This document shows, in pieces, positions 1 through 64,000 of a DNA stretch of 64,000 nt. Each line of letters begins with the position of its first letter. Position 1 is the first letter of the stretch. The stretch is from Rhodohalobacter sulfatireducens. GTDB lineage: Bacteria; Bacteroidota; Rhodothermia; Balneolales; Balneolaceae. The position numbers and the translations under genes are program-made. The notes beneath the pieces are model-generated. The model saw only the letters and a program-made list of their open reading frames with translations. It did not search any database and was not told the DNA's origin. The stretch spans positions 434,001-498,000 of the forward strand of contig NZ_JAKLWS010000001.1 of the NCBI RefSeq assembly GCF_022012475.1, in the 5' to 3' direction.

Positions 1-1159
1 AAGGATCTGCGTCTCTTCGATGGAATCGCATGGATGCAGAACCGGCAAACAGGTTTCTCATGAACCGGGCTACACTTTCATCCTCTCCACCCTCATCATA
101 GGTCCAAAAACCCCCATATATTTTTGTATTATTCAACGGTTTTTGGGGGCCGTCAAAACTGTATTCACGAAGATATCGGACAAGTTCGTAATGCACCTCC
201 CCGGTATGGAAATTGTTTTGTGAAATATCCACATAAGTATAGGCCGGATCATCTAAAATCTCACGATGACGTGGATGAGTAAGCGCATTGATGTCGTACA
301 TGTCTGCAGTTTGAACGTTAATTCCCTCCCTTTCGGCTTTGTCCTGAATGTATTGTGCCCAGTATCGTCCCCAGGAGTGTGCCTCATTCACTTCATTATT
401 CATACAGTACAACACATTAGGGTACTGAAAGGCAATCTCCAGGATTTTATCCACAAAAGCTTCCTGGTATTCTCGCACAATTTCCAGATCCAGTTCCGAC
501 GGGCGGGTATAGAAAAAAGAATGCTCCCCCGGATATTCACTTTTTGAATAATCAACATCAGTCGGCAGTCCGGATTCTTCAACGGTATAATTGATGTTGT
601 TGATGGGATTAAACGGACTCCGGCTCCACCCTCTTTTCGGGTATCCTTCTCCTCCATCCATATAATAATTCCAGGTTGCCCAGATCTCTACCTGGACAAT
701 AATATCACGCTCAAAGGCCAATTGGAGCAGTTGCTCAAACCGCTCAAAAAATTCCGGGTTGAAGCGGTTCAGGTCAAACTTTCCCTCCTCATTCACCTGG
801 TACGGCCAGGCATCCTCTGCCCGGGAGAATGCCATCGTATTTCTGACGTAATTGCCGCCAACAGCTGCAAGATCATCCAAGTGCTGTTCCAGGTACTGCA
901 ACTGGAAAACATTATCTGAATCCGTTCCCCCGATCAACATCACGGGCTCGCCCTTATACTGCCAATACATGGGATGATCGTGATAGGGTCGAACGGCTTC
1001 TTCTTGGTGGTTTTGGGCAATTGCTGCCTGATGGAATGTTGTGAAGGAGATAACAATCAGAACTGTGTATGATATGAGGTGTCCTAAAAATTGCAATCCT
1101 GCATTCTGATAAAAATAGGTTTTGAATGAGCGATATTCTTGAAATTTTATTTTATCCAT
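1..1159 (-). CDS. Secreted glycoside hydrolase-like TIM-barrel protein (partial, C-terminus beyond window)
   Basis: The open frame starts with ATG at 1159 and runs off the left edge after about 386 codons, so the C-terminus is missing. An N-terminal hydrophobic stretch (about residues 25-48, ending in AIAQ) looks like a signal peptide or anchor. The remainder resembles cellulase-type TIM-barrel hydrolases: a GGTDSDN segment near the start, a strand with QVEIWATWNYY, and MNNEVNE, where the Asn-Glu pair matches the usual acid/base position after strand 4. It lies just upstream of, and on the same strand as, two DUF1593 genes, which suggests one polysaccharide or nucleoside utilisation locus. 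Substrate cannot be named. Family assignment is from motif recognition only. Confidence 0.72.
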   Translation of the reverse strand, partial: MDKIKFQEYRSFKTYFYQNAGLQFLGHLISYTVLIVISFTTFHQAAIAQNHQEEAVRPYHDHPMYWQYKGEPVMLIGGTDSDNVFQLQYLEQHLDDLAAVGGNYVRNTMAFSRAEDAWPYQVNEEGKFDLNRFNPEFFERFEQLLQLAFERDIIVQVEIWATWNYYMDGGEGYPKRGWSRSPFNPINNINYTVEESGLPTDVDYSKSEYPGEHSFFYTRPSELDLEIVREYQEAFVDKILEIAFQYPNVLYCMNNEVNEAHSWGRYWAQYIQDKAEREGINVQTADMYDINALTHPRHREILDDPAYTYVDISQNNFHTGEVHYELVRYLREYSFDGPQKPLNNTKIYGGFWTYDEGGEDESVARFMRNLFAGSASMRFHRRDADP

Positions 1160-1195
1160 CTTCTATCTGTTTCCGGTTATTAAATGAAAAGAAGT

Positions 1196-2647
1196 TTACT
1201 GCGATGGCATAATGTTTACAATTATGCGTTGATATCTTGTTAAAGCCGGTGTTCCCTTATCCGTTACTTTCAAAATGATATGCGCGGTTTCAGGTTGATC
1301 TACTTCCGGCGCTGTATAATTGACGTGATACACATTCTCAGCACCGGGAACGGGTATCAACTCATCATATGAGCCTGCTTCCGGGTAATGAAACCACAAA
1401 AAGCTGAGGTTATCGCCATCCGGATCATATGAATTTCGTGCATCCAGTGTAAAACTTTCGCCAGATTGAACTGTTATTTGATTTGGGGTTTCCAAAACCG
1501 GTACGGGCGGGTGATTCGCCTCTTCATATGATTTGACTGTCCAGTCCATCCGTGCTGCAAAGTCGTTTTGAAAGTCATCCCGCCAGCGCCACAGAGTTAC
1601 TTTATTTCCCGTGAATGTAGTATCGGCTTGTTCAACTGCACGGCCATAGTTATCGAATATATAGGGTGTATATGAATCCGAAGCATTTGTCCAGATTTCA
1701 CGGTTTTCGGGTTTCGCCACAACATCCGAGCCGCCTTCTCCGATGGTTTCAAACTCCGGTTGATAAAGTTCATAACGGCCGCCCCAGCCTCCCCAATCAG
1801 GCCGATCGGGAACATTGAGTCCGTTTGGTATCAAGGAGAGATATGCTGGGGTATCTCCTTCGACTCCCCACGCCACATCAGGATAAACAGCACCAAGCGG
1901 TCCATGATCTTGCTGAACGTGTTCTGCAAACCAACGATTACTGATTTCATCATTGTTGATTCCATCCACATAGGTATTAATGGAACTCCAGGTTGCACTT
2001 CCATAATCATCACCCGGACTCACGATATAAAACAGGTTCGGAAAATTATTTCGAATCCAGTTCCCGCTGTCATCCTGGTCGGAGATCGTGTAGACCCGTA
2101 ATTTCGAAATCATCTCGTCCACTTCTTCTTCTGTATAGGTATCCCTGATTTTATATAATGCCTGTGCAAGTGTATTCACGCCACCCCAGACACTTATCCA
2201 AAGCGGCCGGTCATCCTCTTTTTCAAGTGTTTCAATGATCCACTCCGATCCCTCCGAATCCATTCCCTCACCCACACCTGTCATTCCGTATGACGGCAAA
2301 CCTTCTTTTACCAGGGCTAACAACTCTTGTACTGTAGGATATCCCTCTTCGTGCCGGCTGAGATTGGATTGGACTTCTCCATAGGCGTTAATAACCTTCA
2401 AAATGGTTTCAGGTGAGATACTTGTCTTTTTCCAGACCGAAGTGGTTGCAACGATGCCTTCAATATCAATTTGGTTTGAGTAAAGAAGCAGTCGGACTAA
2501 TGATTGAGTATCATCAGGGTCGGCTTCTATATCCGTAAGAACAATCACCCGATGGCGTTGCTCATTCGAGGGTTGTGCATGTAGCCATTCGTAGTTGCAA
2601 GAAATTATTAAAACTAAAAACGATAAAGTCAGTATTGGTTTTTTCAT
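1196..2647 (-). CDS. DUF1593 nucleoside hydrolase-like secreted protein
   Basis: The 483-residue protein has an N-terminal signal peptide with a possible lipobox (LIISC, Cys17). A nucleoside-hydrolase-like domain follows. It opens with VIVLTDIEADPDDTQS, whose acidic cluster resembles the metal-binding Asp motif of nucleoside hydrolases, and later has ISDQDDSGNWIRNNFPN. The last 90 residues or so (from about SFTLDARNSYDPDGDN) form an Ig/PKD-like domain. This architecture matches the Sde0182 family, known from cellulose-binding proteins of marine degraders. A paralogue lies immediately upstream (2804-4330) with the same layout. The enzymatic reaction is unproven; ribosidic or glycosidic bond hydrolysis outside the cytoplasm is an inference. 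Confidence 0.85.
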   Translation of the reverse strand: MKKPILTLSFLVLIISCNYEWLHAQPSNEQRHRVIVLTDIEADPDDTQSLVRLLLYSNQIDIEGIVATTSVWKKTSISPETILKVINAYGEVQSNLSRHEEGYPTVQELLALVKEGLPSYGMTGVGEGMDSEGSEWIIETLEKEDDRPLWISVWGGVNTLAQALYKIRDTYTEEEVDEMISKLRVYTISDQDDSGNWIRNNFPNLFYIVSPGDDYGSATWSSINTYVDGINNDEISNRWFAEHVQQDHGPLGAVYPDVAWGVEGDTPAYLSLIPNGLNVPDRPDWGGWGGRYELYQPEFETIGEGGSDVVAKPENREIWTNASDSYTPYIFDNYGRAVEQADTTFTGNKVTLWRWRDDFQNDFAARMDWTVKSYEEANHPPVPVLETPNQITVQSGESFTLDARNSYDPDGDNLSFLWFHYPEAGSYDELIPVPGAENVYHVNYTAPEVDQPETAHIILKVTDKGTPALTRYQRIIVNIMPSQ

Positions 2648-2803
2648 AATGTTTTTTTGATTTCAAGAGATAATCTCACCTTGAGGGGAGTGCCCTCGAC
2701 AGGCTTGTCGGGGGCGAGGGGTGTCTTCCCTCAACTCGCTTCGGTCGTTTGCCCCCTTCCAAGGGGACTAACACACCCCTAAATCCCCTCTCGAGAGGGG
2801 ACT
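2648..2803. repeat. GC-rich intergenic repeat with 18-nt perfect palindrome
   Basis: The 156-base gap between the two DUF1593 genes is filled with short G- and C-tracts (GGGGGCGAGGGG, CCCCCTTCC, CACCCCTAAATCCCC). It ends with a perfect palindrome at 2784-2801 (TCCCCTCTCGAGAGGGGA), only a few bases from the stop codon of the upstream paralogue (2804). Similar runs occur near 7833 and 33436. The palindrome could act as a minus-strand hairpin after 2804-4330, but no U-tract follows. Confidence 0.6.
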
Positions 2804-4330
2804 TTAATTCTCCTCAACAACTTCTATAATTACTCTTCGATACGATGTTAACTGCGGCTCACCATCATCAATTACTTCTAAGATAATGTGAATGTTGTTT
2901 TCCTCAGGCGAACGACCCGGAACTTCTTCTAAGAAATTTGACGGGATGGTAATATCAGTAACGGCTTCATTCGGATTTAATACTTCCGTATCCCCGGGGT
3001 GCCTGTCGGTCCAGTAGAAGGTCCACCAGCGGCTTAACGTACCGGCTTCCGGATAGTCCCACCATTTGTAGGAGAGTTGATCGCCATCCGGATCGGAACT
3101 TTCGGATGCATCAAGTGTAATCGTTTCTCCGGGAGATGCCTGCACCTTCAACACATTCTTGCCTTCGTGTCCGTTGACCACCGCTTCAGGATTATGATTG
3201 GCTTCTTCGTATGACATGATGCCCCAATCCATTCGTGCGGCAAAGTCGTATTGAAAAGCATCCCGCCATCGCCAGATGGTTGCCTGGTCTGAGACGTACG
3301 CATTTCCGTCATCGGCAACTACACGGTCGCGGGAGTTACGGCCATTTGTCCAGAGCGGACTCTTTTCACCGAATACTTGAGTATATTGATATCGTCCGCC
3401 CCAACCACCGTAAGCGGGACTCAGCGCCCATCCAAGCCCGTTGCGTATCAACCCAAGGTAAGACGGCGTATCCCCCTCCATAATAAAATGGTGCTCGGGG
3501 TACTGAGCGCCAAGCGGCCCGTGATTCTCCATCACATGTTCGCGGAGCCATTCGTTTTCAACCAGTTCAAACTTATGTCCGGGTCCATTTTGATAGAACT
3601 CATCTCCCGCAATTCCGGTCCATGTTGCACGATGATACCATTGCCCTCCATCCGGTTCGTTGGGACTGTTGATATAAAACAGGTTTGGAAAGTTGTCCCG
3701 AATCCAGATTCCGGAATCGTCCTGGTCGGAAATGGTATAGACTTTCATTTTGGATACAAACTCATCCACTTCCTGCGGGCTTCGCATCTCCCTTACTTCC
3801 CATAGCGCTTGTGCCAGTGCACTGGCCCCGCCCCAGACTGTCACCCAAACCGGGCGGTTATCCGCTTTATCCACTACATCAATAATATGGCGGGAACCTT
3901 CTGTGCTTTTCCCGGCCCCGACACCTCTCATTCCATACACGGGAAGGTGAGCCGTAACTCGTTCCATCAGGTACTCTTCTGCAGGATATCCGGGTGCATG
4001 TTGTTCAAGATTATCATGAATTTCACCGTATGATGAGATCAGTTCACGAATTACATCCGGACGTACTTCATCCCTCATCCAGTTTGATGTAGTTGCCACA
4101 AAACCCTCGATATCAAATTCATTGGCATAGGAGAGAAACCGAACGAGAGATTCCTGGTCGTCGGGCTCATTGGTAATGTCCGTGAGTACAAGAACCCGCG
4201 GTTTTTCGAGGGGAATCTCTTCGAACTCAAGTTGAGCGAAAGCCGGGTTTATGTGAATGAAAAACGCTAAAATAAAAACAGTCAGAAAATTATAGATTGG
4301 AAGTTTCGCACTCATGTTATGATTCGACAT
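2804..4330 (-). CDS. DUF1593 nucleoside hydrolase-like secreted protein, second copy
   Basis: The 508-residue paralogue of 1196-2647 has a signal peptide (about residues 10-32, ending AFAQ), then the nucleoside-hydrolase-like domain starting RVLVLTDITNEPDDQES, with the same ISDQDDSGIWIRDNFPN signature. A C-terminal Ig/PKD-like module contains TLDASESSDPDGDQLSYKWW. Unlike its neighbour it has no convincing lipobox, so one copy may be lipid-anchored and the other released. The first DUF1593 motif reads TNEPDD here and EADPDD in the other copy, so the metal site may differ slightly. Tandem duplication is the simplest explanation for the pair. Confidence 0.85.
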   Translation of the reverse strand: MSNHNMSAKLPIYNFLTVFILAFFIHINPAFAQLEFEEIPLEKPRVLVLTDITNEPDDQESLVRFLSYANEFDIEGFVATTSNWMRDEVRPDVIRELISSYGEIHDNLEQHAPGYPAEEYLMERVTAHLPVYGMRGVGAGKSTEGSRHIIDVVDKADNRPVWVTVWGGASALAQALWEVREMRSPQEVDEFVSKMKVYTISDQDDSGIWIRDNFPNLFYINSPNEPDGGQWYHRATWTGIAGDEFYQNGPGHKFELVENEWLREHVMENHGPLGAQYPEHHFIMEGDTPSYLGLIRNGLGWALSPAYGGWGGRYQYTQVFGEKSPLWTNGRNSRDRVVADDGNAYVSDQATIWRWRDAFQYDFAARMDWGIMSYEEANHNPEAVVNGHEGKNVLKVQASPGETITLDASESSDPDGDQLSYKWWDYPEAGTLSRWWTFYWTDRHPGDTEVLNPNEAVTDITIPSNFLEEVPGRSPEENNIHIILEVIDDGEPQLTSYRRVIIEVVEEN

Positions 4331-4487
4331 GATTATTTTACCTGTTTAGGTCGTGGTTGTTGGTTTGGTTGATAAAAACTCATCCCGCTTCAAAGTAATA
4401 GAAAGGGAGATGGTTCAAGTTGTTATAAAAACGACTTAAATTATAAATAAGCAAAATCGTGAAACAATATCTAAACACGAGAGAACT

Positions 4488-6470
4488 ATGATTAAAAAAG
4501 TGCTAAAGTTTATCGGGGTTTTTTTGCTGGTACTTGTGATTCTGATTGTTGGCTTGGTGAGCTATTTCTACTTCAATCAAACCAGTAAAATAGATACAGC
4601 TATGGAAATAGCCGGTCCTCCGGCTGACAGGATAATCCTTGATGGGGAGAGGTTTCGGGATCTAAACAAGAACGGAGAATTGGATCCATATGAAGATTTT
4701 CGTCAGCCTGTTGAACTCAGGGTGGAAGATCTGTTGTCACAGATGACTGTTGAAGAGAAAGCCGGGTTGATGTTTCACAGTCCGGCGGCTGTGGGTTCGG
4801 ACGGGAATTTTGCAGGTGTATTCAACATTATGAATACATTACCCCTGGAAGTGGCTATCCTGGAAAAGAAGATGAATTTCTTTAACCTTTTTGCCGTGCC
4901 CAAAGCAGAACTTCTTGCAGAGTGGCAAAACAGGGTACAAGAGCTTGCTGAGAGAACTCGATTGGGAATCCCGGTTACCATCAGCTCTGATCCTCGCCAC
5001 ACTACCATGGAACTGGCTACTATTGGATTTAATATCGAAGGATTTTCCAAATGGACGGAACCGATCGGCCTTGCGGCAATTGGCGATTCGGCGTTTGTCC
5101 ACCGCTTTGGTGAAATCGCGGCACAGGAATATCGAGCGGTTGGTATTCACACGGCTCTTCACCCGATGGCTGATTTAGCTACCGATCCCCGATGGGCACG
5201 CATTAACGGTACCTTTGGGGAAGATGCTGAACTGGCTGCCAAACTCACCGCCGCCTATGTACACGGTTTCCAGGGAGATTCACTTACCTCATCAAGCGTA
5301 TCTACAATGACCAAACACTTTCCGGGCGGTGGCCCGCAGGACGATGGTTGGGATGCGCACTTTCGCTTCGGAAAAGACCAGGTATACCCGGGAGATAATT
5401 TCGACTATCACCTGATTCCGTTCGAAGCGGCGTTTGAAGCCGGAACCTCACAAATTATGCCCTACTATGGCGTGCCTGTCGGGCAGACCAGCGAAGAGGT
5501 AGGATTTGCTTTCAACGAGGAGATCATTACCGATCTGCTTCGGGATTCACTCCAGTATGAGGGAATTGTCTGTACAGACTGGGGACTGATTAACGAGACA
5601 ACCATTTTGGGATATCCTTTGGGCGAAATCATTGAGTTTGCCGGCACGAAAAATTACGGAGTTGAAAATCTATCTCCTGTACTGCGGGTAAAAAAAGCAC
5701 TGGATGCCGGTGTGGATCAGTTTGGTGGTGAATCAACACCGGAACTTGTGGTGCAGCTTGTGGAGGAAGGCAGCATTCCTGAATCACGGCTGGATCAGTC
5801 CGTACGAAAGTTACTTGCCCTGAAATTCAGGTTGGGGCTGTTTGATGAGCCGTATGTGGATGTTGATCATGTATCTGAGCTAACCGGTACCGAAGAAGCG
5901 ATTCAATTGGGGTATGAATCACAGTTGAGATCGCAAGTACTTTTGACAAATCAAACCGTCAACGGATCCCCCATTCTTCCGCTTCAAAAGGGAACCAGGA
6001 TTTACATTGAAAATTTGGATCTGGAGGTTGCCTCTCAATATGGACAAGTGGTTGAAACTGTTGAGGAAGCCGATGTGGCCATTCTGAACCTTGAGGCTCC
6101 CAAAGATCCGGAGATGGGAAGTTTTGCCGGGATGGATCTATTTCCGATGGGCCGGTTATACTATACCGAAGAAGAACTGGCCCCGGTGATGGAGATCATT
6201 CGACAGAAGCCGACGGTCATTACCACCTATCTTTCCAGGCCGGCTGTGATTCCTGAGTTGGCTGAGTCTGCTTCAGCTATTGTAGCCAATTTCGGTGCAA
6301 GCAACGAAGCTATTTTTGATCTGCTCTTTGGTGAGTTCAATCCAACCGGGAAACTACCGTTTGAGATGCCGTCGTCATGGGAGGCAGTACTGAATCAGAA
6401 AGAAGATGTCCCGTTTGATTCGGAAGATCCTCTTTTTCCGTTTGGGTATGGGTTGAGTTATGAAGAGTAA
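4488..6470 (+). CDS. Membrane-anchored glycoside hydrolase family 3 (beta-glucosidase-like)
   Basis: The 660-residue protein begins with a transmembrane or uncleaved signal segment (about residues 8-30), followed by a GH3 N-terminal barrel. Family signatures include VSTMTKHFPGGG and the nucleophile strand GIVCTDWG, with Asp364 as the expected nucleophile. A (alpha/beta)6 C-terminal domain ends in the typical FPFGYGLSYEE. GH3 enzymes release terminal sugars from beta-glucosides, xylosides or N-acetylglucosaminides; the substrate is not readable here. The protein would face the periplasm. It is divergent from the DUF1593 pair, with about 157 bases of shared upstream region, and probably belongs to the same utilisation locus. 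Confidence 0.9.
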   Translation: MIKKVLKFIGVFLLVLVILIVGLVSYFYFNQTSKIDTAMEIAGPPADRIILDGERFRDLNKNGELDPYEDFRQPVELRVEDLLSQMTVEEKAGLMFHSPAAVGSDGNFAGVFNIMNTLPLEVAILEKKMNFFNLFAVPKAELLAEWQNRVQELAERTRLGIPVTISSDPRHTTMELATIGFNIEGFSKWTEPIGLAAIGDSAFVHRFGEIAAQEYRAVGIHTALHPMADLATDPRWARINGTFGEDAELAAKLTAAYVHGFQGDSLTSSSVSTMTKHFPGGGPQDDGWDAHFRFGKDQVYPGDNFDYHLIPFEAAFEAGTSQIMPYYGVPVGQTSEEVGFAFNEEIITDLLRDSLQYEGIVCTDWGLINETTILGYPLGEIIEFAGTKNYGVENLSPVLRVKKALDAGVDQFGGESTPELVVQLVEEGSIPESRLDQSVRKLLALKFRLGLFDEPYVDVDHVSELTGTEEAIQLGYESQLRSQVLLTNQTVNGSPILPLQKGTRIYIENLDLEVASQYGQVVETVEEADVAILNLEAPKDPEMGSFAGMDLFPMGRLYYTEEELAPVMEIIRQKPTVITTYLSRPAVIPELAESASAIVANFGASNEAIFDLLFGEFNPTGKLPFEMPSSWEAVLNQKEDVPFDSEDPLFPFGYGLSYEE

Positions 6471-7080
6471 AATTGAAATTGTTGGTAGTTGGTAGTTGGT
6501 AGTTAGTGGTTGTGGTTCGAGTTCGTTGGTCATTGAGATTCTTTAACTCGTTCCGAAGGTCATGGCCTGTGTAAAAACCTTAAAAATGTATTAATTGCGG
6601 CAATTGGTTGAGAATTTGTAAACTCAGCACCATCCTCTGTGTCCACTGCAGTCATGAATTGTACCGACGACTGTTTTCGTATCCACAGCTCCATCCCCTC
6701 AGTCCATTCTGCTTGAATGGACGAGATGGGATTCAGTAATCAAATTTTATCATGTGAAAGGAAGCAGAGCTTTACTCGTTGCGAAGGTCCTCCTTCACAA
6801 CGGAACTATGGAAGCTCCGGCTTCCTTTCTCACTTGCCAAACCAACACCAGTGGGAGACCCATGACTGTTATTATTTGAAGAAAAGATTGAGACTCTAAA
6901 TGAGTAAAAGGGCATCAGAGAAAGCAATAGCCTATCCTTTTGGAGGGTTAGGAGAAATTTCAACTTCAAAGCTATCAATCGTTTTTATGAGAATATCCGG
7001 CTGGTCCACTTTCTCTGGGCGATACGGCCGGTGGGCGGCTCAACTGACGCTTCGGTGAGCATTTGTGCCATTGGGTGCCC

Positions 7081-7145
7081 TTACTGGGAGCACAAGCGAG
7101 TCAACTACGCTAAAGCTTCGTTGACCAAGGACGCTTGCGCTATTT
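7081..7145 (+). repeat. Dispersed intergenic repeat A, copy 1
   Basis: The segment contains GGGAGCACAAGCGAG and CTACGCTAAAGCTTCGTTG, then CCAAGGACGCTTGCGCTAT. Three further copies lie at 7741-7803 (same strand), 14812-14873 (reverse strand) and 15138-15195 (same strand, more diverged). All are outside genes. Confidence 0.7.
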
Positions 7146-7424
7146 CATATTGTTCGAAAGTGCAGAAAAAAGAAATTGGCCTTGAACTTTTGGTCCAGCT
7201 TTGCTGGTCCCGATATTGTCGGAATGGGTCAAGCCAAAATGAACTATGAGTCATTTGAAAGGCACAACGCTGAACCATCAGCCACCACACCCCGACCCCT
7301 CGGGAAACCTCCAGCTTCCATTTCAGCCAGCCAGTTAAAGATTCCATCCATCATTTTTTTCGCTAAACCATCTAATGCAAGTGTTAAAAGTAGCCTCACC
7401 TAAATCTACTCCCATTAAGTGGTC

Positions 7425-7451
7425 GTACCTTTTTTATGTGAAAAAAGGTAC
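7425..7451. terminator. Strong hairpin with T- and A-rich arms
   Basis: Perfect 11-bp arms, GTACCTTTTTT (7425-7435) and AAAAAAGGTAC (7441-7451), enclose a 5-base loop. The stem is symmetric and AT-rich and lies between convergent genes, so it may end transcription from either side. It also resembles hairpins carried by intergenic repeats and may not be a dedicated terminator. Confidence 0.4.
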
Positions 7452-7691
7452 CCAAACCCCTAAGCCTCGGGACCCGCTATTCCCGGTCAGAAGATAGAAT
7501 GACGTTCTTAAGCATTCATGAAATTCGGCCTCGAAAGAATTGGCGGATTGAGGGAACCTGAAGATCTGCGGAGACCTTTTATCATACCGGCTCTTACCTT
7601 GGTTTACAATCTATAAGCGCGATGGACCATTGATAAAAGGTAGCAGAGATTCAGTGACCGCCGCAAATTCTTTCGCAGCCTTGACCTTTTG

Positions 7692-7719
7692 GTTCGTTTT
7701 GGGTCAAGCCAAAATGAAC
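7692..7719 (+). repeat. Hairpin repeat of the GGTTCGTTTTGGGTCAAG type
   Basis: Arms GTTCGTTTTGG (7692-7702) and CCAAAATGAAC (7709-7719), with one G-T pair, enclose the loop GTCAAG. A partial copy is seen around 7225-7244 (GGGTCAAGCCAAAATGAAC), and a diverged one near 15104 (TTTTTTGGGCAAGTAACC). Hairpins of this style are common intergenic repeats in FCB-group genomes. Confidence 0.5.
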
Positions 7720-7740
7720 ACCTGTGTTAGTTGAAGCCCT

Positions 7741-7803
7741 TGCTGGGAGCACAAGCGATTGAACTACACTAAAGCTTCGTTACCCAAGGACGCGTGCGCT
7801 ATC
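7741..7803 (+). repeat. Dispersed intergenic repeat A, copy 2
   Basis: This copy matches 7085-7145 closely: TGCTGGGAGCACAAGCGATT, then CTAAAGCTTCGTTACCCAAGG and GCGTGCGCTAT. Differences are scattered substitutions, which indicates an old or imprecisely copied element rather than a recent duplication. Confidence 0.7.
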
Positions 7804-7875
7804 TGTGTAAAACCATGTCCCGAAACAGAACATCGAAGGGGGACACTCCTCTCGAATTTTTGCATCAAATTTACA

Positions 7876-9420
7876 TCAACTCACCTGTCGCTCATCATCC
7901 GGCCAAAAAGGTTTGCGTAGTTTTCGTTTTAAGATCTTGCCGGGCCCGCTCGTCGGCATCGGCTCTCGGCGGATTTCAACTGATTTTGGACACTTATAAC
8001 CAGCGATATATTTCCGGCAATGAGAGATGACTTCCTCTTCAGTTATCTCTTGGCCTGAGTTTGGAACGACGATTGCAAAAACCGCCTCACCCCAGGTATC
8101 ATCCGGAATGCCAATAACCGTACAGGAATTGATTTTGTCCAGTTTTTTGATGGCTGTTTCTACCTCGGTTGAATAGACATTCTCCCCGCCGGTAATGATC
8201 ATATCTTTCAGGCGATCCACGATATAGATAAACCCATCTTCATCCATATATCCCAGATCCCCGGTGTGCAGCCAACCGTTTCGAATCGTCCTTTCGGTTT
8301 CTTTTGGGTTATTCCAATATCCGGCCATCACGTGCGGCCCTTTTGTGATGATCTCCCCTATTTTTCCTCGCGACAGTTCCTCACCATTCTCATCAACAAC
8401 CTTTACGCTCATTCCGGGAACAGGCCGGCCCGCTGATTCAATTTTGGGATTGCCCGGGGTGTTGTATCGGTCCTGCAGCATGGAGATATTCGGTGAGGTT
8501 TCCGTCATTCCATATCCCTGGATGAATTCACACTTCGGAAATGTTTCCCTGGCTCTTTTAATAAGTTGAGGAGAGATCGGTGAACCGCCAAAGTTGATTT
8601 TTCTTAGACTGGAGAGGTCATACGAATCGATATTCGGTACATCACAGAGTATCTTGATCATCGTCGGTACCAAAGCTGTGTGAGTGATCCTGAAGCGATC
8701 AATCACGGAGAGAACTTGATCGGGTTCAAATTTTTCCGGGAAAAGATGCGTGCCTGCAATCATCGTAACTCCGAGATTCCACTGGCAATCGGCTATGTGA
8801 TACATCGGTGCGGCATGCAGATATCTCCAGGGTTTTCCATCATCCAAAATGGATAAAGCCGAGTGTGAATTGCTGATGATATTGTTGTGGGTCAGCATTA
8901 CTCCTTTCGGTTGACCGGTTGTCCCGCCGGTATAGAGAATCGTAGCTACATCCTCCCCGCCACGATTTTTGTCGGTTGCAGGTTTACCGGATTTTAAAAA
9001 GGATTCATGGTCAATCCATCCATCAGGTGTACAGCTCTTCCCGGCAAAGATGGTGTGCTCAGGTTTAGAGGACTCATCCAACTTTGAATAGGTGTGATCA
9101 TCTGCAACCAAAATATTTGCACGGCAATCATACAAAAGACGACTGATTTCATGCGACGTTAATCTAGTGTTCAGGGGCACAAAAATTCCACCGGCCCATA
9201 TGGTTGCAAAGTAATATTCCAGGTGAACGGCGCTGTTACAGGTCAGAGCCGCTACGCGATCATCCCTCTTCAATCCCAACGATAGAAGTGCCCCGGCAAG
9301 TTTACTTACACGCTTTATGAAATGTTGCCAATTGATTTGACGGTTTGTTTGCAAATCGACAGTCGCCGGACGGTTTGGATAATTTTCTACCGCTTTTTTA
9401 CAATATTTCGTTATTTGCAT
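7876..9420 (-). CDS. Class I adenylate-forming acyl-CoA ligase (fatty-acid-CoA ligase type)
   Basis: The 514-residue cytosolic enzyme is expected to activate a carboxylic acid with ATP and join it to CoA. The motifs are complete: P-loop ILYTGGTTGQPKG (from residue 161), YGMTET (303-308), GWLHTGD (382-388, Asp388 binding the ribose) and the C-terminal catalytic Lys495 in SGPGKILKRK. The length matches medium/long-chain acyl-CoA synthetases. Substrate could be a fatty acid or an aromatic acid. The gene stands alone between repeat-rich DNA and the divergent SulP gene. The start at 9420 agrees with the family's usual N-terminus. Confidence 0.9.
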   Translation of the reverse strand: MQITKYCKKAVENYPNRPATVDLQTNRQINWQHFIKRVSKLAGALLSLGLKRDDRVAALTCNSAVHLEYYFATIWAGGIFVPLNTRLTSHEISRLLYDCRANILVADDHTYSKLDESSKPEHTIFAGKSCTPDGWIDHESFLKSGKPATDKNRGGEDVATILYTGGTTGQPKGVMLTHNNIISNSHSALSILDDGKPWRYLHAAPMYHIADCQWNLGVTMIAGTHLFPEKFEPDQVLSVIDRFRITHTALVPTMIKILCDVPNIDSYDLSSLRKINFGGSPISPQLIKRARETFPKCEFIQGYGMTETSPNISMLQDRYNTPGNPKIESAGRPVPGMSVKVVDENGEELSRGKIGEIITKGPHVMAGYWNNPKETERTIRNGWLHTGDLGYMDEDGFIYIVDRLKDMIITGGENVYSTEVETAIKKLDKINSCTVIGIPDDTWGEAVFAIVVPNSGQEITEEEVISHCRKYIAGYKCPKSVEIRREPMPTSGPGKILKRKLRKPFWPDDERQVS

Positions 9421-9579
9421 CAGTCATACCTTGATATCAGTCAGATTTTAATTTTAAGAGTCACAATCATTTACTACTCTTAACAGATGGAATGAATAGT
9501 AATTGTTTGTAATTCATTTAATGTAAATATCAGAAAACGGTTTGCTTTGGTTAAATACTAAACTGTATCTGAATAGCAG

Positions 9580-11298
9580 ATGAAACACCGGGAAAAATCA
9601 ATTTTAAACCGTTTCGTTCCTGTTACTGATTGGATCCGGAATTACAATTACCCGGACTTCCAAAACGATTTACGTGCAGGCCTTACTGTTGGAGTTATCC
9701 TTATTCCGCAGAGTATGGCCTACGCTCTTCTCGCCGGTCTGCCGCCAACGTATGGTCTGTATGCGTCCGTCATTCCACTGATGATTTATGCCATATTCGG
9801 CACATCCCGCCAGTTAAGTATCGGGCCGGTTGCTATCATATCCATACTAATAGCAACCGGTGTGAGTGGAATTGCCGAGCAGGGAAGTGAACAATATATC
9901 GCTATTGTATTGGGCATTGCACTGATGGTTGGAGCCACCCAGTTTTTGATGGGGCTTTCCCGGTTAGGTTTTTTGATGAATTTTTTGTCAAATCCTGTAT
10001 TAAGCGGTTTTACTTCAGCGGCAGCATTCATAATCGGTTTCAGCCAAGCCGGCAACTTGTTAGGCATCGACCTGGAGGGGAGCAAATATGTAATCGTTGT
10101 AATCGCTGATATCTACCAAAACATCGGCCAAATTCATCTTCCCACATTTGCCCTGGGTTTGGGATCGCTGGTATTGATTCTGATCATCCAAAAAATCCGC
10201 CCAAAATTACCGGCACACCTGATTGCTGTAGTGTTATCTACATTTGCCGTTTGGCTCTTTGGTCTTCATGAAATGGGGGTCGGTATCACAGGAGACGTTG
10301 GAAGCGGCTTTCCGACACCGGCTCTTCCTGCTCTTTTTGATATCCCCTTTTGGAATATTCTTCCTACGGTTCTTGCCGTTGCATTTCTTGGGTTCACGCA
10401 ATCCGTTGCGCTTGCAAAGGCGATGACAGGGCCGGAAACGGACTATAAAGTTGATTCGAACCAGGAGCTGTTCAGTCTAGGGCTTGCCAACATGATTGGG
10501 TCGGTATTTAATGCATACCCGGTTGCCGGCAGCTTTTCAAGGACGGCCGTGAACTCCGAAAATGATGCAAAATCACCGGTTTCTCTTTTGATAAGCGCAT
10601 TGCTTGTTTTGTTGATGCTCCTGTTTTTTACTTCCTTCATCTACTATTTACCGAATGCGGTGCTGGCGGCAATTATCATTACGGCAGTTCCCGGGCTTAT
10701 TGAGTTGGGTGAAGTTCGTTTTCTGCTGCGAGTACGAAAAAGAGAGCTTGCCCTGATGATGATCACTTTTTTCGCCACTCTTTTGCTGGGGATACTCGAA
10801 GGTATTGGAGTGGGGGTACTCATTTCACTGGTCATTGTGATTCATCGAAGTACATACCCGAATATTGTGATGCTGGGTCGCATCCCCGAAACCGATACCT
10901 ACCGGGACCTGAATCGCTATCCCGAAGCCCTGACTCAGACCAATACAATTATCGTTAGGGTTGATGCAGCCCTCTACTTTGCAAATATCCCTTACTTTAA
11001 AGAACAGTTGGAGAAACTTGAACTGGAAAGCGGCAAAAAACTGAACCAGATTATTATCGATGCCATTGGAATCAATGAAGTGGATGCGAGTGCCGTGCAA
11101 GGCATCAAAGATTTAGTCAGCAGCTACAAAGAGAGAGACATTAAGGTGATTTTTACGGGGGTGAAAGGTCCTGTTCGTGATATGTTTCAGCGGTCTGGCC
11201 TCGACGATACCATAGGCCCCGAAAGATTTTATGTGGATATCAATGAAGCCGTTGAGAGTTTAACCGATGAGAAGGAAGAAGAATCTCATTTGGTTTAA
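9580..11298 (+). CDS. SulP family anion transporter with STAS domain
   Basis: The 572-residue inner-membrane protein has a long hydrophobic domain (about residues 30-430) starting with the family signature GLTVGVILIPQSMAYALLAGLPPTYGLYAS. A cytosolic STAS domain follows (about 450-560) with IDAIGINEVDASAVQGI. SulP proteins move sulfate, bicarbonate or other anions with H+ or Na+; in marine bacteria Na+/bicarbonate uptake (BicA type) is an alternative to sulfate. There is no sulfate-assimilation gene nearby to decide between them. It is divergent from the acyl-CoA ligase. Confidence 0.92.
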   Translation: MKHREKSILNRFVPVTDWIRNYNYPDFQNDLRAGLTVGVILIPQSMAYALLAGLPPTYGLYASVIPLMIYAIFGTSRQLSIGPVAIISILIATGVSGIAEQGSEQYIAIVLGIALMVGATQFLMGLSRLGFLMNFLSNPVLSGFTSAAAFIIGFSQAGNLLGIDLEGSKYVIVVIADIYQNIGQIHLPTFALGLGSLVLILIIQKIRPKLPAHLIAVVLSTFAVWLFGLHEMGVGITGDVGSGFPTPALPALFDIPFWNILPTVLAVAFLGFTQSVALAKAMTGPETDYKVDSNQELFSLGLANMIGSVFNAYPVAGSFSRTAVNSENDAKSPVSLLISALLVLLMLLFFTSFIYYLPNAVLAAIIITAVPGLIELGEVRFLLRVRKRELALMMITFFATLLLGILEGIGVGVLISLVIVIHRSTYPNIVMLGRIPETDTYRDLNRYPEALTQTNTIIVRVDAALYFANIPYFKEQLEKLELESGKKLNQIIIDAIGINEVDASAVQGIKDLVSSYKERDIKVIFTGVKGPVRDMFQRSGLDDTIGPERFYVDINEAVESLTDEKEEESHLV

Positions 11299-11375
11299 AA
11301 AATCGCCGATATTTAAATTTAAAAAGTTGAAATCTGATATATTCTAAGACCCTTCTGAAAACTTCAACAAACTGA

Positions 11376-11927
11376 ATGCACATGGCCGAATCCGTCGACA
11401 TCGAATCCCTCCGCTACCCCGTCGGAAAGTTGAATGTTCCGAAAGATGTCTCAAAAGAGCAGATTTCAGAATGGATTGATACTATTGAATTGTTTCCCTC
11501 AAAAGTAAGGGAGATCACAGAAAACCTTTCGGAGGAGGAACTGGATTGGAAATATCGCCCGGATGGCTGGACAATCCGGCAGGTGGTACATCACGTTGCC
11601 GACAGCCACATGAATTCAATCATTCGGTTCAAACTTGCACTAACGGAAGAGGTTCCGGCCATCAAACCATACCATGAAGAGATGTGGGCCGAACTTGCGG
11701 ATTCCGAAGCTCCCATCTCAATTTCACTATCTCTGCTGGATGGATTACACAAACGCTGGACTCTTCTACTGAAATCGATGAGTGAAGACGATTTCAAACG
11801 AAAGCTCTTTCATCCTGAGCAGGGTTGCGATCTAACGTTGACTTTTATGCTTGGCTTGTATGCGTGGCACTGCCGTCATCATTTGGCTCATATCAAACAG
11901 GGATTGGAGTCAGCCGGACAGTTTTGA
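11376..11927 (+). CDS. DinB/YfiT-like putative metal-dependent hydrolase or thiol transferase
   Basis: The 183-residue protein has the YfiT signatures: YPVGK near the N-terminus, RPDGWTIRQVVHHVADSHMNS in the middle (His supplying a metal ligand) and YAWHCRHHLAHI near the C-terminus, which completes the three-His site. The DinB-like four-helix fold includes bacillithiol S-transferases (BstA), but members in this phylum are usually uncharacterised. Start is ATG 11376; an ATG two codons later is equally possible. It follows the SulP gene by 77 bases. Confidence 0.85.
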   Translation: MHMAESVDIESLRYPVGKLNVPKDVSKEQISEWIDTIELFPSKVREITENLSEEELDWKYRPDGWTIRQVVHHVADSHMNSIIRFKLALTEEVPAIKPYHEEMWAELADSEAPISISLSLLDGLHKRWTLLLKSMSEDDFKRKLFHPEQGCDLTLTFMLGLYAWHCRHHLAHIKQGLESAGQF

Positions 11928-12073
11928 TGATAAGAGTGAATGTGATTTCGGAAGAATCATCACTTCCGATTGAACATTTACTTTCATGATATTGCTGTGT
12001 GAAATTTTGGATTAACGACCATCAAGTCAGTCTGAATCTCACTCATACTATCCCAATTAATGGAATGGGGCCA

Positions 12074-12082
12074 TGTAGGTAT
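12074..12082 (+). promoter_or_regulatory. Candidate regulator half-site TGTAGGTAT upstream of the sensor kinase
   Basis: The 9-base sequence lies about 140 bases before the kinase start. It recurs exactly in non-coding DNA at 34456-34464 (+) and 37607-37615 (-), with a one-base variant at 14645. A role as a binding site for the neighbouring NarL-type regulator is inference only. Confidence 0.25.
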
Positions 12083-12096
12083 TTTTTTGCCCAATT

Positions 12097-12115
12097 TGTA
12101 GGGTTTTTACCCACA
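12097..12115. promoter_or_regulatory. Imperfect inverted repeat TGTAGGGTTTTTACCCACA
   Basis: This 19-base dyad has its centre at 12106 and lies about 105 bases before the histidine kinase start. A 19-base sequence with the same ends (TGTAG...TTACA) occurs at 39251-39269 before the OB-fold protein gene. It could be an operator; no direct evidence. Confidence 0.25.
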
Positions 12116-12219
12116 TTAAATTACCCTGGATATGACTACATTTATATAGGGAAAGTGTTTATTAGAAACTTCTCGTCTAAAATACTTTGTCTTTTGTGTT
12201 CAAATAAAACAGAGAGACC

Positions 12220-13605
12220 ATGCAAGGATCGTCACTATTAAATAAGATCGATCTACTGAATCACATTCAGCATGGAATTATTGTGATTGATCTCGATGGG
12301 ACTATTTTGTACTGTAATTCAGCCTGTGAAGAGTTATTTGGCTATACTTCTGAAGAGATCATCGGCAAATCTATAAAGTTGCTGCAAGAGAAAGCTGAAT
12401 CCGCAACATTCTATAAACTATTAGATAAATGCAGACGCGAAGAAAAGTTCAAGGGAAGATGGCGTGCAAAATGTAAAAATGGCTCACAAATTTGGTTAGA
12501 TGCTCAATCAAGCACGTTGATAGACGAGACTAATCATAAGAAGTATTGCGTAATTACAATCAATAATATCGAACCTCTTGAAACAGCAAAAAAGGACCTC
12601 GAAAAATCTACTGCACTCGAGAAAACAATTTTTGAAACAAGTACTGAAGCGATATTCACAGCCGATGAGTCGGGAAACATTTTAGATTTTAATCGAGCAG
12701 CAGTTCGAATGTTTGGTTACGATAAAAAGGAAATTATTGGTAAAAATCTCCGTACGATCATTCCATCCTTCAACCCAAAAAGCTTGCATGTTTTTATTAA
12801 GCGATACTACAGCAAATTAGAGATGAAGAATACAGGCGAAGATATTGATACTCAGGGGATACGTAAAGATGGATCGGTATTTTATATCAGTATGTCGGTC
12901 AGCAATGTGCCCTGGAATAGTGAACAAATGTTCGTGGGAATTATCAGAGATCTGACACAAAAAAGAGAGTTGGAAAAACAGATGGTTGACATAGCCAATC
13001 AAGAGCGGCGGCGTATTGGCAGGGAACTGCATGATGGATTGGGACAGATGCTCACGGGAACCCGGATGGTGGCAGAAAGCCTGGCACGCAAATTAAAAGC
13101 CAACGAAATTCCCGGTGCCGGGGAAGTAAAGGAGATCTCAAATATGATTAGAGAAGCAGATGAACAAGCACGAGCTATTTCCCGTGGTTTAGTGGAGGTG
13201 CATCTTGTTGAAAAGGGGTTGAGTAATGCATTAGAAAACCTGGCTGCTCGAATACCAAAAACATTTGGTATTAATTGTATTTACACAGAAGAGGGCGAAT
13301 TTGAGTTCGATAATCATACATTGGCATTACACATCTACCGAATCGTTCAGGAAGCCGTAACCAACGCCGTACGGCATGCAGATCCTGAAAACATTTGTAT
13401 TCGATTGACTAAGAATGAAACGTATTTGTCCGTTATCATTGAAGATGATGGCATCGGTTTTGAATCAGGAAAGGTGCCTGACGGAGGATCAGGTATTCAA
13501 ATCATGAAATACAGGGCCGATCTTTTGGGGGGAACGGTAAATATTTGCAGAACGGATGATGATAAAACAGTTGTGAGAGTTGTTATTCCAATCGATCTCG
13601 ACTAA
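12220..13605 (+). CDS. PAS-PAS sensor histidine kinase, HisKA_3 (NarL-partner) type
   Basis: The 461-residue kinase has no transmembrane segment. Two PAS domains (about residues 8-120 and 130-255) are followed by a HisKA_3 dimerisation helix with RRRIGRELHDGLGQ, where His271 is the expected phosphorylation site, and a HATPase_c domain with IVQEAVTNAVRHA, EDDGIGF and GGSGIQIMKYRA. It therefore senses a cytosolic signal such as redox state, oxygen or a small ligand; no haem or flavin ligand can be assigned. The response regulator gene follows after 46 bases, so the two form a pair. Stress and energy genes lie downstream for 25 kb, which suggests, but does not show, that they are its targets. 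Confidence 0.93.
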   Translation: MQGSSLLNKIDLLNHIQHGIIVIDLDGTILYCNSACEELFGYTSEEIIGKSIKLLQEKAESATFYKLLDKCRREEKFKGRWRAKCKNGSQIWLDAQSSTLIDETNHKKYCVITINNIEPLETAKKDLEKSTALEKTIFETSTEAIFTADESGNILDFNRAAVRMFGYDKKEIIGKNLRTIIPSFNPKSLHVFIKRYYSKLEMKNTGEDIDTQGIRKDGSVFYISMSVSNVPWNSEQMFVGIIRDLTQKRELEKQMVDIANQERRRIGRELHDGLGQMLTGTRMVAESLARKLKANEIPGAGEVKEISNMIREADEQARAISRGLVEVHLVEKGLSNALENLAARIPKTFGINCIYTEEGEFEFDNHTLALHIYRIVQEAVTNAVRHADPENICIRLTKNETYLSVIIEDDGIGFESGKVPDGGSGIQIMKYRADLLGGTVNICRTDDDKTVVRVVIPIDLD

Positions 13606-13651
13606 CATAAATAAACAAGCGAATCGAAGTCATGATTAGAAGGAGGCTGTT

Positions 13652-14311
13652 ATGGAACAAACTTTTAAAAAACGAATTCTGATTGTTGACGATCACCCGA
13701 TGATGAGAAGAGGGCTGGCGAGTACCATTGAATCGGAGTTGGGGTACGAAGTAGCATACCAATTAGAAACGGCCGAAGAAGTTCTCGAAAAACTGGATGA
13801 TGAGGATATCGATTTGATGATTGTGGATGTATCCCTTCCCGGTATGAACGGTATAGAACTGGTGAAGAATGTGATCTTTCAGAAGCCGGATCAAAAAATA
13901 TTAATGGTCTCCAGGCATGAAGAATCACTGTATGCGGAGCGGGCTCTCAGGGCCGGGGCAAAAGGGTACGTGATGAAATTTGAAAACAGTGAAACGATGA
14001 TGAGTGCAATTAAAAAAGTACTCCGGGGTGGCATTTATGTAAGTGAAGAGATCAACGAAAAACTCTTGATGAGTGCTATGCAGGGGAAAAAAGAAGCTGT
14101 TTCATCACCCGTGGATGTGCTGAGTGACCGCGAACTGGAAGTTTTTGAATTGATTGGGCGTGGGAAAAGCAGTAACGAAATTGCTGAGCAGCTCCATCTT
14201 GCCTCCAAAACCATAGAAACCTATCGGTCCAGGATTAAAGAAAAATTGAACTTCAAGAACTCAACCGAGATGATGTACCATGCCGTGAAATGGGTTGAAA
14301 ATGAGTATTAG
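13652..14311 (+). CDS. NarL/FixJ family response regulator
   Basis: The 219-residue protein has a receiver domain with acidic pocket Asp13/Asp14 (ILIVDDHP), phospho-acceptor Asp59 (MIVDVSLPGMNG) and Lys in GAKGYVMK. A LuxR-type helix-turn-helix follows (about 155-215: LSDRELEVFELIGRGKSSNEIAEQLHLASKTIETYRSRI). A clear GAAGGAGG precedes the ATG. It is expected to be phosphorylated by the kinase at 12220-13605 and to bind promoters as a dimer. The repeat-rich stretch directly after it separates the pair from the Hsp20 gene. Confidence 0.95.
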   Translation: MEQTFKKRILIVDDHPMMRRGLASTIESELGYEVAYQLETAEEVLEKLDDEDIDLMIVDVSLPGMNGIELVKNVIFQKPDQKILMVSRHEESLYAERALRAGAKGYVMKFENSETMMSAIKKVLRGGIYVSEEINEKLLMSAMQGKKEAVSSPVDVLSDRELEVFELIGRGKSSNEIAEQLHLASKTIETYRSRIKEKLNFKNSTEMMYHAVKWVENEY

Positions 14312-14375
14312 ATTTTGTTTAAGGTATAGAGTGAGGGTCCTGGCTCGTGCTCGTCTTAGAGATTAGGAAAGGGAA

Positions 14376-14440
14376 CTCTGACAGGTTCTCCTATTCATTT
14401 TTTCGACCCTGAAAGGGTCACAGAATACAGCCCGGGGTAA
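14376..14440 (+). repeat. Intergenic repeat B, copy 1
   Basis: The copy contains CTCTGACAGGTTCTCCTATTC, then TTTCGACCCTGAAAGGGTC and CACAGAATACAGCCCGGGGT. CGACCCTGAAAGGGTCA is itself a near-palindrome able to form a small hairpin. It is shared with units at 14931-15024 and 15220-15290. Confidence 0.7.
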
Positions 14441-14811
14441 GCCCGTCTGGCGAGTATGGTGAGGCTCAAAGCGATGCCGGGCGCAATCCGGGGTGACAAT
14501 ACAATTCTATCACCAATAGCTCCGCCTATGGATGAATCAACGGCTATATCCTTAAACGGAGCTAGTGTTATTAACCTATAAAGGCTTGTTGCCCAACCCT
14601 TCGACAACAATTTGGGCTTGGATACTAGTATTGCCTCGGGTTTACGTAGGTATTGACCTCTGAACCCAGGGTTGCACCCAGCTACGCAGGGTTAACCCTG
14701 GGCTTTAATAGATGACCCCATTCGGGGTCTGAAGAATTCCATTGAGAAATGAAGATTTATTATTGACTAAATAATCTCAACGATTATTAGGGATCGGCAA
14801 AAATCAAGAAG

Positions 14812-14873
14812 GAGATAGCGCGAGCGCCCTTGGTCAACGAAGCTTTAGCGTAGTTGACTCGCTCGTGCTTGCA
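14812..14873 (-). repeat. Dispersed intergenic repeat A, copy 3 (inverted)
   Basis: Read on the minus strand it has CGAGTCAACTACGCTAAAG and CTTCGTTGACCAAGG, matching 7095-7128 almost base for base. The orientation is opposite to the other three copies. Confidence 0.7.
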
Positions 14874-14930
14874 TTAGAAATTGCAAAAGGGCACTCGAAG
14901 GTTTTGAGCTGTGATCAGATAGGGTTCGAA

Positions 14931-15024
14931 CTCTGCCAGGAGCTGACGCACCCTGGCAGGTCCTTCTATTTATTCTTTCGACCCTGAAAGGGTCACAGAA
15001 TACAGCCAGGGGTGCAACCCCGGG
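14931..15024 (+). repeat. Intergenic repeat B, copy 2 (longest)
   Basis: The copy has CTCTGCCAGGAGCTGACGCA, CCCTGGCAGGTCCTTCTATT, CTTTCGACCCTGAAAGGGTC and CACAGAATACAGCCAGGGGT. CTGCCAGG and CCTGGCAG are inverted and would form a stem. Confidence 0.7.
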
Positions 15025-15137
15025 GTGAAAAGCGTATTCATTTAAAAACCCAAGGCAATAATTATTCCAGGAACATATCGATGTCGCAGGGTTGGGCATG
15101 TAAATTTTTTTGGGCAAGTAACCAAAGCACATGGAAT

Positions 15138-15195
15138 CGTGGGCACACACGAGTTCACTACGCTAAAGCTTTGGCAAACAAGGACGCTTGCGACA
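15138..15195 (+). repeat. Dispersed intergenic repeat A, copy 4 (diverged)
   Basis: CGTGGGCACACACGAGTTC, ACTACGCTAAAGCTTTGG and ACAAGGACGCTTGCGACAT follow the order seen in copies 1 and 2, with more substitutions and small changes in spacing. Confidence 0.6.
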
Positions 15196-15219
15196 TTAAG
15201 TAGATTAGATAGGATCCGA

Positions 15220-15290
15220 ATTCTGCCAGGAGATAGCGCACTCTGGCAGGTTCTTCTATTTATTCTTTCGACCCTGAAAGGGTAGATTTT
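15220..15290 (+). repeat. Intergenic repeat B, copy 3 (truncated at the 3' end)
   Basis: It matches copy 2 through CTGCCAGGAG, CTCTGGCAGGTTCTTCTATT and TTCGACCCTGAAAGGGT, then stops matching before the CACAGAATACAGCC part. It ends about 180 bases before the Hsp20 start. Confidence 0.7.
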
Positions 15291-15471
15291 TAATCCCCAA
15301 ACACCTCTGTAAGGAAAACCCTTAAACAAATAGTAAGCCTTCCATTACAATCTGCTTCAGACTCAGACTGCAAGAATTCAGGCTAAATCTGCTTTTCTTT
15401 TATATGGAAGGCCCGGCAGGATAACCGGGTGTTCAATTCTTATAAATCAAAATCAATTGAGGTTATTGAAA

Positions 15472-15921
15472 ATGAAACTCGCAAAAAACAGACCCAAAGC
15501 AAGCACTATAGATGTGTTGAGAAGGGAGATGGATCAGTTCTTTGATGACCTGGTACCATTTTCATGGACGCGAGATAACGGTGGTAAAATGATGGAATCG
15601 TGGGCTCCAAGTGCCGATATCTCTGAAGATAATAAAGAATATCTGCTTAGAATGGATATTCCCGGAATGGAGAAAAAAGATATCAAAGTGAACTTCCAGG
15701 ATGGACGAATTACCGTAACAGGAGACCGAAAAGAGGAGGAAACCGAAGAGGAAAAAGACTTCATCCGTAAAGAGAGATATGAAGGCAGCTTCTATCGGTC
15801 ATTTACACTTCCCGAAGCCGTAAAAGAAAATGAAATCAATGCAAGCTTTAAAAATGGCGTGCTAAAAATTTCAATTCCAAAAGCTGAAGTGGTAGAACCT
15901 AAAGCTATTAAAATTAGCTGA
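15472..15921 (+). CDS. Hsp20 / alpha-crystallin family small heat shock protein
   Basis: The 149-residue ATP-independent chaperone is expected to hold unfolding proteins in large oligomers. The alpha-crystallin domain spans about residues 40-140, with the DISEDNKEYLLRMDIPGM start and the A-x-x-x-n-G-V-L signature (ASFKNGVLKISIPK) near the end. The frame extends upstream to a TTG at 15457, but GAGG at 15459-15462 sits correctly before the ATG at 15472, which was therefore chosen. It is the first gene after the repeat block and opens the stress island. A good terminator follows. Confidence 0.94.
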   Translation: MKLAKNRPKASTIDVLRREMDQFFDDLVPFSWTRDNGGKMMESWAPSADISEDNKEYLLRMDIPGMEKKDIKVNFQDGRITVTGDRKEEETEEEKDFIRKERYEGSFYRSFTLPEAVKENEINASFKNGVLKISIPKAEVVEPKAIKIS

Positions 15922-15927
15922 ACTCAG

Positions 15928-15960
15928 AGTACCGGGACATGATACGTTCCGGTACTTTTC
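15928..15960 (+). terminator. Rho-independent terminator after hsp20
   Basis: An 8-bp stem AGTACCGG (15928-15935) / CCGGTACT (15949-15956), with a 13-base loop, is followed by TTTC, seven bases after the Hsp20 stop codon. This suggests hsp20 is transcribed separately from the SDR gene. Confidence 0.75.
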
Positions 15961-15987
15961 ATTTTAACCGTTTGCCGGGGGTAGAAG

Positions 15988-16746
15988 ATGATGTTACACA
16001 ATAAAGTGGCGGTTATTACAGGCGCGGCATCCGGAATTGGCAGAGAGGTAGCCATCTTGTTTTCAAACAAAAATGCTTTCCTGGTGCTCTGTGATGTTGA
16101 TAAAGGGCAACTAATCAAAACCACCGAAACGATCAAAAAACAGGGAGGACGTGCCATACCGGTTGTGGCCGATGTTTCCAATGAAAAGGATGTAAAGAAA
16201 CTGATCGAGGAAACCATTCAAGAGTATGGACAATTAGATATCGCTTGCAACAATGCCGGTGTAGGCGGTGAACTGGCAACTACGGCTGATTATTCAATAG
16301 AGGAGTGGGATCGGGTGATCAATATAAACCTGCGGGGCCAGTGGCTCTGCATGAAGTACGAAATTCAAGCCATGCTGGAAAATGGCGAGGGGTCAATTAT
16401 CAATATTGCATCAATCCTGGGAACTGTGGGATTTGCCAATGCACCCGCCTACACGGCTGCAAAACACGGTTTAATAGGTCTTACAAAAACGGCGGCGCTG
16501 GAATACGCAACAAAAGGAATTCGTATAAACGCAATTGCTCCCGCATTTATAGAAACGCCCATGCTTGAAAAAGCCGGGATTACTACCGACGAAGAGATGA
16601 AAGCAAGTGTTGTTAATCTTCACCCGATGGGGCGTCTGGGCAGGCCCGAAGAGGTTGCAGATGCCGTTTTGTGGCTTGCCTCAAATGAGTCCACCTTTGT
16701 TACCGGCCATACATTACTGGTAGATGGCGGATACACAGTTCAATAA
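15988..16746 (+). CDS. Short-chain dehydrogenase/reductase (SDR), classical type
   Basis: The 252-residue cytosolic oxidoreductase has the complete classical SDR set: TGAASGIG (residues 11-18), NNAG (88-91), and catalytic Ser142, Tyr155 and Lys159 (YTAAK). Asp36 at the end of strand 2 favours NAD(H) over NADP(H). The C-terminus (FVTGHTLLVDGGY) is typical. Substrate is unknown; such enzymes near stress genes may be alcohol, glucose or 3-oxoacyl reductases. It lies between Hsp20 and PEP synthase on the same strand. Confidence 0.92.
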   Translation: MMLHNKVAVITGAASGIGREVAILFSNKNAFLVLCDVDKGQLIKTTETIKKQGGRAIPVVADVSNEKDVKKLIEETIQEYGQLDIACNNAGVGGELATTADYSIEEWDRVININLRGQWLCMKYEIQAMLENGEGSIINIASILGTVGFANAPAYTAAKHGLIGLTKTAALEYATKGIRINAIAPAFIETPMLEKAGITTDEEMKASVVNLHPMGRLGRPEEVADAVLWLASNESTFVTGHTLLVDGGYTVQ

Positions 16747-16814
16747 AAAATATATAGATGCCATGACTTTTACAGACAGATGGATATGAACAACTGGTAT
16801 GGCATAGGAATTTA

Positions 16815-19271
16815 ATGGAGAAAAATATGAATCAGATATCGAAACCCTACATCATATGGTTTTCTGAAATTGGAATGGATGATGTCCCGATTGTTGGCGG
16901 AAAGAATGCTTCACTCGGTGAGATGACGAGGCACCTTACAAAAGAAGGAATTTCCGTACCTGACGGATTTGCCACAACGGCCGATGCCTACTGGGAATTT
17001 ATCCACTCTAATAAACTTGAGCCAGCAATTGAAAATGTAATTACAGCATATCAAAACGGGGAAGTAGAACTCAAAGAAGCGGGCCGTACATTACGGCAGA
17101 TGTTTCTTAAGAGTACCTTTCCCACTCCGTTGGCTGAAGGGATTCAGGAAGCATATAAAATTTTAAGTAAAAAATATCAGAACGGCACTCCAAAACTGTC
17201 GGAAGATTTTTCTGTTAACGTGGCAGTACGAAGTAGTGCCACGGCCGAAGATCTGCCCCATGCAAGTTTTGCAGGACAGCAGGAAACATACCTGAATGTA
17301 AACGGGCCCGACGACCTGATGAATGCCTGTAAAAATTGTTTTGCATCGCTATTTACCGATCGAGCAATTACCTATCGCGAGAAGATGGGATTTGACCATA
17401 TGAAAGTAGCCCTGTCGATAGGAGTGCAAAAAATGGTTCGGCCTGATGAAAGCTGTTCGGGGGTCATGTTCACTGTAGATACAGAAACCGGCTTTCCGAA
17501 AGCGATTGTGATTACAGGATCCTGGGGGCTTGGTGAAACAGTTGTGAAAGGAACGGTAAACCCTGATCAGTTTTACGTATTTAAACCACATTTGAACAAT
17601 TTGGACTACAAACCGATCATTGAGAAATCTCTGGGCTCAAAAGAGGTAAAAATGATCTATGCGAGTGAGAAAGGTAAAAATACAGCTGTAGTACCCACAG
17701 ATATTACTGAGAGGGATAAGTTTGTACTTAGTGACGATGAAATTCTAACACTTGCGCGTTGGGGACTTACCATTGAAAACCATTACCAAAAAGCGATGGA
17801 TATTGAATGGGTGAAAGAGGATGAAACCCAAAAACTCTACATTTTACAGGCCCGACCTGAGACGGTTCATTCAACATTAGAAAATGGGCTTTTTAAATCT
17901 TATAAACTGAAGCCGGGTAAACATAATATTCTTGTTAAAGGGGTGAGCATTGGCAGTAGTATTTCAACCGGAAAGGCGAAAGTTATACGCGATGCCACAG
18001 ATTTAAAAGGTATCGATGAAAATACGATTTTGGTAACCGAAATGACCGAACCGGATTGGGTTCCGGCTATGAAGCGTGCTTCGGGTATTGTAACGGATTT
18101 TGGAGGACGCACCTGCCATGCAGCTATTGTAAGCCGTGAGCTGAGTATTCCCGCTGTTGTGGGAACGGGGAATGCGACAAAAACCCTTAAAGACGGACAA
18201 GAGATCACTCTGTCAAGTGCAGAAGGGGATGCCGGCTATGTATATGAAGGTCAACTCGAATTCGATATTTATGAAACTGACCTTTCTGATCTGCCGGATC
18301 CAAAAACCAACGTGATGCTAAACCTGGCCACACCCGAATCTGCATTTAAGTGGTGGAAACTGCCTGTGAAAGGGATCGGGCTTGCGCGTATGGAGTTCAT
18401 CATCAGTAATCACATAAAAATTCACCCGATGGCATTGGTTCACCCCGACCGAATTGACAACGAGGAGGAGTTCAGGAAAATCAGGAAGCTAACGGCCGGT
18501 TACAGCGATTTGAAGCAATACTTTGTGGATCGGCTGGCAAGTGGTATATCAAAAATTGCAGCCTCCCAATATCCTAAACCGGTAATTGTACGTACAAGTG
18601 ATTTTAAAACCAATGAATATGCCGGTTTGATTGGCGGACAGCATTTCGAACCTCATGAAGAAAACCCGATGCTTGGATGGCGCGGTGCATCGAGATATTA
18701 CAGCGAGGGATATCGCGAGGGTTTTGAACTGGAGTGCAGGGCCCTGAAGAAAGTAAGAGAAGAGATTGGGTTGGACAATGTGATTGTGATGATACCATTC
18801 TGCAGAACACTGAATGAAGCGGAGAAAGTTCTAAACGTAATGGCGGACAACGAACTCAAACGGGGTGAAAAAGGCCTTCAAATTTATATGATGTGTGAAA
18901 TTCCTTCGAACTATATTCTGGCAAATCAGTTTGCAAAGTTGTTCGATGGATTTTCTATCGGATCAAACGATCTAACACAGTTAATCTTGGGAGTAGACCG
19001 GGATTCGAGTGAGATGGCTCACCTTTTCAGTGAAAATGATGAAGCTGTAAAAACAGCTATAAGAGAGGTGATTGAACGAGTTCATGAGGCAGATACCCCG
19101 GTTGGATTTTGCGGCCAGGCACCCAGTGACAATCCTGAATACGCTGCATTCCTGGTGAAATGCGGAATAGATTCTATCTCGGTTGTGCCGGACAGTGTAA
19201 TCGATGTGATACAAAAAGTGAAAGATGCAGAAACAAGTTCAAAAGAGGATTTGGAGTATCAAATAACATGA
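16815..19271 (+). CDS. ppsA: Phosphoenolpyruvate synthase (pyruvate, water dikinase)
   Basis: The enzyme converts pyruvate, ATP and water to PEP, AMP and phosphate, feeding gluconeogenesis. The 818-residue protein has the N-terminal ATP-binding domain (GGKNASLGEM near residue 27; VAVRSSATAEDLPHASFAGQQ), a central phosphohistidine domain with GGRTCHAAIVSREL, where His435 is the expected phospho-carrier, and a C-terminal PEP/pyruvate barrel. The barrel has SIGSNDLTQL and GFCGQAPSDNPEYAAFLVKCGI, including the catalytic Cys. An ATG at 16827, four codons in with GGAG correctly spaced, is an alternative start. Inside a stress island it may serve carbon salvage when glycolysis stops. Confidence 0.95.
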   Translation: MEKNMNQISKPYIIWFSEIGMDDVPIVGGKNASLGEMTRHLTKEGISVPDGFATTADAYWEFIHSNKLEPAIENVITAYQNGEVELKEAGRTLRQMFLKSTFPTPLAEGIQEAYKILSKKYQNGTPKLSEDFSVNVAVRSSATAEDLPHASFAGQQETYLNVNGPDDLMNACKNCFASLFTDRAITYREKMGFDHMKVALSIGVQKMVRPDESCSGVMFTVDTETGFPKAIVITGSWGLGETVVKGTVNPDQFYVFKPHLNNLDYKPIIEKSLGSKEVKMIYASEKGKNTAVVPTDITERDKFVLSDDEILTLARWGLTIENHYQKAMDIEWVKEDETQKLYILQARPETVHSTLENGLFKSYKLKPGKHNILVKGVSIGSSISTGKAKVIRDATDLKGIDENTILVTEMTEPDWVPAMKRASGIVTDFGGRTCHAAIVSRELSIPAVVGTGNATKTLKDGQEITLSSAEGDAGYVYEGQLEFDIYETDLSDLPDPKTNVMLNLATPESAFKWWKLPVKGIGLARMEFIISNHIKIHPMALVHPDRIDNEEEFRKIRKLTAGYSDLKQYFVDRLASGISKIAASQYPKPVIVRTSDFKTNEYAGLIGGQHFEPHEENPMLGWRGASRYYSEGYREGFELECRALKKVREEIGLDNVIVMIPFCRTLNEAEKVLNVMADNELKRGEKGLQIYMMCEIPSNYILANQFAKLFDGFSIGSNDLTQLILGVDRDSSEMAHLFSENDEAVKTAIREVIERVHEADTPVGFCGQAPSDNPEYAAFLVKCGIDSISVVPDSVIDVIQKVKDAETSSKEDLEYQIT

Positions 19272-19421
19272 GCAGATAAACCAGGTTTCTGGTTAGCAAT
19301 AGAAGTGATCTTGAAATGTCACGGGGTCACGACTAAACGAAAGCTTTAAGGATATGCGGACGTTTGAAGATTCTTAACCGGTAAACACTATAGATAAATC
19401 AGAAATAAAGGGAGAACAATT

Positions 19422-19883
19422 ATGAAAAAAGTAAAATTTAATTTCCTGTTAATCGTATTGATGTTTTTTGCCGTAAATGTGCAGGCTCAGCAACAGGGCC
19501 AGCAAATGCAGCAGCAGATGCAACAACAGCAGCATATGCAGGAGATGATGAATCGAATGAATCAGATGATGGAGCGCACCCAAAATATGACGATGGAGAT
19601 GAACCGAAGCATGCAACAGGCCCAAAACGAGCAGATGAGAAATCAGTTTCGGATGATGCATCAGTTTGGGGATCAGCTAGGACTGGCTCTCGGGAATATG
19701 AAAAACACACTGAATGAGTGTAACCAAATTCTCCAAAACCAGGAGATGATGCGCGATAGGAATATGCAGCAGGATATGAATCGAATGCAGCAACATCTAT
19801 CCGGTATGTCAGGTCAGATGGAGGAGGCTGTTCAATTGATGGAACGTATGACAACCCGGCTGCGGGAACGGCAGTCTCAATAG
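19422..19883 (+). CDS. Secreted Met/Gln-rich low-complexity protein
   Basis: No family recognised. The 153-residue protein has a Sec signal peptide (about residues 1-22, ending VQAQ) and a mature part of about 130 residues. That part contains 25 Met and 33 Gln by count, arranged as MQQQ, MNRM and MQQAQ-like runs that look like long amphipathic helices. One Cys is present. Met-rich periplasmic proteins can bind Cu(I), and helical Gln-rich ones can be Spy/CpxP-like chaperones; both are possible and neither is shown. A good GGGAG precedes the ATG. The outer-membrane-protein gene downstream has its own Met-rich loop, so the two may act together. Confidence 0.8.
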   Translation: MKKVKFNFLLIVLMFFAVNVQAQQQGQQMQQQMQQQQHMQEMMNRMNQMMERTQNMTMEMNRSMQQAQNEQMRNQFRMMHQFGDQLGLALGNMKNTLNECNQILQNQEMMRDRNMQQDMNRMQQHLSGMSGQMEEAVQLMERMTTRLRERQSQ

Positions 19884-19950
19884 AAAATTAACGTCTGAAT
19901 CTGGCTTACTGTTAGCTGAAGAATGATGGCAATTTATCAAGGAGGAAATA

Positions 19951-20823
19951 ATGAATACGATCTGGCGTTCGACGATATTTTTGACTGTATTGGCTGCCTT
20001 TATGATGGGCAGAAGTGAGGCTCAGTCCGTATCATGGTCGGGCAACGGGCAGTTTACTACGGGATCGTATTTTTTTGAGGAGAATACAAAAAGCTTCTAT
20101 CTCGTAAATGGCCTTCAGTATACAAATGGCAGGTTGTCTCTAGGTGCAAATCTTCCTCTTGTTGTTCAAAACTCGCCATGGATTTCATACACAGCAAGGG
20201 GAGCCGTTCCCACCGGCGGCACTCAACATGGATCTGTAGGCAGGGGTGCGGGCAACAGGCAGTCCGGAAATGCAGGAATGATGAGCGGGATGGGAAAACA
20301 CGGCAAAATTCAACTTACGGATACTACATCTTACAACCAGATGGGAGTTGGTGATCCATGGGCGAACGCCTCTTTTTCATTGCTTCAGCCCTGGAGCAGA
20401 ACATCCATCAGGATAACAACCGGTGTTAAGTTTCCGGTTGCAAGTCCGTCTAAGGGATTTGGAACCGGGGCATGGGATGCCGGAGCAGGCTTCTCGTTTT
20501 CTCAGCGGATTCGTGATTTCTTTCTTCTTGGTGATGTTTCTTATTGGAACTATGGAGACATGAATGAACTGGAATTAAACAATGTGGTTTCTTACGGTGC
20601 CGGAATAGGCCATAAATCCCCATATACTAACTGGATTGTGAACGGAAGTTTCCGTGGATCAACAGCCATCATCAATGATATTGATCCGCCTATGTCCATT
20701 AACCTGGGAGCGGCCTATACCTATCCCGATTCCAGGTCCTTTCACGTGCTGTTACTATTTGGGCTGACAGAATCGGCGCCCGACTTTTCAGCAGGTGTCG
20801 GCTGGAATTTAATTTTGTTTTAA
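19951..20823 (+). CDS. Outer-membrane beta-barrel protein of unknown function
   Basis: The 290-residue protein has a signal peptide (about residues 1-25, ending SEAQS) and alternating hydrophobic/aromatic strands typical of transporter-like outer-membrane barrels, ending in an aromatic C-terminal strand (WNLILF). Residues about 88-117 form a Gly/Met/His-rich insert (GMMSGMGKHGK) that probably lies in a loop. A strong AAGGAGG precedes the ATG. It follows the Met/Gln-rich secreted protein by 67 bases, so the two are probably co-transcribed. It loosely resembles the phenol-degradation MetA-type barrels, but no substrate can be given. Confidence 0.75.
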   Translation: MNTIWRSTIFLTVLAAFMMGRSEAQSVSWSGNGQFTTGSYFFEENTKSFYLVNGLQYTNGRLSLGANLPLVVQNSPWISYTARGAVPTGGTQHGSVGRGAGNRQSGNAGMMSGMGKHGKIQLTDTTSYNQMGVGDPWANASFSLLQPWSRTSIRITTGVKFPVASPSKGFGTGAWDAGAGFSFSQRIRDFFLLGDVSYWNYGDMNELELNNVVSYGAGIGHKSPYTNWIVNGSFRGSTAIINDIDPPMSINLGAAYTYPDSRSFHVLLLFGLTESAPDFSAGVGWNLILF

Positions 20824-20870
20824 AATCAACATAATGCATGTGGTAAATATCGTTTTACCGGGAGAGAAAA

Positions 20871-22505
20871 ATGAGTCATAAAAGGTTATTATTCAGAGAA
20901 CAGGCACGTGAAAAAGTACTTAGAGGAGCTACCCAACTATATGATTCTGTTCGGGTAACGTTGGGGCCAAAATCAAAATCAGTACTGATCGAAAAAAAAT
21001 GGGGACATCCTATCGTCTGTAACGACGGGGTAACCATTGCAAAAGAACTGACACTCAAAGATCCCGATGAAAATTTGGGTGTTCAGGTTTTAAAAGAGGC
21101 GGCTGAACGAACCGGGGAAGTGGTGGGCGACGGCACTTCTACATCAACCATTCTTGCTTACTCTCTCTATTCGGAAGGCCTTAGAAATGTGGCGGCACGA
21201 GCCAGTTCCATCGAATTGAAACGGGGAATTGAGATCGGGATGAAGACAGCCATCGAATCCCTTAAAAAACTATCCAAGCCGATTGTTGAAAAAATTGAGA
21301 TGGCACAGGTAGCTTCCATTTCAGCTCATAACATCGAAAATATCGGGAACCTGGTGGCCGATGCCGTGGAAAAAGTGGGGCCTGAAGGTGTGATAACAGT
21401 TGAGGAAGCAAAAGGAATGGAAACCACTCTTGAAGTTGTGGAGGGAATGCAGTTCGATAGGGGGTATCTTTCCGCCTATTTTATTACCGATCCGCAGAAA
21501 ATGGAAGCCATTTTAGATAATCCTGTGATCTTGCTGGTGGATCGAAAAATCAGTGTGCTAAAAGATCTTCTTAACTTTTTAGAAGAGGTGGCCAATCAAC
21601 AAAAATCGGTTGTCATCATTGCCGAAGATGTGGATGGCGAAGCACTGACCAGCCTTGTTGTGAATAAATTGCGCGGCGTTTTGAGTTGTGTAGCTGTAAA
21701 AGCTCCCGGTTTTGGCGATCGGAGAAAAGAGATGTTGAAAGATATCGCGATACTTGTAGGGGCTGATTTGGTCTCAGAAGAGAAAGGGATGAAGCTGACA
21801 GATGCTAGTTTTGATGTACTGGGAAATGCCGAGCGGGTGATTGTAGGAAAAGATACCACAACCATTATCGGCGGTCGTGGAGAACCGGATGCTATTAAAA
21901 ACCGGTGTGATGAGATTCGTCATCAGATGGAGGAAACCGCCTCCGATTACGACAAAGAAAAGCTGCAGGAACGCCTTGCAAGACTTTCCGGCGGAGTGGC
22001 CGTGATACGTGTTGGGGCACCTTCGGAAACTGAATTAAAAAGCTTAAAAGAGGCGTTTGATGATGCCATCAGCGCAACCAAAGCAGCCGTGGAAGAGGGA
22101 ATTGTTCCGGGAGCGGGTCTTGCACTCATCAAAACTATTTCTGCAGTAGAGAAAGAAGCGGCCAAATATGATGGTGATGTGCGAACCGGTATAATGACTT
22201 TACGCAGGGCCCTTGAAGCACCCTCACGTCAAATCGCTGAAAACTCGGGAATGGACCCTGGGGTGGTGGTCGAAAAGATGAGGGCCGGAAAAGGAAACAT
22301 GGGATTCGACGGATCCACCAATCAATATGTAAACTTGTTTGAACACGGAATTATCGACCCGACAAAAGTGGTACGGGTAGCACTGGAAAATGCCGTTTCC
22401 GTAGCGAGTGTTCTGCTGCTTACGGAAGCCACGATGACAGATATCGAAGAACCAGAAGCCGGTAAATCTCACACAAGTGATTATGGAGGGGATTTTGGGG
22501 AATAA
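20871..22505 (+). CDS. groEL: Secondary GroEL-type chaperonin (Cpn60) without a GroES partner
   Basis: The 544-residue group I chaperonin has the ATP-site signatures VTLGPKSKSVLIEKKWG, CNDGVTIAKEL and GDGTSTSTI (canonical GDGTTTAT, so Thr-to-Ser changed), and AAVEEGIVPGAG later on. The C-terminal tail is DYGGDFGE and lacks the Gly-Gly-Met repeats of housekeeping GroEL. No groES gene lies nearby; upstream is an outer-membrane protein and downstream an ion pump. It is therefore likely an accessory copy specialised for certain clients or for stress. The housekeeping groESL is expected elsewhere in the genome. Confidence 0.93.
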   Translation: MSHKRLLFREQAREKVLRGATQLYDSVRVTLGPKSKSVLIEKKWGHPIVCNDGVTIAKELTLKDPDENLGVQVLKEAAERTGEVVGDGTSTSTILAYSLYSEGLRNVAARASSIELKRGIEIGMKTAIESLKKLSKPIVEKIEMAQVASISAHNIENIGNLVADAVEKVGPEGVITVEEAKGMETTLEVVEGMQFDRGYLSAYFITDPQKMEAILDNPVILLVDRKISVLKDLLNFLEEVANQQKSVVIIAEDVDGEALTSLVVNKLRGVLSCVAVKAPGFGDRRKEMLKDIAILVGADLVSEEKGMKLTDASFDVLGNAERVIVGKDTTTIIGGRGEPDAIKNRCDEIRHQMEETASDYDKEKLQERLARLSGGVAVIRVGAPSETELKSLKEAFDDAISATKAAVEEGIVPGAGLALIKTISAVEKEAAKYDGDVRTGIMTLRRALEAPSRQIAENSGMDPGVVVEKMRAGKGNMGFDGSTNQYVNLFEHGIIDPTKVVRVALENAVSVASVLLLTEATMTDIEEPEAGKSHTSDYGGDFGE

Positions 22506-22530
22506 TCCCGTTCTGTTGGAGAATCAAAAA

Positions 22531-25251
22531 ATGGGAAATGAAACAACAGGTTCAGTTAACCATCAACCCTGGAGTATTTCTTTTGAAGAGGCTCTACAAA
22601 ACCTGGATTCAAATCAGCAGGGCGGATTAACGAGTCAAGAGGTTACCAAAAGGCTTTCAAAATTCGGTAAAAATAAACTAAGAGAGTATAAAAAGAAGTC
22701 CATTTTTGAAATCATTGCCGACCAGTTTAAAAGCCTGATCATCCTGCTTTTGGTGGTTGCGGCAGTCTCGTCTTTTCTCTTTGGGGAATACCTCGATGGA
22801 TGGGCCATTTTGGTTGTTGTGTTGATCAGTGCAATGATAGGATTCATAACGGAGCTTCGTGCTGTTCGGTCGATGGAAGCTCTATACAAATTGGGCCACG
22901 TACAGACAAGAGTCCTGCGTAATGGGAAGGTAAGTCTCGCAGATGCAGAGACACTTGTTCCCGGCGATATCGTACTGCTTGAGGGCGGAGATGTAGTTAC
23001 AGCCGATCTTCGCATTCTCGAAAGTTCAAGACTCCAGGCAGATGAATCCGTGCTGACGGGTGAAAGTCTCCCGGTGAGTAAGGAAATTGAGCCGCTCTCC
23101 TCCGAAACCGTCCTGGCCGAACGAAACAATATGCTCTACAAAGGAACGGCTATTACTCGCGGTTCAGGAAAAGCAGTAGTGGTGAGCACGGGAATGGAAA
23201 CGGAACTGGGAGCCATCTCCGAACTTGTACAGGGTGCCGATGACGAGAAAACTCCTCTTGAAGAGAGGCTCAATAAACTTGGGAACAAACTAATTTGGGT
23301 AACGCTTGGCATTGCATCCGTAATAACAATCACTGGGATCTACACAGGCCGGGAGATCATTTTTATGATTCAGACCGGGGTGGCACTGGCCGTTGCAACT
23401 ATTCCGGAAGGATTGCCGGTTGTAGCAACCATTGCACTAGCAAATGGGGTGAAAACGATGGCCGGGAAAAACGCCTTAATCACTCGTCTCTCCTCGGTTG
23501 AAACACTTGGGTCAACACAAGTCATTTTTACGGATAAAACGGGTACGCTTACCGAAAACAGGATGACTGCACAGAGTTACCTGCTGCCGTCAGGAGAAGT
23601 TTCAGTAAGTGGAAATCAGGACCAGGATAAAAAGGGATTGTCTGATAACCCAATCTTAAAGGATGTGCTGGAGACCGGTATTTTGTGCAACAATGCTACA
23701 CTTACAGATCTCGAAAATGTAAAAGGTTCCGGCGATCCGCTCGAAATTGCTCTATTGGCTGCAGCCGAGAATTTTGGGATCTCTGTTGAATCGGTTCGGA
23801 ATGAATACCCCGAAGAAAGAGAAGAGGCGTTTGATGCTGAAGCAAAAATGATGGCTACTTGGAATTCCATTGGCGAAGGTACATATCGGGTACATGTAAA
23901 AGGGGCACCGGATGCTGTTTTGCGATCATGCAACTCCGTGTATGCCAACGGTTCAACAAAACCGATGGCTGAAACCGAAAGAGAAGAATGGATCGAAAAG
24001 AATAATCAGTTAGCCGCTCAAGGGTTGAGGATGATTGCGTTTGCTCAAAAAGACGTGTCATCAACAGACGGGAATCCATACGAAACCCTGGCGTTTACCG
24101 GACTGGTAGGGCTGTTGGATCCGCCTCGATCGGATGTGAAGCAAGCCATAGAAAACTGCAAGAGGGCCGGTATTAATGTGGTGATGGTGACCGGTGACCA
24201 GGAGCATACAGCTCGATACATAGCCAATGAAATCGGAATTGAATCCGATCCGAATGCAAATGTGGTGCACGGCCGCGACCTGGCAAAAATGGATATCAAG
24301 AAACTCTCAAACGAGGGAAAAAGATCACTCTTGGAAACCACGGTTTTTGCCCGAATCAGCCCGGCGCAAAAGTTAAGCCTGATCGATCTGTTCCAGGCAA
24401 ATAACCGCACCGTGGCAATGACGGGTGATGGAGTGAATGATGCCCCCGCACTGAAATCGGCGGATATCGGAATTGCAATGGGCCGGCGTGGGTCACAGGT
24501 TGCCCGCGAAGCGGCAGACATGATATTAACGGATGATGCCTTCTCCTCCATCGTCACAGCCATTGAACAGGGTCGCATCATCTTCACCAATATTCGAAAA
24601 TTTGTTTATTATCTGATGAGTTGTAATGTGAGCGAGGTAACGGTCATTGCGCTTTCATTTGTGGTAGGTTCTCCACTTCCGATATTACCCCTCCAGATCT
24701 TGTTTTTGAATTTAGTGACGGATGTGTTTCCGGCTCTCGCTTTAGGGCTGGGCGAAGGAGAAAAACAGATCATGAGAGAGCCGCCCAGAAAACGGCAGGA
24801 ACCCATTCTAACGAACCAGCTTTGGTTTGGAATTGCCGGTTACGGAGCTTTGATTTCAATGGCCGTAATGGCAACGTTATTTGTTGGTATGAAGGTAATG
24901 AACCTCCCGGTGGCTGAAGCAGTAACACTCTCGTTTTTAACCTTGGCCTTTGCCCAGCTTTGGCATGTGTTTAATATGCGTGGAGATCGATCAAGCATTG
25001 TTGATAATACGATTATTAACAATCGTTTTGTTTGGGGAGCTATTGTTCTATCTGCCGGGTTAATTCTTGCAGCTGTCTATATTCCTTCACTTGCAAATGT
25101 ACTCTCGATTCATCCGCCTGCATTCAATGGCTGGGCTGTTGTTCTGATATTTAGCCTGGTTCCCATTGTAGCTGGAGAGTTAATTCGATTAGTTTTCAAC
25201 AATCACCATCAAGCAGGGATCACTCCCACCCTTAAACAATCAGAAGCCTGA
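22531..25251 (+). CDS. P-type Ca2+-transporting ATPase (P2A type)
   Basis: This is an ATP-driven cation pump of about 906 residues in the inner membrane. The phosphorylation motif DKTGTLTE (Asp335 counted from 22531), TGES loop (VLTGESLPVSKE) and hinge MTGDGVNDAPAL are intact. Transport-site motifs follow SERCA/PMR1: ATIPEGLP in M4, NVSEV in M5 and NLVTDVFPALALG in M6. The M8 position carries Gln rather than Glu, which points to a single Ca2+ (or Mn2+) site as in PMR1. The frame is open upstream to a GTG at 22477 inside groEL; ATG 22531 with GGAG at 22518-22521 was preferred. It directly precedes the N-ATPase operon. Confidence 0.92.
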   Translation: MGNETTGSVNHQPWSISFEEALQNLDSNQQGGLTSQEVTKRLSKFGKNKLREYKKKSIFEIIADQFKSLIILLLVVAAVSSFLFGEYLDGWAILVVVLISAMIGFITELRAVRSMEALYKLGHVQTRVLRNGKVSLADAETLVPGDIVLLEGGDVVTADLRILESSRLQADESVLTGESLPVSKEIEPLSSETVLAERNNMLYKGTAITRGSGKAVVVSTGMETELGAISELVQGADDEKTPLEERLNKLGNKLIWVTLGIASVITITGIYTGREIIFMIQTGVALAVATIPEGLPVVATIALANGVKTMAGKNALITRLSSVETLGSTQVIFTDKTGTLTENRMTAQSYLLPSGEVSVSGNQDQDKKGLSDNPILKDVLETGILCNNATLTDLENVKGSGDPLEIALLAAAENFGISVESVRNEYPEEREEAFDAEAKMMATWNSIGEGTYRVHVKGAPDAVLRSCNSVYANGSTKPMAETEREEWIEKNNQLAAQGLRMIAFAQKDVSSTDGNPYETLAFTGLVGLLDPPRSDVKQAIENCKRAGINVVMVTGDQEHTARYIANEIGIESDPNANVVHGRDLAKMDIKKLSNEGKRSLLETTVFARISPAQKLSLIDLFQANNRTVAMTGDGVNDAPALKSADIGIAMGRRGSQVAREAADMILTDDAFSSIVTAIEQGRIIFTNIRKFVYYLMSCNVSEVTVIALSFVVGSPLPILPLQILFLNLVTDVFPALALGLGEGEKQIMREPPRKRQEPILTNQLWFGIAGYGALISMAVMATLFVGMKVMNLPVAEAVTLSFLTLAFAQLWHVFNMRGDRSSIVDNTIINNRFVWGAIVLSAGLILAAVYIPSLANVLSIHPPAFNGWAVVLIFSLVPIVAGELIRLVFNNHHQAGITPTLKQSEA

Positions 25252-25422
25252 TTAAATAATCATAATTTTGTCAGGTATTTGCCTACAAAAAAAACATCCA
25301 CTTCACTACAAAAAAACAAGTTCTGGGTCATTAATAGTACTCTCTATTTTTGATGAACTTTAAGAATGAGAGGCAGAGAAAGAATCCCCCGGTAATCGAT
25401 TGGGTACCTACCGGATTTTTAA

Positions 25423-27260
<1,838 letters not shown>

Positions 27261-27272
27261 CGAAAGAGAGCT

Positions 27273-27578
27273 GTGATGTCGGAACAGGAAAACCAACAGA
27301 AATCGGAAGAATTTGCGGAAAAAATCCAGGAGAAGTCTACGAGAAAAATCAAGGCTCGAAATGAGAAGCATAAAGGCCTGTGGTATGGGTTGGGGATGTT
27401 CGGGTTGGTTGGATGGTCTGTCAGTATCCCAACTCTGCTTTTCCTGGTATTGGGTATATGGATCGACAGCATCTATAAGAGTCCCTATTCATGGACATTG
27501 ATGATGTTGGTCCTGGGCATTTTTATCGGATGCATGAATGCATGGTATTGGGTAAAGAACGAAAGTAAAAGCGGGTAG
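27273..27578 (+). CDS. atpQ: N-ATPase accessory protein AtpQ (AtpI-like)
   Basis: The 101-residue protein has a charged N-terminal helix (about 1-45) and two membrane segments (about 46-66 and 72-92). The AtpI-type signature LGIWIDSIYKSPYSWTLMMLVLGIFIGCMNAWYWV is clear. AtpI-like proteins help assemble the c-ring. The position after atpC matches N-ATPase operons. In those operons atpR normally comes next; here an antiporter gene intervenes. Confidence 0.85.
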   Translation: MMSEQENQQKSEEFAEKIQEKSTRKIKARNEKHKGLWYGLGMFGLVGWSVSIPTLLFLVLGIWIDSIYKSPYSWTLMMLVLGIFIGCMNAWYWVKNESKSG

Positions 27579-27582
27579 ATAA

Positions 27583-28806
27583 ATGGAAAGTATCATTGCC
27601 ACATATATCCTCTTTGTTGGCTTGATCATTGTGATCTCCATCTTCATCAAATACGGGTTCGACCGGATCGGGCTGCCGGCACTTCTTGGATATTTTGCAT
27701 TGGGAATCATCGCAAAATACCTTGACAATACATTTTCCTTTTTGAATCAAGAGGGAATCGAGATTATCGAGTTTTTGGCGGATCTTGGAATTATCGCACT
27801 GCTACTGAAGATCGGACTGGAAAGTAAACTTTCGCGCTTGATCAAGCTGTTACCGAAAGCGTCAATTATTTGGGTTGGGGATGTTCTAATCAGCGGAGCG
27901 GTTGGATTTTTAACCTCCTATTACCTTATCGGTTGGGAAATAATTCCCAGTCTGTTTGTAGCTACTGCATTTACCGCTACAAGTGTAGGCATTTCTGCTA
28001 ATGTATGGGATGAGATGGGAGCCATAAAGTCAGACACCGGCCAAACGCTGCTGGATGTTGCCGAAATGGATGATATCTCCGGCATTTTGCTAATGGGTAT
28101 TCTCTTTTCAATCGCGCCTGTTTTGCTGGGCGAGGGCGCAGGGTTACCGGGAGTTCAAATACTAACAACGGTGGGTGTTTTTTTGCTGAAGCTCACCTTG
28201 TTCGGATTGATATGCGTTCTGTTTTCGAGATTTATTGGTGAACAGCTGATCGAAACTCTGAACAAACTGCATGGTGGTAAAAGCAGGATATTGGTTGTAG
28301 TTGGCATCGGGTTGATGGCTGCGGCGATCTCTACTCTATTAGGATTTTCGTTTGCGATCGGTGCTTTTTTGATCGGAGTATTGCTCAGCAGTAACCCGTC
28401 GAAAGTAAAAATGGATTCATCATTTGAAGCGTTGTATGCACTGTTTGTGCCCTTTTTCTTCATCAACATTGGCATGAATGTGGATCTTTCGGCTCTTTTT
28501 TCAATCGAGATGTCACTTCTTTTATTGATAGCGGCTGCATTCATCGGGAAATTTTTGGGTGCCGGCCTTGGAACCTGGGTAAGTCTCGGCCTCAGTTATT
28601 CTACAGTGATAGGGTTGAGCATGATACCGAGGGCAGAAATTTTTCTGATTATTATGAAGCGCGGGCTGGATATGGGAGAGTGGGCGGTAACTGCAGAGAT
28701 GTTTACGTACGCCGTTGTCATCTCCACCCTGTCGGTCATTATCGTTCCGCTTTTATTAAAAAACATATTAAACAAAAGGGAGGTTACAGATGGAGGAAAA
28801 CATTAA
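27583..28806 (+). CDS. CPA2-type cation:proton antiporter embedded in the N-ATPase operon
   Basis: The 407-residue protein is almost entirely hydrophobic, with about 11-13 membrane segments. It carries monovalent cation:proton antiporter-2 hallmarks: FTATSVGIS in the unwound helix, the acidic pair Asp163-Asp164 in VAEMDDISGIL (the DD motif of electrogenic exchangers) and IPRAEIFLIIM with the conserved basic residue late in the protein. It has no C-terminal TrkA-N or USP domain. Its start lies 4 bases after the atpQ stop, and its end overlaps atpR by 17 bases, so it is an integral part of the operon. It probably exchanges Na+ or K+ for H+. It is not one of the nine standard N-ATPase genes. Confidence 0.9.
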   Translation: MESIIATYILFVGLIIVISIFIKYGFDRIGLPALLGYFALGIIAKYLDNTFSFLNQEGIEIIEFLADLGIIALLLKIGLESKLSRLIKLLPKASIIWVGDVLISGAVGFLTSYYLIGWEIIPSLFVATAFTATSVGISANVWDEMGAIKSDTGQTLLDVAEMDDISGILLMGILFSIAPVLLGEGAGLPGVQILTTVGVFLLKLTLFGLICVLFSRFIGEQLIETLNKLHGGKSRILVVVGIGLMAAAISTLLGFSFAIGAFLIGVLLSSNPSKVKMDSSFEALYALFVPFFFINIGMNVDLSALFSIEMSLLLLIAAAFIGKFLGAGLGTWVSLGLSYSTVIGLSMIPRAEIFLIIMKRGLDMGEWAVTAEMFTYAVVISTLSVIIVPLLLKNILNKREVTDGGKH

Positions 28807-29104
28807 CTGGTGGATCTATATACTGGCAATATTCGGCGGTGCTTTGCTAAGCGTAATCTATTTCTTTGGCTTATGGGTTACGGTTCAAAAAATCACAAAT
28901 TTAAACAAATACTACTACCTGGTATTACTCTTAAGTTTTTTGGCCCGGGTTACGATTACTCTTATCGGTTTCTACTTCATCTTGATGCTTGGCTGGGTAC
29001 CCACCCTGCTGGCTTTATTGGCTTTCATTATTACGCGGCAGGTTGTAGTCCGTAAAATCGGTACGCCTTCTTCACTTCAAACAATGAAAGAATATGGAAA
29101 TTAA
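28790..29104 (+). CDS. atpR: N-ATPase accessory membrane protein AtpR
   Basis: The 104-residue protein has three predicted membrane segments (about 8-30, 42-62 and 66-86). Its position immediately before atpB and its length match AtpR, a protein found only in N-ATPase operons and suggested to bind or assemble the c-ring. The start lies inside the antiporter gene (17-base overlap) with GGGAGG well placed before the ATG. The end overlaps atpB by 11 bases. Confidence 0.8.
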   Translation: MEENINWWIYILAIFGGALLSVIYFFGLWVTVQKITNLNKYYYLVLLLSFLARVTITLIGFYFILMLGWVPTLLALLAFIITRQVVVRKIGTPSSLQTMKEYGN

Positions 29105-29807
29105 TATCGATCAAATAATATACTGGGAATGGGGGTTCATAAAGCTAAATGCTACACTCGTTTATTCATGGGCGGTTATGGTGGTTCTTGTATCCATCTC
29201 GTGGTTTGTAAGCAGAGATTTGACGGAGGGAACGGGAATCTCCCGGAAACAAGCATTGATAGAATCGCTTGTTGTGGTTATTCAAAAACAGATTGAAGAA
29301 ACCACGCAGGAAAAAACGGACCGGTATTTGCCGTTTATTGGTACACTCTTTCTGTTCATCCTGGTATCAAATTTGATCAGTGTCATTCCGGGAGTGTATC
29401 CGCCAACAGCTTCTCTTTCTACAACAGCGGCATTGGCAATATCAGTTTTTGTAGCTGTTCCCATTTTTGGGATAGGTTCGAGGGGAGTAAAAAGTTATTT
29501 CGAGAATTATGTAAAACCCACACCGTTGATGCTGCCCTTCAACATCATTGGTGAGCTTTCGCGTACATTGGCACTGGCCGTCAGGTTGTTTGGAAATATT
29601 ATGAGCGGGAGCCTGATCGTGGCGATTTTGCTCGGTTTGAGTCCGCTATTCTTCCCCGTTGTGATGCAGGCATTTGGGTTGCTGATCGGTGTCATCCAAG
29701 CCTATGTATTTGCCATTTTGGCACTGGTTTATATCGCATCAGCATCCAGAATTCACAATAGTGAGGAAGCTGATTCAACAGAAATTATTAACCCTCAAAA
29801 TAGATGA
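29094..29807 (+). CDS. atpB: N-ATPase Fo subunit a
   Basis: The 237-residue Fo stator has the conserved helix LSRTLALAVRLFGNIMSG, whose Arg faces the c-ring carboxylate, and the C-terminal IQAYVFAILALVYIASA. Together with AtpE it forms the ion path. The start overlaps the atpR end by 11 bases. The length and lack of a long N-terminal extension match N-type a subunits. Confidence 0.94.
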   Translation: MEINIDQIIYWEWGFIKLNATLVYSWAVMVVLVSISWFVSRDLTEGTGISRKQALIESLVVVIQKQIEETTQEKTDRYLPFIGTLFLFILVSNLISVIPGVYPPTASLSTTAALAISVFVAVPIFGIGSRGVKSYFENYVKPTPLMLPFNIIGELSRTLALAVRLFGNIMSGSLIVAILLGLSPLFFPVVMQAFGLLIGVIQAYVFAILALVYIASASRIHNSEEADSTEIINPQNR

Positions 29808-29810
29808 ATT

Positions 29811-30080
29811 ATGGAAAGTATCAGCATTATTGGAATGGTATCCATTATAACAGCAGGAGTAACCATTGCCGTGGGTTCCATTGCGCCGGCAATTGGGGAA
29901 GGAAAGGCACTGGCCCAGGCATTATTGGCCATTGCCCAGCAACCGGATGAGATTCCAACTATCACTCGGACGCTTTTTGTAGGCCTTGCAATGGTTGAAT
30001 CGACAGCAATCTACTGTTTTGTGGTTGCCCTGATCCTGATTTTTGCAAACCCATTTTGGAATTACGTAATCCAGGTTTGA
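29811..30080 (+). CDS. atpE: N-ATPase Fo subunit c with sodium-type ligands
   Basis: The 89-residue two-helix protein forms the rotor ring. Helix 1 contains GSIAPAIGEGKALAQAL and helix 2 contains LAMVESTAIYCF. Aligned with the Ilyobacter Na+ ring, Glu63, Ser64, Thr65 and Tyr68 match Glu65, Ser66, Thr67 and Tyr70, and Glu30 stands where Gln32 lies. Two carboxylates per subunit are typical of N-ATPase c subunits. The set suggests Na+ binding, but some N-type rings with similar motifs may use H+, so specificity remains open. It starts 4 bases after atpB. Confidence 0.95.
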   Translation: MESISIIGMVSIITAGVTIAVGSIAPAIGEGKALAQALLAIAQQPDEIPTITRTLFVGLAMVESTAIYCFVVALILIFANPFWNYVIQV

Positions 30081-30081
30081 T

Positions 30082-30852
30082 ATGGAGATTAATTGGTTCA
30101 CATTTACAGCACAGATTGTCAACTTCCTGATTTTAATCTGGCTGCTGAAACGTTTTTTGTATACACCTCTTCAAAATGTGATGAAGAACAGGGAGGACGA
30201 GGTGTTGTCTCGGCTGGAAGAAGCCCGCCAAAAATTGGTTCAGGCCGAAGAGATGTCTAAAGAATACCGGGAAAAGATGGATCAACTGGAGGAACAAAAA
30301 GAGGAATGGCTTGAAGAGGCAAAAAAAGAAACCGAATCATTCAGGAAAGAGCTTTTGCAGACCGCCCGAAACGAAGTAGATGCCATTCACGCGAAATGGA
30401 TGAAAGCGATAAAGTCAGAGAAGAGATCTTTGATGGAGGCCCTGGAACGGCAATCTGTTCAAAAAATACTTTCCATCGTCGAAAAGATTGTGATTGATCT
30501 CTCAGACACCGAACTGGAGCAGCAGACCATAAAACGATTCCTGGAAAAGATCAAAGCAAAAGATGAAGAGGGTAAAACTCAACTCGAGAAGATTCGGTCA
30601 GAAAAAGAGATCGAAATCGTTTCATCCTTTCCACTTAAAAAGGCAGACCGAGAAAAAATTGATATAGTGATTTCGGGAATGTTCTCGGATCAAACCATAT
30701 ACAATTACACAACGGATCCTGATCTGGGATTCGGTATTGAACTCCAATCGAACGGGTGGAAACTGGGATGGAATATGAAGATGTATCTAAACGAATTGAG
30801 ATCGGAAGTGGATACTCTCCTGGATCAGACATTTCAAAGCAAGAGTGAATGA
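30082..30852 (+). CDS. atpF: N-ATPase peripheral stalk subunit b with delta-like C-terminus
   Basis: The 256-residue protein is about 100 residues longer than a standard b subunit. Residues 5-28 form the membrane anchor and about 35-140 a charged coiled coil (RLEEARQKLVQAEEM). The last 80 residues contain EIEIVSSFPLKKADREKI and YTTDPDLGFGIELQSNGWK, which resemble the C-terminal strand region of subunit delta (the DPxLxGGIxI pattern). No separate delta gene is present in the operon, so this fusion probably supplies delta function. It overlaps atpA by 8 bases. Confidence 0.88.
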   Translation: MEINWFTFTAQIVNFLILIWLLKRFLYTPLQNVMKNREDEVLSRLEEARQKLVQAEEMSKEYREKMDQLEEQKEEWLEEAKKETESFRKELLQTARNEVDAIHAKWMKAIKSEKRSLMEALERQSVQKILSIVEKIVIDLSDTELEQQTIKRFLEKIKAKDEEGKTQLEKIRSEKEIEIVSSFPLKKADREKIDIVISGMFSDQTIYNYTTDPDLGFGIELQSNGWKLGWNMKMYLNELRSEVDTLLDQTFQSKSE

Positions 30853-32392
30853 ATCCAAAATGGAAGATGCATTACTACATACAATAACCGAAAATGTTCT
30901 GAACGTATTAGACAGGCTCAGTGAGAAAAGTCCGGGATTTCAACTCCGGGAGTTCGGCACAGTCAAATCCGTAGGTGAAGGTTTTGCGAGAGTAGACGGA
31001 CTTCCAAACGCCGGTATGGATGAACTTGTAATTTTTGAGGGTGGCGAGCCGGGGCTTATTTACAACCTCGACGAACATGAAGTGGGCGTAATTCTCCTAG
31101 ATGAAGAGAAAAATATTGAAGCGGGAGATGAAGTCTACCGAACCCATTCGGTGTTGAGCGTTCCGGTGGATGAGCAGATGTTGGGCCGGGTTTTGGATCC
31201 GTTAGGGCGTTCACTGGATGGTAAAAAACCTCTTCCTTCGAGTGAGAGGTACCCGGTTGAAAGGCCGGCACCGCCCATTATGCACAGGATTTCGGTAGAG
31301 GTTCCCCTGCAAACAGGAATCAAAATTATTGATGCGCTCTTCCCGATTGGCCGGGGTCAGCGGGAGTTAATTTTAGGAGATCGGCAAACCGGGAAAACAG
31401 CAATAGCTGTAGATACCATCATCAATCAGTCTGATAAAAATGTAATTTGTATCTACTGTGCTATAGGGAAGCAGAAAGCCTCCATTGCAAGAGTGATTGC
31501 AGATCTTCGGAAATTCAATGCAATGGACTATTCCATTGTTGTTTCAGCGAGCAGTGAAGATCCGGTAGGATTGCAATTCATTGCTCCATACGCTGCTACA
31601 AGCATGGGCGAATATTTTATGGAGCGTGGACACGATGTATTGATTGTTTATGATGATCTGACCTGGCATGCGCGAGCCTATCGGGAATTGGCATTACTGC
31701 TGCGTCGTCCGCCGGGCCGTGAAGCATACCCGGGTGATATCTTCTATATCCACTCGCGTCTCCTGGAGCGATCCACCCGGCTGAAGCCTGAATATGGGGG
31801 CGGATCACTCACTGCATTGCCCATCATAGAAACACAGGCACAAAACATTTCGGCCTTCATTCCAACCAACCTGATTTCAATCACTGACGGTCAGCTATAT
31901 CTATCGCAGGAGCTGTTCAGGAAAGATATCCTGCCGGCTGTTGATGCGGGTAAATCCGTATCAAGAGTGGGTAGTGCGGCTCAATTGCCTTCCTATCGTT
32001 CGGTTACCAAAAAACTGCGACTCTCTTACGCTCAATTTGAAGAACTTGAAAGTTTTTCCCGGTTTAGTTCCCGGCTTGATGAGGAGACTCAGGCTACCAT
32101 CGATCGTGGAAGACGTATTCGTGAAGTTTTAAAACAGCCGCAGTTTGAACCGTTAAGTGCGGAAGAACAAATTATCATTTTATTGGCAGAGACAAACGGG
32201 TTGCTGGATGGAATTCCCCCCGCAGACATTGAAGATGCAGAGAAGAGAATTTTGATGAAGGTGAGAGAGAACTCAGGCCTGATCAAGAAAATTGACTGGC
32301 ACAGAAGCCTGGAAGAAGAGGATAAAGAGAAGTTACTGGAATTAGCTGAATCAGCTTTAAATACTGAAAGTGAAAAGAGATGCAACGATTAG
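30845..32392 (+). CDS. atpA: N-ATPase F1 subunit alpha
   Basis: The 515-residue non-catalytic nucleotide-binding subunit has P-loop GDRQTGKT at residues 178-185, DDLTWHARAYRELALLLRRPPGREAYPGDIFYIHSRLLER, and the arginine-finger region SVSRVGSAAQ. Membrane attachment to the peripheral stalk goes through its N-terminus. The start overlaps atpF by 8 bases and the end overlaps atpG by 13 bases. Confidence 0.95.
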   Translation: MNESKMEDALLHTITENVLNVLDRLSEKSPGFQLREFGTVKSVGEGFARVDGLPNAGMDELVIFEGGEPGLIYNLDEHEVGVILLDEEKNIEAGDEVYRTHSVLSVPVDEQMLGRVLDPLGRSLDGKKPLPSSERYPVERPAPPIMHRISVEVPLQTGIKIIDALFPIGRGQRELILGDRQTGKTAIAVDTIINQSDKNVICIYCAIGKQKASIARVIADLRKFNAMDYSIVVSASSEDPVGLQFIAPYAATSMGEYFMERGHDVLIVYDDLTWHARAYRELALLLRRPPGREAYPGDIFYIHSRLLERSTRLKPEYGGGSLTALPIIETQAQNISAFIPTNLISITDGQLYLSQELFRKDILPAVDAGKSVSRVGSAAQLPSYRSVTKKLRLSYAQFEELESFSRFSSRLDEETQATIDRGRRIREVLKQPQFEPLSAEEQIIILLAETNGLLDGIPPADIEDAEKRILMKVRENSGLIKKIDWHRSLEEEDKEKLLELAESALNTESEKRCND

Positions 32393-33279
32393 AGCAGCTA
32401 CAACGAAAGCTAAAAAATGCTGAAGATCTGAGATCTGTGGTTCACACGATGAAGATTATGTCTGCCGTTGAGATCTATCAGTTTGAGGAGGCGGTTGAAT
32501 CGCTGCGTGATTATTTTGACACCATTGAAATGGGGATGCAGGTTGTTTTAAAAAAGGTGTTTGAAGAGACCCCTGCACCCCTGTTTTCAACAGAGACCGA
32601 AAAAGAGGGGTGGCTGATTTTAGGCTCCGGCCAGGGCCTGTGTGGTTCATTCGATAAAGTTATTGCTGATTTTATTCATCAAAAGAAGACGGAGGGAGCG
32701 AATTCCCGAGTTCAAATCTACACTTGTGGTGAACGTTTGGGCGACCTGTTGATGAAGGATGGTTTTACAATCGACAAGAAGTTTGAAATGCCGGGTTCAG
32801 TAAGTGGAATTATTGGGTTGGTACTTGAACTGATATCGGGAATAGAACACTGGCAGATGGAATTGAATATTCAAACTGTAAGAGTTTTCCATAACCAACC
32901 CACGCAAAAAAGAGGATTTGTCCCGATTTTTCAAAATTTACTGCCTCCCAAAACAGCCTGGATGAATCGCATCAAAGAGAAAAAATGGCCTACCAATAAA
33001 CTCCCTCAATTTAAGATCGATTCCGGTGTTCTTTTTCAGAAACTATTGCGGCAGTACCTGTTTGTGTCATTGTATCGTGCAGTAGCTGAATCGTTAGCGG
33101 CAGAATATAGCAGCCGTTTATTGGCAATGCAGCGTGCCGAACAAAAAATTGATGAACGTCTTGAACAGCTGAAACAATCCTATTCAACCGAAAGACAATC
33201 AGCCATTACAGAGGAATTGTTGGATATCATTGCGGGTTTTGAGGCTATTCAGTCCAGGGAAAAAGAGATCATGGAATGA
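32380..33279 (+). CDS. atpG: N-ATPase F1 subunit gamma
   Basis: The 299-residue central rotor shaft has two long terminal helices (about 1-60 and 230-299) around a Rossmann-like middle with LGSGQGLCGSFDKVIADF. The N-terminus (LRSVVHTMKIMSA) is recognisable as gamma, but the protein is divergent from housekeeping gamma, as expected for N-type enzymes. It is the last gene of the operon. No clear terminator is seen directly after it. Confidence 0.92.
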   Translation: MQRLEQLQRKLKNAEDLRSVVHTMKIMSAVEIYQFEEAVESLRDYFDTIEMGMQVVLKKVFEETPAPLFSTETEKEGWLILGSGQGLCGSFDKVIADFIHQKKTEGANSRVQIYTCGERLGDLLMKDGFTIDKKFEMPGSVSGIIGLVLELISGIEHWQMELNIQTVRVFHNQPTQKRGFVPIFQNLLPPKTAWMNRIKEKKWPTNKLPQFKIDSGVLFQKLLRQYLFVSLYRAVAESLAAEYSSRLLAMQRAEQKIDERLEQLKQSYSTERQSAITEELLDIIAGFEAIQSREKEIME

Positions 33280-33570
33280 GCTTAAGAAACTACCAACCTA
33301 CCTCTTCCGTTTTATTGATCTTCGTTCACCTTTGTGCCTGCACACCGAAGTGCTTCTGCACACAGATGTGTCATCGTGACTTCGTGGTAATAAGCAAATG
33401 AAAAATATCTTTGATTGTATATTTTCTCATAAATTCTCGAAGGGGGGACACTCCCCGGGTAAATCTACTTTTGGAATATCATCCCCCCTGCGCTCCTTTC
33501 GAGAAGAATTTGACACATTTTATTCACATCGCAGATATATTAAGATTCAAGCCTGAGCGATCTCACCCAA
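33280..33570. other. Intergenic stretch with GGGGGGACACTCC repeat element
   Basis: Between convergent atpG and the DUF892 gene, no gene is seen. A long imperfect inverted repeat spans about 33434-33506: left arm TTCTCGAAGGGGGG, right arm CCCCCC...CCTTTCGAGAA, with some unpaired bases. GAAGGGGG-ACACTCC is also found near 7833-7850, so this is a dispersed element (repeat C). It may serve as a terminator for both genes. Confidence 0.55.
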
Positions 33571-34095
33571 TTAGGACTCACTAACCTTTAGTACTGCTTC
33601 AGGTTGTTTAGCATCACGGTTGATCTCCTCGATGGCAATCTTTGACAGTTCGCTGTCAGCCAGTTTGCATTCGCGCAACGAATCGAGAAGAATTTCAGCC
33701 ACATCGTGCAGCTCCAGAACTTTTGCATAGGCTACGGCCGTGCCATAGCCGGCAATTTCGTAATGGTTGATATGTTGAATGGCTGTAATCAATGCGGCAT
33801 CTGCAATAGCTTTATTGTGGCAACTGTTGATCAGTCTGTTCGTTTCGAGTATCATCGCCTTAATTCCATTGCAAGGCCCGTTAAGTTTCTCTTCATTTAA
33901 CAGGACGAAAACTTTCTCAAGCCGGTTGTGTTGCCGGGTAGTTTCACGTGTATATTCTGCAATGTTGGCCTGTAAGTCGGTGGAATCCGGTTTATCACCG
34001 ATTCGCTCCAGGAACTTTAGCTGACGCAAATTCCCATCAAATAGATCTTGAAGCTGCTCTATCAAAAGATCGTGTAAGTTTCGTATAGGTTTCAT
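33571..34095 (-). CDS. DUF892 / YciE-type ferritin-like protein
   Basis: The 174-residue helical protein has the DUF892 layout: a start IRNLHDLLIEQLQDLFDGNLRQL, a middle INSCHNKAIADAALITAIQHINHYEIAGYGTAVAYAKVL with ferritin-like Glu/His ligands (HINHYEIAGY), and a C-terminal helix. Members are stress-induced ferritin-like proteins; iron binding is expected but the function is unproven. It is on the minus strand, convergent with the N-ATPase operon. Confidence 0.9.
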   Translation of the reverse strand: MKPIRNLHDLLIEQLQDLFDGNLRQLKFLERIGDKPDSTDLQANIAEYTRETTRQHNRLEKVFVLLNEEKLNGPCNGIKAMILETNRLINSCHNKAIADAALITAIQHINHYEIAGYGTAVAYAKVLELHDVAEILLDSLRECKLADSELSKIAIEEINRDAKQPEAVLKVSES

Positions 34096-34126
34096 GGTGG
34101 TTATGAAATTTGTGTTGCTGATTTAT

Positions 34127-34164
34127 AAAAAAGGCCTGCATATAAAACTTAGCAGGCCATTTTT
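34127..34164. terminator. Bidirectional terminator-like hairpin
   Basis: Arms GGCCTGC (34133-34139) and GCAGGCC (34152-34158) enclose a 12-base loop, flanked by AAAAAA on the left and ATTTTT on the right. It could end transcripts from either direction; on the minus strand it would stop read-through from the MMPL gene into the DUF892 gene. Confidence 0.6.
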
Positions 34165-34455
34165 CTCTCTCTTAATTTGGCTTACATTCTCCAGGATCTC
34201 TTTTCTCAAAGAATTGAGAGGCAGAAATTCAAGAAGGTTATAAAGCCACTTTTTCACTCAACCTCTATGATGTTAAAGCAAATTAAAAAACGAATAATTA
34301 ACCGGAGCACAACCACCGGATTCTTTTTTGGAAGAAGTCCGAAGAGGATCAGCGGGTTTTTCCTGATTCCTGATAACCTGCACCGTAGTGCAACTTTTCA
34401 TTGTGCTCTCTAAGAACCATTCAATTGTAACATAACTTCTTGAAAAGTCTCCTGA

Positions 34456-34471
34456 TGTAGGTATTGATACA
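34456..34471 (+). promoter_or_regulatory. Candidate regulatory motif TGTAGGTATTGATACA
   Basis: It contains the TGTAGGTAT core shared with 12074-12082 and 37607-37615, with outer ends TGTA/TACA inverted. It lies just past the end of the minus-strand MMPL gene, not upstream of a known gene, which weakens an operator role. Confidence 0.2.
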
Positions 34472-34526
34472 AAATGGTTGTAAGAATTTCTTGATTGGAC
34501 AGATCAACAAAGTTTGACGGGGATAT

Positions 34527-37055
34527 CTATATACCGGGCCTTGTTCTCCAGTGCTCTATCACATAAAGTAGAGAAGGCAGTAAAATAAGAGAGTTGAATA
34601 ACATCAAACCGATGCCGGCCACAGCCAGCTCGCCGATCGATCTCATGCCGGGATGAGAGGAAAACAACAGGCCTGCAAATCCAAGCATAGTGGTGAATGC
34701 ACTGACGGTGATATGCTCCCCGGTAGACCGAACCACCTTATAGATGGAGCCTTTCCCCTCTTCGATATATCGATGAATCATGTGAATGCCGCTGTCATCA
34801 CCAATACCGAGTATGGTAGGAAGTACCACGATATTGTAGAAATTAATTTTCCAGGCTGTTATCTCCATCAATCCAAACAACCATAAAAAACTGACAACTA
34901 ATGGCAGAAGTGCGAGCCCCATCCATTTAAAACTTTGAAAAATCACCAGTTTGATGAAAATAATAAACGTAAGTGTGAGAGCGACCATTACAGGCGCTTC
35001 CTCCAGCATCAGGCGGAGCATATCGGATGCTACAATCGAGGTTGAGGCAGCCGTATAAACTTGCCCGTTTGGGATACGTATTTCGGAGAGGTCGTCTGCA
35101 AATTCCATAGAATTTCGCCCGTCAGATAATCCTACTGAGGGATAGATAATTACCAGGTTTCCAATGGTGCCGTCGTTTGCTGTGAACGGGTCCAGCAAAA
35201 AACCTGGAACCTCTTTGAGCTGAACCGGTGTATCGGTAGAAGCCGCTTCTCTCAGCATTTCAAGCTGATCCGACCTGTCAGTTCGAATAAAAGGATCATT
35301 GAGTTGCTCACGAATTCCCGCAATGCGATCCAGTTTTTTCTGCTGTTCAGCCTTTGTAAAAGGGAAACGATCCTGGAGGGTTTCAACGGATCGGATTGTT
35401 GGGGAGAGGGTATCGGAATCGATTCTTTCGGACAGAACAGCGCGAACCTGAACGGCATCATCAGGGCTACTTGTAATTACATAAGCTGCATTTCGGGTTT
35501 TTTTATCGCTGTACACTTTCCTCACCTCTCTCTGAAGGGCGCTGTAGGTTTCATAATGAGGTTCAAGATTTCCAAAATCGTATTCAAAAGAGATCCGTCC
35601 GGAATACCATATCGAAAGGAAAGTGAGGCCACCTGAAATCAATAAAACAGTAGTGGCAAGAATTAATTTCCCGGTTGTGTTGGGCGATTTGATCTCGTTG
35701 GATTGAGATTTTTTTTGAACGCTTTTGGACGCTGTTTTTAAAATGCCAAATCGCTCAAGCAGAATAATGAAAGCAGCCATTACAAATATCATTGCAATAA
35801 TGGCAAACAGGATACCCAGCCCGGCGATGAAACCAAATTCACTGAATCCCTTAAAATCTGCCAGCATCAGAATAAAAAAGGCAGCCGAGGTGGTGATGCC
35901 CACAGCGGTAATGGCCTGTCCGGTCGTCATGAAAGTAGTATCAATTGCATCGAGAACTTCATGCCCCTCGCCTCTCTCTTCGACGTAACGGGCATAGAAG
36001 TGGATTCCAAAGTCGATACCCATCCCAAAGAGTAAGAGGAAAAGGGTTGAGGTCATGATGTTCAGTGTATCAAACAGTAACCATGTGATTCCAAACGTCC
36101 AGCAAAGGCTGAATGCCAAGGGGACGGACATGATCAAAGCGGTAACGGGTATGCGCATGATTTCGGAAAAGACCACTCGATAGGACCACAGGCCGCCGGT
36201 ACGCGCCATATAGTTTTTGTAAAAGAAATAGGCGGTTACCATCAACAAAAGCATTATGACACCCGCAGTAAATGAATTCTGCACATCACTGTAAATACTA
36301 TTGAGCTCAATGAGGGTTCTGATAAGACGGCCGGCAAGAGTGATCTTAATTTCCGGAAAGCCTGCAGCAGCAGCCAGGCTGTCTGTCAGAGATTCCAGGT
36401 CGCTGTATAACTCTTCGATATATTGAATATCGGTTTGTGAACCGGCCGGGAAAAATTTCAGAGCCATCGTAAGGGAGTCCGGTGAAATGAGATATTCATC
36501 TCCAATCAGGTCATTGTATGTGTCTTCAAGAACCTGGCCGAGTGAATCGGCGGAGTTCTCACTTTCGTCACCATCCAAATCAAAATAGAAGGGATTTGCT
36601 TCGAGGCGGGCTTCCTCAATTTTATCATCCAGAAATTGTTCGAGAGTTGTCAGCTCCTCATCTGTTGCGAAATAGAGGGCATTCTGTTCCAGGAATGAGA
36701 TCTCTTTTCGGTACTCAACCCTGTTGAAATAGGGTTCGCCATCCAAACGATTTCGCAGGTTCATAGCTTCAGGAATCAGGCGTTCGGCAAACTCTTTATT
36801 TGTTGCAAACGAATTACTTTCAATCACAACGGCAACTTCATTAATCGTGCCGACCTGCTCTTTCAATTTTTCAAGGGCCTGTACACTGGGGTAGGATTCT
36901 GGAATGAGTTTTGAAAAATCGGAATCGATACTGAGTTGCCGGGCAAGGCCCAACCCGATCAAAGACAGAATAAAGCTGCCAATCACTACTAAACCGGCAT
37001 GTTTCTTCGTAAAAGAAAGCGCAGGCCTCAGCCGCTGGAATAGTTTTTTGAACAT
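34527..37055 (-). CDS. MMPL/RND-family exporter
   Basis: This is an inner-membrane protein of 842 residues from ATG 37055 (frame open to a TTG at 37094 that overlaps the stop of the upstream small gene). Its twofold repeat is: membrane helix, large periplasmic loop of about 180 residues, five membrane helices, linker, then the same again. GIDFGIHFYARYVEERGEG and GIGDDSGIHMIHRYIEEGKG are the two equivalent family motifs, with Asp in the proton-relay position. MMPL proteins move lipids, hopanoids or other hydrophobic molecules using the proton gradient. No partner outer-membrane or adaptor gene is present. The upstream 83-residue gene probably shares its transcript. Confidence 0.9.
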   Translation of the reverse strand: MFKKLFQRLRPALSFTKKHAGLVVIGSFILSLIGLGLARQLSIDSDFSKLIPESYPSVQALEKLKEQVGTINEVAVVIESNSFATNKEFAERLIPEAMNLRNRLDGEPYFNRVEYRKEISFLEQNALYFATDEELTTLEQFLDDKIEEARLEANPFYFDLDGDESENSADSLGQVLEDTYNDLIGDEYLISPDSLTMALKFFPAGSQTDIQYIEELYSDLESLTDSLAAAAGFPEIKITLAGRLIRTLIELNSIYSDVQNSFTAGVIMLLLMVTAYFFYKNYMARTGGLWSYRVVFSEIMRIPVTALIMSVPLAFSLCWTFGITWLLFDTLNIMTSTLFLLLFGMGIDFGIHFYARYVEERGEGHEVLDAIDTTFMTTGQAITAVGITTSAAFFILMLADFKGFSEFGFIAGLGILFAIIAMIFVMAAFIILLERFGILKTASKSVQKKSQSNEIKSPNTTGKLILATTVLLISGGLTFLSIWYSGRISFEYDFGNLEPHYETYSALQREVRKVYSDKKTRNAAYVITSSPDDAVQVRAVLSERIDSDTLSPTIRSVETLQDRFPFTKAEQQKKLDRIAGIREQLNDPFIRTDRSDQLEMLREAASTDTPVQLKEVPGFLLDPFTANDGTIGNLVIIYPSVGLSDGRNSMEFADDLSEIRIPNGQVYTAASTSIVASDMLRLMLEEAPVMVALTLTFIIFIKLVIFQSFKWMGLALLPLVVSFLWLFGLMEITAWKINFYNIVVLPTILGIGDDSGIHMIHRYIEEGKGSIYKVVRSTGEHITVSAFTTMLGFAGLLFSSHPGMRSIGELAVAGIGLMLFNSLILLPSLLYVIEHWRTRPGI

Positions 37056-37090
37056 GTGCTGTATTTCTACATGTGTACCGGGATTGCAAA

Positions 37091-37342
37091 TCAACCGTTA
37101 TAATCGGGGTGTATATCGGCTACGTAAAGAAGATTGTTGTCTTGAATCTCAAAACGGCCATCCATCACGTAATAACACATTCCGGGTTTAAGGGGTGCTT
37201 TTATATCATGCTCGATCTCGGCTTTCTCATTCTTGGTTATGGCCCCTCCCTCATTTTCCCACTGCTGTTCGAGCTGAAAATATTCTATGACCTCTTGAGG
37301 AACATCAAGTTTTATTTTTATTTGCCAAACTTCTGAATTCAT
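37091..37342 (-). CDS. Small hypothetical protein, co-transcribed with the MMPL exporter
   Basis: Family not recognised. The 83-residue acidic soluble protein has no signal peptide and several Tyr/Trp (MCYYVMDGRFEIQDNNLLYVADIHPDYNG at the end, two lines of beta strands likely). GAGGTG lies before the ATG at 37342. Its TGA overlaps a potential TTG start of the MMPL frame (TTGA), which suggests a two-gene transcript. It could be real but accessory; confidence rests on ribosome-binding site and position. Confidence 0.6.
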   Translation of the reverse strand: MNSEVWQIKIKLDVPQEVIEYFQLEQQWENEGGAITKNEKAEIEHDIKAPLKPGMCYYVMDGRFEIQDNNLLYVADIHPDYNG

Positions 37343-37674
37343 AATACACCTCTGTTTTTTATGACTCTCTAAAAAGTTATGGAGATGACGAACGATCTGT
37401 ATTGCAATGGATTCAACTGACTTTATAGAAATTTCCCGATAAAATCTGTAGGGAAAACCTGAGTCTTTAAAGGATCATTATGGATCGGGAGCAAATGGTG
37501 AGTGCAGTGAATTATTCATAAATAATGTAAACCTTAAATAGATCTGTGTTTGTAATACAATTCCCTATTAAAACTTTGGAAAATAGACTACGATGTTTAA
37601 ATAACGATACCTACAGCAAGTGAAGAGAGATCTTAAAAAATTGATTAGTATAAGATCAGGGAAAAGGAGGGAAT
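37343..37674. other. Divergent promoter region between the exporter pair and the DUF2267 gene
   Basis: This 332-base AT-rich spacer must hold promoters for both directions. No gene is seen. It contains ATACCTACA (37607-37615), the reverse of the TGTAGGTAT motif found before the sensor kinase, and TGTAGGGAAAACC at about 37447-37459, which resembles the left half of the dyad at 12097. Confidence 0.5.
37607..37615 (-). promoter_or_regulatory. Candidate regulator half-site TGTAGGTAT (minus strand)
   Basis: Read on the minus strand the 9 bases equal the motif at 12074-12082. It lies 60 bases before the DUF2267 start, a plausible position for promoter control. Binding is inferred only. Confidence 0.25.
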
Positions 37675-38121
37675 ATGAATAGTGAAGTCAATTTTGATAA
37701 TCAGTGCAAAGAGACATTAATGTGGGTTTATGACGTAGCGCAGAGAACAACCTGCCCCGAACGGGAAGATTGGGCTTTTAATGCATTGCGGGCCGTATTG
37801 CATGCTATCAGGGACCGAACCACAATCGAAGAGGCTTTCCATCTTGCAGCCCAATTGCCGGTGTTGCTTCGGGGTTACTACTTTGAAGGTTATAGGCCAT
37901 CAGGAAAAAAAGTAAAACTGAATGCCGGTCAATTCTTAATCCGCATTCGCAAGGAGATGGGGGCTTCAAACGAACTTTCTCCTGAAGATGCTTTAAGTGC
38001 CGTCTTAAATGTGCTGTATGAACATGTAAGTATCGGGGAATTGGAAGATGTGAAAAAATCCATGCCAAAAGATATTGTAAATCTTTGGGAGCAAGAAATG
38101 CAGAATAGTACGGTTTGGTAG
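37675..38121 (+). CDS. DUF2267 protein
   Basis: The 148-residue protein matches DUF2267 throughout: AFNALRAVLHAIRDRTTIEEAFHLAAQLPVLLRGYYFEGYRP, followed by a second helical half ending in LPKDI-like MPKDIVNLW. The domain's biochemistry is unknown, but in several bacteria it is induced with Hsp20, phosphoribosyltransferase and dodecin genes under stress or dormancy, which is the company seen here. A strong AAAGGAGGG precedes the ATG. The dodecin gene follows by 51 bases and probably shares the transcript. Confidence 0.88.
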   Translation: MNSEVNFDNQCKETLMWVYDVAQRTTCPEREDWAFNALRAVLHAIRDRTTIEEAFHLAAQLPVLLRGYYFEGYRPSGKKVKLNAGQFLIRIRKEMGASNELSPEDALSAVLNVLYEHVSIGELEDVKKSMPKDIVNLWEQEMQNSTVW

Positions 38122-38172
38122 TTCAACGAAGTTATAAATCAGGAAAGGTTAACAAAAACAAGAGGTAAAATT

Positions 38173-38370
38173 ATGTCATTAGCAAAAGTAATTGAAGTGA
38201 TTGCAGAAGGCCCAACAATGGAAGAAGCGGTAGAGAATGCCGTAATTGATGCATCCAAAACCGTACACAACATAAAGAGTGTGTATGTGGAAAACATGCA
38301 GGGAATTGTTGAAGGAAACAGCATTGCTAAATACCGGGTGAATGTTAAAGTAACATTCGTTCTGGATTAG
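38173..38370 (+). CDS. Dodecin family protein lacking the flavin-stacking Trp
   Basis: The 65-residue protein has the complete dodecin fold pattern: KVIEVIAEGPTMEEAVENAV, a helix, then KYRVNVKVTFVLD. Classical dodecins form a 12-mer and bind paired flavins between Trp side chains in NLDWFEV. Here the segment reads NIKSVYV, with Ser36 in place of Trp, and the usual HYQV strand reads KYRV. This is the Trp-less form like mycobacterial Rv0379, described as a calcium dodecin, so flavin storage is doubtful. A terminator follows the gene. Confidence 0.9.
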   Translation: MSLAKVIEVIAEGPTMEEAVENAVIDASKTVHNIKSVYVENMQGIVEGNSIAKYRVNVKVTFVLD

Positions 38371-38396
38371 AAGATGCTACCATAACCACGCGGAGA

Positions 38397-38432
38397 AAAG
38401 GGTGTTCAGGTTGACCTGAGCACCCTTTATTT
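38397..38432 (+). terminator. Rho-independent terminator after the dodecin gene
   Basis: A long stem AAAGGGTG-T-TCAGG / CCTGA-G-CACCCTTT (38397-38428) with loop TTGA is followed by ATTTTAT. It lies 27 bases after the dodecin stop and before the end of the convergent hydrolase gene, so it may act in both directions. Confidence 0.8.
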
Positions 38433-38453
38433 TATGAAATGCAAGCTCTCAGA

Positions 38454-39140
38454 TCATCTTTCTACGGAATCCTTATGCTCCGTTTGGCTATACTCCGGAT
38501 CCGGGTGATTTAAAAATTTATCAAACCATTCTATCGAAATTTTTGCGACCTCATCCAGTTTCTTCGGTTCTTCAAACAAGTGTGTGGCACCGGGTATAAT
38601 TGCCATCTCTTTTTTAGCATTGAGCCGGTTGAAAATTTTCCTGTGTACTTCAAGCAGATGAAAATCAAGTTCACCAACGATCAGCAATGTGGGCGCAATA
38701 ACTTTGTCGATAAACTCCCTGGCTAACTCAATCCGTCCGCCCCTGCAAACAAGAGCTTTGATCACTCCATCAAGTTCAGATGCTACTTTAATTGCCGCCG
38801 CTGCACCTGTGCTCGATCCGTATAATGCCGGGCGCAACATCTCGTACTGGGTTTGGTTTTTTAACCACAAAACAATCATCTCCAATCGAAGGGCCATCTC
38901 CTGGATATTAAATTCGATTCCTTCTGAATCGAGTTCTTGTTTATCGTGCAGGTCACAAAGCAACGTTGCAAAACCGGCATCTTGCAGCCTGTTGGCTATT
39001 TTTACATTTCTCGGGCTGAACCGGCCGCTGCCTAATCCATGCGAGAAAATTACAATTCCCTTCGCTATATCCGGTTTGCTGATTGTTGCTGTCAGATCAT
39101 TATTGCCAACCGGTATAGTAACTTGTCTAATTTTTATCAT
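38454..39140 (-). CDS. Alpha/beta hydrolase, dienelactone-hydrolase-like
   Basis: The 228-residue soluble enzyme has oxyanion motif FSHGLGSG, nucleophile elbow G-S-S-T-G with Ser110, Asp159 in GELDF and His187 in GATHLFEEP, so the triad is complete. Such hydrolases are often next to, or fused with, phosphoribosyltransferase genes of the type found here at 39828-40487, in stress clusters. Natural substrate unknown. It is divergent from the OB-fold protein gene, with a 235-base shared upstream region. Confidence 0.88.
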   Translation of the reverse strand: MIKIRQVTIPVGNNDLTATISKPDIAKGIVIFSHGLGSGRFSPRNVKIANRLQDAGFATLLCDLHDKQELDSEGIEFNIQEMALRLEMIVLWLKNQTQYEMLRPALYGSSTGAAAAIKVASELDGVIKALVCRGGRIELAREFIDKVIAPTLLIVGELDFHLLEVHRKIFNRLNAKKEMAIIPGATHLFEEPKKLDEVAKISIEWFDKFLNHPDPEYSQTEHKDSVER

Positions 39141-39250
39141 GGCTCTCTCTCCCCCAAAAATTTAGTTTCTATTTTAATCTTATAATTTTTTCTGCGTTAC
39201 ACCATAGGTGCAGACCTTAAATACTTCCCCCTCGGTTTGGATATGAAACA

Positions 39251-39269
39251 TGTAGTCTATTCCCTTACA
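39251..39269. promoter_or_regulatory. Candidate operator TGTAGTCTATTCCCTTACA
   Basis: This 19-base element has TGTAG and TTACA ends, like the 19-base dyad before the sensor kinase (12097-12115). It lies between the divergent hydrolase and OB-fold genes. The inner bases do not match well, so chance similarity is possible. Confidence 0.2.
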
Positions 39270-39375
39270 ACTATGGTCGTTTTTCAATTACTTACTGATT
39301 AGGTGATAACAATAGGGTTTTTAATGAAAAAATTGACCAGTTTTTGAATAAAGGTTCATTAAAAACGGAGGAGAT

Positions 39376-39813
39376 ATGAACGTAAAAAATGAAATGATTG
39401 CAGGTGGAGCCGCACTGGTAACGTTAGCTGGAGTAGCACTTGCAGGATATCAATACAGGAATCGCCACAAAGGTTACTACCGGGAGTTTGATTTGGACAC
39501 ATTAGAAGAACTGACCGGTAAAGTTGCTGATATACGATTTTCCGGAAAAGACAACAGCGAAAGCAAAGGCATGGAACTGATTTTGCAATCCGATGAAAAG
39601 TTAATTCCGGTTCACCTCGGGCCAGCATGGTATATGAACATGCAACGTGGAAATTTTAAAAAGGGAGATATCGTAACAGTGAAGGGATCGCGTGCAGATT
39701 TAAATCACAAATCCGTACTGATTGCCCAAGAATTAAAACAAGGGAATAAGTTGCTCAGACTTCGGGATGAAAACGGACACCCGCATTGGATAGCCTGGGA
39801 GCGGCTTTCCTGA
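39376..39813 (+). CDS. Membrane-anchored OB-fold protein of unknown function
   Basis: The 145-residue protein has one N-terminal membrane segment (about 8-27). A soluble OB-fold-like beta domain follows with GKVADIRF, LIPVHLGPAWYM, GDIVTVKGSRADL and LLRLRDENGHPHWIAW. The VHLGPxWY and LRDExGxPxW patterns recall a family that includes MamS-like proteins; no activity is known. A clear ACGGAGGAG precedes the ATG. The phosphoribosyltransferase gene starts 14 bases later, so the two are one transcript. Confidence 0.7.
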   Translation: MNVKNEMIAGGAALVTLAGVALAGYQYRNRHKGYYREFDLDTLEELTGKVADIRFSGKDNSESKGMELILQSDEKLIPVHLGPAWYMNMQRGNFKKGDIVTVKGSRADLNHKSVLIAQELKQGNKLLRLRDENGHPHWIAWERLS

Positions 39814-39827
39814 ACAAATGATTGAAT

Positions 39828-40487
39828 ATGTTTCTAAACAGAAGTGATGCAGGTAAAAAGCTGGCGAAAAAACTAACCGGGTATAAAACAAAGAACCCAG
39901 TTGTGCTGGCCATACCACGCGGTGGAGTTGTTATTGGATATGAAGTTGCCAGTGTGTTGGATTGCGAGTTTTCTGTAATTGTAGCCAGGAAACTTGGATA
40001 CCTGAGAAACCCGGAAGCGGCATTTGGAGCCGTAGCGGAAGACGGTAGTGTGGTTTTACAGCCTTTTTCAAAAAAAAGACTGGGTAAGATGGAAATAGAA
40101 ACCGTCCTTAAGATTGAAAAAGAAGAGATTGAGCGACGGAAAAAAGCATATCGTGGAAAAAGAGAGTTGCCAAACCTCACTAATAGGGTAGTTATTCTTG
40201 TTGATGACGGTATTGCAACCGGTTCTACACTAATGGTTGCTATTGAAATGTGTCAAAAACAGAAGCCTAAAGAACTTGTAGTTGCGGCTCCGGTTTCCGG
40301 TGATGGAATGAAGCGAAAACTTTCCCAAAAAGTTGACAATGTCATCATTCTCGAAACACCTATTGATTTCAGAGCGGTATCGCAGGTATATGAGGTGTTT
40401 GACCAGGTGGGAGACAACGAGGTTTACAAACTTTTTGAGATGTACCGGATACTCCGGACACTTAAAAAAAATCTCGATTATAACTGA
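39828..40487 (+). CDS. Phosphoribosyltransferase family protein (stress-cluster type)
   Basis: The 219-residue protein from ATG 39828 (a TTG two codons earlier is possible) has the type I PRPP-binding loop VVILVDDGIATGSTLMVA and the N-terminal PVVLAIPRGGVVIGYEVA characteristic of a subfamily found beside Hsp20, dienelactone hydrolase and DUF2267 genes. Its substrate is not established. Type I phosphoribosyltransferases join a base to PRPP, but this subfamily is not in a nucleotide pathway cluster, so another role is likely. The membrane protein gene follows by 28 bases. Confidence 0.88.
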   Translation: MFLNRSDAGKKLAKKLTGYKTKNPVVLAIPRGGVVIGYEVASVLDCEFSVIVARKLGYLRNPEAAFGAVAEDGSVVLQPFSKKRLGKMEIETVLKIEKEEIERRKKAYRGKRELPNLTNRVVILVDDGIATGSTLMVAIEMCQKQKPKELVVAAPVSGDGMKRKLSQKVDNVIILETPIDFRAVSQVYEVFDQVGDNEVYKLFEMYRILRTLKKNLDYN

Positions 40488-40515
40488 ATTTTAAGAGTAA
40501 AAGAGAGGTATATAG

Positions 40516-40833
40516 ATGGAAGAGCTAACATTAACGCTCATTTACTGGTATGCATCGGTAGGTTTGTTTGTGGGATTTTTGTTTGGCCTTATTATTGAGA
40601 GGGAAGGAATTTCATTAGAAGCCAACGTCTTTTGGGGATTTGTAGGTGGGATCCTCATGGGCATCATCGGCCTGGACCGCGGTATTGCCGATGGTGTTTT
40701 CTTTTCATTTTTTACGAACTGGGCATTTCTATTCCTGATCAATGTTTTTCATCAACATCATGTAGAGGATATATTGGGAGAAATAGAGCATCCAGCTCAC
40801 GTTCATCACAGCAAAAGAAAAGCGAATAAATAA
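40516..40833 (+). CDS. Small membrane protein with His-rich tail
   Basis: Family not recognised. The 105-residue protein has three predicted membrane segments (about 8-26, 38-58 and 60-78, with Gly-rich GGILMGIIG) and a C-terminal tail with several His (FHQHHVEDILG, HPAHVHHSKRK) that could bind metal. A good AGAGAGG precedes the ATG. It is the last gene of the OB-fold/phosphoribosyltransferase transcript and closes the stress island. Confidence 0.72.
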   Translation: MEELTLTLIYWYASVGLFVGFLFGLIIEREGISLEANVFWGFVGGILMGIIGLDRGIADGVFFSFFTNWAFLFLINVFHQHHVEDILGEIEHPAHVHHSKRKANK

Positions 40834-41232
40834 AGCTTCTTTCTACCGAACATCATGTGAGTACGGTCTGAGGGTTTCTTCGGAGCGTTCGATCGTTCAA
40901 ATTATTGCCAGGTCAGCAAATCATATCGATTTGAACAACTGCTTTATTTGCCCCGGGATGAGTCGGTTTTTTATTTGAGAGATCTTCAAATTGTCAGAGA
41001 ACGTTTTTAAAAAACTTTTAGGCCATCCTGAACTTAGTATGGGATCTCCGTCCTTGGATCTTTATGGGGTTTAGAGATTCCGGATCAAGTCATGAATCAC
41101 GAACCCCGGGTTTTGCAATGCTTCCCCGGGATAAAAATTACGTTTCGATGAGAAATGGACTCGGGTTTTATAGAAGATCGTTTACCCGTATTTTCAGTCA
41201 AAAATTGCGTCTAATTAGCGTCACAATCATTG
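40834..41232. other. Intergenic stretch after the stress island
   Basis: This 400-base spacer has no gene. It contains text typical of degenerate intergenic repeats (GGATCTTTATGGGG, ATTCCGGATCAAGTC, CCCCGGG twice), and probably the promoter of the HAD gene. No motif could be defined with confidence. Confidence 0.45.
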
Positions 41233-41964
41233 ATGGATATTGAATTGAAGAGTAAACCCGCCCAATACGAAGCTGTTATTTTTGATATGGACGGTGTCAT
41301 CATAAACAGTAAAGATCATGTAGAACAGTTTTGGCTTCAAAAGCTGGCTGATTACGGTATAGACATTCCTGAAAATGAAAGAGAAGAACGCTTTCACGGC
41401 CGGCCGGCACGCCCAACAGTTAACGATCTTTTTGCCCCTCTCTCCAAAGATGAACGTGAGGAGATTATCAAAGAGTGTGGAGAGTTTGATGCCTCCGTTG
41501 AAACCTACCCCATGATTCCCGGTGTTGAACAGCTTTTGAAAAAGTGCTCGGATAACGGGGTTCGAATGGGCTTGGTGACCAGTGCTTTGCCCGGAAAAGT
41601 GGACAGAATGCTTGCAGGACTAAGTTTTTCATCTCCGTTTGAAGTGATGATCACCGCGAATCTTGTGGAAAATGGAAAACCCAACCCAGAGTGCTACCTT
41701 CTCGCGGCAGAAAAATTAGATGTAGATCCGGAGACTATGATTGTTTTTGAAGATTCAGTCAGCGGTGTAAAAGCTGCATCCGGCGCAGGAGCCACAGTTG
41801 TGGGGATTAATGAAGACGGATTAACCAAGGCGTTGTTGTCAGAGGGAGCAATCAGCGTTCAGCCTGACCTTAAAGAGGCAAAAGTTGTTCATGAATCCGG
41901 AAGGGTGTATCTCTATCCAAATGGAAAAGATGAGGCTGGTTTTTCGGTTTCGAGTGGGGAGTGA
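41233..41964 (+). CDS. HAD-superfamily phosphatase / beta-phosphoglucomutase-like
   Basis: The 243-residue cytosolic enzyme has HAD motif I DMDGV with Asp18 (nucleophile) and Asp20, motif II VTSA, Lys in NGKPNPECYL and motif IV FEDSVSGVKAA. The four-helix cap suggests a sugar-phosphate phosphatase or phosphoglucomutase. Start: TTG 41230 is followed directly by ATG 41233, which was chosen. Substrate not readable. It is convergent with the YdjC-type gene. Confidence 0.9.
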   Translation: MDIELKSKPAQYEAVIFDMDGVIINSKDHVEQFWLQKLADYGIDIPENEREERFHGRPARPTVNDLFAPLSKDEREEIIKECGEFDASVETYPMIPGVEQLLKKCSDNGVRMGLVTSALPGKVDRMLAGLSFSSPFEVMITANLVENGKPNPECYLLAAEKLDVDPETMIVFEDSVSGVKAASGAGATVVGINEDGLTKALLSEGAISVQPDLKEAKVVHESGRVYLYPNGKDEAGFSVSSGE

Positions 41965-41993
41965 ATAAGGCGAATCTCTTTTTGAAAAAGTAC

Positions 41994-42012
41994 AACGGGC
42001 AGCCTGCCCGTT
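41994..42012. terminator. Hairpin after the HAD gene
   Basis: Perfect arms AACGGGCA (41994-42001) and TGCCCGTT (42005-42012) enclose a 3-base loop, 30 bases after the stop codon. No T-run follows, so factor-independent termination is uncertain. Confidence 0.45.
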
Positions 42013-42095
42013 ACTGATCAACCATAAAAATCTTATTTCAACAAATTGAAGATAAACGTCATTTCATCTTACAGATTTTATTTTAGCTTCCAGAG

Positions 42096-42112
42096 CCGGA
42101 CAGGCTGTCCGG
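42096..42112. terminator. Palindrome CCGGACAG-G-CTGTCCGG after the YdjC gene (minus strand)
   Basis: This perfect 8-bp inverted repeat with a one-base centre (too tight for a normal loop without opening inner pairs) lies just beyond the stop codon of the minus-strand deacetylase gene. It may be a terminator or part of an intergenic repeat. Confidence 0.4.
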
Positions 42113-42126
42113 CGTACAATTAATTA

Positions 42127-43116
42127 TCAATCGGGATACATCAGTTCTTTAATCTCCCGCCAGGTGACTAATTTGATATTCTCTTCTTCGAGAAGATCTT
42201 TGACCCGTTGGCTGGTGAAATAATTGAAATCGCGTTGGCGCCATTCGGCACCAAAGTTGTGGTGGTAATTGATGGTCATGGCGTTCATCTCGGCATCATC
42301 GTAAGCTGGGTGAAGCAAGATTTCGTTTAGCCCGGGTTTAAGGTTTTTGATTTCACTGTCATACTTTTCAAACCAGTCACTTTCATGTGTGGTGGAATCC
42401 AGCATAACCACTTCCTGTACGTGAAGCGGGTATTCTTCAGCCAACTCTATAATTTCATTTCGAGCCTCAATATCCGAAAACATCGCCTCTTCAATCCAGT
42501 TATCAGGAACTAAAACGGGAAGTTTGTACTCTTGCCCCACTCTCAGGTAGGCTTCAAAAAGATCAGGATGCGAAAACAAGGTTCCCATGTGACTGTCGAG
42601 ATGAGTTGGATTGAGGCCAAACTGGTATGCCCGCTCCACCTGGGCCCGGATCTCGTTTTCAATTTCGGCAGGATCGGCATTTGCTACCACTTCGTCCACT
42701 GTTGGGTAAAAGTAATTCTTGTCTGTCAACAGGGTGGAAATCTCGTTCGAAGGAAGGACACCATCCCACTTATAATACATCCATTCGGAGGTTAAGGTGA
42801 GGTGCAAACCCAAATCAAATTCGGGATTCTTGCTGGCGTAATGCGCAATTTCCGGAAACCACGGTGTTGGAACCATGATGGATGCGGAGTTAATACCGTT
42901 CTGCTCCCAGGCAGAGATACTGGCTGCATTTTTAGAATGACCCACTCCGAGATCGTCAGCATGAATAATCAGGAGTTTAGCATCAGCAGGGTAGCCCAAT
43001 TGTTCAGCAAGAGTTTTTGATGGATCCATTTGACAGAAAGAATTTTCAGAATTTAGAGTAAGTCCGATTGATACTAAAATGAAGAGAGCAACTTTAAAAA
43101 TGTCGGAGAAGGTCAT
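42127..43116 (-). CDS. YdjC/ChbG-family carbohydrate deacetylase, secreted
   Basis: The 329-residue protein has a signal peptide (about residues 1-28) and then the YdjC domain. IIHADDLGVGHS carries the metal-binding Asp54/Asp55 pair, DLGLHLTLTSEW the His pair and THLDSHMG the next ligands. Known family members remove acetyl groups from chitooligosaccharides. The mature protein would act in the periplasm or on the surface. Neighbours give no pathway. Confidence 0.9.
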   Translation of the reverse strand: MTFSDIFKVALFILVSIGLTLNSENSFCQMDPSKTLAEQLGYPADAKLLIIHADDLGVGHSKNAASISAWEQNGINSASIMVPTPWFPEIAHYASKNPEFDLGLHLTLTSEWMYYKWDGVLPSNEISTLLTDKNYFYPTVDEVVANADPAEIENEIRAQVERAYQFGLNPTHLDSHMGTLFSHPDLFEAYLRVGQEYKLPVLVPDNWIEEAMFSDIEARNEIIELAEEYPLHVQEVVMLDSTTHESDWFEKYDSEIKNLKPGLNEILLHPAYDDAEMNAMTINYHHNFGAEWRQRDFNYFTSQRVKDLLEEENIKLVTWREIKELMYPD

Positions 43117-43435
43117 AGATATAAAAACTATTTATGATTGGTAGAGATCGAGAAATACCAACCCAAATTTGATTATTTAAGAGCTAAAGCACAACCGGTG
43201 GCAAATTATTGATGAGTATATTTTTCCTGAGTAGTTGATAGAAATCCGGTGTTCGAATGGTTTTGGCTTCTGCTCGCGCTCGTTTATTTTTTCATCTTCT
43301 TTGACCTGTATTTAGCATGTTCACTTCTACAGTAAGTTGGCTAATAATCCATTTAATAAACCTATGAAGCAAGAATTTCAAAGAGAATCATTAGAAGCTC
43401 TTCATTCATTAGAAATAGAATCAAATATGATTACA

Positions 43436-44338
43436 ATGAATAACTACTCACAAAAGAGAAAGATACACATACCAAAACTTTTAATGACCGTTTGTATTTC
43501 GCTGGCACTAAGTTTAGGTGTCTTTATGGCCTGCGAAGGGCCAGAAGGACCCGAGGGACCGGCTGGTGAACAAGGCCCTGAGGGACCTGTAGGACCCGCC
43601 GGTGAAGACGGAAGTATGATTTTGGCAGGAACGGGTGCACCCTCATCAGACACAGGTTCTATTGGTGATTATTACCTCGATAGTGATAATGCCGAACTTT
43701 ACGGACCAAAAGTAGAGTCGGGTTGGGGCACACCGCTTAGCCTCCAGGGGCCTCCCGGAGCAGATGGAAGTCAAATACATTCCGGAACATCAGCTCCTGA
43801 TGCAGGAATGGGACAACTCGGAGATTACTTTTTAAATACTTCAACGTTCGATCTTTATGGACCGAAAACTGAAAGTGGTTGGGGGACTCCCATTAATTTG
43901 AAAGGCACAGCTAACGTAATGTATTCTGAATGGGTAAATCCACAGCAATGGGAAGAGGGTACATTTAATGCAACCAAATATCGCTATTTTGATATTTTAG
44001 CAAACGCAATGACACAAGATATATTAGATAATGGTGTTGTTAAGGTTTATACAAATTTAAATACACAGTCTATTTATTCACTACCCATCGGTAAGGGAGA
44101 TACCCCCGCCAATCCCAATTATAGTTTCTTTTTTGAGTTAAAACCTCAGCAATTGAGGATTGGCTACATAAACCCAGACAATTCTACGACTCTTCCAATG
44201 GCACTAAATACGAATATAGATTTTCGTTATGTACTTATTCCAGGAGAGGAAAGTTTAGCTAAGAGAAAGGCTAAAAGTTTACCAATTGATCTGAACAATT
44301 ATCAGGAGCTTAAGAAATACTTTGGTATCCGGGACTAA
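43436..44338 (+). CDS. Collagen-like lipoprotein with tandem 50-residue module
   Basis: The protein is about 300 residues long. A basic start and hydrophobic stretch (LLMTVCISLALSLGVFMAC) ends in a lipobox-like Cys. About eight Gly-X-Y triplets follow (GPEGPEGPAGEQGPEG), then two copies of a module containing SIGDYYLDSDNAELYGPKV / QLGDYFLNTSTFDLYGPKT, each closing ESGWGTP and separated by a short GPPGADG. The C-terminal 120 residues form an unrelated domain. The frame is open to a TTG at 43337; starts at 43364, 43427 and 43436 are possible, and 43436 gives the best signal peptide. Similar Gly-X-Y linkers occur in surface lipoproteins. A terminator follows. Confidence 0.8.
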   Translation: MNNYSQKRKIHIPKLLMTVCISLALSLGVFMACEGPEGPEGPAGEQGPEGPVGPAGEDGSMILAGTGAPSSDTGSIGDYYLDSDNAELYGPKVESGWGTPLSLQGPPGADGSQIHSGTSAPDAGMGQLGDYFLNTSTFDLYGPKTESGWGTPINLKGTANVMYSEWVNPQQWEEGTFNATKYRYFDILANAMTQDILDNGVVKVYTNLNTQSIYSLPIGKGDTPANPNYSFFFELKPQQLRIGYINPDNSTTLPMALNTNIDFRYVLIPGEESLAKRKAKSLPIDLNNYQELKKYFGIRD

Positions 44339-44361
44339 AAAGTAGATTTCATTTTTTATTG

Positions 44362-44392
44362 AAGCGGTGGGAAAAATTCCACCGCTTTTTTT
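44362..44392 (+). terminator. Rho-independent terminator after the collagen-like lipoprotein
   Basis: A 9-bp perfect stem AAGCGGTGG (44362-44370) / CCACCGCTT (44379-44387) with an 8-base loop runs into a T-tract, 24 bases after the stop codon. Confidence 0.9.
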
Positions 44393-44644
44393 AATAATAG
44401 CAGTGAATAGATAAAACGTGTTTTACGGTTAAGATTTATCCAAGGAGTGTCAACCTCCGAACATGGGGGAAATTCATCCGATTTTGACTCAATCACACTA
44501 CGTGTAAATAGATTGATTATATATCGTATTACATCAATCGTAATATTCACACATCTATTTATGGGAAATTTCCCTATACAAAATAATCCCCATCCAATTT
44601 ATAATTCAGGTAAGACATTAAATTGGAAAAATTAGAGAGAGAAT
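44393..44644. other. Intergenic stretch with palindrome GGGAAATTTCCC
   Basis: No gene is seen. The 12-base perfect palindrome at 44563-44574 lies 71 bases before the membrane protein pair and could be an operator. The rest is AT-rich. Confidence 0.35.
44563..44574. promoter_or_regulatory. Palindrome GGGAAATTTCCC, possible operator
   Basis: The perfect 12-base palindrome sits in the promoter-distance region of the gene at 44645. No regulator gene is adjacent, so assignment is weak. Confidence 0.25.
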
Positions 44645-45064
44645 ATGAAAAAACTATTAAAAAGAATACTTAGCATTTTAGTCGGGTTCCAGGGGCTCAG
44701 TGGTTTGGCAGGAGGATTTGGTTTAATGCTGGACCCCACCGGCGAGTCCTTAGGAATTCCACAGAGATGGTTGGCAAATTCTATGTTTGATACCTATTTC
44801 ATTCCCGGAGTGATACTTTTCGTTGTGTTGGGGATCTTCCCGATGATCTGTTATGCCGGATTGTGGAAACAGAAAAGCTGGGCAATTAGCGGTTCTTTTG
44901 TAACAGGCGTAGCGCTTGTGATTTGGATCGTCGTTGAAATATATATGATCGGTTATCAATCAAAGCCTCCTCTTCAACTGATTTATGGGGTGACCGGCGT
45001 ACTCATTACCCTGGTTTCATGGATTCGCATGGTTGACCGGCCAGAGACAACTTCAACGCCATGA
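44645..45064 (+). CDS. Small four-helix membrane protein of unknown function
   Basis: The 139-residue protein has four predicted membrane segments (about 8-28, 50-70, 78-100 and 107-127) and no recognised motif. GAGAGAG lies 8 bases before the ATG. Its last 4 bases (ATGA) overlap the start of the next gene, so the two are translated as a pair and probably function together. Confidence 0.7.
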   Translation: MKKLLKRILSILVGFQGLSGLAGGFGLMLDPTGESLGIPQRWLANSMFDTYFIPGVILFVVLGIFPMICYAGLWKQKSWAISGSFVTGVALVIWIVVEIYMIGYQSKPPLQLIYGVTGVLITLVSWIRMVDRPETTSTP

Positions 45065-45921
45065 AGTATCAAAAACCTGTTACGGTACTGGTTCTGCTTA
45101 TAACGATTATGGCGGGTGTTGCATCGTCGATTGGGATCTTTTCAACCGGAGGTCCCGGCCCATATGAATATGAGTCGATCAGGGGAGAGACGGTTCAAAT
45201 TTACGGTGAGGGGCTGTACAGGCAGATGTCAGAAGATGTAGCTCCCCAGGGCATTGCACAGGATTATGTGACTCTTTTCATTGCGATACCGTTTCTATGG
45301 ATATCGTTTTTCCGGGCTCGAACCGGATCGCTGAGAGGACGATTTTTACTGGCTGGTGCACTTGGTTACTTTTTGGTTACTTACCTGTTTTACTTGGTTA
45401 TGGGAATGTACAACATTCTATTTTTGCTGTATGCAGCCCTGCTTGGAACCTCGTTTTTTGGTTTATCCCTGGTGATGCTTTCTTTTGATGTGAAGGAACT
45501 ACTGGGTCGATTTTCGGAGAATACACCGGTAAAACTACCGGGCGGATTTCTGATCCTGAATACACTGGCAATTGCCATGCTGTGGCTCGGTGTGGTTATT
45601 CCGCCACTTCTTGACGGAACTATCATACCAAAACAAACGGAGCATTACACCACGCTCATTGTCCAGGGTCTGGATTTGGGTCTTTTGCTTCCGCTTGCAT
45701 TCGTATCCGGAGTTCTGTTTATACAAAAAAAACCAATGGGATATCTATTGGCTCCTGTTTACCTGGTATTTCTTTGTATCCTGATGGCAGCTCTTGTTTC
45801 AAAAATAATCGCAATGGGATTGATGGGGCAAAATATCATCCCGGTCATTTTTATCATTCCGGCTATTTTATTAGCAGCAATAATATGCACAGTTTTGGTT
45901 CTAAGAAACATCCACGAGTGA
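45061..45921 (+). CDS. Polytopic membrane protein of unknown function
   Basis: The 286-residue protein has an N-terminal helix (about 7-27), a periplasmic loop of about 50 residues with GPYEYESIRGETVQIYGEGLYRQMSED, then seven or eight further membrane helices. No catalytic motif is visible. The start overlaps the preceding small membrane protein gene by 4 bases. Function not assigned. Confidence 0.72.
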   Translation: MKYQKPVTVLVLLITIMAGVASSIGIFSTGGPGPYEYESIRGETVQIYGEGLYRQMSEDVAPQGIAQDYVTLFIAIPFLWISFFRARTGSLRGRFLLAGALGYFLVTYLFYLVMGMYNILFLLYAALLGTSFFGLSLVMLSFDVKELLGRFSENTPVKLPGGFLILNTLAIAMLWLGVVIPPLLDGTIIPKQTEHYTTLIVQGLDLGLLLPLAFVSGVLFIQKKPMGYLLAPVYLVFLCILMAALVSKIIAMGLMGQNIIPVIFIIPAILLAAIICTVLVLRNIHE

Positions 45922-46407
45922 TAAAAAATCAGCTTTAAAGTTGTCTTGGCAGAAGTTCGCATTCTTAGTCTTTAATAGTGCTTTGTTAGGATAATTATTG
46001 AAGATAAAATTGTGACATTTGAAAGTTTTCTAATGCTGAAATTGAATCCATTGATCATTTCAAAATGAAAAATCTGTGTTACGTACCGGTGATTTTGTGA
46101 TTTTAGTAATTCTAAAAAGAGGTATTTGTCGGATAAGATGGATAATCAGCATTATCCCCACAGATATTAATTTTACTTCTTTTTATCATATAATGTTAGT
46201 TCGAAATAATGATGAATGTAATAATTGAATACGTCACATTTCGACTCTCCGGCGCTTCGGGGCAGGCAGTTCCGACCAAAACGGCCTGAACTGCGCCTGT
46301 ACTCCAAATCTAGGTGCAGGCGGGCTCAAACTGACGATCTTCATTAAATTTATATCGAGCTGACCTTAATTATAATTGTTCATCAATAAAACGTAGGTCA
46401 AAAAGTC
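45922..46407. other. AT-rich intergenic stretch
   Basis: The 486 bases have no convincing gene. A GC-rich patch near 46237-46335 (CCGGCGCTTCGGGGCAGGCAG, then CAGTTC...GAACTG able to pair) looks like an intergenic repeat. Confidence 0.45.
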
Positions 46408-46818
46408 ATGAGACAGATATTTATTCTTTCAATCTTGGGAATGCTGCTATTTACAGGTTGTACGAATTCGGGCGCATTTCTTGCTGCAAACCAGACAATT
46501 GTAAACCTTGAAGAAGGGAATTACTCTATTGCAGCAACGAATGTTACCGGAGAAGCAGAAGCCGGGTATATCCTGGGACTTAGTTATTCAACGGGCCTGA
46601 CCGCCAACACTTTTGCTTTGGCAAGGGTAGATGGAACCGATAAGCTCTACACCGATGCTCTTGAAAACCTCTGGGCAAATTATGAAGCTGAGCATGGAGA
46701 GGTGGTAGAAGGCAAATTGGCTCTTGCGAATTTTCGCTACGACTCAGATATCCTGAACCTGGTTTTATACACCCAGGTAAAGGTTACTGTACGAGCAGAT
46801 ATTATTGAGTTCAGGTAG
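46408..46818 (+). CDS. Small lipoprotein, possibly DUF6567-like
   Basis: The 136-residue protein has a type II signal peptide with lipobox LLFTGC (Cys18). The mature part has beta-rich text (NQTIVNLEEGNYSIAATNVTGEA, then LANFRYDSDILNLVLYTQVKVTVRADIIEF). This resembles small lipoproteins of Bacteroidota described only as domains of unknown function. It lies alone between two gene-poor stretches. The family name is a guess; the lipoprotein call is firm. Confidence 0.75.
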   Translation: MRQIFILSILGMLLFTGCTNSGAFLAANQTIVNLEEGNYSIAATNVTGEAEAGYILGLSYSTGLTANTFALARVDGTDKLYTDALENLWANYEAEHGEVVEGKLALANFRYDSDILNLVLYTQVKVTVRADIIEFR

Positions 46819-47765
46819 AAAAATCTTCTCAATAAAGAGTGCATACCCGTTTTTATAACTACGCCGGTACAAGAGATGCACAATGGACTGATAGATCATT
46901 TGCTTTATAAATCGATGTGAGATTTCAAGGATTTAATCTTGGTATTGCTACACCGAGTACATAATGTCCGCATCCATTTGCCATGATTAACTCTCTTATA
47001 TGAGAGGGTTGCATCATATTGGTATTAGATCATTTAGTCAGAGTCTTGAGTACCGGCTTTTCTAGCTAACCTGAGTTCTATAGATATGAATGATTATAAA
47101 AACTGACAATTTTCAAGATCATTATATCGAATTTACACATACCGGGTTAATAGTCTTTGAGCTCACCTGAGTTCTAAATGAATTGAGATAATACATAAGT
47201 GATATCCTACACAACCTATTGCTTCCCCCGATGTTGAGAGAAAAGGAATATCTTTAAATCTTGAAACAACAAATCCCTGATTTTAATAAAATAACCAATC
47301 AATCTATCGCATTTTCGGCTCTAACAAAAGTGGAAATTTCTATCTAGAACAGGTAGAAGAATAAAGAGATGTATTCGTTAAGCAGATGAGATGCAATGAT
47401 ATCGTTTTGATTTGAAATTACATCAAACCATTCTATAACGAGAATGTAAGAAAAGCAGAGCCTTGAGTTTTAAAATTCAATAAAAAATGATTCTTTTGGG
47501 AGTGATTATGGAACACACTAAGTTTGACAATGGTTGAAAGTAATTCATTAGAAGCCCATACATTTTGGAAATGGGGTATAGAGTTGTTTAGAAATGAAGA
47601 CGATCTGTTTTGAAAATGATTCATAATGCAACCCCCAACATTTTCTTCAATGTACAGGAGGCTGATAAGTGATTAGAAATATTTTAAAATCAGAAAATAA
47701 ATTTGAGGCACTCATTGTGTTTGATTGACTGAGTGCGCTTAAGACGTAACTAATATTATAACACC
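46819..47765. other. Long AT-rich gene-poor stretch upstream of the FNR gene
   Basis: The 947 bases contain no frame with a ribosome-binding site and recognisable product. The base composition is visibly more AT-rich than the flanking genes. The last 50 bases hold TAATATTATAA close to the FNR start, a plausible -10-like box that would give a very short leader. The rest may be decayed coding DNA, but no parent gene could be recognised. Confidence 0.5.
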
Positions 47766-48710
47766 ATGCCTGATGTTAAGGATCTAGAAGTTCGCATACC
47801 GGAAGTTGATATGTTTCACTATAAACCCAATAATCCGGTAGAGGTACCCATCACCAAAAGTGAGATTTGTACTGTTTCGGCAAGTCCCAATATTGTTCGA
47901 CATATTGAATTTGATGTTTCCGGCACGTTACTTGAAAATAGCATCTTGCCCGGTCAGACTGTGGGAGTATTGCCCCCCGGAGAGGATGAAAACGGGAGGC
48001 CTCATAAATTAAGGCTATATTCAACATGCTCACCCACGGGCGGTGAATATGGAGAGGGAAAGATATATGCAACCACCGTAAAGCGCGAGATTGATGAGGA
48101 CTGGGAAACACAAAAACTTATCCTGGGAGTCTGTTCAAACTATCTCTGCAGCAAGAAAGCAGGAGAGAAAGTTCTGATGACGGGTCCGGGTGGCAAACAA
48201 TTTCTTCTTCCCGAAAATCCGGAAGATTTCAACTATATATTCTTAGCAACGGGAACCGGAATTGCCCCATTTCGCGGAATGGTTTTAGATCTGATGCGAT
48301 TGGGGATGACAAATGAGGTTATACTCTCATTCGGTTGCCCGTATCGAACGGATCTACTGTACAATGATCTCTTTGATGAGCTTGCTGAAAAACACAAAAA
48401 CTTTCACTATTTGAAGTCAATATCCAGGGAGGATCCCCGCCCTGATGGGTCCAAGCCATACGTGCAGTATTCCATCATTGATCAAAAAGCGTTGATGCTC
48501 CCTATCCTGGAGAAAAAGAATACCCTGATCTATGCATGTGGACTGAAGGGAATGGAAACCGGTATTTTCCAAATTTTAGCTATGTTGGGATTATACGATT
48601 ACCTGGATCTTAAAGATGAGGTTAAGGATGTAGATCCTTTGAAATGGTCCGAAAATCAGCTTAAAAGAAAAGTGAATCCCAGTGAAAGATTATTCCTGGA
48701 GGTTTATTGA
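47766..48710 (+). CDS. Plant-type ferredoxin-NADP+ reductase
   Basis: The 314-residue FAD enzyme moves electrons between ferredoxin and NADP(H). The family motifs are intact: RLYSTCSP (FAD binding), CSNYLC, ATGTGIAPFRGM (NADP phosphates), IYACGLKGMETGI and the C-terminal LFLEVY, whose last Tyr stacks on the flavin. This plant/cyanobacterial form is unusual outside phototrophs and some Bacteroidota. It converges on the 2-oxoacid:ferredoxin oxidoreductase genes (21 bases between stops), which suggests a shared ferredoxin pool. Confidence 0.93.
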   Translation: MPDVKDLEVRIPEVDMFHYKPNNPVEVPITKSEICTVSASPNIVRHIEFDVSGTLLENSILPGQTVGVLPPGEDENGRPHKLRLYSTCSPTGGEYGEGKIYATTVKREIDEDWETQKLILGVCSNYLCSKKAGEKVLMTGPGGKQFLLPENPEDFNYIFLATGTGIAPFRGMVLDLMRLGMTNEVILSFGCPYRTDLLYNDLFDELAEKHKNFHYLKSISREDPRPDGSKPYVQYSIIDQKALMLPILEKKNTLIYACGLKGMETGIFQILAMLGLYDYLDLKDEVKDVDPLKWSENQLKRKVNPSERLFLEVY

Positions 48711-48731
48711 TAATTAAGAGATCCTTTCGGC

Positions 48732-49748
48732 CTAATCAATTTCCCATGTATTGCCGCTGCGGAAAAGGTCATCAACATTTTTAAAGGGGCTTCCGGCCTG
48801 AACATCGGCAATTGCATCATGAACACTCTTTTCATAAGGGGTTGACTCAACCTTGCGGATAATTCCTGTTGCAACCGGAAATTCCGGCAATTTGAGTCTT
48901 ACAAGTGATAGATGCATGTTTGTGTCGGCTTCTTCTGCATCGTGAATAATCGTATTCTCCGCAGTTGTCTTTTCCAGGCGCATACCGCTAATTTTTAGCC
49001 CTTCGCTATTCTCTTTTCCAAACTGAATCGGTTTGCCGTGTTCCAGTATTACCTGGTTTTCATCCTTGGTATCTTTTCCTGTAATTTTTTCATGGATTCC
49101 ATCGGTAAAAATCACACAATTCTGTAGGACTTCAATAATGGAGATTCCTTTATGGTGATAGGCCTGCAGCATCACATCCTCGAGCATTTTGAGGTCGTTG
49201 TCGGGAACCCGGGCAAAGAATGTGGCACCTGCTCCAATAGCAATTTCACCAATATTAAACGGATTTTCATAGCTGCCTCCCGGGGCTGTTTTAGTTTTCA
49301 AACCAACAGGTGTTGTGGGAGATGACTGGCCTTTGGTCATCCCATATATTCTGTTGTTGAACACAACGACATTCAGATCGATGTTCCTCCGGCAGGCGTG
49401 GATAAAGTGGTTGCCTCCGATAGCCATTGAGTCACCGTCGCCGGTAAATACCCAAACATTCAGATCGGGATTTGCAAGTTTTGCACCTGTAGATACGGCA
49501 ATTGCACGACCGTGAATAGAGTGGATGCCATACGTTTCAAGATAGTACGTAATTCGGGAGGAACAGCCGATTCCGGACACACTCAAAATATTCTCTTTTT
49601 TGTGTCCCATTTTGGCGAAAGCATTCTGCATACTTGCCAAAATCAGGTGATCACCGCAACCGGGACACCATCGAACATCCTGATCGCTTTTAAAATCTTT
49701 TCTCGTTAATGGAGGTTGTACCTTATTTTTGACTGTTCCTGCCTGCAT
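48732..49748 (-). CDS. korB: 2-oxoacid:ferredoxin oxidoreductase subunit beta
   Basis: The 338-residue subunit binds thiamine diphosphate and one [4Fe-4S] cluster. WCPGCG near residue 30 supplies cluster Cys, and VFTGDGDSMAIGGNHFIHACRRNIDLNVVVFNN is the complete ThDP-Mg motif. It is most similar in layout to 2-oxoglutarate:ferredoxin oxidoreductase, which oxidises 2-oxoglutarate to succinyl-CoA and reduces ferredoxin; other 2-oxoacids are possible. It starts 2 bases after the alpha subunit stop, so the two are co-translated. Confidence 0.94.
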   Translation of the reverse strand: MQAGTVKNKVQPPLTRKDFKSDQDVRWCPGCGDHLILASMQNAFAKMGHKKENILSVSGIGCSSRITYYLETYGIHSIHGRAIAVSTGAKLANPDLNVWVFTGDGDSMAIGGNHFIHACRRNIDLNVVVFNNRIYGMTKGQSSPTTPVGLKTKTAPGGSYENPFNIGEIAIGAGATFFARVPDNDLKMLEDVMLQAYHHKGISIIEVLQNCVIFTDGIHEKITGKDTKDENQVILEHGKPIQFGKENSEGLKISGMRLEKTTAENTIIHDAEEADTNMHLSLVRLKLPEFPVATGIIRKVESTPYEKSVHDAIADVQAGSPFKNVDDLFRSGNTWEID

Positions 49749-49750
49749 AC

Positions 49751-51598
49751 CTACTCCGATAAGAGATTAATAATTTGAGCCTTGATTTCCGATGTAAAGA
49801 AAGGTTGACCCTGAATTTTGTTAAACTGCCTGAAAGAAAATTCAGAAAACTTACTTTTAAGATAATTTACAAACTGTCCATTGTTCAATTCACAAACCAA
49901 AATCTGATCGTAATTTTGAAAAATCTCCTCAGTATTTTCAGGAAGGGGATAAATGTAGTTGAAGTGAGTAAATGCGATATCTGTTTCTCCGTCATCCATC
50001 AGCTCAGTAACGGCTGTATTGATAGCCCCATGGGTACTGCCCCAACCAACCACGAGGAGTTTGCCGGAGTCAGGACCAATCACTTTTTGTTTTGGTAATT
50101 TTTTAGCGATCCGCTGAATCTTCTCTTCACGGATTTTTGTCATTTTCTCATGATTCAGAGGTTCGTAGGACAGGTTACCGGTGATCTCTTTTTTCTCCAG
50201 CCCGCCAATCCTGTGTTCGAATCCTTTGTCGCCGGGTGCCATCCAGTAGCGGTTCAAAAATTCCGGGTCACGCATGTAAGGTTCCCACTCATCGGGTGGG
50301 CCTTCAAATCTTGGAATGTTAATCTCATCCAGATCCTCTTTTTCCGGAATTCGCCAGGGGCTTGTTCCGCTTGAGAGATAGGAATCGGAAAGCATAAGTA
50401 CCGGGGTAACATGCTCCAATGCAATTTTTGCGGCCTCATAACTGTAGTAAAAGCAATCATCAGGCGAACTTGCCGCAATTATTACCATGGGGGCATCACC
50501 GTGCCGCCCATACAAAGCCTGGTTAAGGTCTGATTGCTCTGTTTTAGTGGGTAATCCCGTTGATGGTCCGGCACGTTGAACGTTCACAATTACAAGCGGT
50601 AACTCTGCGATCACTGCGAGTCCCAATGCCTCAGATTTCAGGGATACACCGGGGCCTGATGTTGTAGTTATGGATAGATTTCCACTGAATGCCGCACCAA
50701 TTGCCGCAGTCACAGCAGCTATTTCATCTTCAGCCTGCAGTACAATCGCTCCCATGTCTTTCCGGTTGGAAAGTTCGTGAAGAATTTCTGAGGCTGGAGT
50801 GATAGGGTATGAGCTCAGGGATAATTTTCTTCCGCTTTTTTCTGCAGCTGCCAACAAACCCCATGCAACGGCTTTATTGCCATTAATATTTCGATACGTA
50901 CCTTTTGGTAGTTTGGCCGGAGGTACATGTACGGAATGGCCATAGAGCTCCGTATTATGAGCAAAATTATATCCCGCGTTGAGCGCCTTTGTATTCGCTT
51001 CTATCAATTTAGGTTTGTTGCCGAACTTCTTCTCAATAAACTCAATGGTTTTTTCTAAGGGCCGGCTGAACATATAAAGAACCACACCCAGGGCAAACAT
51101 ATTCTTGCTTCGAGTGATCTCTTTCGTTTGCAGGCCCAGGTTTTTCAAAGCCTCTTTGGTGAGAGAGGTGGCTGGGGCCCGAATTACGAAGTAGTCCTGG
51201 AGAGAACCGTCTTCCAGGGGGTTCTCCTCGTAATTAGCTTTCTTCAGATACCGGGATGAAAAATTATCTTTATCAGCAATGATAATTCCGCCCGACTTCA
51301 GGAACTGGAGATTTGCAGCCAGTGCCGCCGGATTCATTACAACAAGAACATCAACAGCATCACCGGGGGTATAGATTTCTGTACCCCCGATCTGGACTTG
51401 AAAGCTGGATACGCCACCAATACTTCCCTGGGGAGCCCTTATTTCAGCAGGAAAATCCGGGATTGTTGTTAAATCGTTACCTGCAATTCCGGATGATTGC
51501 GAAAACATATCACCCGTTAACTGCATGCCATCTCCGGAGTCGCCGGAAAATCGAACTACAACTTTCCTCATCTCCTGGGTTAATACTGTATCAGTCAT
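49751..51598 (-). CDS. korA: 2-oxoacid:ferredoxin oxidoreductase, fused gamma-alpha subunit
   Basis: The 615-residue protein combines the gamma domain (about 1-190, starting VVVRFSGDSGDGMQLTGDMFS) with the alpha domain (about 215-600), which contains SSYPITPASEILHELS, TTTSGPGVSLKSEALGLAV and VNVQRAGPSTGLPTKTEQSDL. This gamma-alpha fusion is standard in aerobic 2-oxoglutarate:ferredoxin oxidoreductases. It pairs with the beta subunit directly downstream. The ferredoxin gene lies 64 bases upstream on the same strand. Confidence 0.94.
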   Translation of the reverse strand: MTDTVLTQEMRKVVVRFSGDSGDGMQLTGDMFSQSSGIAGNDLTTIPDFPAEIRAPQGSIGGVSSFQVQIGGTEIYTPGDAVDVLVVMNPAALAANLQFLKSGGIIIADKDNFSSRYLKKANYEENPLEDGSLQDYFVIRAPATSLTKEALKNLGLQTKEITRSKNMFALGVVLYMFSRPLEKTIEFIEKKFGNKPKLIEANTKALNAGYNFAHNTELYGHSVHVPPAKLPKGTYRNINGNKAVAWGLLAAAEKSGRKLSLSSYPITPASEILHELSNRKDMGAIVLQAEDEIAAVTAAIGAAFSGNLSITTTSGPGVSLKSEALGLAVIAELPLVIVNVQRAGPSTGLPTKTEQSDLNQALYGRHGDAPMVIIAASSPDDCFYYSYEAAKIALEHVTPVLMLSDSYLSSGTSPWRIPEKEDLDEINIPRFEGPPDEWEPYMRDPEFLNRYWMAPGDKGFEHRIGGLEKKEITGNLSYEPLNHEKMTKIREEKIQRIAKKLPKQKVIGPDSGKLLVVGWGSTHGAINTAVTELMDDGETDIAFTHFNYIYPLPENTEEIFQNYDQILVCELNNGQFVNYLKSKFSEFSFRQFNKIQGQPFFTSEIKAQIINLLSE

Positions 51599-51662
51599 AT
51601 CCAGTTGTTTTTAATGATGTTGAAGAAGTTTGCATGGAAAAATCAGTTATAAGATAGAGTCA

Positions 51663-52013
51663 TTACCCGTGTAGTAATTCGAATCTCTCTTCCAGTACAT
51701 CTTCGCTGTCCTCATGATCCGGGTCGGGAATAATACATTCCGGAACCGGGCAAAAAGCGATGCACTGTTCTTCATCATGGAATCCATGACATTCGGTACA
51801 TTTATCGGGCACAATGAAATAAAACTCGTCTGAAAGAGGTTCCTGCATTTCATCGGCATCAACTTCGTTTCCGTTCAATAGAGTTACTGAACCTGTAAGT
51901 TCGGTTCCCTCGGCCATAGACCATTCCGCACCGGGTTCGTAAATTGCCTGATTCGGGCATTCGGGTTCGCAAGCTGCACAATTAATACATGTGTCTGTTA
52001 TTAATACTGCCAT
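51663..52013 (-). CDS. 2[4Fe-4S] ferredoxin with long inter-cluster insert
   Basis: The 116-residue electron carrier has first cluster motif Cys9-x2-Cys12-x2-Cys15-x3-Cys19 and second Cys72-x2-Cys75-x8-Cys84-x3-Cys88, followed by Cys93. The 8-residue spacing in the second motif is that of the Allochromatium-type ferredoxins, which have unusually low potentials. About 50 residues separate the clusters, against a few in small ferredoxins. It is encoded just before the 2-oxoacid oxidoreductase genes and close to PFOR, so it is the likely acceptor of both. Confidence 0.92.
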   Translation of the reverse strand: MAVLITDTCINCAACEPECPNQAIYEPGAEWSMAEGTELTGSVTLLNGNEVDADEMQEPLSDEFYFIVPDKCTECHGFHDEEQCIAFCPVPECIIPDPDHEDSEDVLEERFELLHG

Positions 52014-52174
52014 GATATTTTAATTTTTTAAAGTTTTTGTATTCAAGTTTTTTTCTCTCAAAAGCTATTTTAGATATTTGGACAAAAAACTCTTTTATAA
52101 TTTAATTAAAAGTTTGAGATTGAACAATAATCTTGAGCTCTGGTTGTAATTTAGAATCAGTATATATTAAAGTG

Positions 52175-53182
52175 TTACCTGAAGTCGTCTAATTTGAAAC
52201 CCTGCAATACTTTGATGTAGTTAGCTCTTTCAAATGTACTTGGCTCAGCAACCGAAGATGCACTCATCGCTCCTTTCATCTCCTCCAGGGAGGTGTATTC
52301 TTTCTCCTCCATCCAGAGTTTAATCTCTTTTTCCATAGTTCTCAATACATCGGGTCCTTTATACAGAAGTACAGATGCCATCATTGCAACATCTGCTCCG
52401 GCCAGTATCATTTTAATCACATCATGGGCCGTGTGGATTCCGGTTGTTGCGGCCAGGCTGCACTTCAGAAATGGGCGAAGCATGGCAATCCATCTTAAAG
52501 GCAATCTTTTTTCAAAAGAACTGCTGGGCGCAAGACTTGGGAGTACTTCCAAATTTTCAAGGTCAATATCGGGCTGATAAAACCGGTTGAACAGGACAAG
52601 TCCGTCGGCCCCTGCTCCCTGCAGAAGTTTTGCCATATTGGCAAAGGCCGTGAAATAGGGAGATAGTTTAATGGAAACCGGAATATTGACCGATTTCTTA
52701 ACTGTTCGAACATTGTCGTAATACATGTGTTCGACGGCTGAAGCGGTTCGATCCGGATCTACAGCGATATAATAGATATTAAGCTCAATGGCATCAGCGC
52801 CCGCCTCTTCCATTTTTTTTGCGTACGACATCCACCCACCCTTTGAAACTCCGTTCAGGCTGGCAATGATAGGGATATCCACAGAATTCTTCAGTGTTTG
52901 AATATGCTCAAGGTATTCTTCAGCATGGAGGTTATGGTATGTTTCAGGTTCCGGGAAATAACTGAGAGCCTCTGCATAACTTTCCTGAGGTGTATTCAGA
53001 AAATGATCGAGCGCCTCGTTCTCCATATTGATCTGTTCCTCAAAAAGTGAATACATAACAACTGCTGAAGCACCGGCATCCTCAAGTTTCTTCACCATGT
53101 CTGTGTCATTTGAAAGAGGAGAGGCTGAAGGGACCAGGGGATTTTTCAGAGTAAGTCCAAGATATTTTGTTTCTAAATTCAT
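52175..53182 (-). CDS. Dihydroorotate dehydrogenase-like flavoprotein
   Basis: The 335-residue TIM-barrel protein begins NLETKYLGLTLKNPLVPSASPLS, with further DHOD-like segments SLNGVSKGGWMSYAKKMEEAGADAIELNIY, VSIKLSPYFTAFANMAKLL and LAGADVAMMASVLLYKGPDVL. It lacks the usual DHOD context (pyrimidine genes) and lies between PFOR and ferredoxin genes, an arrangement also known from other anaerobe-like loci. It may be a flavoprotein using ferredoxin or feeding electrons to it; pyrimidine synthesis is unlikely to be its main role. Confidence 0.88.
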   Translation of the reverse strand: MNLETKYLGLTLKNPLVPSASPLSNDTDMVKKLEDAGASAVVMYSLFEEQINMENEALDHFLNTPQESYAEALSYFPEPETYHNLHAEEYLEHIQTLKNSVDIPIIASLNGVSKGGWMSYAKKMEEAGADAIELNIYYIAVDPDRTASAVEHMYYDNVRTVKKSVNIPVSIKLSPYFTAFANMAKLLQGAGADGLVLFNRFYQPDIDLENLEVLPSLAPSSSFEKRLPLRWIAMLRPFLKCSLAATTGIHTAHDVIKMILAGADVAMMASVLLYKGPDVLRTMEKEIKLWMEEKEYTSLEEMKGAMSASSVAEPSTFERANYIKVLQGFKLDDFR

Positions 53183-53222
53183 ATCGATAAATTTTTTAGG
53201 TCAATTAGTTTTTGAAGGTTTT

Positions 53223-53248
53223 GGCAGGTAAATAAAATTTTACCTGCC
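53223..53248 (-). terminator. Long hairpin after the PFOR gene
   Basis: Perfect 10-bp arms GGCAGGTAAA (53223-53232) and TTTACCTGCC (53239-53248) with a 6-base loop lie in the 90-base gap between PFOR and the DHOD-like gene. On the minus strand AAAACC follows rather than a U-run, so it may slow or partly end transcription, or protect the mRNA end. Confidence 0.5.
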
Positions 53249-53272
53249 TTAACTCAGTAAATGTGATTAGAT

Positions 53273-56200
53273 CTATTCCTCCCCGTTGGGTTCATACAGT
53301 TTTTCGTATTCCTCATAGATTTTCCAATGCTCATTTACTTCTTTCTGCGCCTGTGTGATGAGCTGTTTCGCAATTTTGGGTTGCGCTTTTGCAAGCATCA
53401 AGTATCGCATTTCATTGTATGCGTAATCTTTCAGATCTATCTTCGGAGCTTTCGAATCAAGCTGGAACGGGTTTTCACCTTCAGCTGATTTCGTTGGATC
53501 GAACCTGAAGAGCGGCCAGTAACCTGAATCTACGGCCAGCTTCTGCTGTTTTAATCCGTCTTTCATGTTATAGCCATGTGCAATACAGTGGCTGTAAGCG
53601 ATAATGATTGATGGGCCGGGATAACGTTCAGCTTCAATAATGGCCTTCATCGTCTGCATGTCACTCGCTCCCATTGCAATTCTCGCTACATAAGCATGAT
53701 TGTTGCCACTATTTATTGACATCAGGCCAAGGTCTTTTTTGCCAATTCTTTTACCTGCGGCCGCAAATTTTGCAACGGCGCCAAGTGGTGTTGCTTTTGA
53801 GCATTGTCCACCCGTGTTAGAATACACCTCTGTATCCATGACCAGGATGTTTACATCGCGGCCACTTGCCAGAACATGATCAAGTCCGCCATAACCGATG
53901 TCGTATGCCCAACCGTCACCTCCAAAGATCCAGACGCTCTTGCGTACAAGATAGTCGGCGAGACTGTGTAACATCTTGCCGTTGTCAACTTGAGAGCTTT
54001 CCAGGGTCTCCTTCAGTTTTTTCACGCGTTCCCGCTGTTCAAAAATTCCGGGTTCTGTGGTTTGATCTGCATTCAAAATGGCTTCCTTCAGTTCGGAATC
54101 AACAGCCCCATTCATATTTTTGAGCAGATTCCGTGCCTGCTCTTCATGTTTGTCTATGGTAAGCCTGAAACCAAGTCCAAATTCGGCATTATCCTCAAAC
54201 AGGGAGTTCGACCAGGCAGGCCCAAGTCCATCACTATTTGTGGTATAAGGTGTGGATGGCAGGTTACCTCCGTAAATGGAAGAACAACCCGTTGCATTGG
54301 CGATCACCATTCGGTCACCGTAAAGCTGGGTAATCAGTTTGATGTAAGGCGTCTCGCCACAACCGGCACAGGCACCTGAAAACTCAAAGAGGGGTTCAAG
54401 GAATTGTGCTCCTTTCACAGTCTCGGTTTTCAGATCAGACCGCTTGTATTCAGGCAGAGTGAGGAAGAAATCCCAGTTCTCTTTTTCCTGTTCGATAAGT
54501 GGTTCAATCGGAGCCATGTTGAGTGCCTTGCGGCCAACCTGTTTCCGGTCTTTTGCGGGGCAAACCTCAACACAAAGTTCACAACCTGTACAATCTTCCG
54601 GAGACACCTGGATGCTAATCTTGGTATTGTCCGGCCATTCTCGTCCGCGGGCATCCATGTATTTAAAGGTTTCGGGTGAAGCTTCGAGAAGTTCACCATC
54701 GTACGCTTTCATACGAATTACGGCATGCGGACAAACCAGCATACACTTGCCGCACTGAATACAGATATCGGATTCCAATACCGGTATTTCGAGGGCTATA
54801 TTTCTTTTTTCCCATTTGGTGGTTCCTGTCGGGAACGTTCCGTCGGGTTCAAAAGCACTTGAGGGCAGATCATCACCATTTCCGGCAATTATTTCTGCAA
54901 TAACTTCTTGAACATATTCCGGGGCTTCCTCCGGAACAGCCGGTTTCATCTCAAGATCAGAGGTCACTTCACCAGGTACTTCAATTTCAAAAAGATTTTC
55001 AATTGAATTATCAACAGCAGCGTAATTGCTTTGCAGAATTCTTTCTCCTTTATTTCCATACGCTTTCTTGATCGCACCCTTAATCAGTAGGATAGCTTTG
55101 TCCGTTGGAAGAATACCGGAGATAGCAAAGAAGCAGGTCTGCATCACCGTATTGATGCGAGTCCCCATTCCCGTATCCCTGGCTACTTTGTAAGCATCAA
55201 TGCTGTAGAACTTGAGTTCTTTGTCTATGATCTGTTGCTGTACTTTGTCGGGAATATGATTCCAAACTTCATCTTTGTCATAAGGAGCATTTAAAAGGAA
55301 AGTGGCGCCCTTTTCCGCGTGTTTCAGCATATCCAGTTTGCTTAAAAACTGGAATTGATGACAAGCAATAAATCGAGCCTTGTCTATCAAGTAAGCGGAG
55401 CGTATCGGCTTAGGTCCAAATCGCAGGTGAGAAACAGTGGTAGCTCCTGATTTTTTGGAATCGTAAACGAAATATCCCTGTGCGTAATTGTCGGTATTGT
55501 CTCCAATAATTTTGATGGAGTTTTTGTTGGCGCTTACTGTACCGTCTGCCCCAAGCCCATAAAACAATCCTTCAAATACATCATCATCAGATTCCCAACC
55601 CTCTTCACTCCATTCAAGGCTTGTGTTTGTGAGGTCATCATGAATACCAATCGTAAAGTGATTCTTGGGTTTTTCTTCCTCAAGTTCATCAAATACACGC
55701 TTCACCATTGGCGGTGTGAACTCTTTTGAGGAAAGACCAAATCGCCCGTTAATCACTTTTACATTGCTGTCAAACTCTTTCCATTCTTCCATGGTATTTT
55801 CATGCATGGCAGCCAATACATCATTATAAAGTGGCTCGCCGGCACTACCCGGCTCTTTTGTGCGATCCAGAACGGCAATACCTTTAACTGTTTCCGGCAG
55901 CGATTCTATGAGATGAGACATGCTGAATGGGCGGAATAGACGAACTTTAACCAGGCCTACTTTCTCACCTTGTTCATTCAGTCTTTCAACAGTTTCATGA
56001 GCCGTTTCAGCTCCTGACCCCATAAGAATCATTACACGTTCTGCATCCTCGGGTCCGAGATATTCAAAAAGCTTGTAGGAACGTCCGCCAAGTTCAGCAA
56101 ATTTATCCATCGTTTTTTGCACGATTTCCGGGCAAGCATTGTAATATCTGTTTACAGTTTCACGAGCCTGGAAAAATACATCCGGGTTTTGGGCTGTACC

Positions 56201-56848
56201 GCGAATAACAGGTTTATCGGGAGTTAGAGCCCGGTTTCGGTGTGCAATGATCCAGTCTTCATCAATCATCTGTTTCATGATATCGGGATCGATTTGCTGT
56301 ATTTTCTGAACTTCGTGGGATGTTCTGAAGCCGTCGAAAAAGTGGAGGAAAGGAATTCTCGACTCAAGCGTAGCAGCATGTGCAATTAAAGCCATGTCCA
56401 TCGCTTCCTGCACGCTGTTAGAACTCAGCATTGCCATTCCCGTGGGGCGTATTGCCATAGCATCACTGTGATCTCCAAAAATTGAAAGTGCATGTGTAGC
56501 GACAGATCGTGCAGCTACATGCACCACGGCCGGTGTTAATTCACCGGCAATTTTATACAGGTTCGGCATCATTAGCAGTAAGCCCTGGGAGGCTGTAAAC
56601 GTTGAGGCAACTGCCCCGGTTTGAAGAGCCCCGTGAAGACTTCCTGCTGCACCACCTTCACTTTGCAGTTCAATAACTTCGGGAACGGTTCCCCAAATAT
56701 TATTCTTACCAGCCATAGACCATTCATCAGACCATTCACCCATGGGTGAGGCCGGTGTAATAGGGTAGATGGCGATTACTTCACTTAGTTTATGTGCGAC
56801 GTATGCCGCCGCTTCGTTTGCATCAATGGTTACCATTTTGTTAGACAT
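53273..56848 (-). CDS. nifJ: Pyruvate:ferredoxin (flavodoxin) oxidoreductase, single-chain
   Basis: The 1191-residue enzyme oxidises pyruvate to acetyl-CoA and CO2 and reduces ferredoxin. Domains run in the standard order: pyrimidine-binding ThDP domain (IYPITPASPMGEWSDEW near residue 28), the domain II/III region, two [4Fe-4S] motifs (CIQCGKCMLVCP near 695 and CTGCELCVEVCP near 755), the proximal cluster CAGCGE, and the ThDP-Mg motif GGDGWAYDIGYGGLDHV near 980, followed by YSNTGGQCSKATPLGA. All ligands appear present. It lies upstream of the ferredoxin and directly downstream of an Fe-S type Rrf2 gene, its probable regulator. Confidence 0.96.
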   Translation of the reverse strand: MSNKMVTIDANEAAAYVAHKLSEVIAIYPITPASPMGEWSDEWSMAGKNNIWGTVPEVIELQSEGGAAGSLHGALQTGAVASTFTASQGLLLMMPNLYKIAGELTPAVVHVAARSVATHALSIFGDHSDAMAIRPTGMAMLSSNSVQEAMDMALIAHAATLESRIPFLHFFDGFRTSHEVQKIQQIDPDIMKQMIDEDWIIAHRNRALTPDKPVIRGTAQNPDVFFQARETVNRYYNACPEIVQKTMDKFAELGGRSYKLFEYLGPEDAERVMILMGSGAETAHETVERLNEQGEKVGLVKVRLFRPFSMSHLIESLPETVKGIAVLDRTKEPGSAGEPLYNDVLAAMHENTMEEWKEFDSNVKVINGRFGLSSKEFTPPMVKRVFDELEEEKPKNHFTIGIHDDLTNTSLEWSEEGWESDDDVFEGLFYGLGADGTVSANKNSIKIIGDNTDNYAQGYFVYDSKKSGATTVSHLRFGPKPIRSAYLIDKARFIACHQFQFLSKLDMLKHAEKGATFLLNAPYDKDEVWNHIPDKVQQQIIDKELKFYSIDAYKVARDTGMGTRINTVMQTCFFAISGILPTDKAILLIKGAIKKAYGNKGERILQSNYAAVDNSIENLFEIEVPGEVTSDLEMKPAVPEEAPEYVQEVIAEIIAGNGDDLPSSAFEPDGTFPTGTTKWEKRNIALEIPVLESDICIQCGKCMLVCPHAVIRMKAYDGELLEASPETFKYMDARGREWPDNTKISIQVSPEDCTGCELCVEVCPAKDRKQVGRKALNMAPIEPLIEQEKENWDFFLTLPEYKRSDLKTETVKGAQFLEPLFEFSGACAGCGETPYIKLITQLYGDRMVIANATGCSSIYGGNLPSTPYTTNSDGLGPAWSNSLFEDNAEFGLGFRLTIDKHEEQARNLLKNMNGAVDSELKEAILNADQTTEPGIFEQRERVKKLKETLESSQVDNGKMLHSLADYLVRKSVWIFGGDGWAYDIGYGGLDHVLASGRDVNILVMDTEVYSNTGGQCSKATPLGAVAKFAAAGKRIGKKDLGLMSINSGNNHAYVARIAMGASDMQTMKAIIEAERYPGPSIIIAYSHCIAHGYNMKDGLKQQKLAVDSGYWPLFRFDPTKSAEGENPFQLDSKAPKIDLKDYAYNEMRYLMLAKAQPKIAKQLITQAQKEVNEHWKIYEEYEKLYEPNGEE

Positions 56849-56930
56849 TCTATTATTTCCTCCGAAATTGTTATATCAATAAAATTCGTGTAGTTGTTTA
56901 AATTTTTGGCTTCAGTACGTTTTCATTCTA

Positions 56931-57359
56931 TTATTTTTGCAAGGAGATCCCCGCCAGTACATCCTTTGTCAGGGCTTCTAAAGTCTTGGTTTCAAACAGG
57001 TATCTTACATGGTCTCGTATTCGTTTATAATCGGTATGGATAGGACAGGGATCATTTTCATCACACTCTCGAAATCCAATCCCGCACTGTTCAAAAATGT
57101 CCAACCCGTCAATCGCTTCAACTATTTCAATAAGCGTAATACCGTCTGCAGGCCGGCTTAATCGAAATCCTCCATTAGGACCCTTCATTGAAATGAGTAG
57201 TTTATTTTTAACAAGCAATTGCAAAATTTTACTTAAAAAATGTTTTGGAATATCCTGCTCATGGGCAATTGTATTCAGATCTACATTGGTTTCTTCTGTT
57301 GAGTGCGAAGCGATGTAAAACATTGCCTGTAATCCGTAATGGCACGATGCTGAAAACAT
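56931..57359 (-). CDS. Rrf2 family regulator with IscR-type Cys triad, copy 1
   Basis: The 142-residue winged-helix protein (HYGLQAMFYIASHS start; recognition helix LSKILQLLVKNKLL; wing GPNGGFRLSRP) has Cys92, Cys99 and Cys105 in CGIGFRECDENDPCPIH, matching the Fe-S ligand region of IscR/NsrR. It probably carries an Fe-S cluster and senses iron, oxygen or nitric oxide. It is transcribed toward nifJ with only 82 bases between, so control of the ferredoxin-dependent genes is likely. A close paralogue lies at 57833-58279. Confidence 0.92.
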   Translation of the reverse strand: MFSASCHYGLQAMFYIASHSTEETNVDLNTIAHEQDIPKHFLSKILQLLVKNKLLISMKGPNGGFRLSRPADGITLIEIVEAIDGLDIFEQCGIGFRECDENDPCPIHTDYKRIRDHVRYLFETKTLEALTKDVLAGISLQK

Positions 57360-57832
57360 AATTGCCGATTTAAATGTGTCTTGATCTCACTTCATTAATT
57401 GAAAAAGAGGTCAATTATTAATTTTCTTGATAATCTTTTTGTCTGAATTAGTTTTGAACCTTTCCCCGGATTTTAATTTCTCCCGACAAATAATTCTTGA
57501 TTCAGTTGTTTTTGTTTTTTGATTAGTTCAGTTTCGGTTTCCGAAGATTCCGACTGAACGATGATACTTTCAGGGTACGGCCACTCTTTCTCCCGGTAAC
57601 CAAAGTTGATACATCTGTCGTTGATTATTAAGACCATGGTATTCAAATCCATTCTTAAATGGTTTAACCGTACATTTCATATATAAGATATTTAGATAAA
57701 AAACTCCAATATAAAGTGATAAAAATGCTTATTTAGTTACAATCTAAAGGTGATTCCACATTCTAGGCATCATCAATTTTGAGTCGTTGTCAATGAAGCA
57801 GCTTTCTGATTTTAAATACTGTCTCGAAAGAT
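57360..57832. other. Spacer between two Rrf2 genes, containing a decayed ferredoxin
   Basis: The 473-base region holds one remnant-like frame at 57473-57637 (described separately) and AT-rich DNA that must contain the promoter of the downstream Rrf2 gene. No other gene is seen. Confidence 0.5.
57473..57637 (-). pseudogene. Probable decayed ferredoxin N-terminus (54 codons)
   Basis: An ATG at 57637 opens a 54-codon frame whose first 24 residues (MVLIINDRCINFGYREKEWP, then YPES) align without gaps to the ferredoxin at 51663-52013 (AVLITDTCINCAACEPECP). Cys9, the flanking Ile-Asn and the Pro after the fourth ligand are kept, but ligands 12, 15 and 19 are Phe, Arg and Trp. Each is one base away from a Cys codon. 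The rest (polar, ending LFVGRN) has no ferredoxin match. Either a dead duplicate or a small repurposed protein. It lies between the two Rrf2 genes, consistent with a duplicated ferredoxin-Rrf2 block. Confidence 0.45.
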
Positions 57833-58279
57833 TTATTTCTTCGATTTTCCCAGGCTAATTATATTATCGCCACTTTCTACATCCTCTGCCAACTCTTGCA
57901 GAGTTTTGGTTTCAAATAGTTTCTGAATACGATTTCTTACTTTTTTATAATCGTGATGAATAGGACACGGGTGCTTATCACTACACTTCTTAAAACCGAT
58001 TCCACATTTATTAAACACGTCCAATCCATCAATCGCATCAATCACTTCGATGAGTGAAATTTGTGAAGCAGGGCGATTCAGATTGAATCCACCCGTTGGC
58101 CCTTTCATAGAAACAAGCAGTTTATTCTTCACCAGCATTTGTAAAATTTTACTGAGGAAATGTTTGGGGATATCCTGCTCTTCGGCAATCCTGCTCAGTC
58201 CCACATTTTCATTTTCTGTGGCATGCAGAGCTATAAATATCATGGCCTGAAGGCCGTAGTGACAAGAGGTTGAAAACAT
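57833..58279 (-). CDS. Rrf2 family regulator with IscR-type Cys triad, copy 2
   Basis: The 148-residue paralogue of 56931-57359 aligns without gaps to residue 105. It has an identical stretch QDIPKHFLSKILQ and conserved Cys92, Cys99 and Cys105 (CGIGFKKCSDKHPCPIH). The recognition helix is almost the same, so the two probably bind similar operators and may form mixed dimers. It ends in a short Lys/Gly-rich tail (IISLGKSKK). Upstream lie a helical protein gene and the nuo genes. Confidence 0.92.
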   Translation of the reverse strand: MFSTSCHYGLQAMIFIALHATENENVGLSRIAEEQDIPKHFLSKILQMLVKNKLLVSMKGPTGGFNLNRPASQISLIEVIDAIDGLDVFNKCGIGFKKCSDKHPCPIHHDYKKVRNRIQKLFETKTLQELAEDVESGDNIISLGKSKK

Positions 58280-58367
58280 TAATGAATCATTAGTTATGTT
58301 TCAGTTTTTAAGAGGAGCTTAAATTGGATAAAAAGTTCGAAAAATCCTAAATGTAGGATTGTAACTC

Positions 58368-58793
58368 TTAAGCTTCCTGGGGAATCTTTTCCCCACCCTT
58401 TTCTATCACCAGTTCTCTTACTTTTTCAGCAAGCTTTCTGCAATAGTTCACTTTTTGAACGTCGTTGCAAAAGTAAGCTTCTTTTTGGTTTTCGTGAATA
58501 TCCTTCTGGCATTTACAGTAGAGACCTGAAAAGTCAATTTCCTTCAATTGATCATTATACTGACTGCAATATTCAATCATAGCTTCAATGGTTTGATGTT
58601 CCTTGACCGGTTCATCATTTTCCTCGGCATAGAGAATGGTCAGGCAACTCAAAAAGTTATACAAAGCCCTTCTTGAAGTTACACAGACAGAATAGGTAAC
58701 AACATCCTCGGCGGGTTGATAGAGTTCTTCTCTGGCTTCATTGAGATCATTCTCAGCTTTCTGAAACAGTTCGGTGAAATTTTGATTAGCCAT
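58368..58793 (-). CDS. Helical protein, possibly HEPN-like, between nuoN and rrf2
   Basis: The 141-residue alpha-helical protein has several Cys (CVTSRRALYNFLSCL, GLYCKCQKDIH, YFCNDVQKVNYC). The first half (NDLNEAREELYQPAEDVVTYSVCVTSRRALYNFLSCLTILY) has the two-helix pattern of HEPN-type domains, but no RxxxxxH ribonuclease motif is evident, so no activity is proposed. Start ATG at 58793 lies 55 bases after the nuoN stop, on the same strand. Function unassigned. Confidence 0.7.
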   Translation of the reverse strand: MANQNFTELFQKAENDLNEAREELYQPAEDVVTYSVCVTSRRALYNFLSCLTILYAEENDEPVKEHQTIEAMIEYCSQYNDQLKEIDFSGLYCKCQKDIHENQKEAYFCNDVQKVNYCRKLAEKVRELVIEKGGEKIPQEA

Positions 58794-58848
58794 AATTCGA
58801 AGGGTTATAAGTTGTGGGTTATATCATCTCTGGCAATAATTTTTTGTT

Positions 58849-60339
58849 TTACATTCCAAATATCTGAACAGAATTTTTTGCGAATTCAAGAATGGGTGAA
58901 AAGTATATACCGAACAGGAGTATCGGAACCAGTAAAATTAATAAAATGGTTTTGGACGGCAGGTCGAACTGAATTATGCCTTCATTTGATTCAGGCTTGT
59001 AGAAAAACATGTTTTTTACAACCCGGATATAGTAAAAAAGGGAGATAACGGTAGTAATACCGGCAATTGTCACCAGCCAAATCCAACCGCCGCTTATTGC
59101 AGCACTAAAGATGTAAAGCTTGGCTACAAATCCTCCCGTAGGTGGAATTCCTGTTAGGGATACAAGGAAAATTGTCATAGCTATACTTTCCAGGGGAGCC
59201 CGGAATCCAAGGCCTTTATATTTTTCAATCGACTCGGTTTGAATAGAATTGGAAAAAAGCATCGCAACATAAAAAGCACCCAAGTTCATAAACAGGTAGA
59301 TAAAGAGATATAACATGATGGAGGCCAAGCCTTCCTGGGCTAAAATTACGACGCCCATCAACAAGTAACCGGCATGTGCAATGCTGGAGTAAGCAAGCAT
59401 CCGTTTGATATTATCCTGCCGGAGAGCTGTCAGGTTCCCTACAATCATGGCCAGTGCCGCCATTCCACCCAGAAGTGTTGTCCAATGAATACCCTCAATA
59501 GTTTGCCAAATTCCGGTAGCCGTCAGGCCGTTGGAATCAATAAAGGAGACGGAGAAAAATCGAATCAATAACCCAAGAGCAGCCGTTTTAGATGCAACTG
59601 CAAGAATCGCGGTAATGGTAATGGGGGCCCCTTCATACACGTCAGGTGCCCAAAAGTGAAAAGGAACCACTGCAATTTTAAAGCCCATTCCCACTAAAAT
59701 CATCAGGATAGAGATATTCAAAATCATTGGAATATCCGCGCGATTCTGTAATGCATCATTGATAGCTGCCAGGTCTGTTGCGCCGGTGAATCCAATTAAA
59801 ATTGAAATTCCGTATAACATGATTCCCGAAGACACCGCCCCGTAAATAATATATTTCGTAGAGGCTTCGGCTGAATCTGTTTCCTTTTTAGTAAAACCAA
59901 CAAGTACATAAGAACTGATACTCGTCACTTCAAAAGCGATGTATATCATCAGCAAGTTGGTAGAGCTCACCATAAGCATCATGCCAAGCATCATGCCGGA
60001 CAAAAGCATATAATATTCACCTTTTCGGGTGTAGTAACTGTCAAGTTCTTTGCTTTGAAGCGAGAACAGTACAACGAAAATGCCGGCAAGAACCAGTAAT
60101 AATTTGAAAAAGACGGCAAATGGATCCACAACAACCATATTGTAAAAGAAGGATCCATTTTGACCGGCTTGAAATAAAATGGTGATTCCTGAAATGACCA
60201 ACCCACCCAGCATGATCCAACCGGTGACCGGTTTATCACTTTTTATGATAAGATCAGCCACAATGATCACACAAAGCGTCAGGATAATGACGATCTCCGG
60301 GTAAAACTGGCTTATACTATGTAATGCTTGTTCGATCAT
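58849..60339 (-). CDS. nuoN: NADH-quinone oxidoreductase subunit N
   Basis: The 496-residue membrane-arm antiporter-like subunit of complex I has 14 predicted helices. It has the conserved Lys in FKIAVVPFHFWAPDVYEGAP and the family segment RMLAYSSIAHAGYLLMG. Complex I couples electron transfer to quinone with ion pumping. It follows nuoM (13 bases between) and ends a nuoL-M-N run on the minus strand. Confidence 0.95.
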   Translation of the reverse strand: MIEQALHSISQFYPEIVIILTLCVIIVADLIIKSDKPVTGWIMLGGLVISGITILFQAGQNGSFFYNMVVVDPFAVFFKLLLVLAGIFVVLFSLQSKELDSYYTRKGEYYMLLSGMMLGMMLMVSSTNLLMIYIAFEVTSISSYVLVGFTKKETDSAEASTKYIIYGAVSSGIMLYGISILIGFTGATDLAAINDALQNRADIPMILNISILMILVGMGFKIAVVPFHFWAPDVYEGAPITITAILAVASKTAALGLLIRFFSVSFIDSNGLTATGIWQTIEGIHWTTLLGGMAALAMIVGNLTALRQDNIKRMLAYSSIAHAGYLLMGVVILAQEGLASIMLYLFIYLFMNLGAFYVAMLFSNSIQTESIEKYKGLGFRAPLESIAMTIFLVSLTGIPPTGGFVAKLYIFSAAISGGWIWLVTIAGITTVISLFYYIRVVKNMFFYKPESNEGIIQFDLPSKTILLILLVPILLFGIYFSPILEFAKNSVQIFGM

Positions 60340-60352
60340 GATTTTAAATTCT

Positions 60353-61930
60353 TCAGTTCGTCACAAATTCAACCAGGAAGCTCAGCGATGTATTCATCAG
60401 TTCAATCGCCGGCGCCGGGTAGATGCCGAGAAAAACGATGAGGATAATCAGCGGTGTAAATGCGAGGATTTCTCGCGGTGTGAGATCTTTAAGATCTTTC
60501 AGTTTGTCAGGCCGTTCCCCAAGGTATACTCGCTGAACCGTCCACAAAATATATCCCGCAGTGAAGATGATGCCTGTTACGGATATCATGGTAATCCACT
60601 TGTAAGCTTCGAATGCCCCCAGGAAGGAGAAGAGTTCACTCACAAATCCGTTCAATCCCGGCAGGCCAAGTCCGGCAAACATGCCGATCATTGCAACGCC
60701 GGTATACTTGGGCATCTGGTTTGCAATTCCCCCGAAATCGTAGAGTCCGCGGGTATGTGTCCTGTCGTAGAGTACACCTACTGAGAGGAAGAGTACGGCT
60801 GTAATTATTCCGTGGTTGAACATCTGCAAAACACCGCCAACCATTCCCTGCGTGTTGAGTGCAGCAATACCAAGCACTACAATACCCATATGACTGATGG
60901 ATGAATAGGCGATCAGTTTCTTGAAATCGTCCTGGGCCATTGCACATAGCGCCCCGTAAATTATGCTGATCATTCCCAGGATCGCCATAAAGGTTACGAA
61001 GTACTGGGTTGCATCCGGGAAGATGGGGAAGTTTACGCGAAGAAGCCCGTAAGTTCCCAATTTCAGCAATATACCGGCCAAAATTACACTGATAGGTGTT
61101 GGTGCCTCAACGTGGGCATCAGGCAGCCAGGTATGAAATGGAAAGAGTGGTATTTTAATCGCAAAGTTTATAAACAGTGCCATCCAGGCAACGTAGCGCC
61201 AGGTTGTATCAACACCGGTTAAGAGTCCCCCTTCAATATAATTCTCCGGATTCATCATATGGAGCATATTGAAGGTGTGAACGGTCTGTCCGGTTGCAGG
61301 GTCGGTATAAGCAACACTAAAGTAGAGAGCAAGCATGGCAAGCAGCATCAGTATACCGCCAACAAATGTATAGAGGAAAAACTTAATAGCCGCATATTCT
61401 CGTCTTGGGCCGCCCCAGAGGCCAATCAAAAAGTACATTGGCAGAAGCATCACTTCCCAGAAAATGAAGAACAGGAAGAAATCAAGCGCAACAAATACAC
61501 CCATCATCCCGGTTACCAACAGCAGGTAAAGTGCAAAATAACCCTTCACCATCTTCTTAATATTCCATGAAGAGATCACCCCGATCAAACCGATCAGTGA
61601 GGTAAGAATTACCATAATTGCGCTGAGGCCGTCCAGCCCGAGGAAGTAGGTAATTTCAATGCGTCCAACCCATGGAACAGAATCGACTGTGATCCAACTA
61701 AAATGTTCAACGAACTGGAAGGTTTCCGCTTCGTTGATACCAATTTTTGTTCGATCAAAAACCGAAAAGATGACGATTGCCAAAACAAGCTGGATACCCG
61801 TGGCGACAGCTGCCGTCCAGCGAATGGCATTTTCGTTTTTCCCGGGTATCAGCAGTACGGCCGCCATCCCCAAAATCGGGATAAAAACAAGCCAGGTTAG
61901 AATACCAATGCCTAATATTTGAAGTTCCAT
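60353..61930 (-). CDS. nuoM: NADH-quinone oxidoreductase subunit M
   Basis: The 525-residue membrane subunit has the antiporter-like signatures KIPLFPFHTWLPDAHVEAPTPISVILAGILLKLGTYGLLR and KKLIAYSSISHMGIVVLG, and a Glu in the fifth helix (FFIFWEVMLLPMYFLIG). It lies between nuoL and nuoN in the standard order. The start at 61930 is close to the usual N-terminus. Confidence 0.95.
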   Translation of the reverse strand: MELQILGIGILTWLVFIPILGMAAVLLIPGKNENAIRWTAAVATGIQLVLAIVIFSVFDRTKIGINEAETFQFVEHFSWITVDSVPWVGRIEITYFLGLDGLSAIMVILTSLIGLIGVISSWNIKKMVKGYFALYLLLVTGMMGVFVALDFFLFFIFWEVMLLPMYFLIGLWGGPRREYAAIKFFLYTFVGGILMLLAMLALYFSVAYTDPATGQTVHTFNMLHMMNPENYIEGGLLTGVDTTWRYVAWMALFINFAIKIPLFPFHTWLPDAHVEAPTPISVILAGILLKLGTYGLLRVNFPIFPDATQYFVTFMAILGMISIIYGALCAMAQDDFKKLIAYSSISHMGIVVLGIAALNTQGMVGGVLQMFNHGIITAVLFLSVGVLYDRTHTRGLYDFGGIANQMPKYTGVAMIGMFAGLGLPGLNGFVSELFSFLGAFEAYKWITMISVTGIIFTAGYILWTVQRVYLGERPDKLKDLKDLTPREILAFTPLIILIVFLGIYPAPAIELMNTSLSFLVEFVTN

Positions 61931-61975
61931 AGTAACCGTTCTCTTATTGTTTTTCTTTCAATATCGTTAAGTCAT

Positions 61976-64000
61976 TTATAAGAACAGGATGAAAAGCACC
62001 AGGAAGCTGAATACTACGTAAACCAGGTATACCTGAACTTTTCCCGTTTGAATTTTACTGAGCAATCCGCCGGCCCTGTCAGCCGTGTTCGCAGTTGCGT
62101 TAACCAAGCCGTCTACAACGTTGTTATCAATCCAGCCGCTGATGCTCGATATAATTTTTGTGATATGTGCGGAACCATTCACAATGCCATCGATGATATT
62201 CTCATCAAACCATCGCAATATCTTCGTCAGAATAATGGTACCCCCTACAAAAGCCTTGCTATAGAACTCATCGAAATACCATTTGTTGAAAGCTCCTTTG
62301 TAAAGTACTCCCGCATGTTCTGCAAGTTTATCTGCATTGACTTTCTTCCATTGATACATCGCAAAAGCCAATAACACACCGGCACCGGCCATCAGGATAG
62401 AGATAATCATCGCCATACCGTGAATGTTTTCTACCGCTTCGTGAAACACGTGGGCCGAGGCGGGTTGAATCAGTTCGGGGACAACGCTCATCGGTTGTTC
62501 TATCGCTGCATAAAACCAACCGCTTGCAGCACCCAATGGATTGAAACTGTAGAATACAAAGAGGGATAAAGCAGCCAGGACCATCAATGGAACCGTCATC
62601 ACTTTTGGAGACTCTTTGATCCCTGAAATGATTGATTCATCCGCTGGTTTTCCATGGAATGTGAGAATGAGCAGCCGGAACATGTACAAGGCTGTCATCG
62701 CAGCAACGGCAAATCCGATGACCGGGAGTATCCAGTGGCCGTTCATCGTGCTGAAGGCAAGAGTACCGGCCAAGATCTCATCTTTGCTTAGGAAACCGGA
62801 TGTGAAAGGAATACCCGATATAGCCAACGTAAATACCAAAAATGTGATATAGGTAATCGGCATTTTTGATTTCAGGCCGCCCATATTTCGGACATCCTGG
62901 GCATCTGTATGATGATCTTTTGCTTTGTGCAAACTTTCATGCATCGCATAGATCACGCTTCCTGCACCCAGAAAAAGCCCGGCTTTAAAAGCCGCGTGTG
63001 TTACAAGGTGCATAAACCCGGCAGTGAAAGCGCCCACTCCCAGTGCCATGATCATATACCCAAGCTGACTGATTGTAGAGTAGGCCAACACCTTTTTGAT
63101 ATCAAACTGTGTGATTGCAATTGTTGCCGCAATTAAAGAAGTAATGGCCCCGATATAAGCAATCACCAACAAGGCGTCTGATGTGAGCATTGGAAAAACT
63201 CGTGCTACAAGATAAACGCCTGCGGCCACCATGGTAGCGGCATGTATTAGAGCACTGACCGGCGTTGGGCCTTCCATCGCGTCGGGCAGCCAAACGTGAA
63301 GCGGGAACTGGGCTGATTTTCCTACCGCTCCGCAGAAAATCAGAATACCGGCGGCTGTCAGCCATTGTTCACTTCCAAAAGGAAGCTGTCCGCTGTTGAT
63401 TGAACTGAATATCGCTTCAAATGTGAAAGTTGAGTAGGAGAAGAAGAGGATCATAATCCCGATAAACATCCCGAAGTCTCCAATTCGGTTGACAATAAAC
63501 GCTTTATTTGCCGCATTTGATGCCGATTTTTTTTCATACCAGTGACCAATCAGCAGATAGGAACTGATACCAACCAACTCCCAGGCCGCATACATCAGCA
63601 GCAGGTTATTTGTGATAACAATCCCCAGCATTGAAAAAGAGAACAAGCCGAGGTAGGCATAGTATCGCGAGTATCGAACATCATCCTTCATGTATCCCAT
63701 GGAGAAGAAATGAACAAGAGTACTCACCAGGGTAACCACAACCAGCATGACCGCTGCAAGATTATCGATTGCAATTCCAATCTCGATACTCCCGGAACCA
63801 ATCAGTACCCATGTAAATGAATGAGATATCATCTCTTCGGAATGCGAACTGACTTTATTAATCAGCAGGTATATAGACAGAAGTAAAGAAATTGAGATGA
63901 GACCGGAGGAAAGCCAGTCACCCTGCCTGGGTAATTTTTTACCAAAGAAGATCATCAGGACAAATCCCAGTAAGGGTAACAGAAGAATGATTATCGGTAT
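61976..64000 (-). CDS. nuoL: NADH-quinone oxidoreductase subunit L (partial, N-terminus beyond window)
   Basis: The frame stays open to the right edge: codons before the Met at 63955 read IPIIILLLPLLGFVL, the usual first helix of NuoL, so the true start lies outside the window. Visible are 15 codons plus 659 residues. Motifs: AWELVGISSYLLIGHWYEK, QFPLHVWLPDAMEGPTPVSALIHAATMVAAGVYL and KKVLAYSTISQLGYMIMALGVG. The C-terminal lateral helix and anchor (about 560-659) are present. It is the distal ion-pumping subunit of complex I. Confidence 0.95.
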   Translation of the reverse strand: MPIIILLLPLLGFVLMIFFGKKLPRQGDWLSSGLISISLLLSIYLLINKVSSHSEEMISHSFTWVLIGSGSIEIGIAIDNLAAVMLVVVTLVSTLVHFFSMGYMKDDVRYSRYYAYLGLFSFSMLGIVITNNLLLMYAAWELVGISSYLLIGHWYEKKSASNAANKAFIVNRIGDFGMFIGIMILFFSYSTFTFEAIFSSINSGQLPFGSEQWLTAAGILIFCGAVGKSAQFPLHVWLPDAMEGPTPVSALIHAATMVAAGVYLVARVFPMLTSDALLVIAYIGAITSLIAATIAITQFDIKKVLAYSTISQLGYMIMALGVGAFTAGFMHLVTHAAFKAGLFLGAGSVIYAMHESLHKAKDHHTDAQDVRNMGGLKSKMPITYITFLVFTLAISGIPFTSGFLSKDEILAGTLAFSTMNGHWILPVIGFAVAAMTALYMFRLLILTFHGKPADESIISGIKESPKVMTVPLMVLAALSLFVFYSFNPLGAASGWFYAAIEQPMSVVPELIQPASAHVFHEAVENIHGMAMIISILMAGAGVLLAFAMYQWKKVNADKLAEHAGVLYKGAFNKWYFDEFYSKAFVGGTIILTKILRWFDENIIDGIVNGSAHITKIISSISGWIDNNVVDGLVNATANTADRAGGLLSKIQTGKVQVYLVYVVFSFLVLFILFL

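Follow-up and report, generated by a model that had tools for sequence, protein, structure and literature searches.

Sequence comparisons indicate that a gene for a putative Na+/H+ antiporter, located between atpQ and atpR of an N-ATPase operon, is a real and recurrent accessory gene of such operons with a plausible function. We refer to this open reading frame, which encodes a PF00999 antiporter, as X, and to the whole 64-kb stretch of DNA that was analysed as the window. With confidence slightly above even, we propose that X encodes a NapA-type antiporter, electrogenic and selective for Na+, and that Na+-type N-ATPase operons have recruited it several times, and in some lineages retained it, as an accessory gene in the atpQ-atpR slot, where it would work together with the pump. 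N-ATPases are thought to pump ions rather than to make ATP, and both Na+ and H+ types exist.

The window contains a complete N-ATPase operon (25438-33279) with the gene order D-C-Q-X-R-B-E-F-A-G (Table 1), in which X and all the subunit genes are complete. The N-ATPase operon was reportedly described by Dibrova and colleagues in 2010 as atpDCQRBEFAG. The operon of the window shares with it the nine genes including atpR, their order, the Na+ motif, and the presence as a second ATPase beside an F-ATPase, but adds a tenth gene, that of the Na+/H+ antiporter, between atpQ and atpR. When the subunits were compared with the alternate F1F0 (N-type) models, alpha, gamma, a, b, c, and epsilon scored above the curated cut-offs, atpD scored slightly below the cut-off of the beta model, and AtpR was below the cut-off of TIGR03165 but above that of PF12966. 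Profile searches revealed no separate delta subunit encoded by any of the ten genes. The canonical F-ATPase delta subunit (PF00213) was found once in the genome, on another contig, indicating that the N-ATPase is a second enzyme. The c subunit contains a second Glu in helix 1 and the motif ESTAIY in helix 2, and the parts of two papers available to us give ESTxxY as the Na+ motif of c subunits (PMC6688271, PMC9927469). Judging from this motif, the pump is probably of the Na+ type, in line with the Na+ gradient that the first-pass annotation ascribed to it.

Table 1. Features of the N-ATPase operon and of its upstream neighbourhood in the window
Feature	Position	Strand	Basis or remark
PEP synthase relative	16815-19271		
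GroEL-like gene	20871-22505		3' end overlaps assigned start of P-type cation ATPase gene
P-type cation ATPase	22477-25251		precedes atpD
atpD, N-ATPase beta subunit	25438-26868	+	PF00006; best NCBIfam TIGR03305 (alternate F1F0 beta), 738.5 bits vs cut-off 752
atpC, epsilon subunit	26865-27260	+	PF02823; TIGR03166 above cut-off
atpQ	27273-27578	+	PF09527; TIGR02230 above cut-off
X, NapA-like Na+/H+ antiporter (predicted), 407 aa	27583-28806	+	PF00999 E=9.1e-46; NapA 4bwz E=6.1e-31
atpR	28790-29104	+	PF12966 E=3.4e-15; TIGR03165 under cut-off, 45.9 vs 55.5
atpB, a subunit	29094-29807	+	PF00119; TIGR03306 above cut-off
atpE, c subunit	29811-30080	+	TIGR03322 above cut-off; ESTAIY in sequence
atpF, b subunit	30082-30852	+	PF00430; TIGR03321 above cut-off
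atpA, alpha subunit	30845-32392	+	TIGR03324 above cut-off
atpG, gamma subunit	32380-33279	+	TIGR03323 above cut-off

The start of X, an ATG in the list of open reading frames, is fixed because an in-frame TAA lies immediately 5' of this codon. The position of the antiporter frame between atpQ and atpR, its length of 407 residues, the 4 bases between the end of atpQ and the start of X, and the overlap of the last 17 bases of X by atpR had all been given correctly by the first-pass annotation. A GGGAGG box is located within X, 6 bases 5' of the atpR ATG. On contig C50, X occupies positions 461583-462803. The GC content of X (0.44) and that of its third codon positions (0.488) are both inside the operon range, and thus gave no sign of a recent arrival from DNA of differing composition. 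Predicted promoters and terminators were no more numerous than in shuffled DNA (16 vs 20.5 and 12 vs 12.6), and Rfam gave no match above the gathering score within the window.

The match of X to PF00999 spans residues 17-397 and covers profile positions 2-374 of 375 with 156.8 bits against a cut-off of 26.2. The solved structures nearest to X by sequence are those of NapA from Thermus thermophilus, followed by KefC. X and NapA (4bwz, 5bz2) are 28-29% identical over 378-381 residues, and Asp163, Asp164, and Lys323 of X align with the aspartate pair and the lysine of NapA. The AlphaFold model of X, built with 35 aligned relatives, has a mean pLDDT of 88.5 and is predicted to adopt the NapA fold. 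When this model was compared with known folds, inward-facing NapA (5bz2) gave a Z score of 45.3 with an rmsd of 2.9 over 381 aligned residues, followed by a sea-urchin exchanger as the next entry (Z 34.8), and NapA 4bwz gave a Z score of 31.7. The aspartate pair, which the first-pass annotation had noticed as a DD motif, is present in TM5, and it is accompanied by the lysine in TM10 and by a TM4 motif with a non-polar fourth residue (A132-T133-S134-V135). In an alignment of 84 X sequences, which leaves out more distant same-class relatives such as L059, both aspartates are invariant, positions 132-135 read ATSV, ATSI, ATSL, or ATSM in every sequence, and Lys323 is present in all 82 sequences with that column filled. 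The whole signature was also found in 32 of the 32 in-operon members examined. It is not universal in the wider family, since L059 (29% identity) has Asn-Asp and no lysine. The portion of PMC6181914 available to us links the two aspartates and the lysine of CPA2 proteins with electrogenic transport, and Na+ selectivity with a non-polar fourth residue of the TM4 motif. The residues found in X thus speak for electrogenic exchange as in NapA and NhaA. The first-pass annotation had called X a CPA2 antiporter; family, predicted fold, and active-site residues bear out a cation/proton antiporter, but the NCBIfam model of CPA2 (TIGR00932, E=1.7e-34) gave only 119.6 bits against a cut-off of 238.3. Because this score is under the curated cut-off, we call X NapA-like on its residues and fold and do not assign it to TIGR00932. 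A C-terminal nucleotide-binding (RCK) domain of the Kef type is absent, PF00999 being the only domain in the 407 residues.

The arrangement is not confined to this genome, as the slot is also filled in other phyla and on a plasmid of Acaryochloris. Gene-order analysis of the 80 listed among 123 confirmed X relatives from GTDB species genomes, for which slot counts are lower bounds, placed X directly between atpQ and atpR in at least 22 loci from several phyla, and thus answered the question raised by the first-pass annotation whether other N-ATPase operons carry the gene. At least seven of the listed relatives show cut or interrupted versions of the slot (two with X-R at a contig end, three with C-Q-X and no R in the locus, and two with Q-X and extra genes before R), and in at least four X lies near but outside the N-ATPase operon. 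In a further 47 of the 80, the fetched locus contains no N-ATPase gene, a class that takes in contigs ending near X. Going by record titles, the in-slot hosts include members of Cyanobacteria (Rivularia, Richelia, Mastigocoleus, Acaryochloris, Leptolyngbyaceae, and Prochloraceae), of Pseudomonadota (Tenderia and the alphaproteobacteria Henriciella and Marinicaulis), and of Zixibacteria, Desulfobacteraceae, Syntrophobacterales, Calditrichota, KSB1, and the anammox planctomycete Loosdrechtia (Planctomycetota); in a Nitrospirota host (L131), X is split over two frames. Since a homologue occupies the same slot in other phyla, the placement of X in the operon is not chance. The carriers Mastigocoleus testarum, Henriciella, and Marinicaulis are recorded as strains and not as MAGs, and binning errors therefore do not explain X in the slot. 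The repeated filling of this slot in unrelated bacteria points to recurrent pairing of pump and exchanger by cells.

When plasmids were searched with X by tblastn, the best match was pMB02 of Acaryochloris sp. 'Moss Beach' (41.9% identity), a complete plasmid whose annotated operon has the antiporter in the same slot. A search of plasmids with the Moss Beach X gave one partial match besides itself, and a comparison of match listings for 18 plasmid records with an AtpQ match showed that Moss Beach alone has the antiporter listed under the match. The atpA frame of pMB02 is in three pieces with no atpA gene listed (L053:12472-14015), and atpA is in one frame in two other Acaryochloris genomes (L101, L111). 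No X relatives were confirmed in viral contigs.

X is rare yet widely scattered. In the sample from the phylum of the window, 28 of 394 genomes, that of the window included, have AtpR above its Pfam cut-off; the corresponding counts are 17 of 244 for the phylum of a cyanobacterial carrier and 32 of 247, 14 of 299, and 10 of 149 for three further phylum samples. Among 83 classified operons sampled regardless of X, a set that leaves out the window and four genomes picked as X carriers, atpQ lies beside atpR in 81, one has an intact X (L197/L266), and one, from the cyanobacterial sample, has a truncated X of 87 residues between atpQ and atpR (L163/L255, L255:6879-7172). X is thus absent or truncated in 82 of the 83, which agrees with the view of the first-pass annotation that it is not a standard N-ATPase gene. 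Three AtpR matches without a locus (G871, G854, and one of G483) remained unclassified. Classification of 99 loci left 12 undecided: in seven, Q lies outside the locus, and in five, a group that may include ordinary F-ATPases, the HMM did not detect R. L014, which is among the 12, has adjacent Q and R and was scored accordingly. The remnant in L255 retains an 8-base overlap with atpQ and is apparently a decaying copy.

X relatives were also sought nearer to the window. Matches with E values up to 1e-20 occur in 17 of the 394 phylum-sample genomes including that of the window, and 57 other relatives of the window genome, 27 of them from the same genus, have a single, distant match at this threshold (30%). 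The best matches in the phylum sample come from a single further family within the class (37-42%, and one more at 31%), and none of the matches in that family was found in the Q-R slot. In G364, a member of the same class, the X relative (42%, L054:12579-14033) is separated by about 1.5 kb from the upstream atpG of an N-ATPase operon with adjacent atpQ and atpR. In two gammaproteobacterial operons (L133, L134), an X relative directly follows atpG, atpR is not detectable, and the c subunits are not of the ESTxxY type.

To trace X among the operons, we used a concatenated tree of D, B, E, and A from 71 operons, in which the window groups with X-less operons of its own family. The nearest operon is 74% identical, and the set of five rows has an SH-aLRT support of 100%. 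The presence of X changes nine times on this tree, and at least five of these changes are forced by well-supported branches, although the tree does not tell gain of X from loss. When the 21 in-slot operons were constrained to one clade, a single origin was rejected with a p-AU of 2.8e-88, a value that is surely too small because a quick tree was used. For the window, the simplest reading is a gain, since none of the other seven operons in its family clade carries X; X was probably gained in the lineage of the window, with repeated loss as the alternative. X appears to have been retained within several groups, namely Mastigocoleus/Rivularia/Richelia, Acaryochloris/Leptolyngbyaceae, Zixibacteria/Calditrichota/Loosdrechtia, and Henriciella/Marinicaulis. 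In the tree of X itself, the window X is an unplaced deep branch, and the deep part of that tree is unreliable owing to long rows (paralogues, L293, L059). We also considered that atpQ and atpR had arrived together with X from an X-bearing operon, and found no support for this. All window subunits compared, Q and R among them, are closest overall to the X-less operons of the family: the median identity of Q is 69% to these operons versus 51% to X-bearing operons elsewhere, and that of R is 39% versus 28%, with the best single values of R in a near tie (43% versus 40%).

The junctions of X in other operons are tight. In 19 of 26 in-slot loci, which do not include the window, atpQ and X overlap by 8 bases, and in 22 of 26 the gap between X and atpR is between -8 and +6 bases; the gaps were measured from the start codon closest to the stop before it, a choice biased towards short distances. 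The spacings of the window are -17 for X-R and +4 for Q-X, the latter differing from the common -8. The motif ESTxxY is present in all 26 distinct in-slot c subunits, including those of cut and interrupted loci, compared with 53 of 82 X-less ones, of which one without a readable motif was scored as not ESTxxY (Fisher p 9e-5). On independent tree pairs, however, no association between X and the Na+ motif was found (5 pairs, p=1), and X may thus go weakly with the Na+-type pump. Where X lies away from an N-ATPase, 12 of 43 loci (those without an N-ATPase gene among 50 loci examined) are from genomes with AtpR elsewhere, versus 101 of 1333 phylum-sample genomes, a comparison that ignores relatedness and completeness and that counts G445, whose AtpR operon has its own X (L085).

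Other genes also enter the slot. In Kineobactrum sediminis, it holds a PF00999 antiporter from a different subfamily (L293:4730-5971), and in Waterburya agarophytonicola a P-type cation ATPase of 930 residues lies between X and atpR (L085:3368-6178). By eye, we also found two opposite-strand genes between Q and R in L290, one membrane protease-like and one of the rhodanese type, and a TnpB-like gene in L108; L298 has a small gene there with a match to DUF6163 slightly under the cut-off. Because genes of these kinds, in part on the non-coding strand of the operon, are also seen between atpQ and atpR, occupancy of the slot is not by itself proof of coupling. A bolder reading, which we put forward tentatively and regard as possible though rather doubtful, is that the atpQ-atpR junction is a plug-in site into which lineages independently insert different cation transporters, mostly X and others in Kineobactrum and Waterburya, so that a Na+ pump is made together with a transporter that spends or supplements its gradient, perhaps assembled adjacently.

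The neighbourhood of the operon in the window resembles what we infer to be a stress or low-oxygen island. Upstream lie genes for a PAS histidine kinase, a LuxR-type regulator, a short-chain dehydrogenase, PEP synthase, a GroEL-like protein, and a P-type cation ATPase, and downstream lie those for a DUF892 protein and a large membrane protein that by eye resembles MMPL/RND transporters. Many unrelated genomes have relatives of the PEP synthase in one locus with an N-ATPase operon or an X gene (L243-L248, L053, L054, L079, L084, L093, L110, L112, L253, L285), and such relatives are present at six of the seven X-less operons of the family of the window. A role in fermentation or anoxia was proposed for an Acaryochloris plasmid bearing such a Na+-ATPase operon, according to the part of that paper available to us (PMC8949462).

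How X may work with the pump can be outlined as follows. The N-ATPase would hydrolyse ATP, export Na+, and build up a membrane potential, and X, made from the same operon, would use this potential, taking up more H+ than it expels Na+. Together, pump and X would convert ATP into Na+ export plus H+ uptake, and the pair may guard the cell against salt and excess alkalinity of the cytoplasm when the potential is not available from respiration. Electrogenic exchangers of the NapA/NhaA kind normally export Na+ and import H+; the first-pass annotation had left the direction open and had supposed a single transcript with a fixed ratio of pump to exchanger. This mode is favoured because the residues of X are of the electrogenic type and the pump is of the Na+ type; co-transcription, the transported ion, the stoichiometry, the direction, and the physiological setting are what we infer for the pair. 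The same gene content would also permit X to run backwards on a large Na+ gradient made by the pump, admitting Na+ and expelling H+, so that the pair would pump protons at the expense of ATP and rebuild the proton gradient in anoxia. The presence of sensor kinases and PEP synthase near the N-ATPase both in the window and in the Acaryochloris plasmid, together with the anoxic role proposed in what we could consult of PMC8949462 for that kind of plasmid, points in this direction, but an antiporter that moves more than one H+ per Na+ would be expected to oppose the potential built by the pump, and we regard this reverse coupling as quite unlikely.

It is also conceivable, though on balance unlikely, that X is uncoupled from the pump and sits at a permissive Q-R junction for the sake of a promoter or through island shuffling. 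The other material between Q and R (L290, L108, L298) and the five or more changes of X presence on the tree are consistent with such a passenger, while the repeated use of the same antiporter subfamily on the coding strand with tight overlaps argues against it, as does the fact that two other in-slot inserts, the P-type cation ATPase of L085 and the PF00999 protein of L293, are cation transporters as well. If X were instead a Kef-like K+/H+ antiporter that balances K+ while the pump moves Na+, its below-cut-off matches to the KefC and KefB models and its matches to KefC structures would be explained; however, X has no C-terminal nucleotide-binding domain, its motif is ATSV and not LSST, it has Asp-Asp with Lys, and its sequence and fold are nearest to NapA, making this reading very improbable. 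The genome is in 138 contigs (5.1 Mb), which leaves room for an assembly artefact or a chimeric bin, but completeness is 100 and contamination 0.4, X lies inside the continuous 64-kb window with a GC content within the operon range, and the same arrangement is seen in strain records and a complete plasmid; we give such an error hardly any weight.

The nearest precedent that we found is the ntp operon of Enterococcus hirae, which encodes a Na+ V-type ATPase together with the K+/Na+ transporter NtpJ, as stated in the part of PMC9945522 available to us. Like the operon of the window, it combines the genes of a rotary Na+-ATPase with one for a secondary cation transporter, but the ATPase is of the V type, the transporter belongs to the KtrII family, and ntpJ is the last gene and does not lie between subunit genes. 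NapA of Thermus thermophilus is not known to be part of an ATPase operon. A public annotation of the Q-antiporter-R arrangement exists, namely the Acaryochloris 'Moss Beach' plasmid, where the antiporter lies between a gene of the AtpZ/AtpI family and that of subunit I, which equals Q-X-R as in the window. The portion of the text of PMC8949462 available to us does not mention the antiporter in the plasmid Na+-ATPase operon, although the gene map in its Fig. 3B, which is of another strain, may show one. ProAD recognises N-ATPases by two extra genes between epsilon and a, according to an excerpt of its paper (PMC11738941). The accessible parts of PMC7784846, PMC11738941, PMC3468840, PMC12342949, PMC4154653, PMC5376962, PMC6688271, PMC12903955, PMC9927469, PMC8620254, PMC8949462, PMC3543383, and PMC8115632 make no mention of an in-operon antiporter, and we found no description of an antiporter gene in an N-ATPase operon in the open-access literature outside figures, supplements, and the 2010 paper of Dibrova and colleagues.

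A Na+/H+ antiporter acquired repeatedly amid Na+-type operons would be an independent clue that the output of the N-ATPase includes Na+/H+ exchange and pH control. The operon would also join the enterococcal ntp operon as a second example of rotary Na+-ATPase genes grouped with a secondary transporter of their own. Through this one gene, the role of Na+/H+ exchange in N-ATPase physiology is made directly testable.
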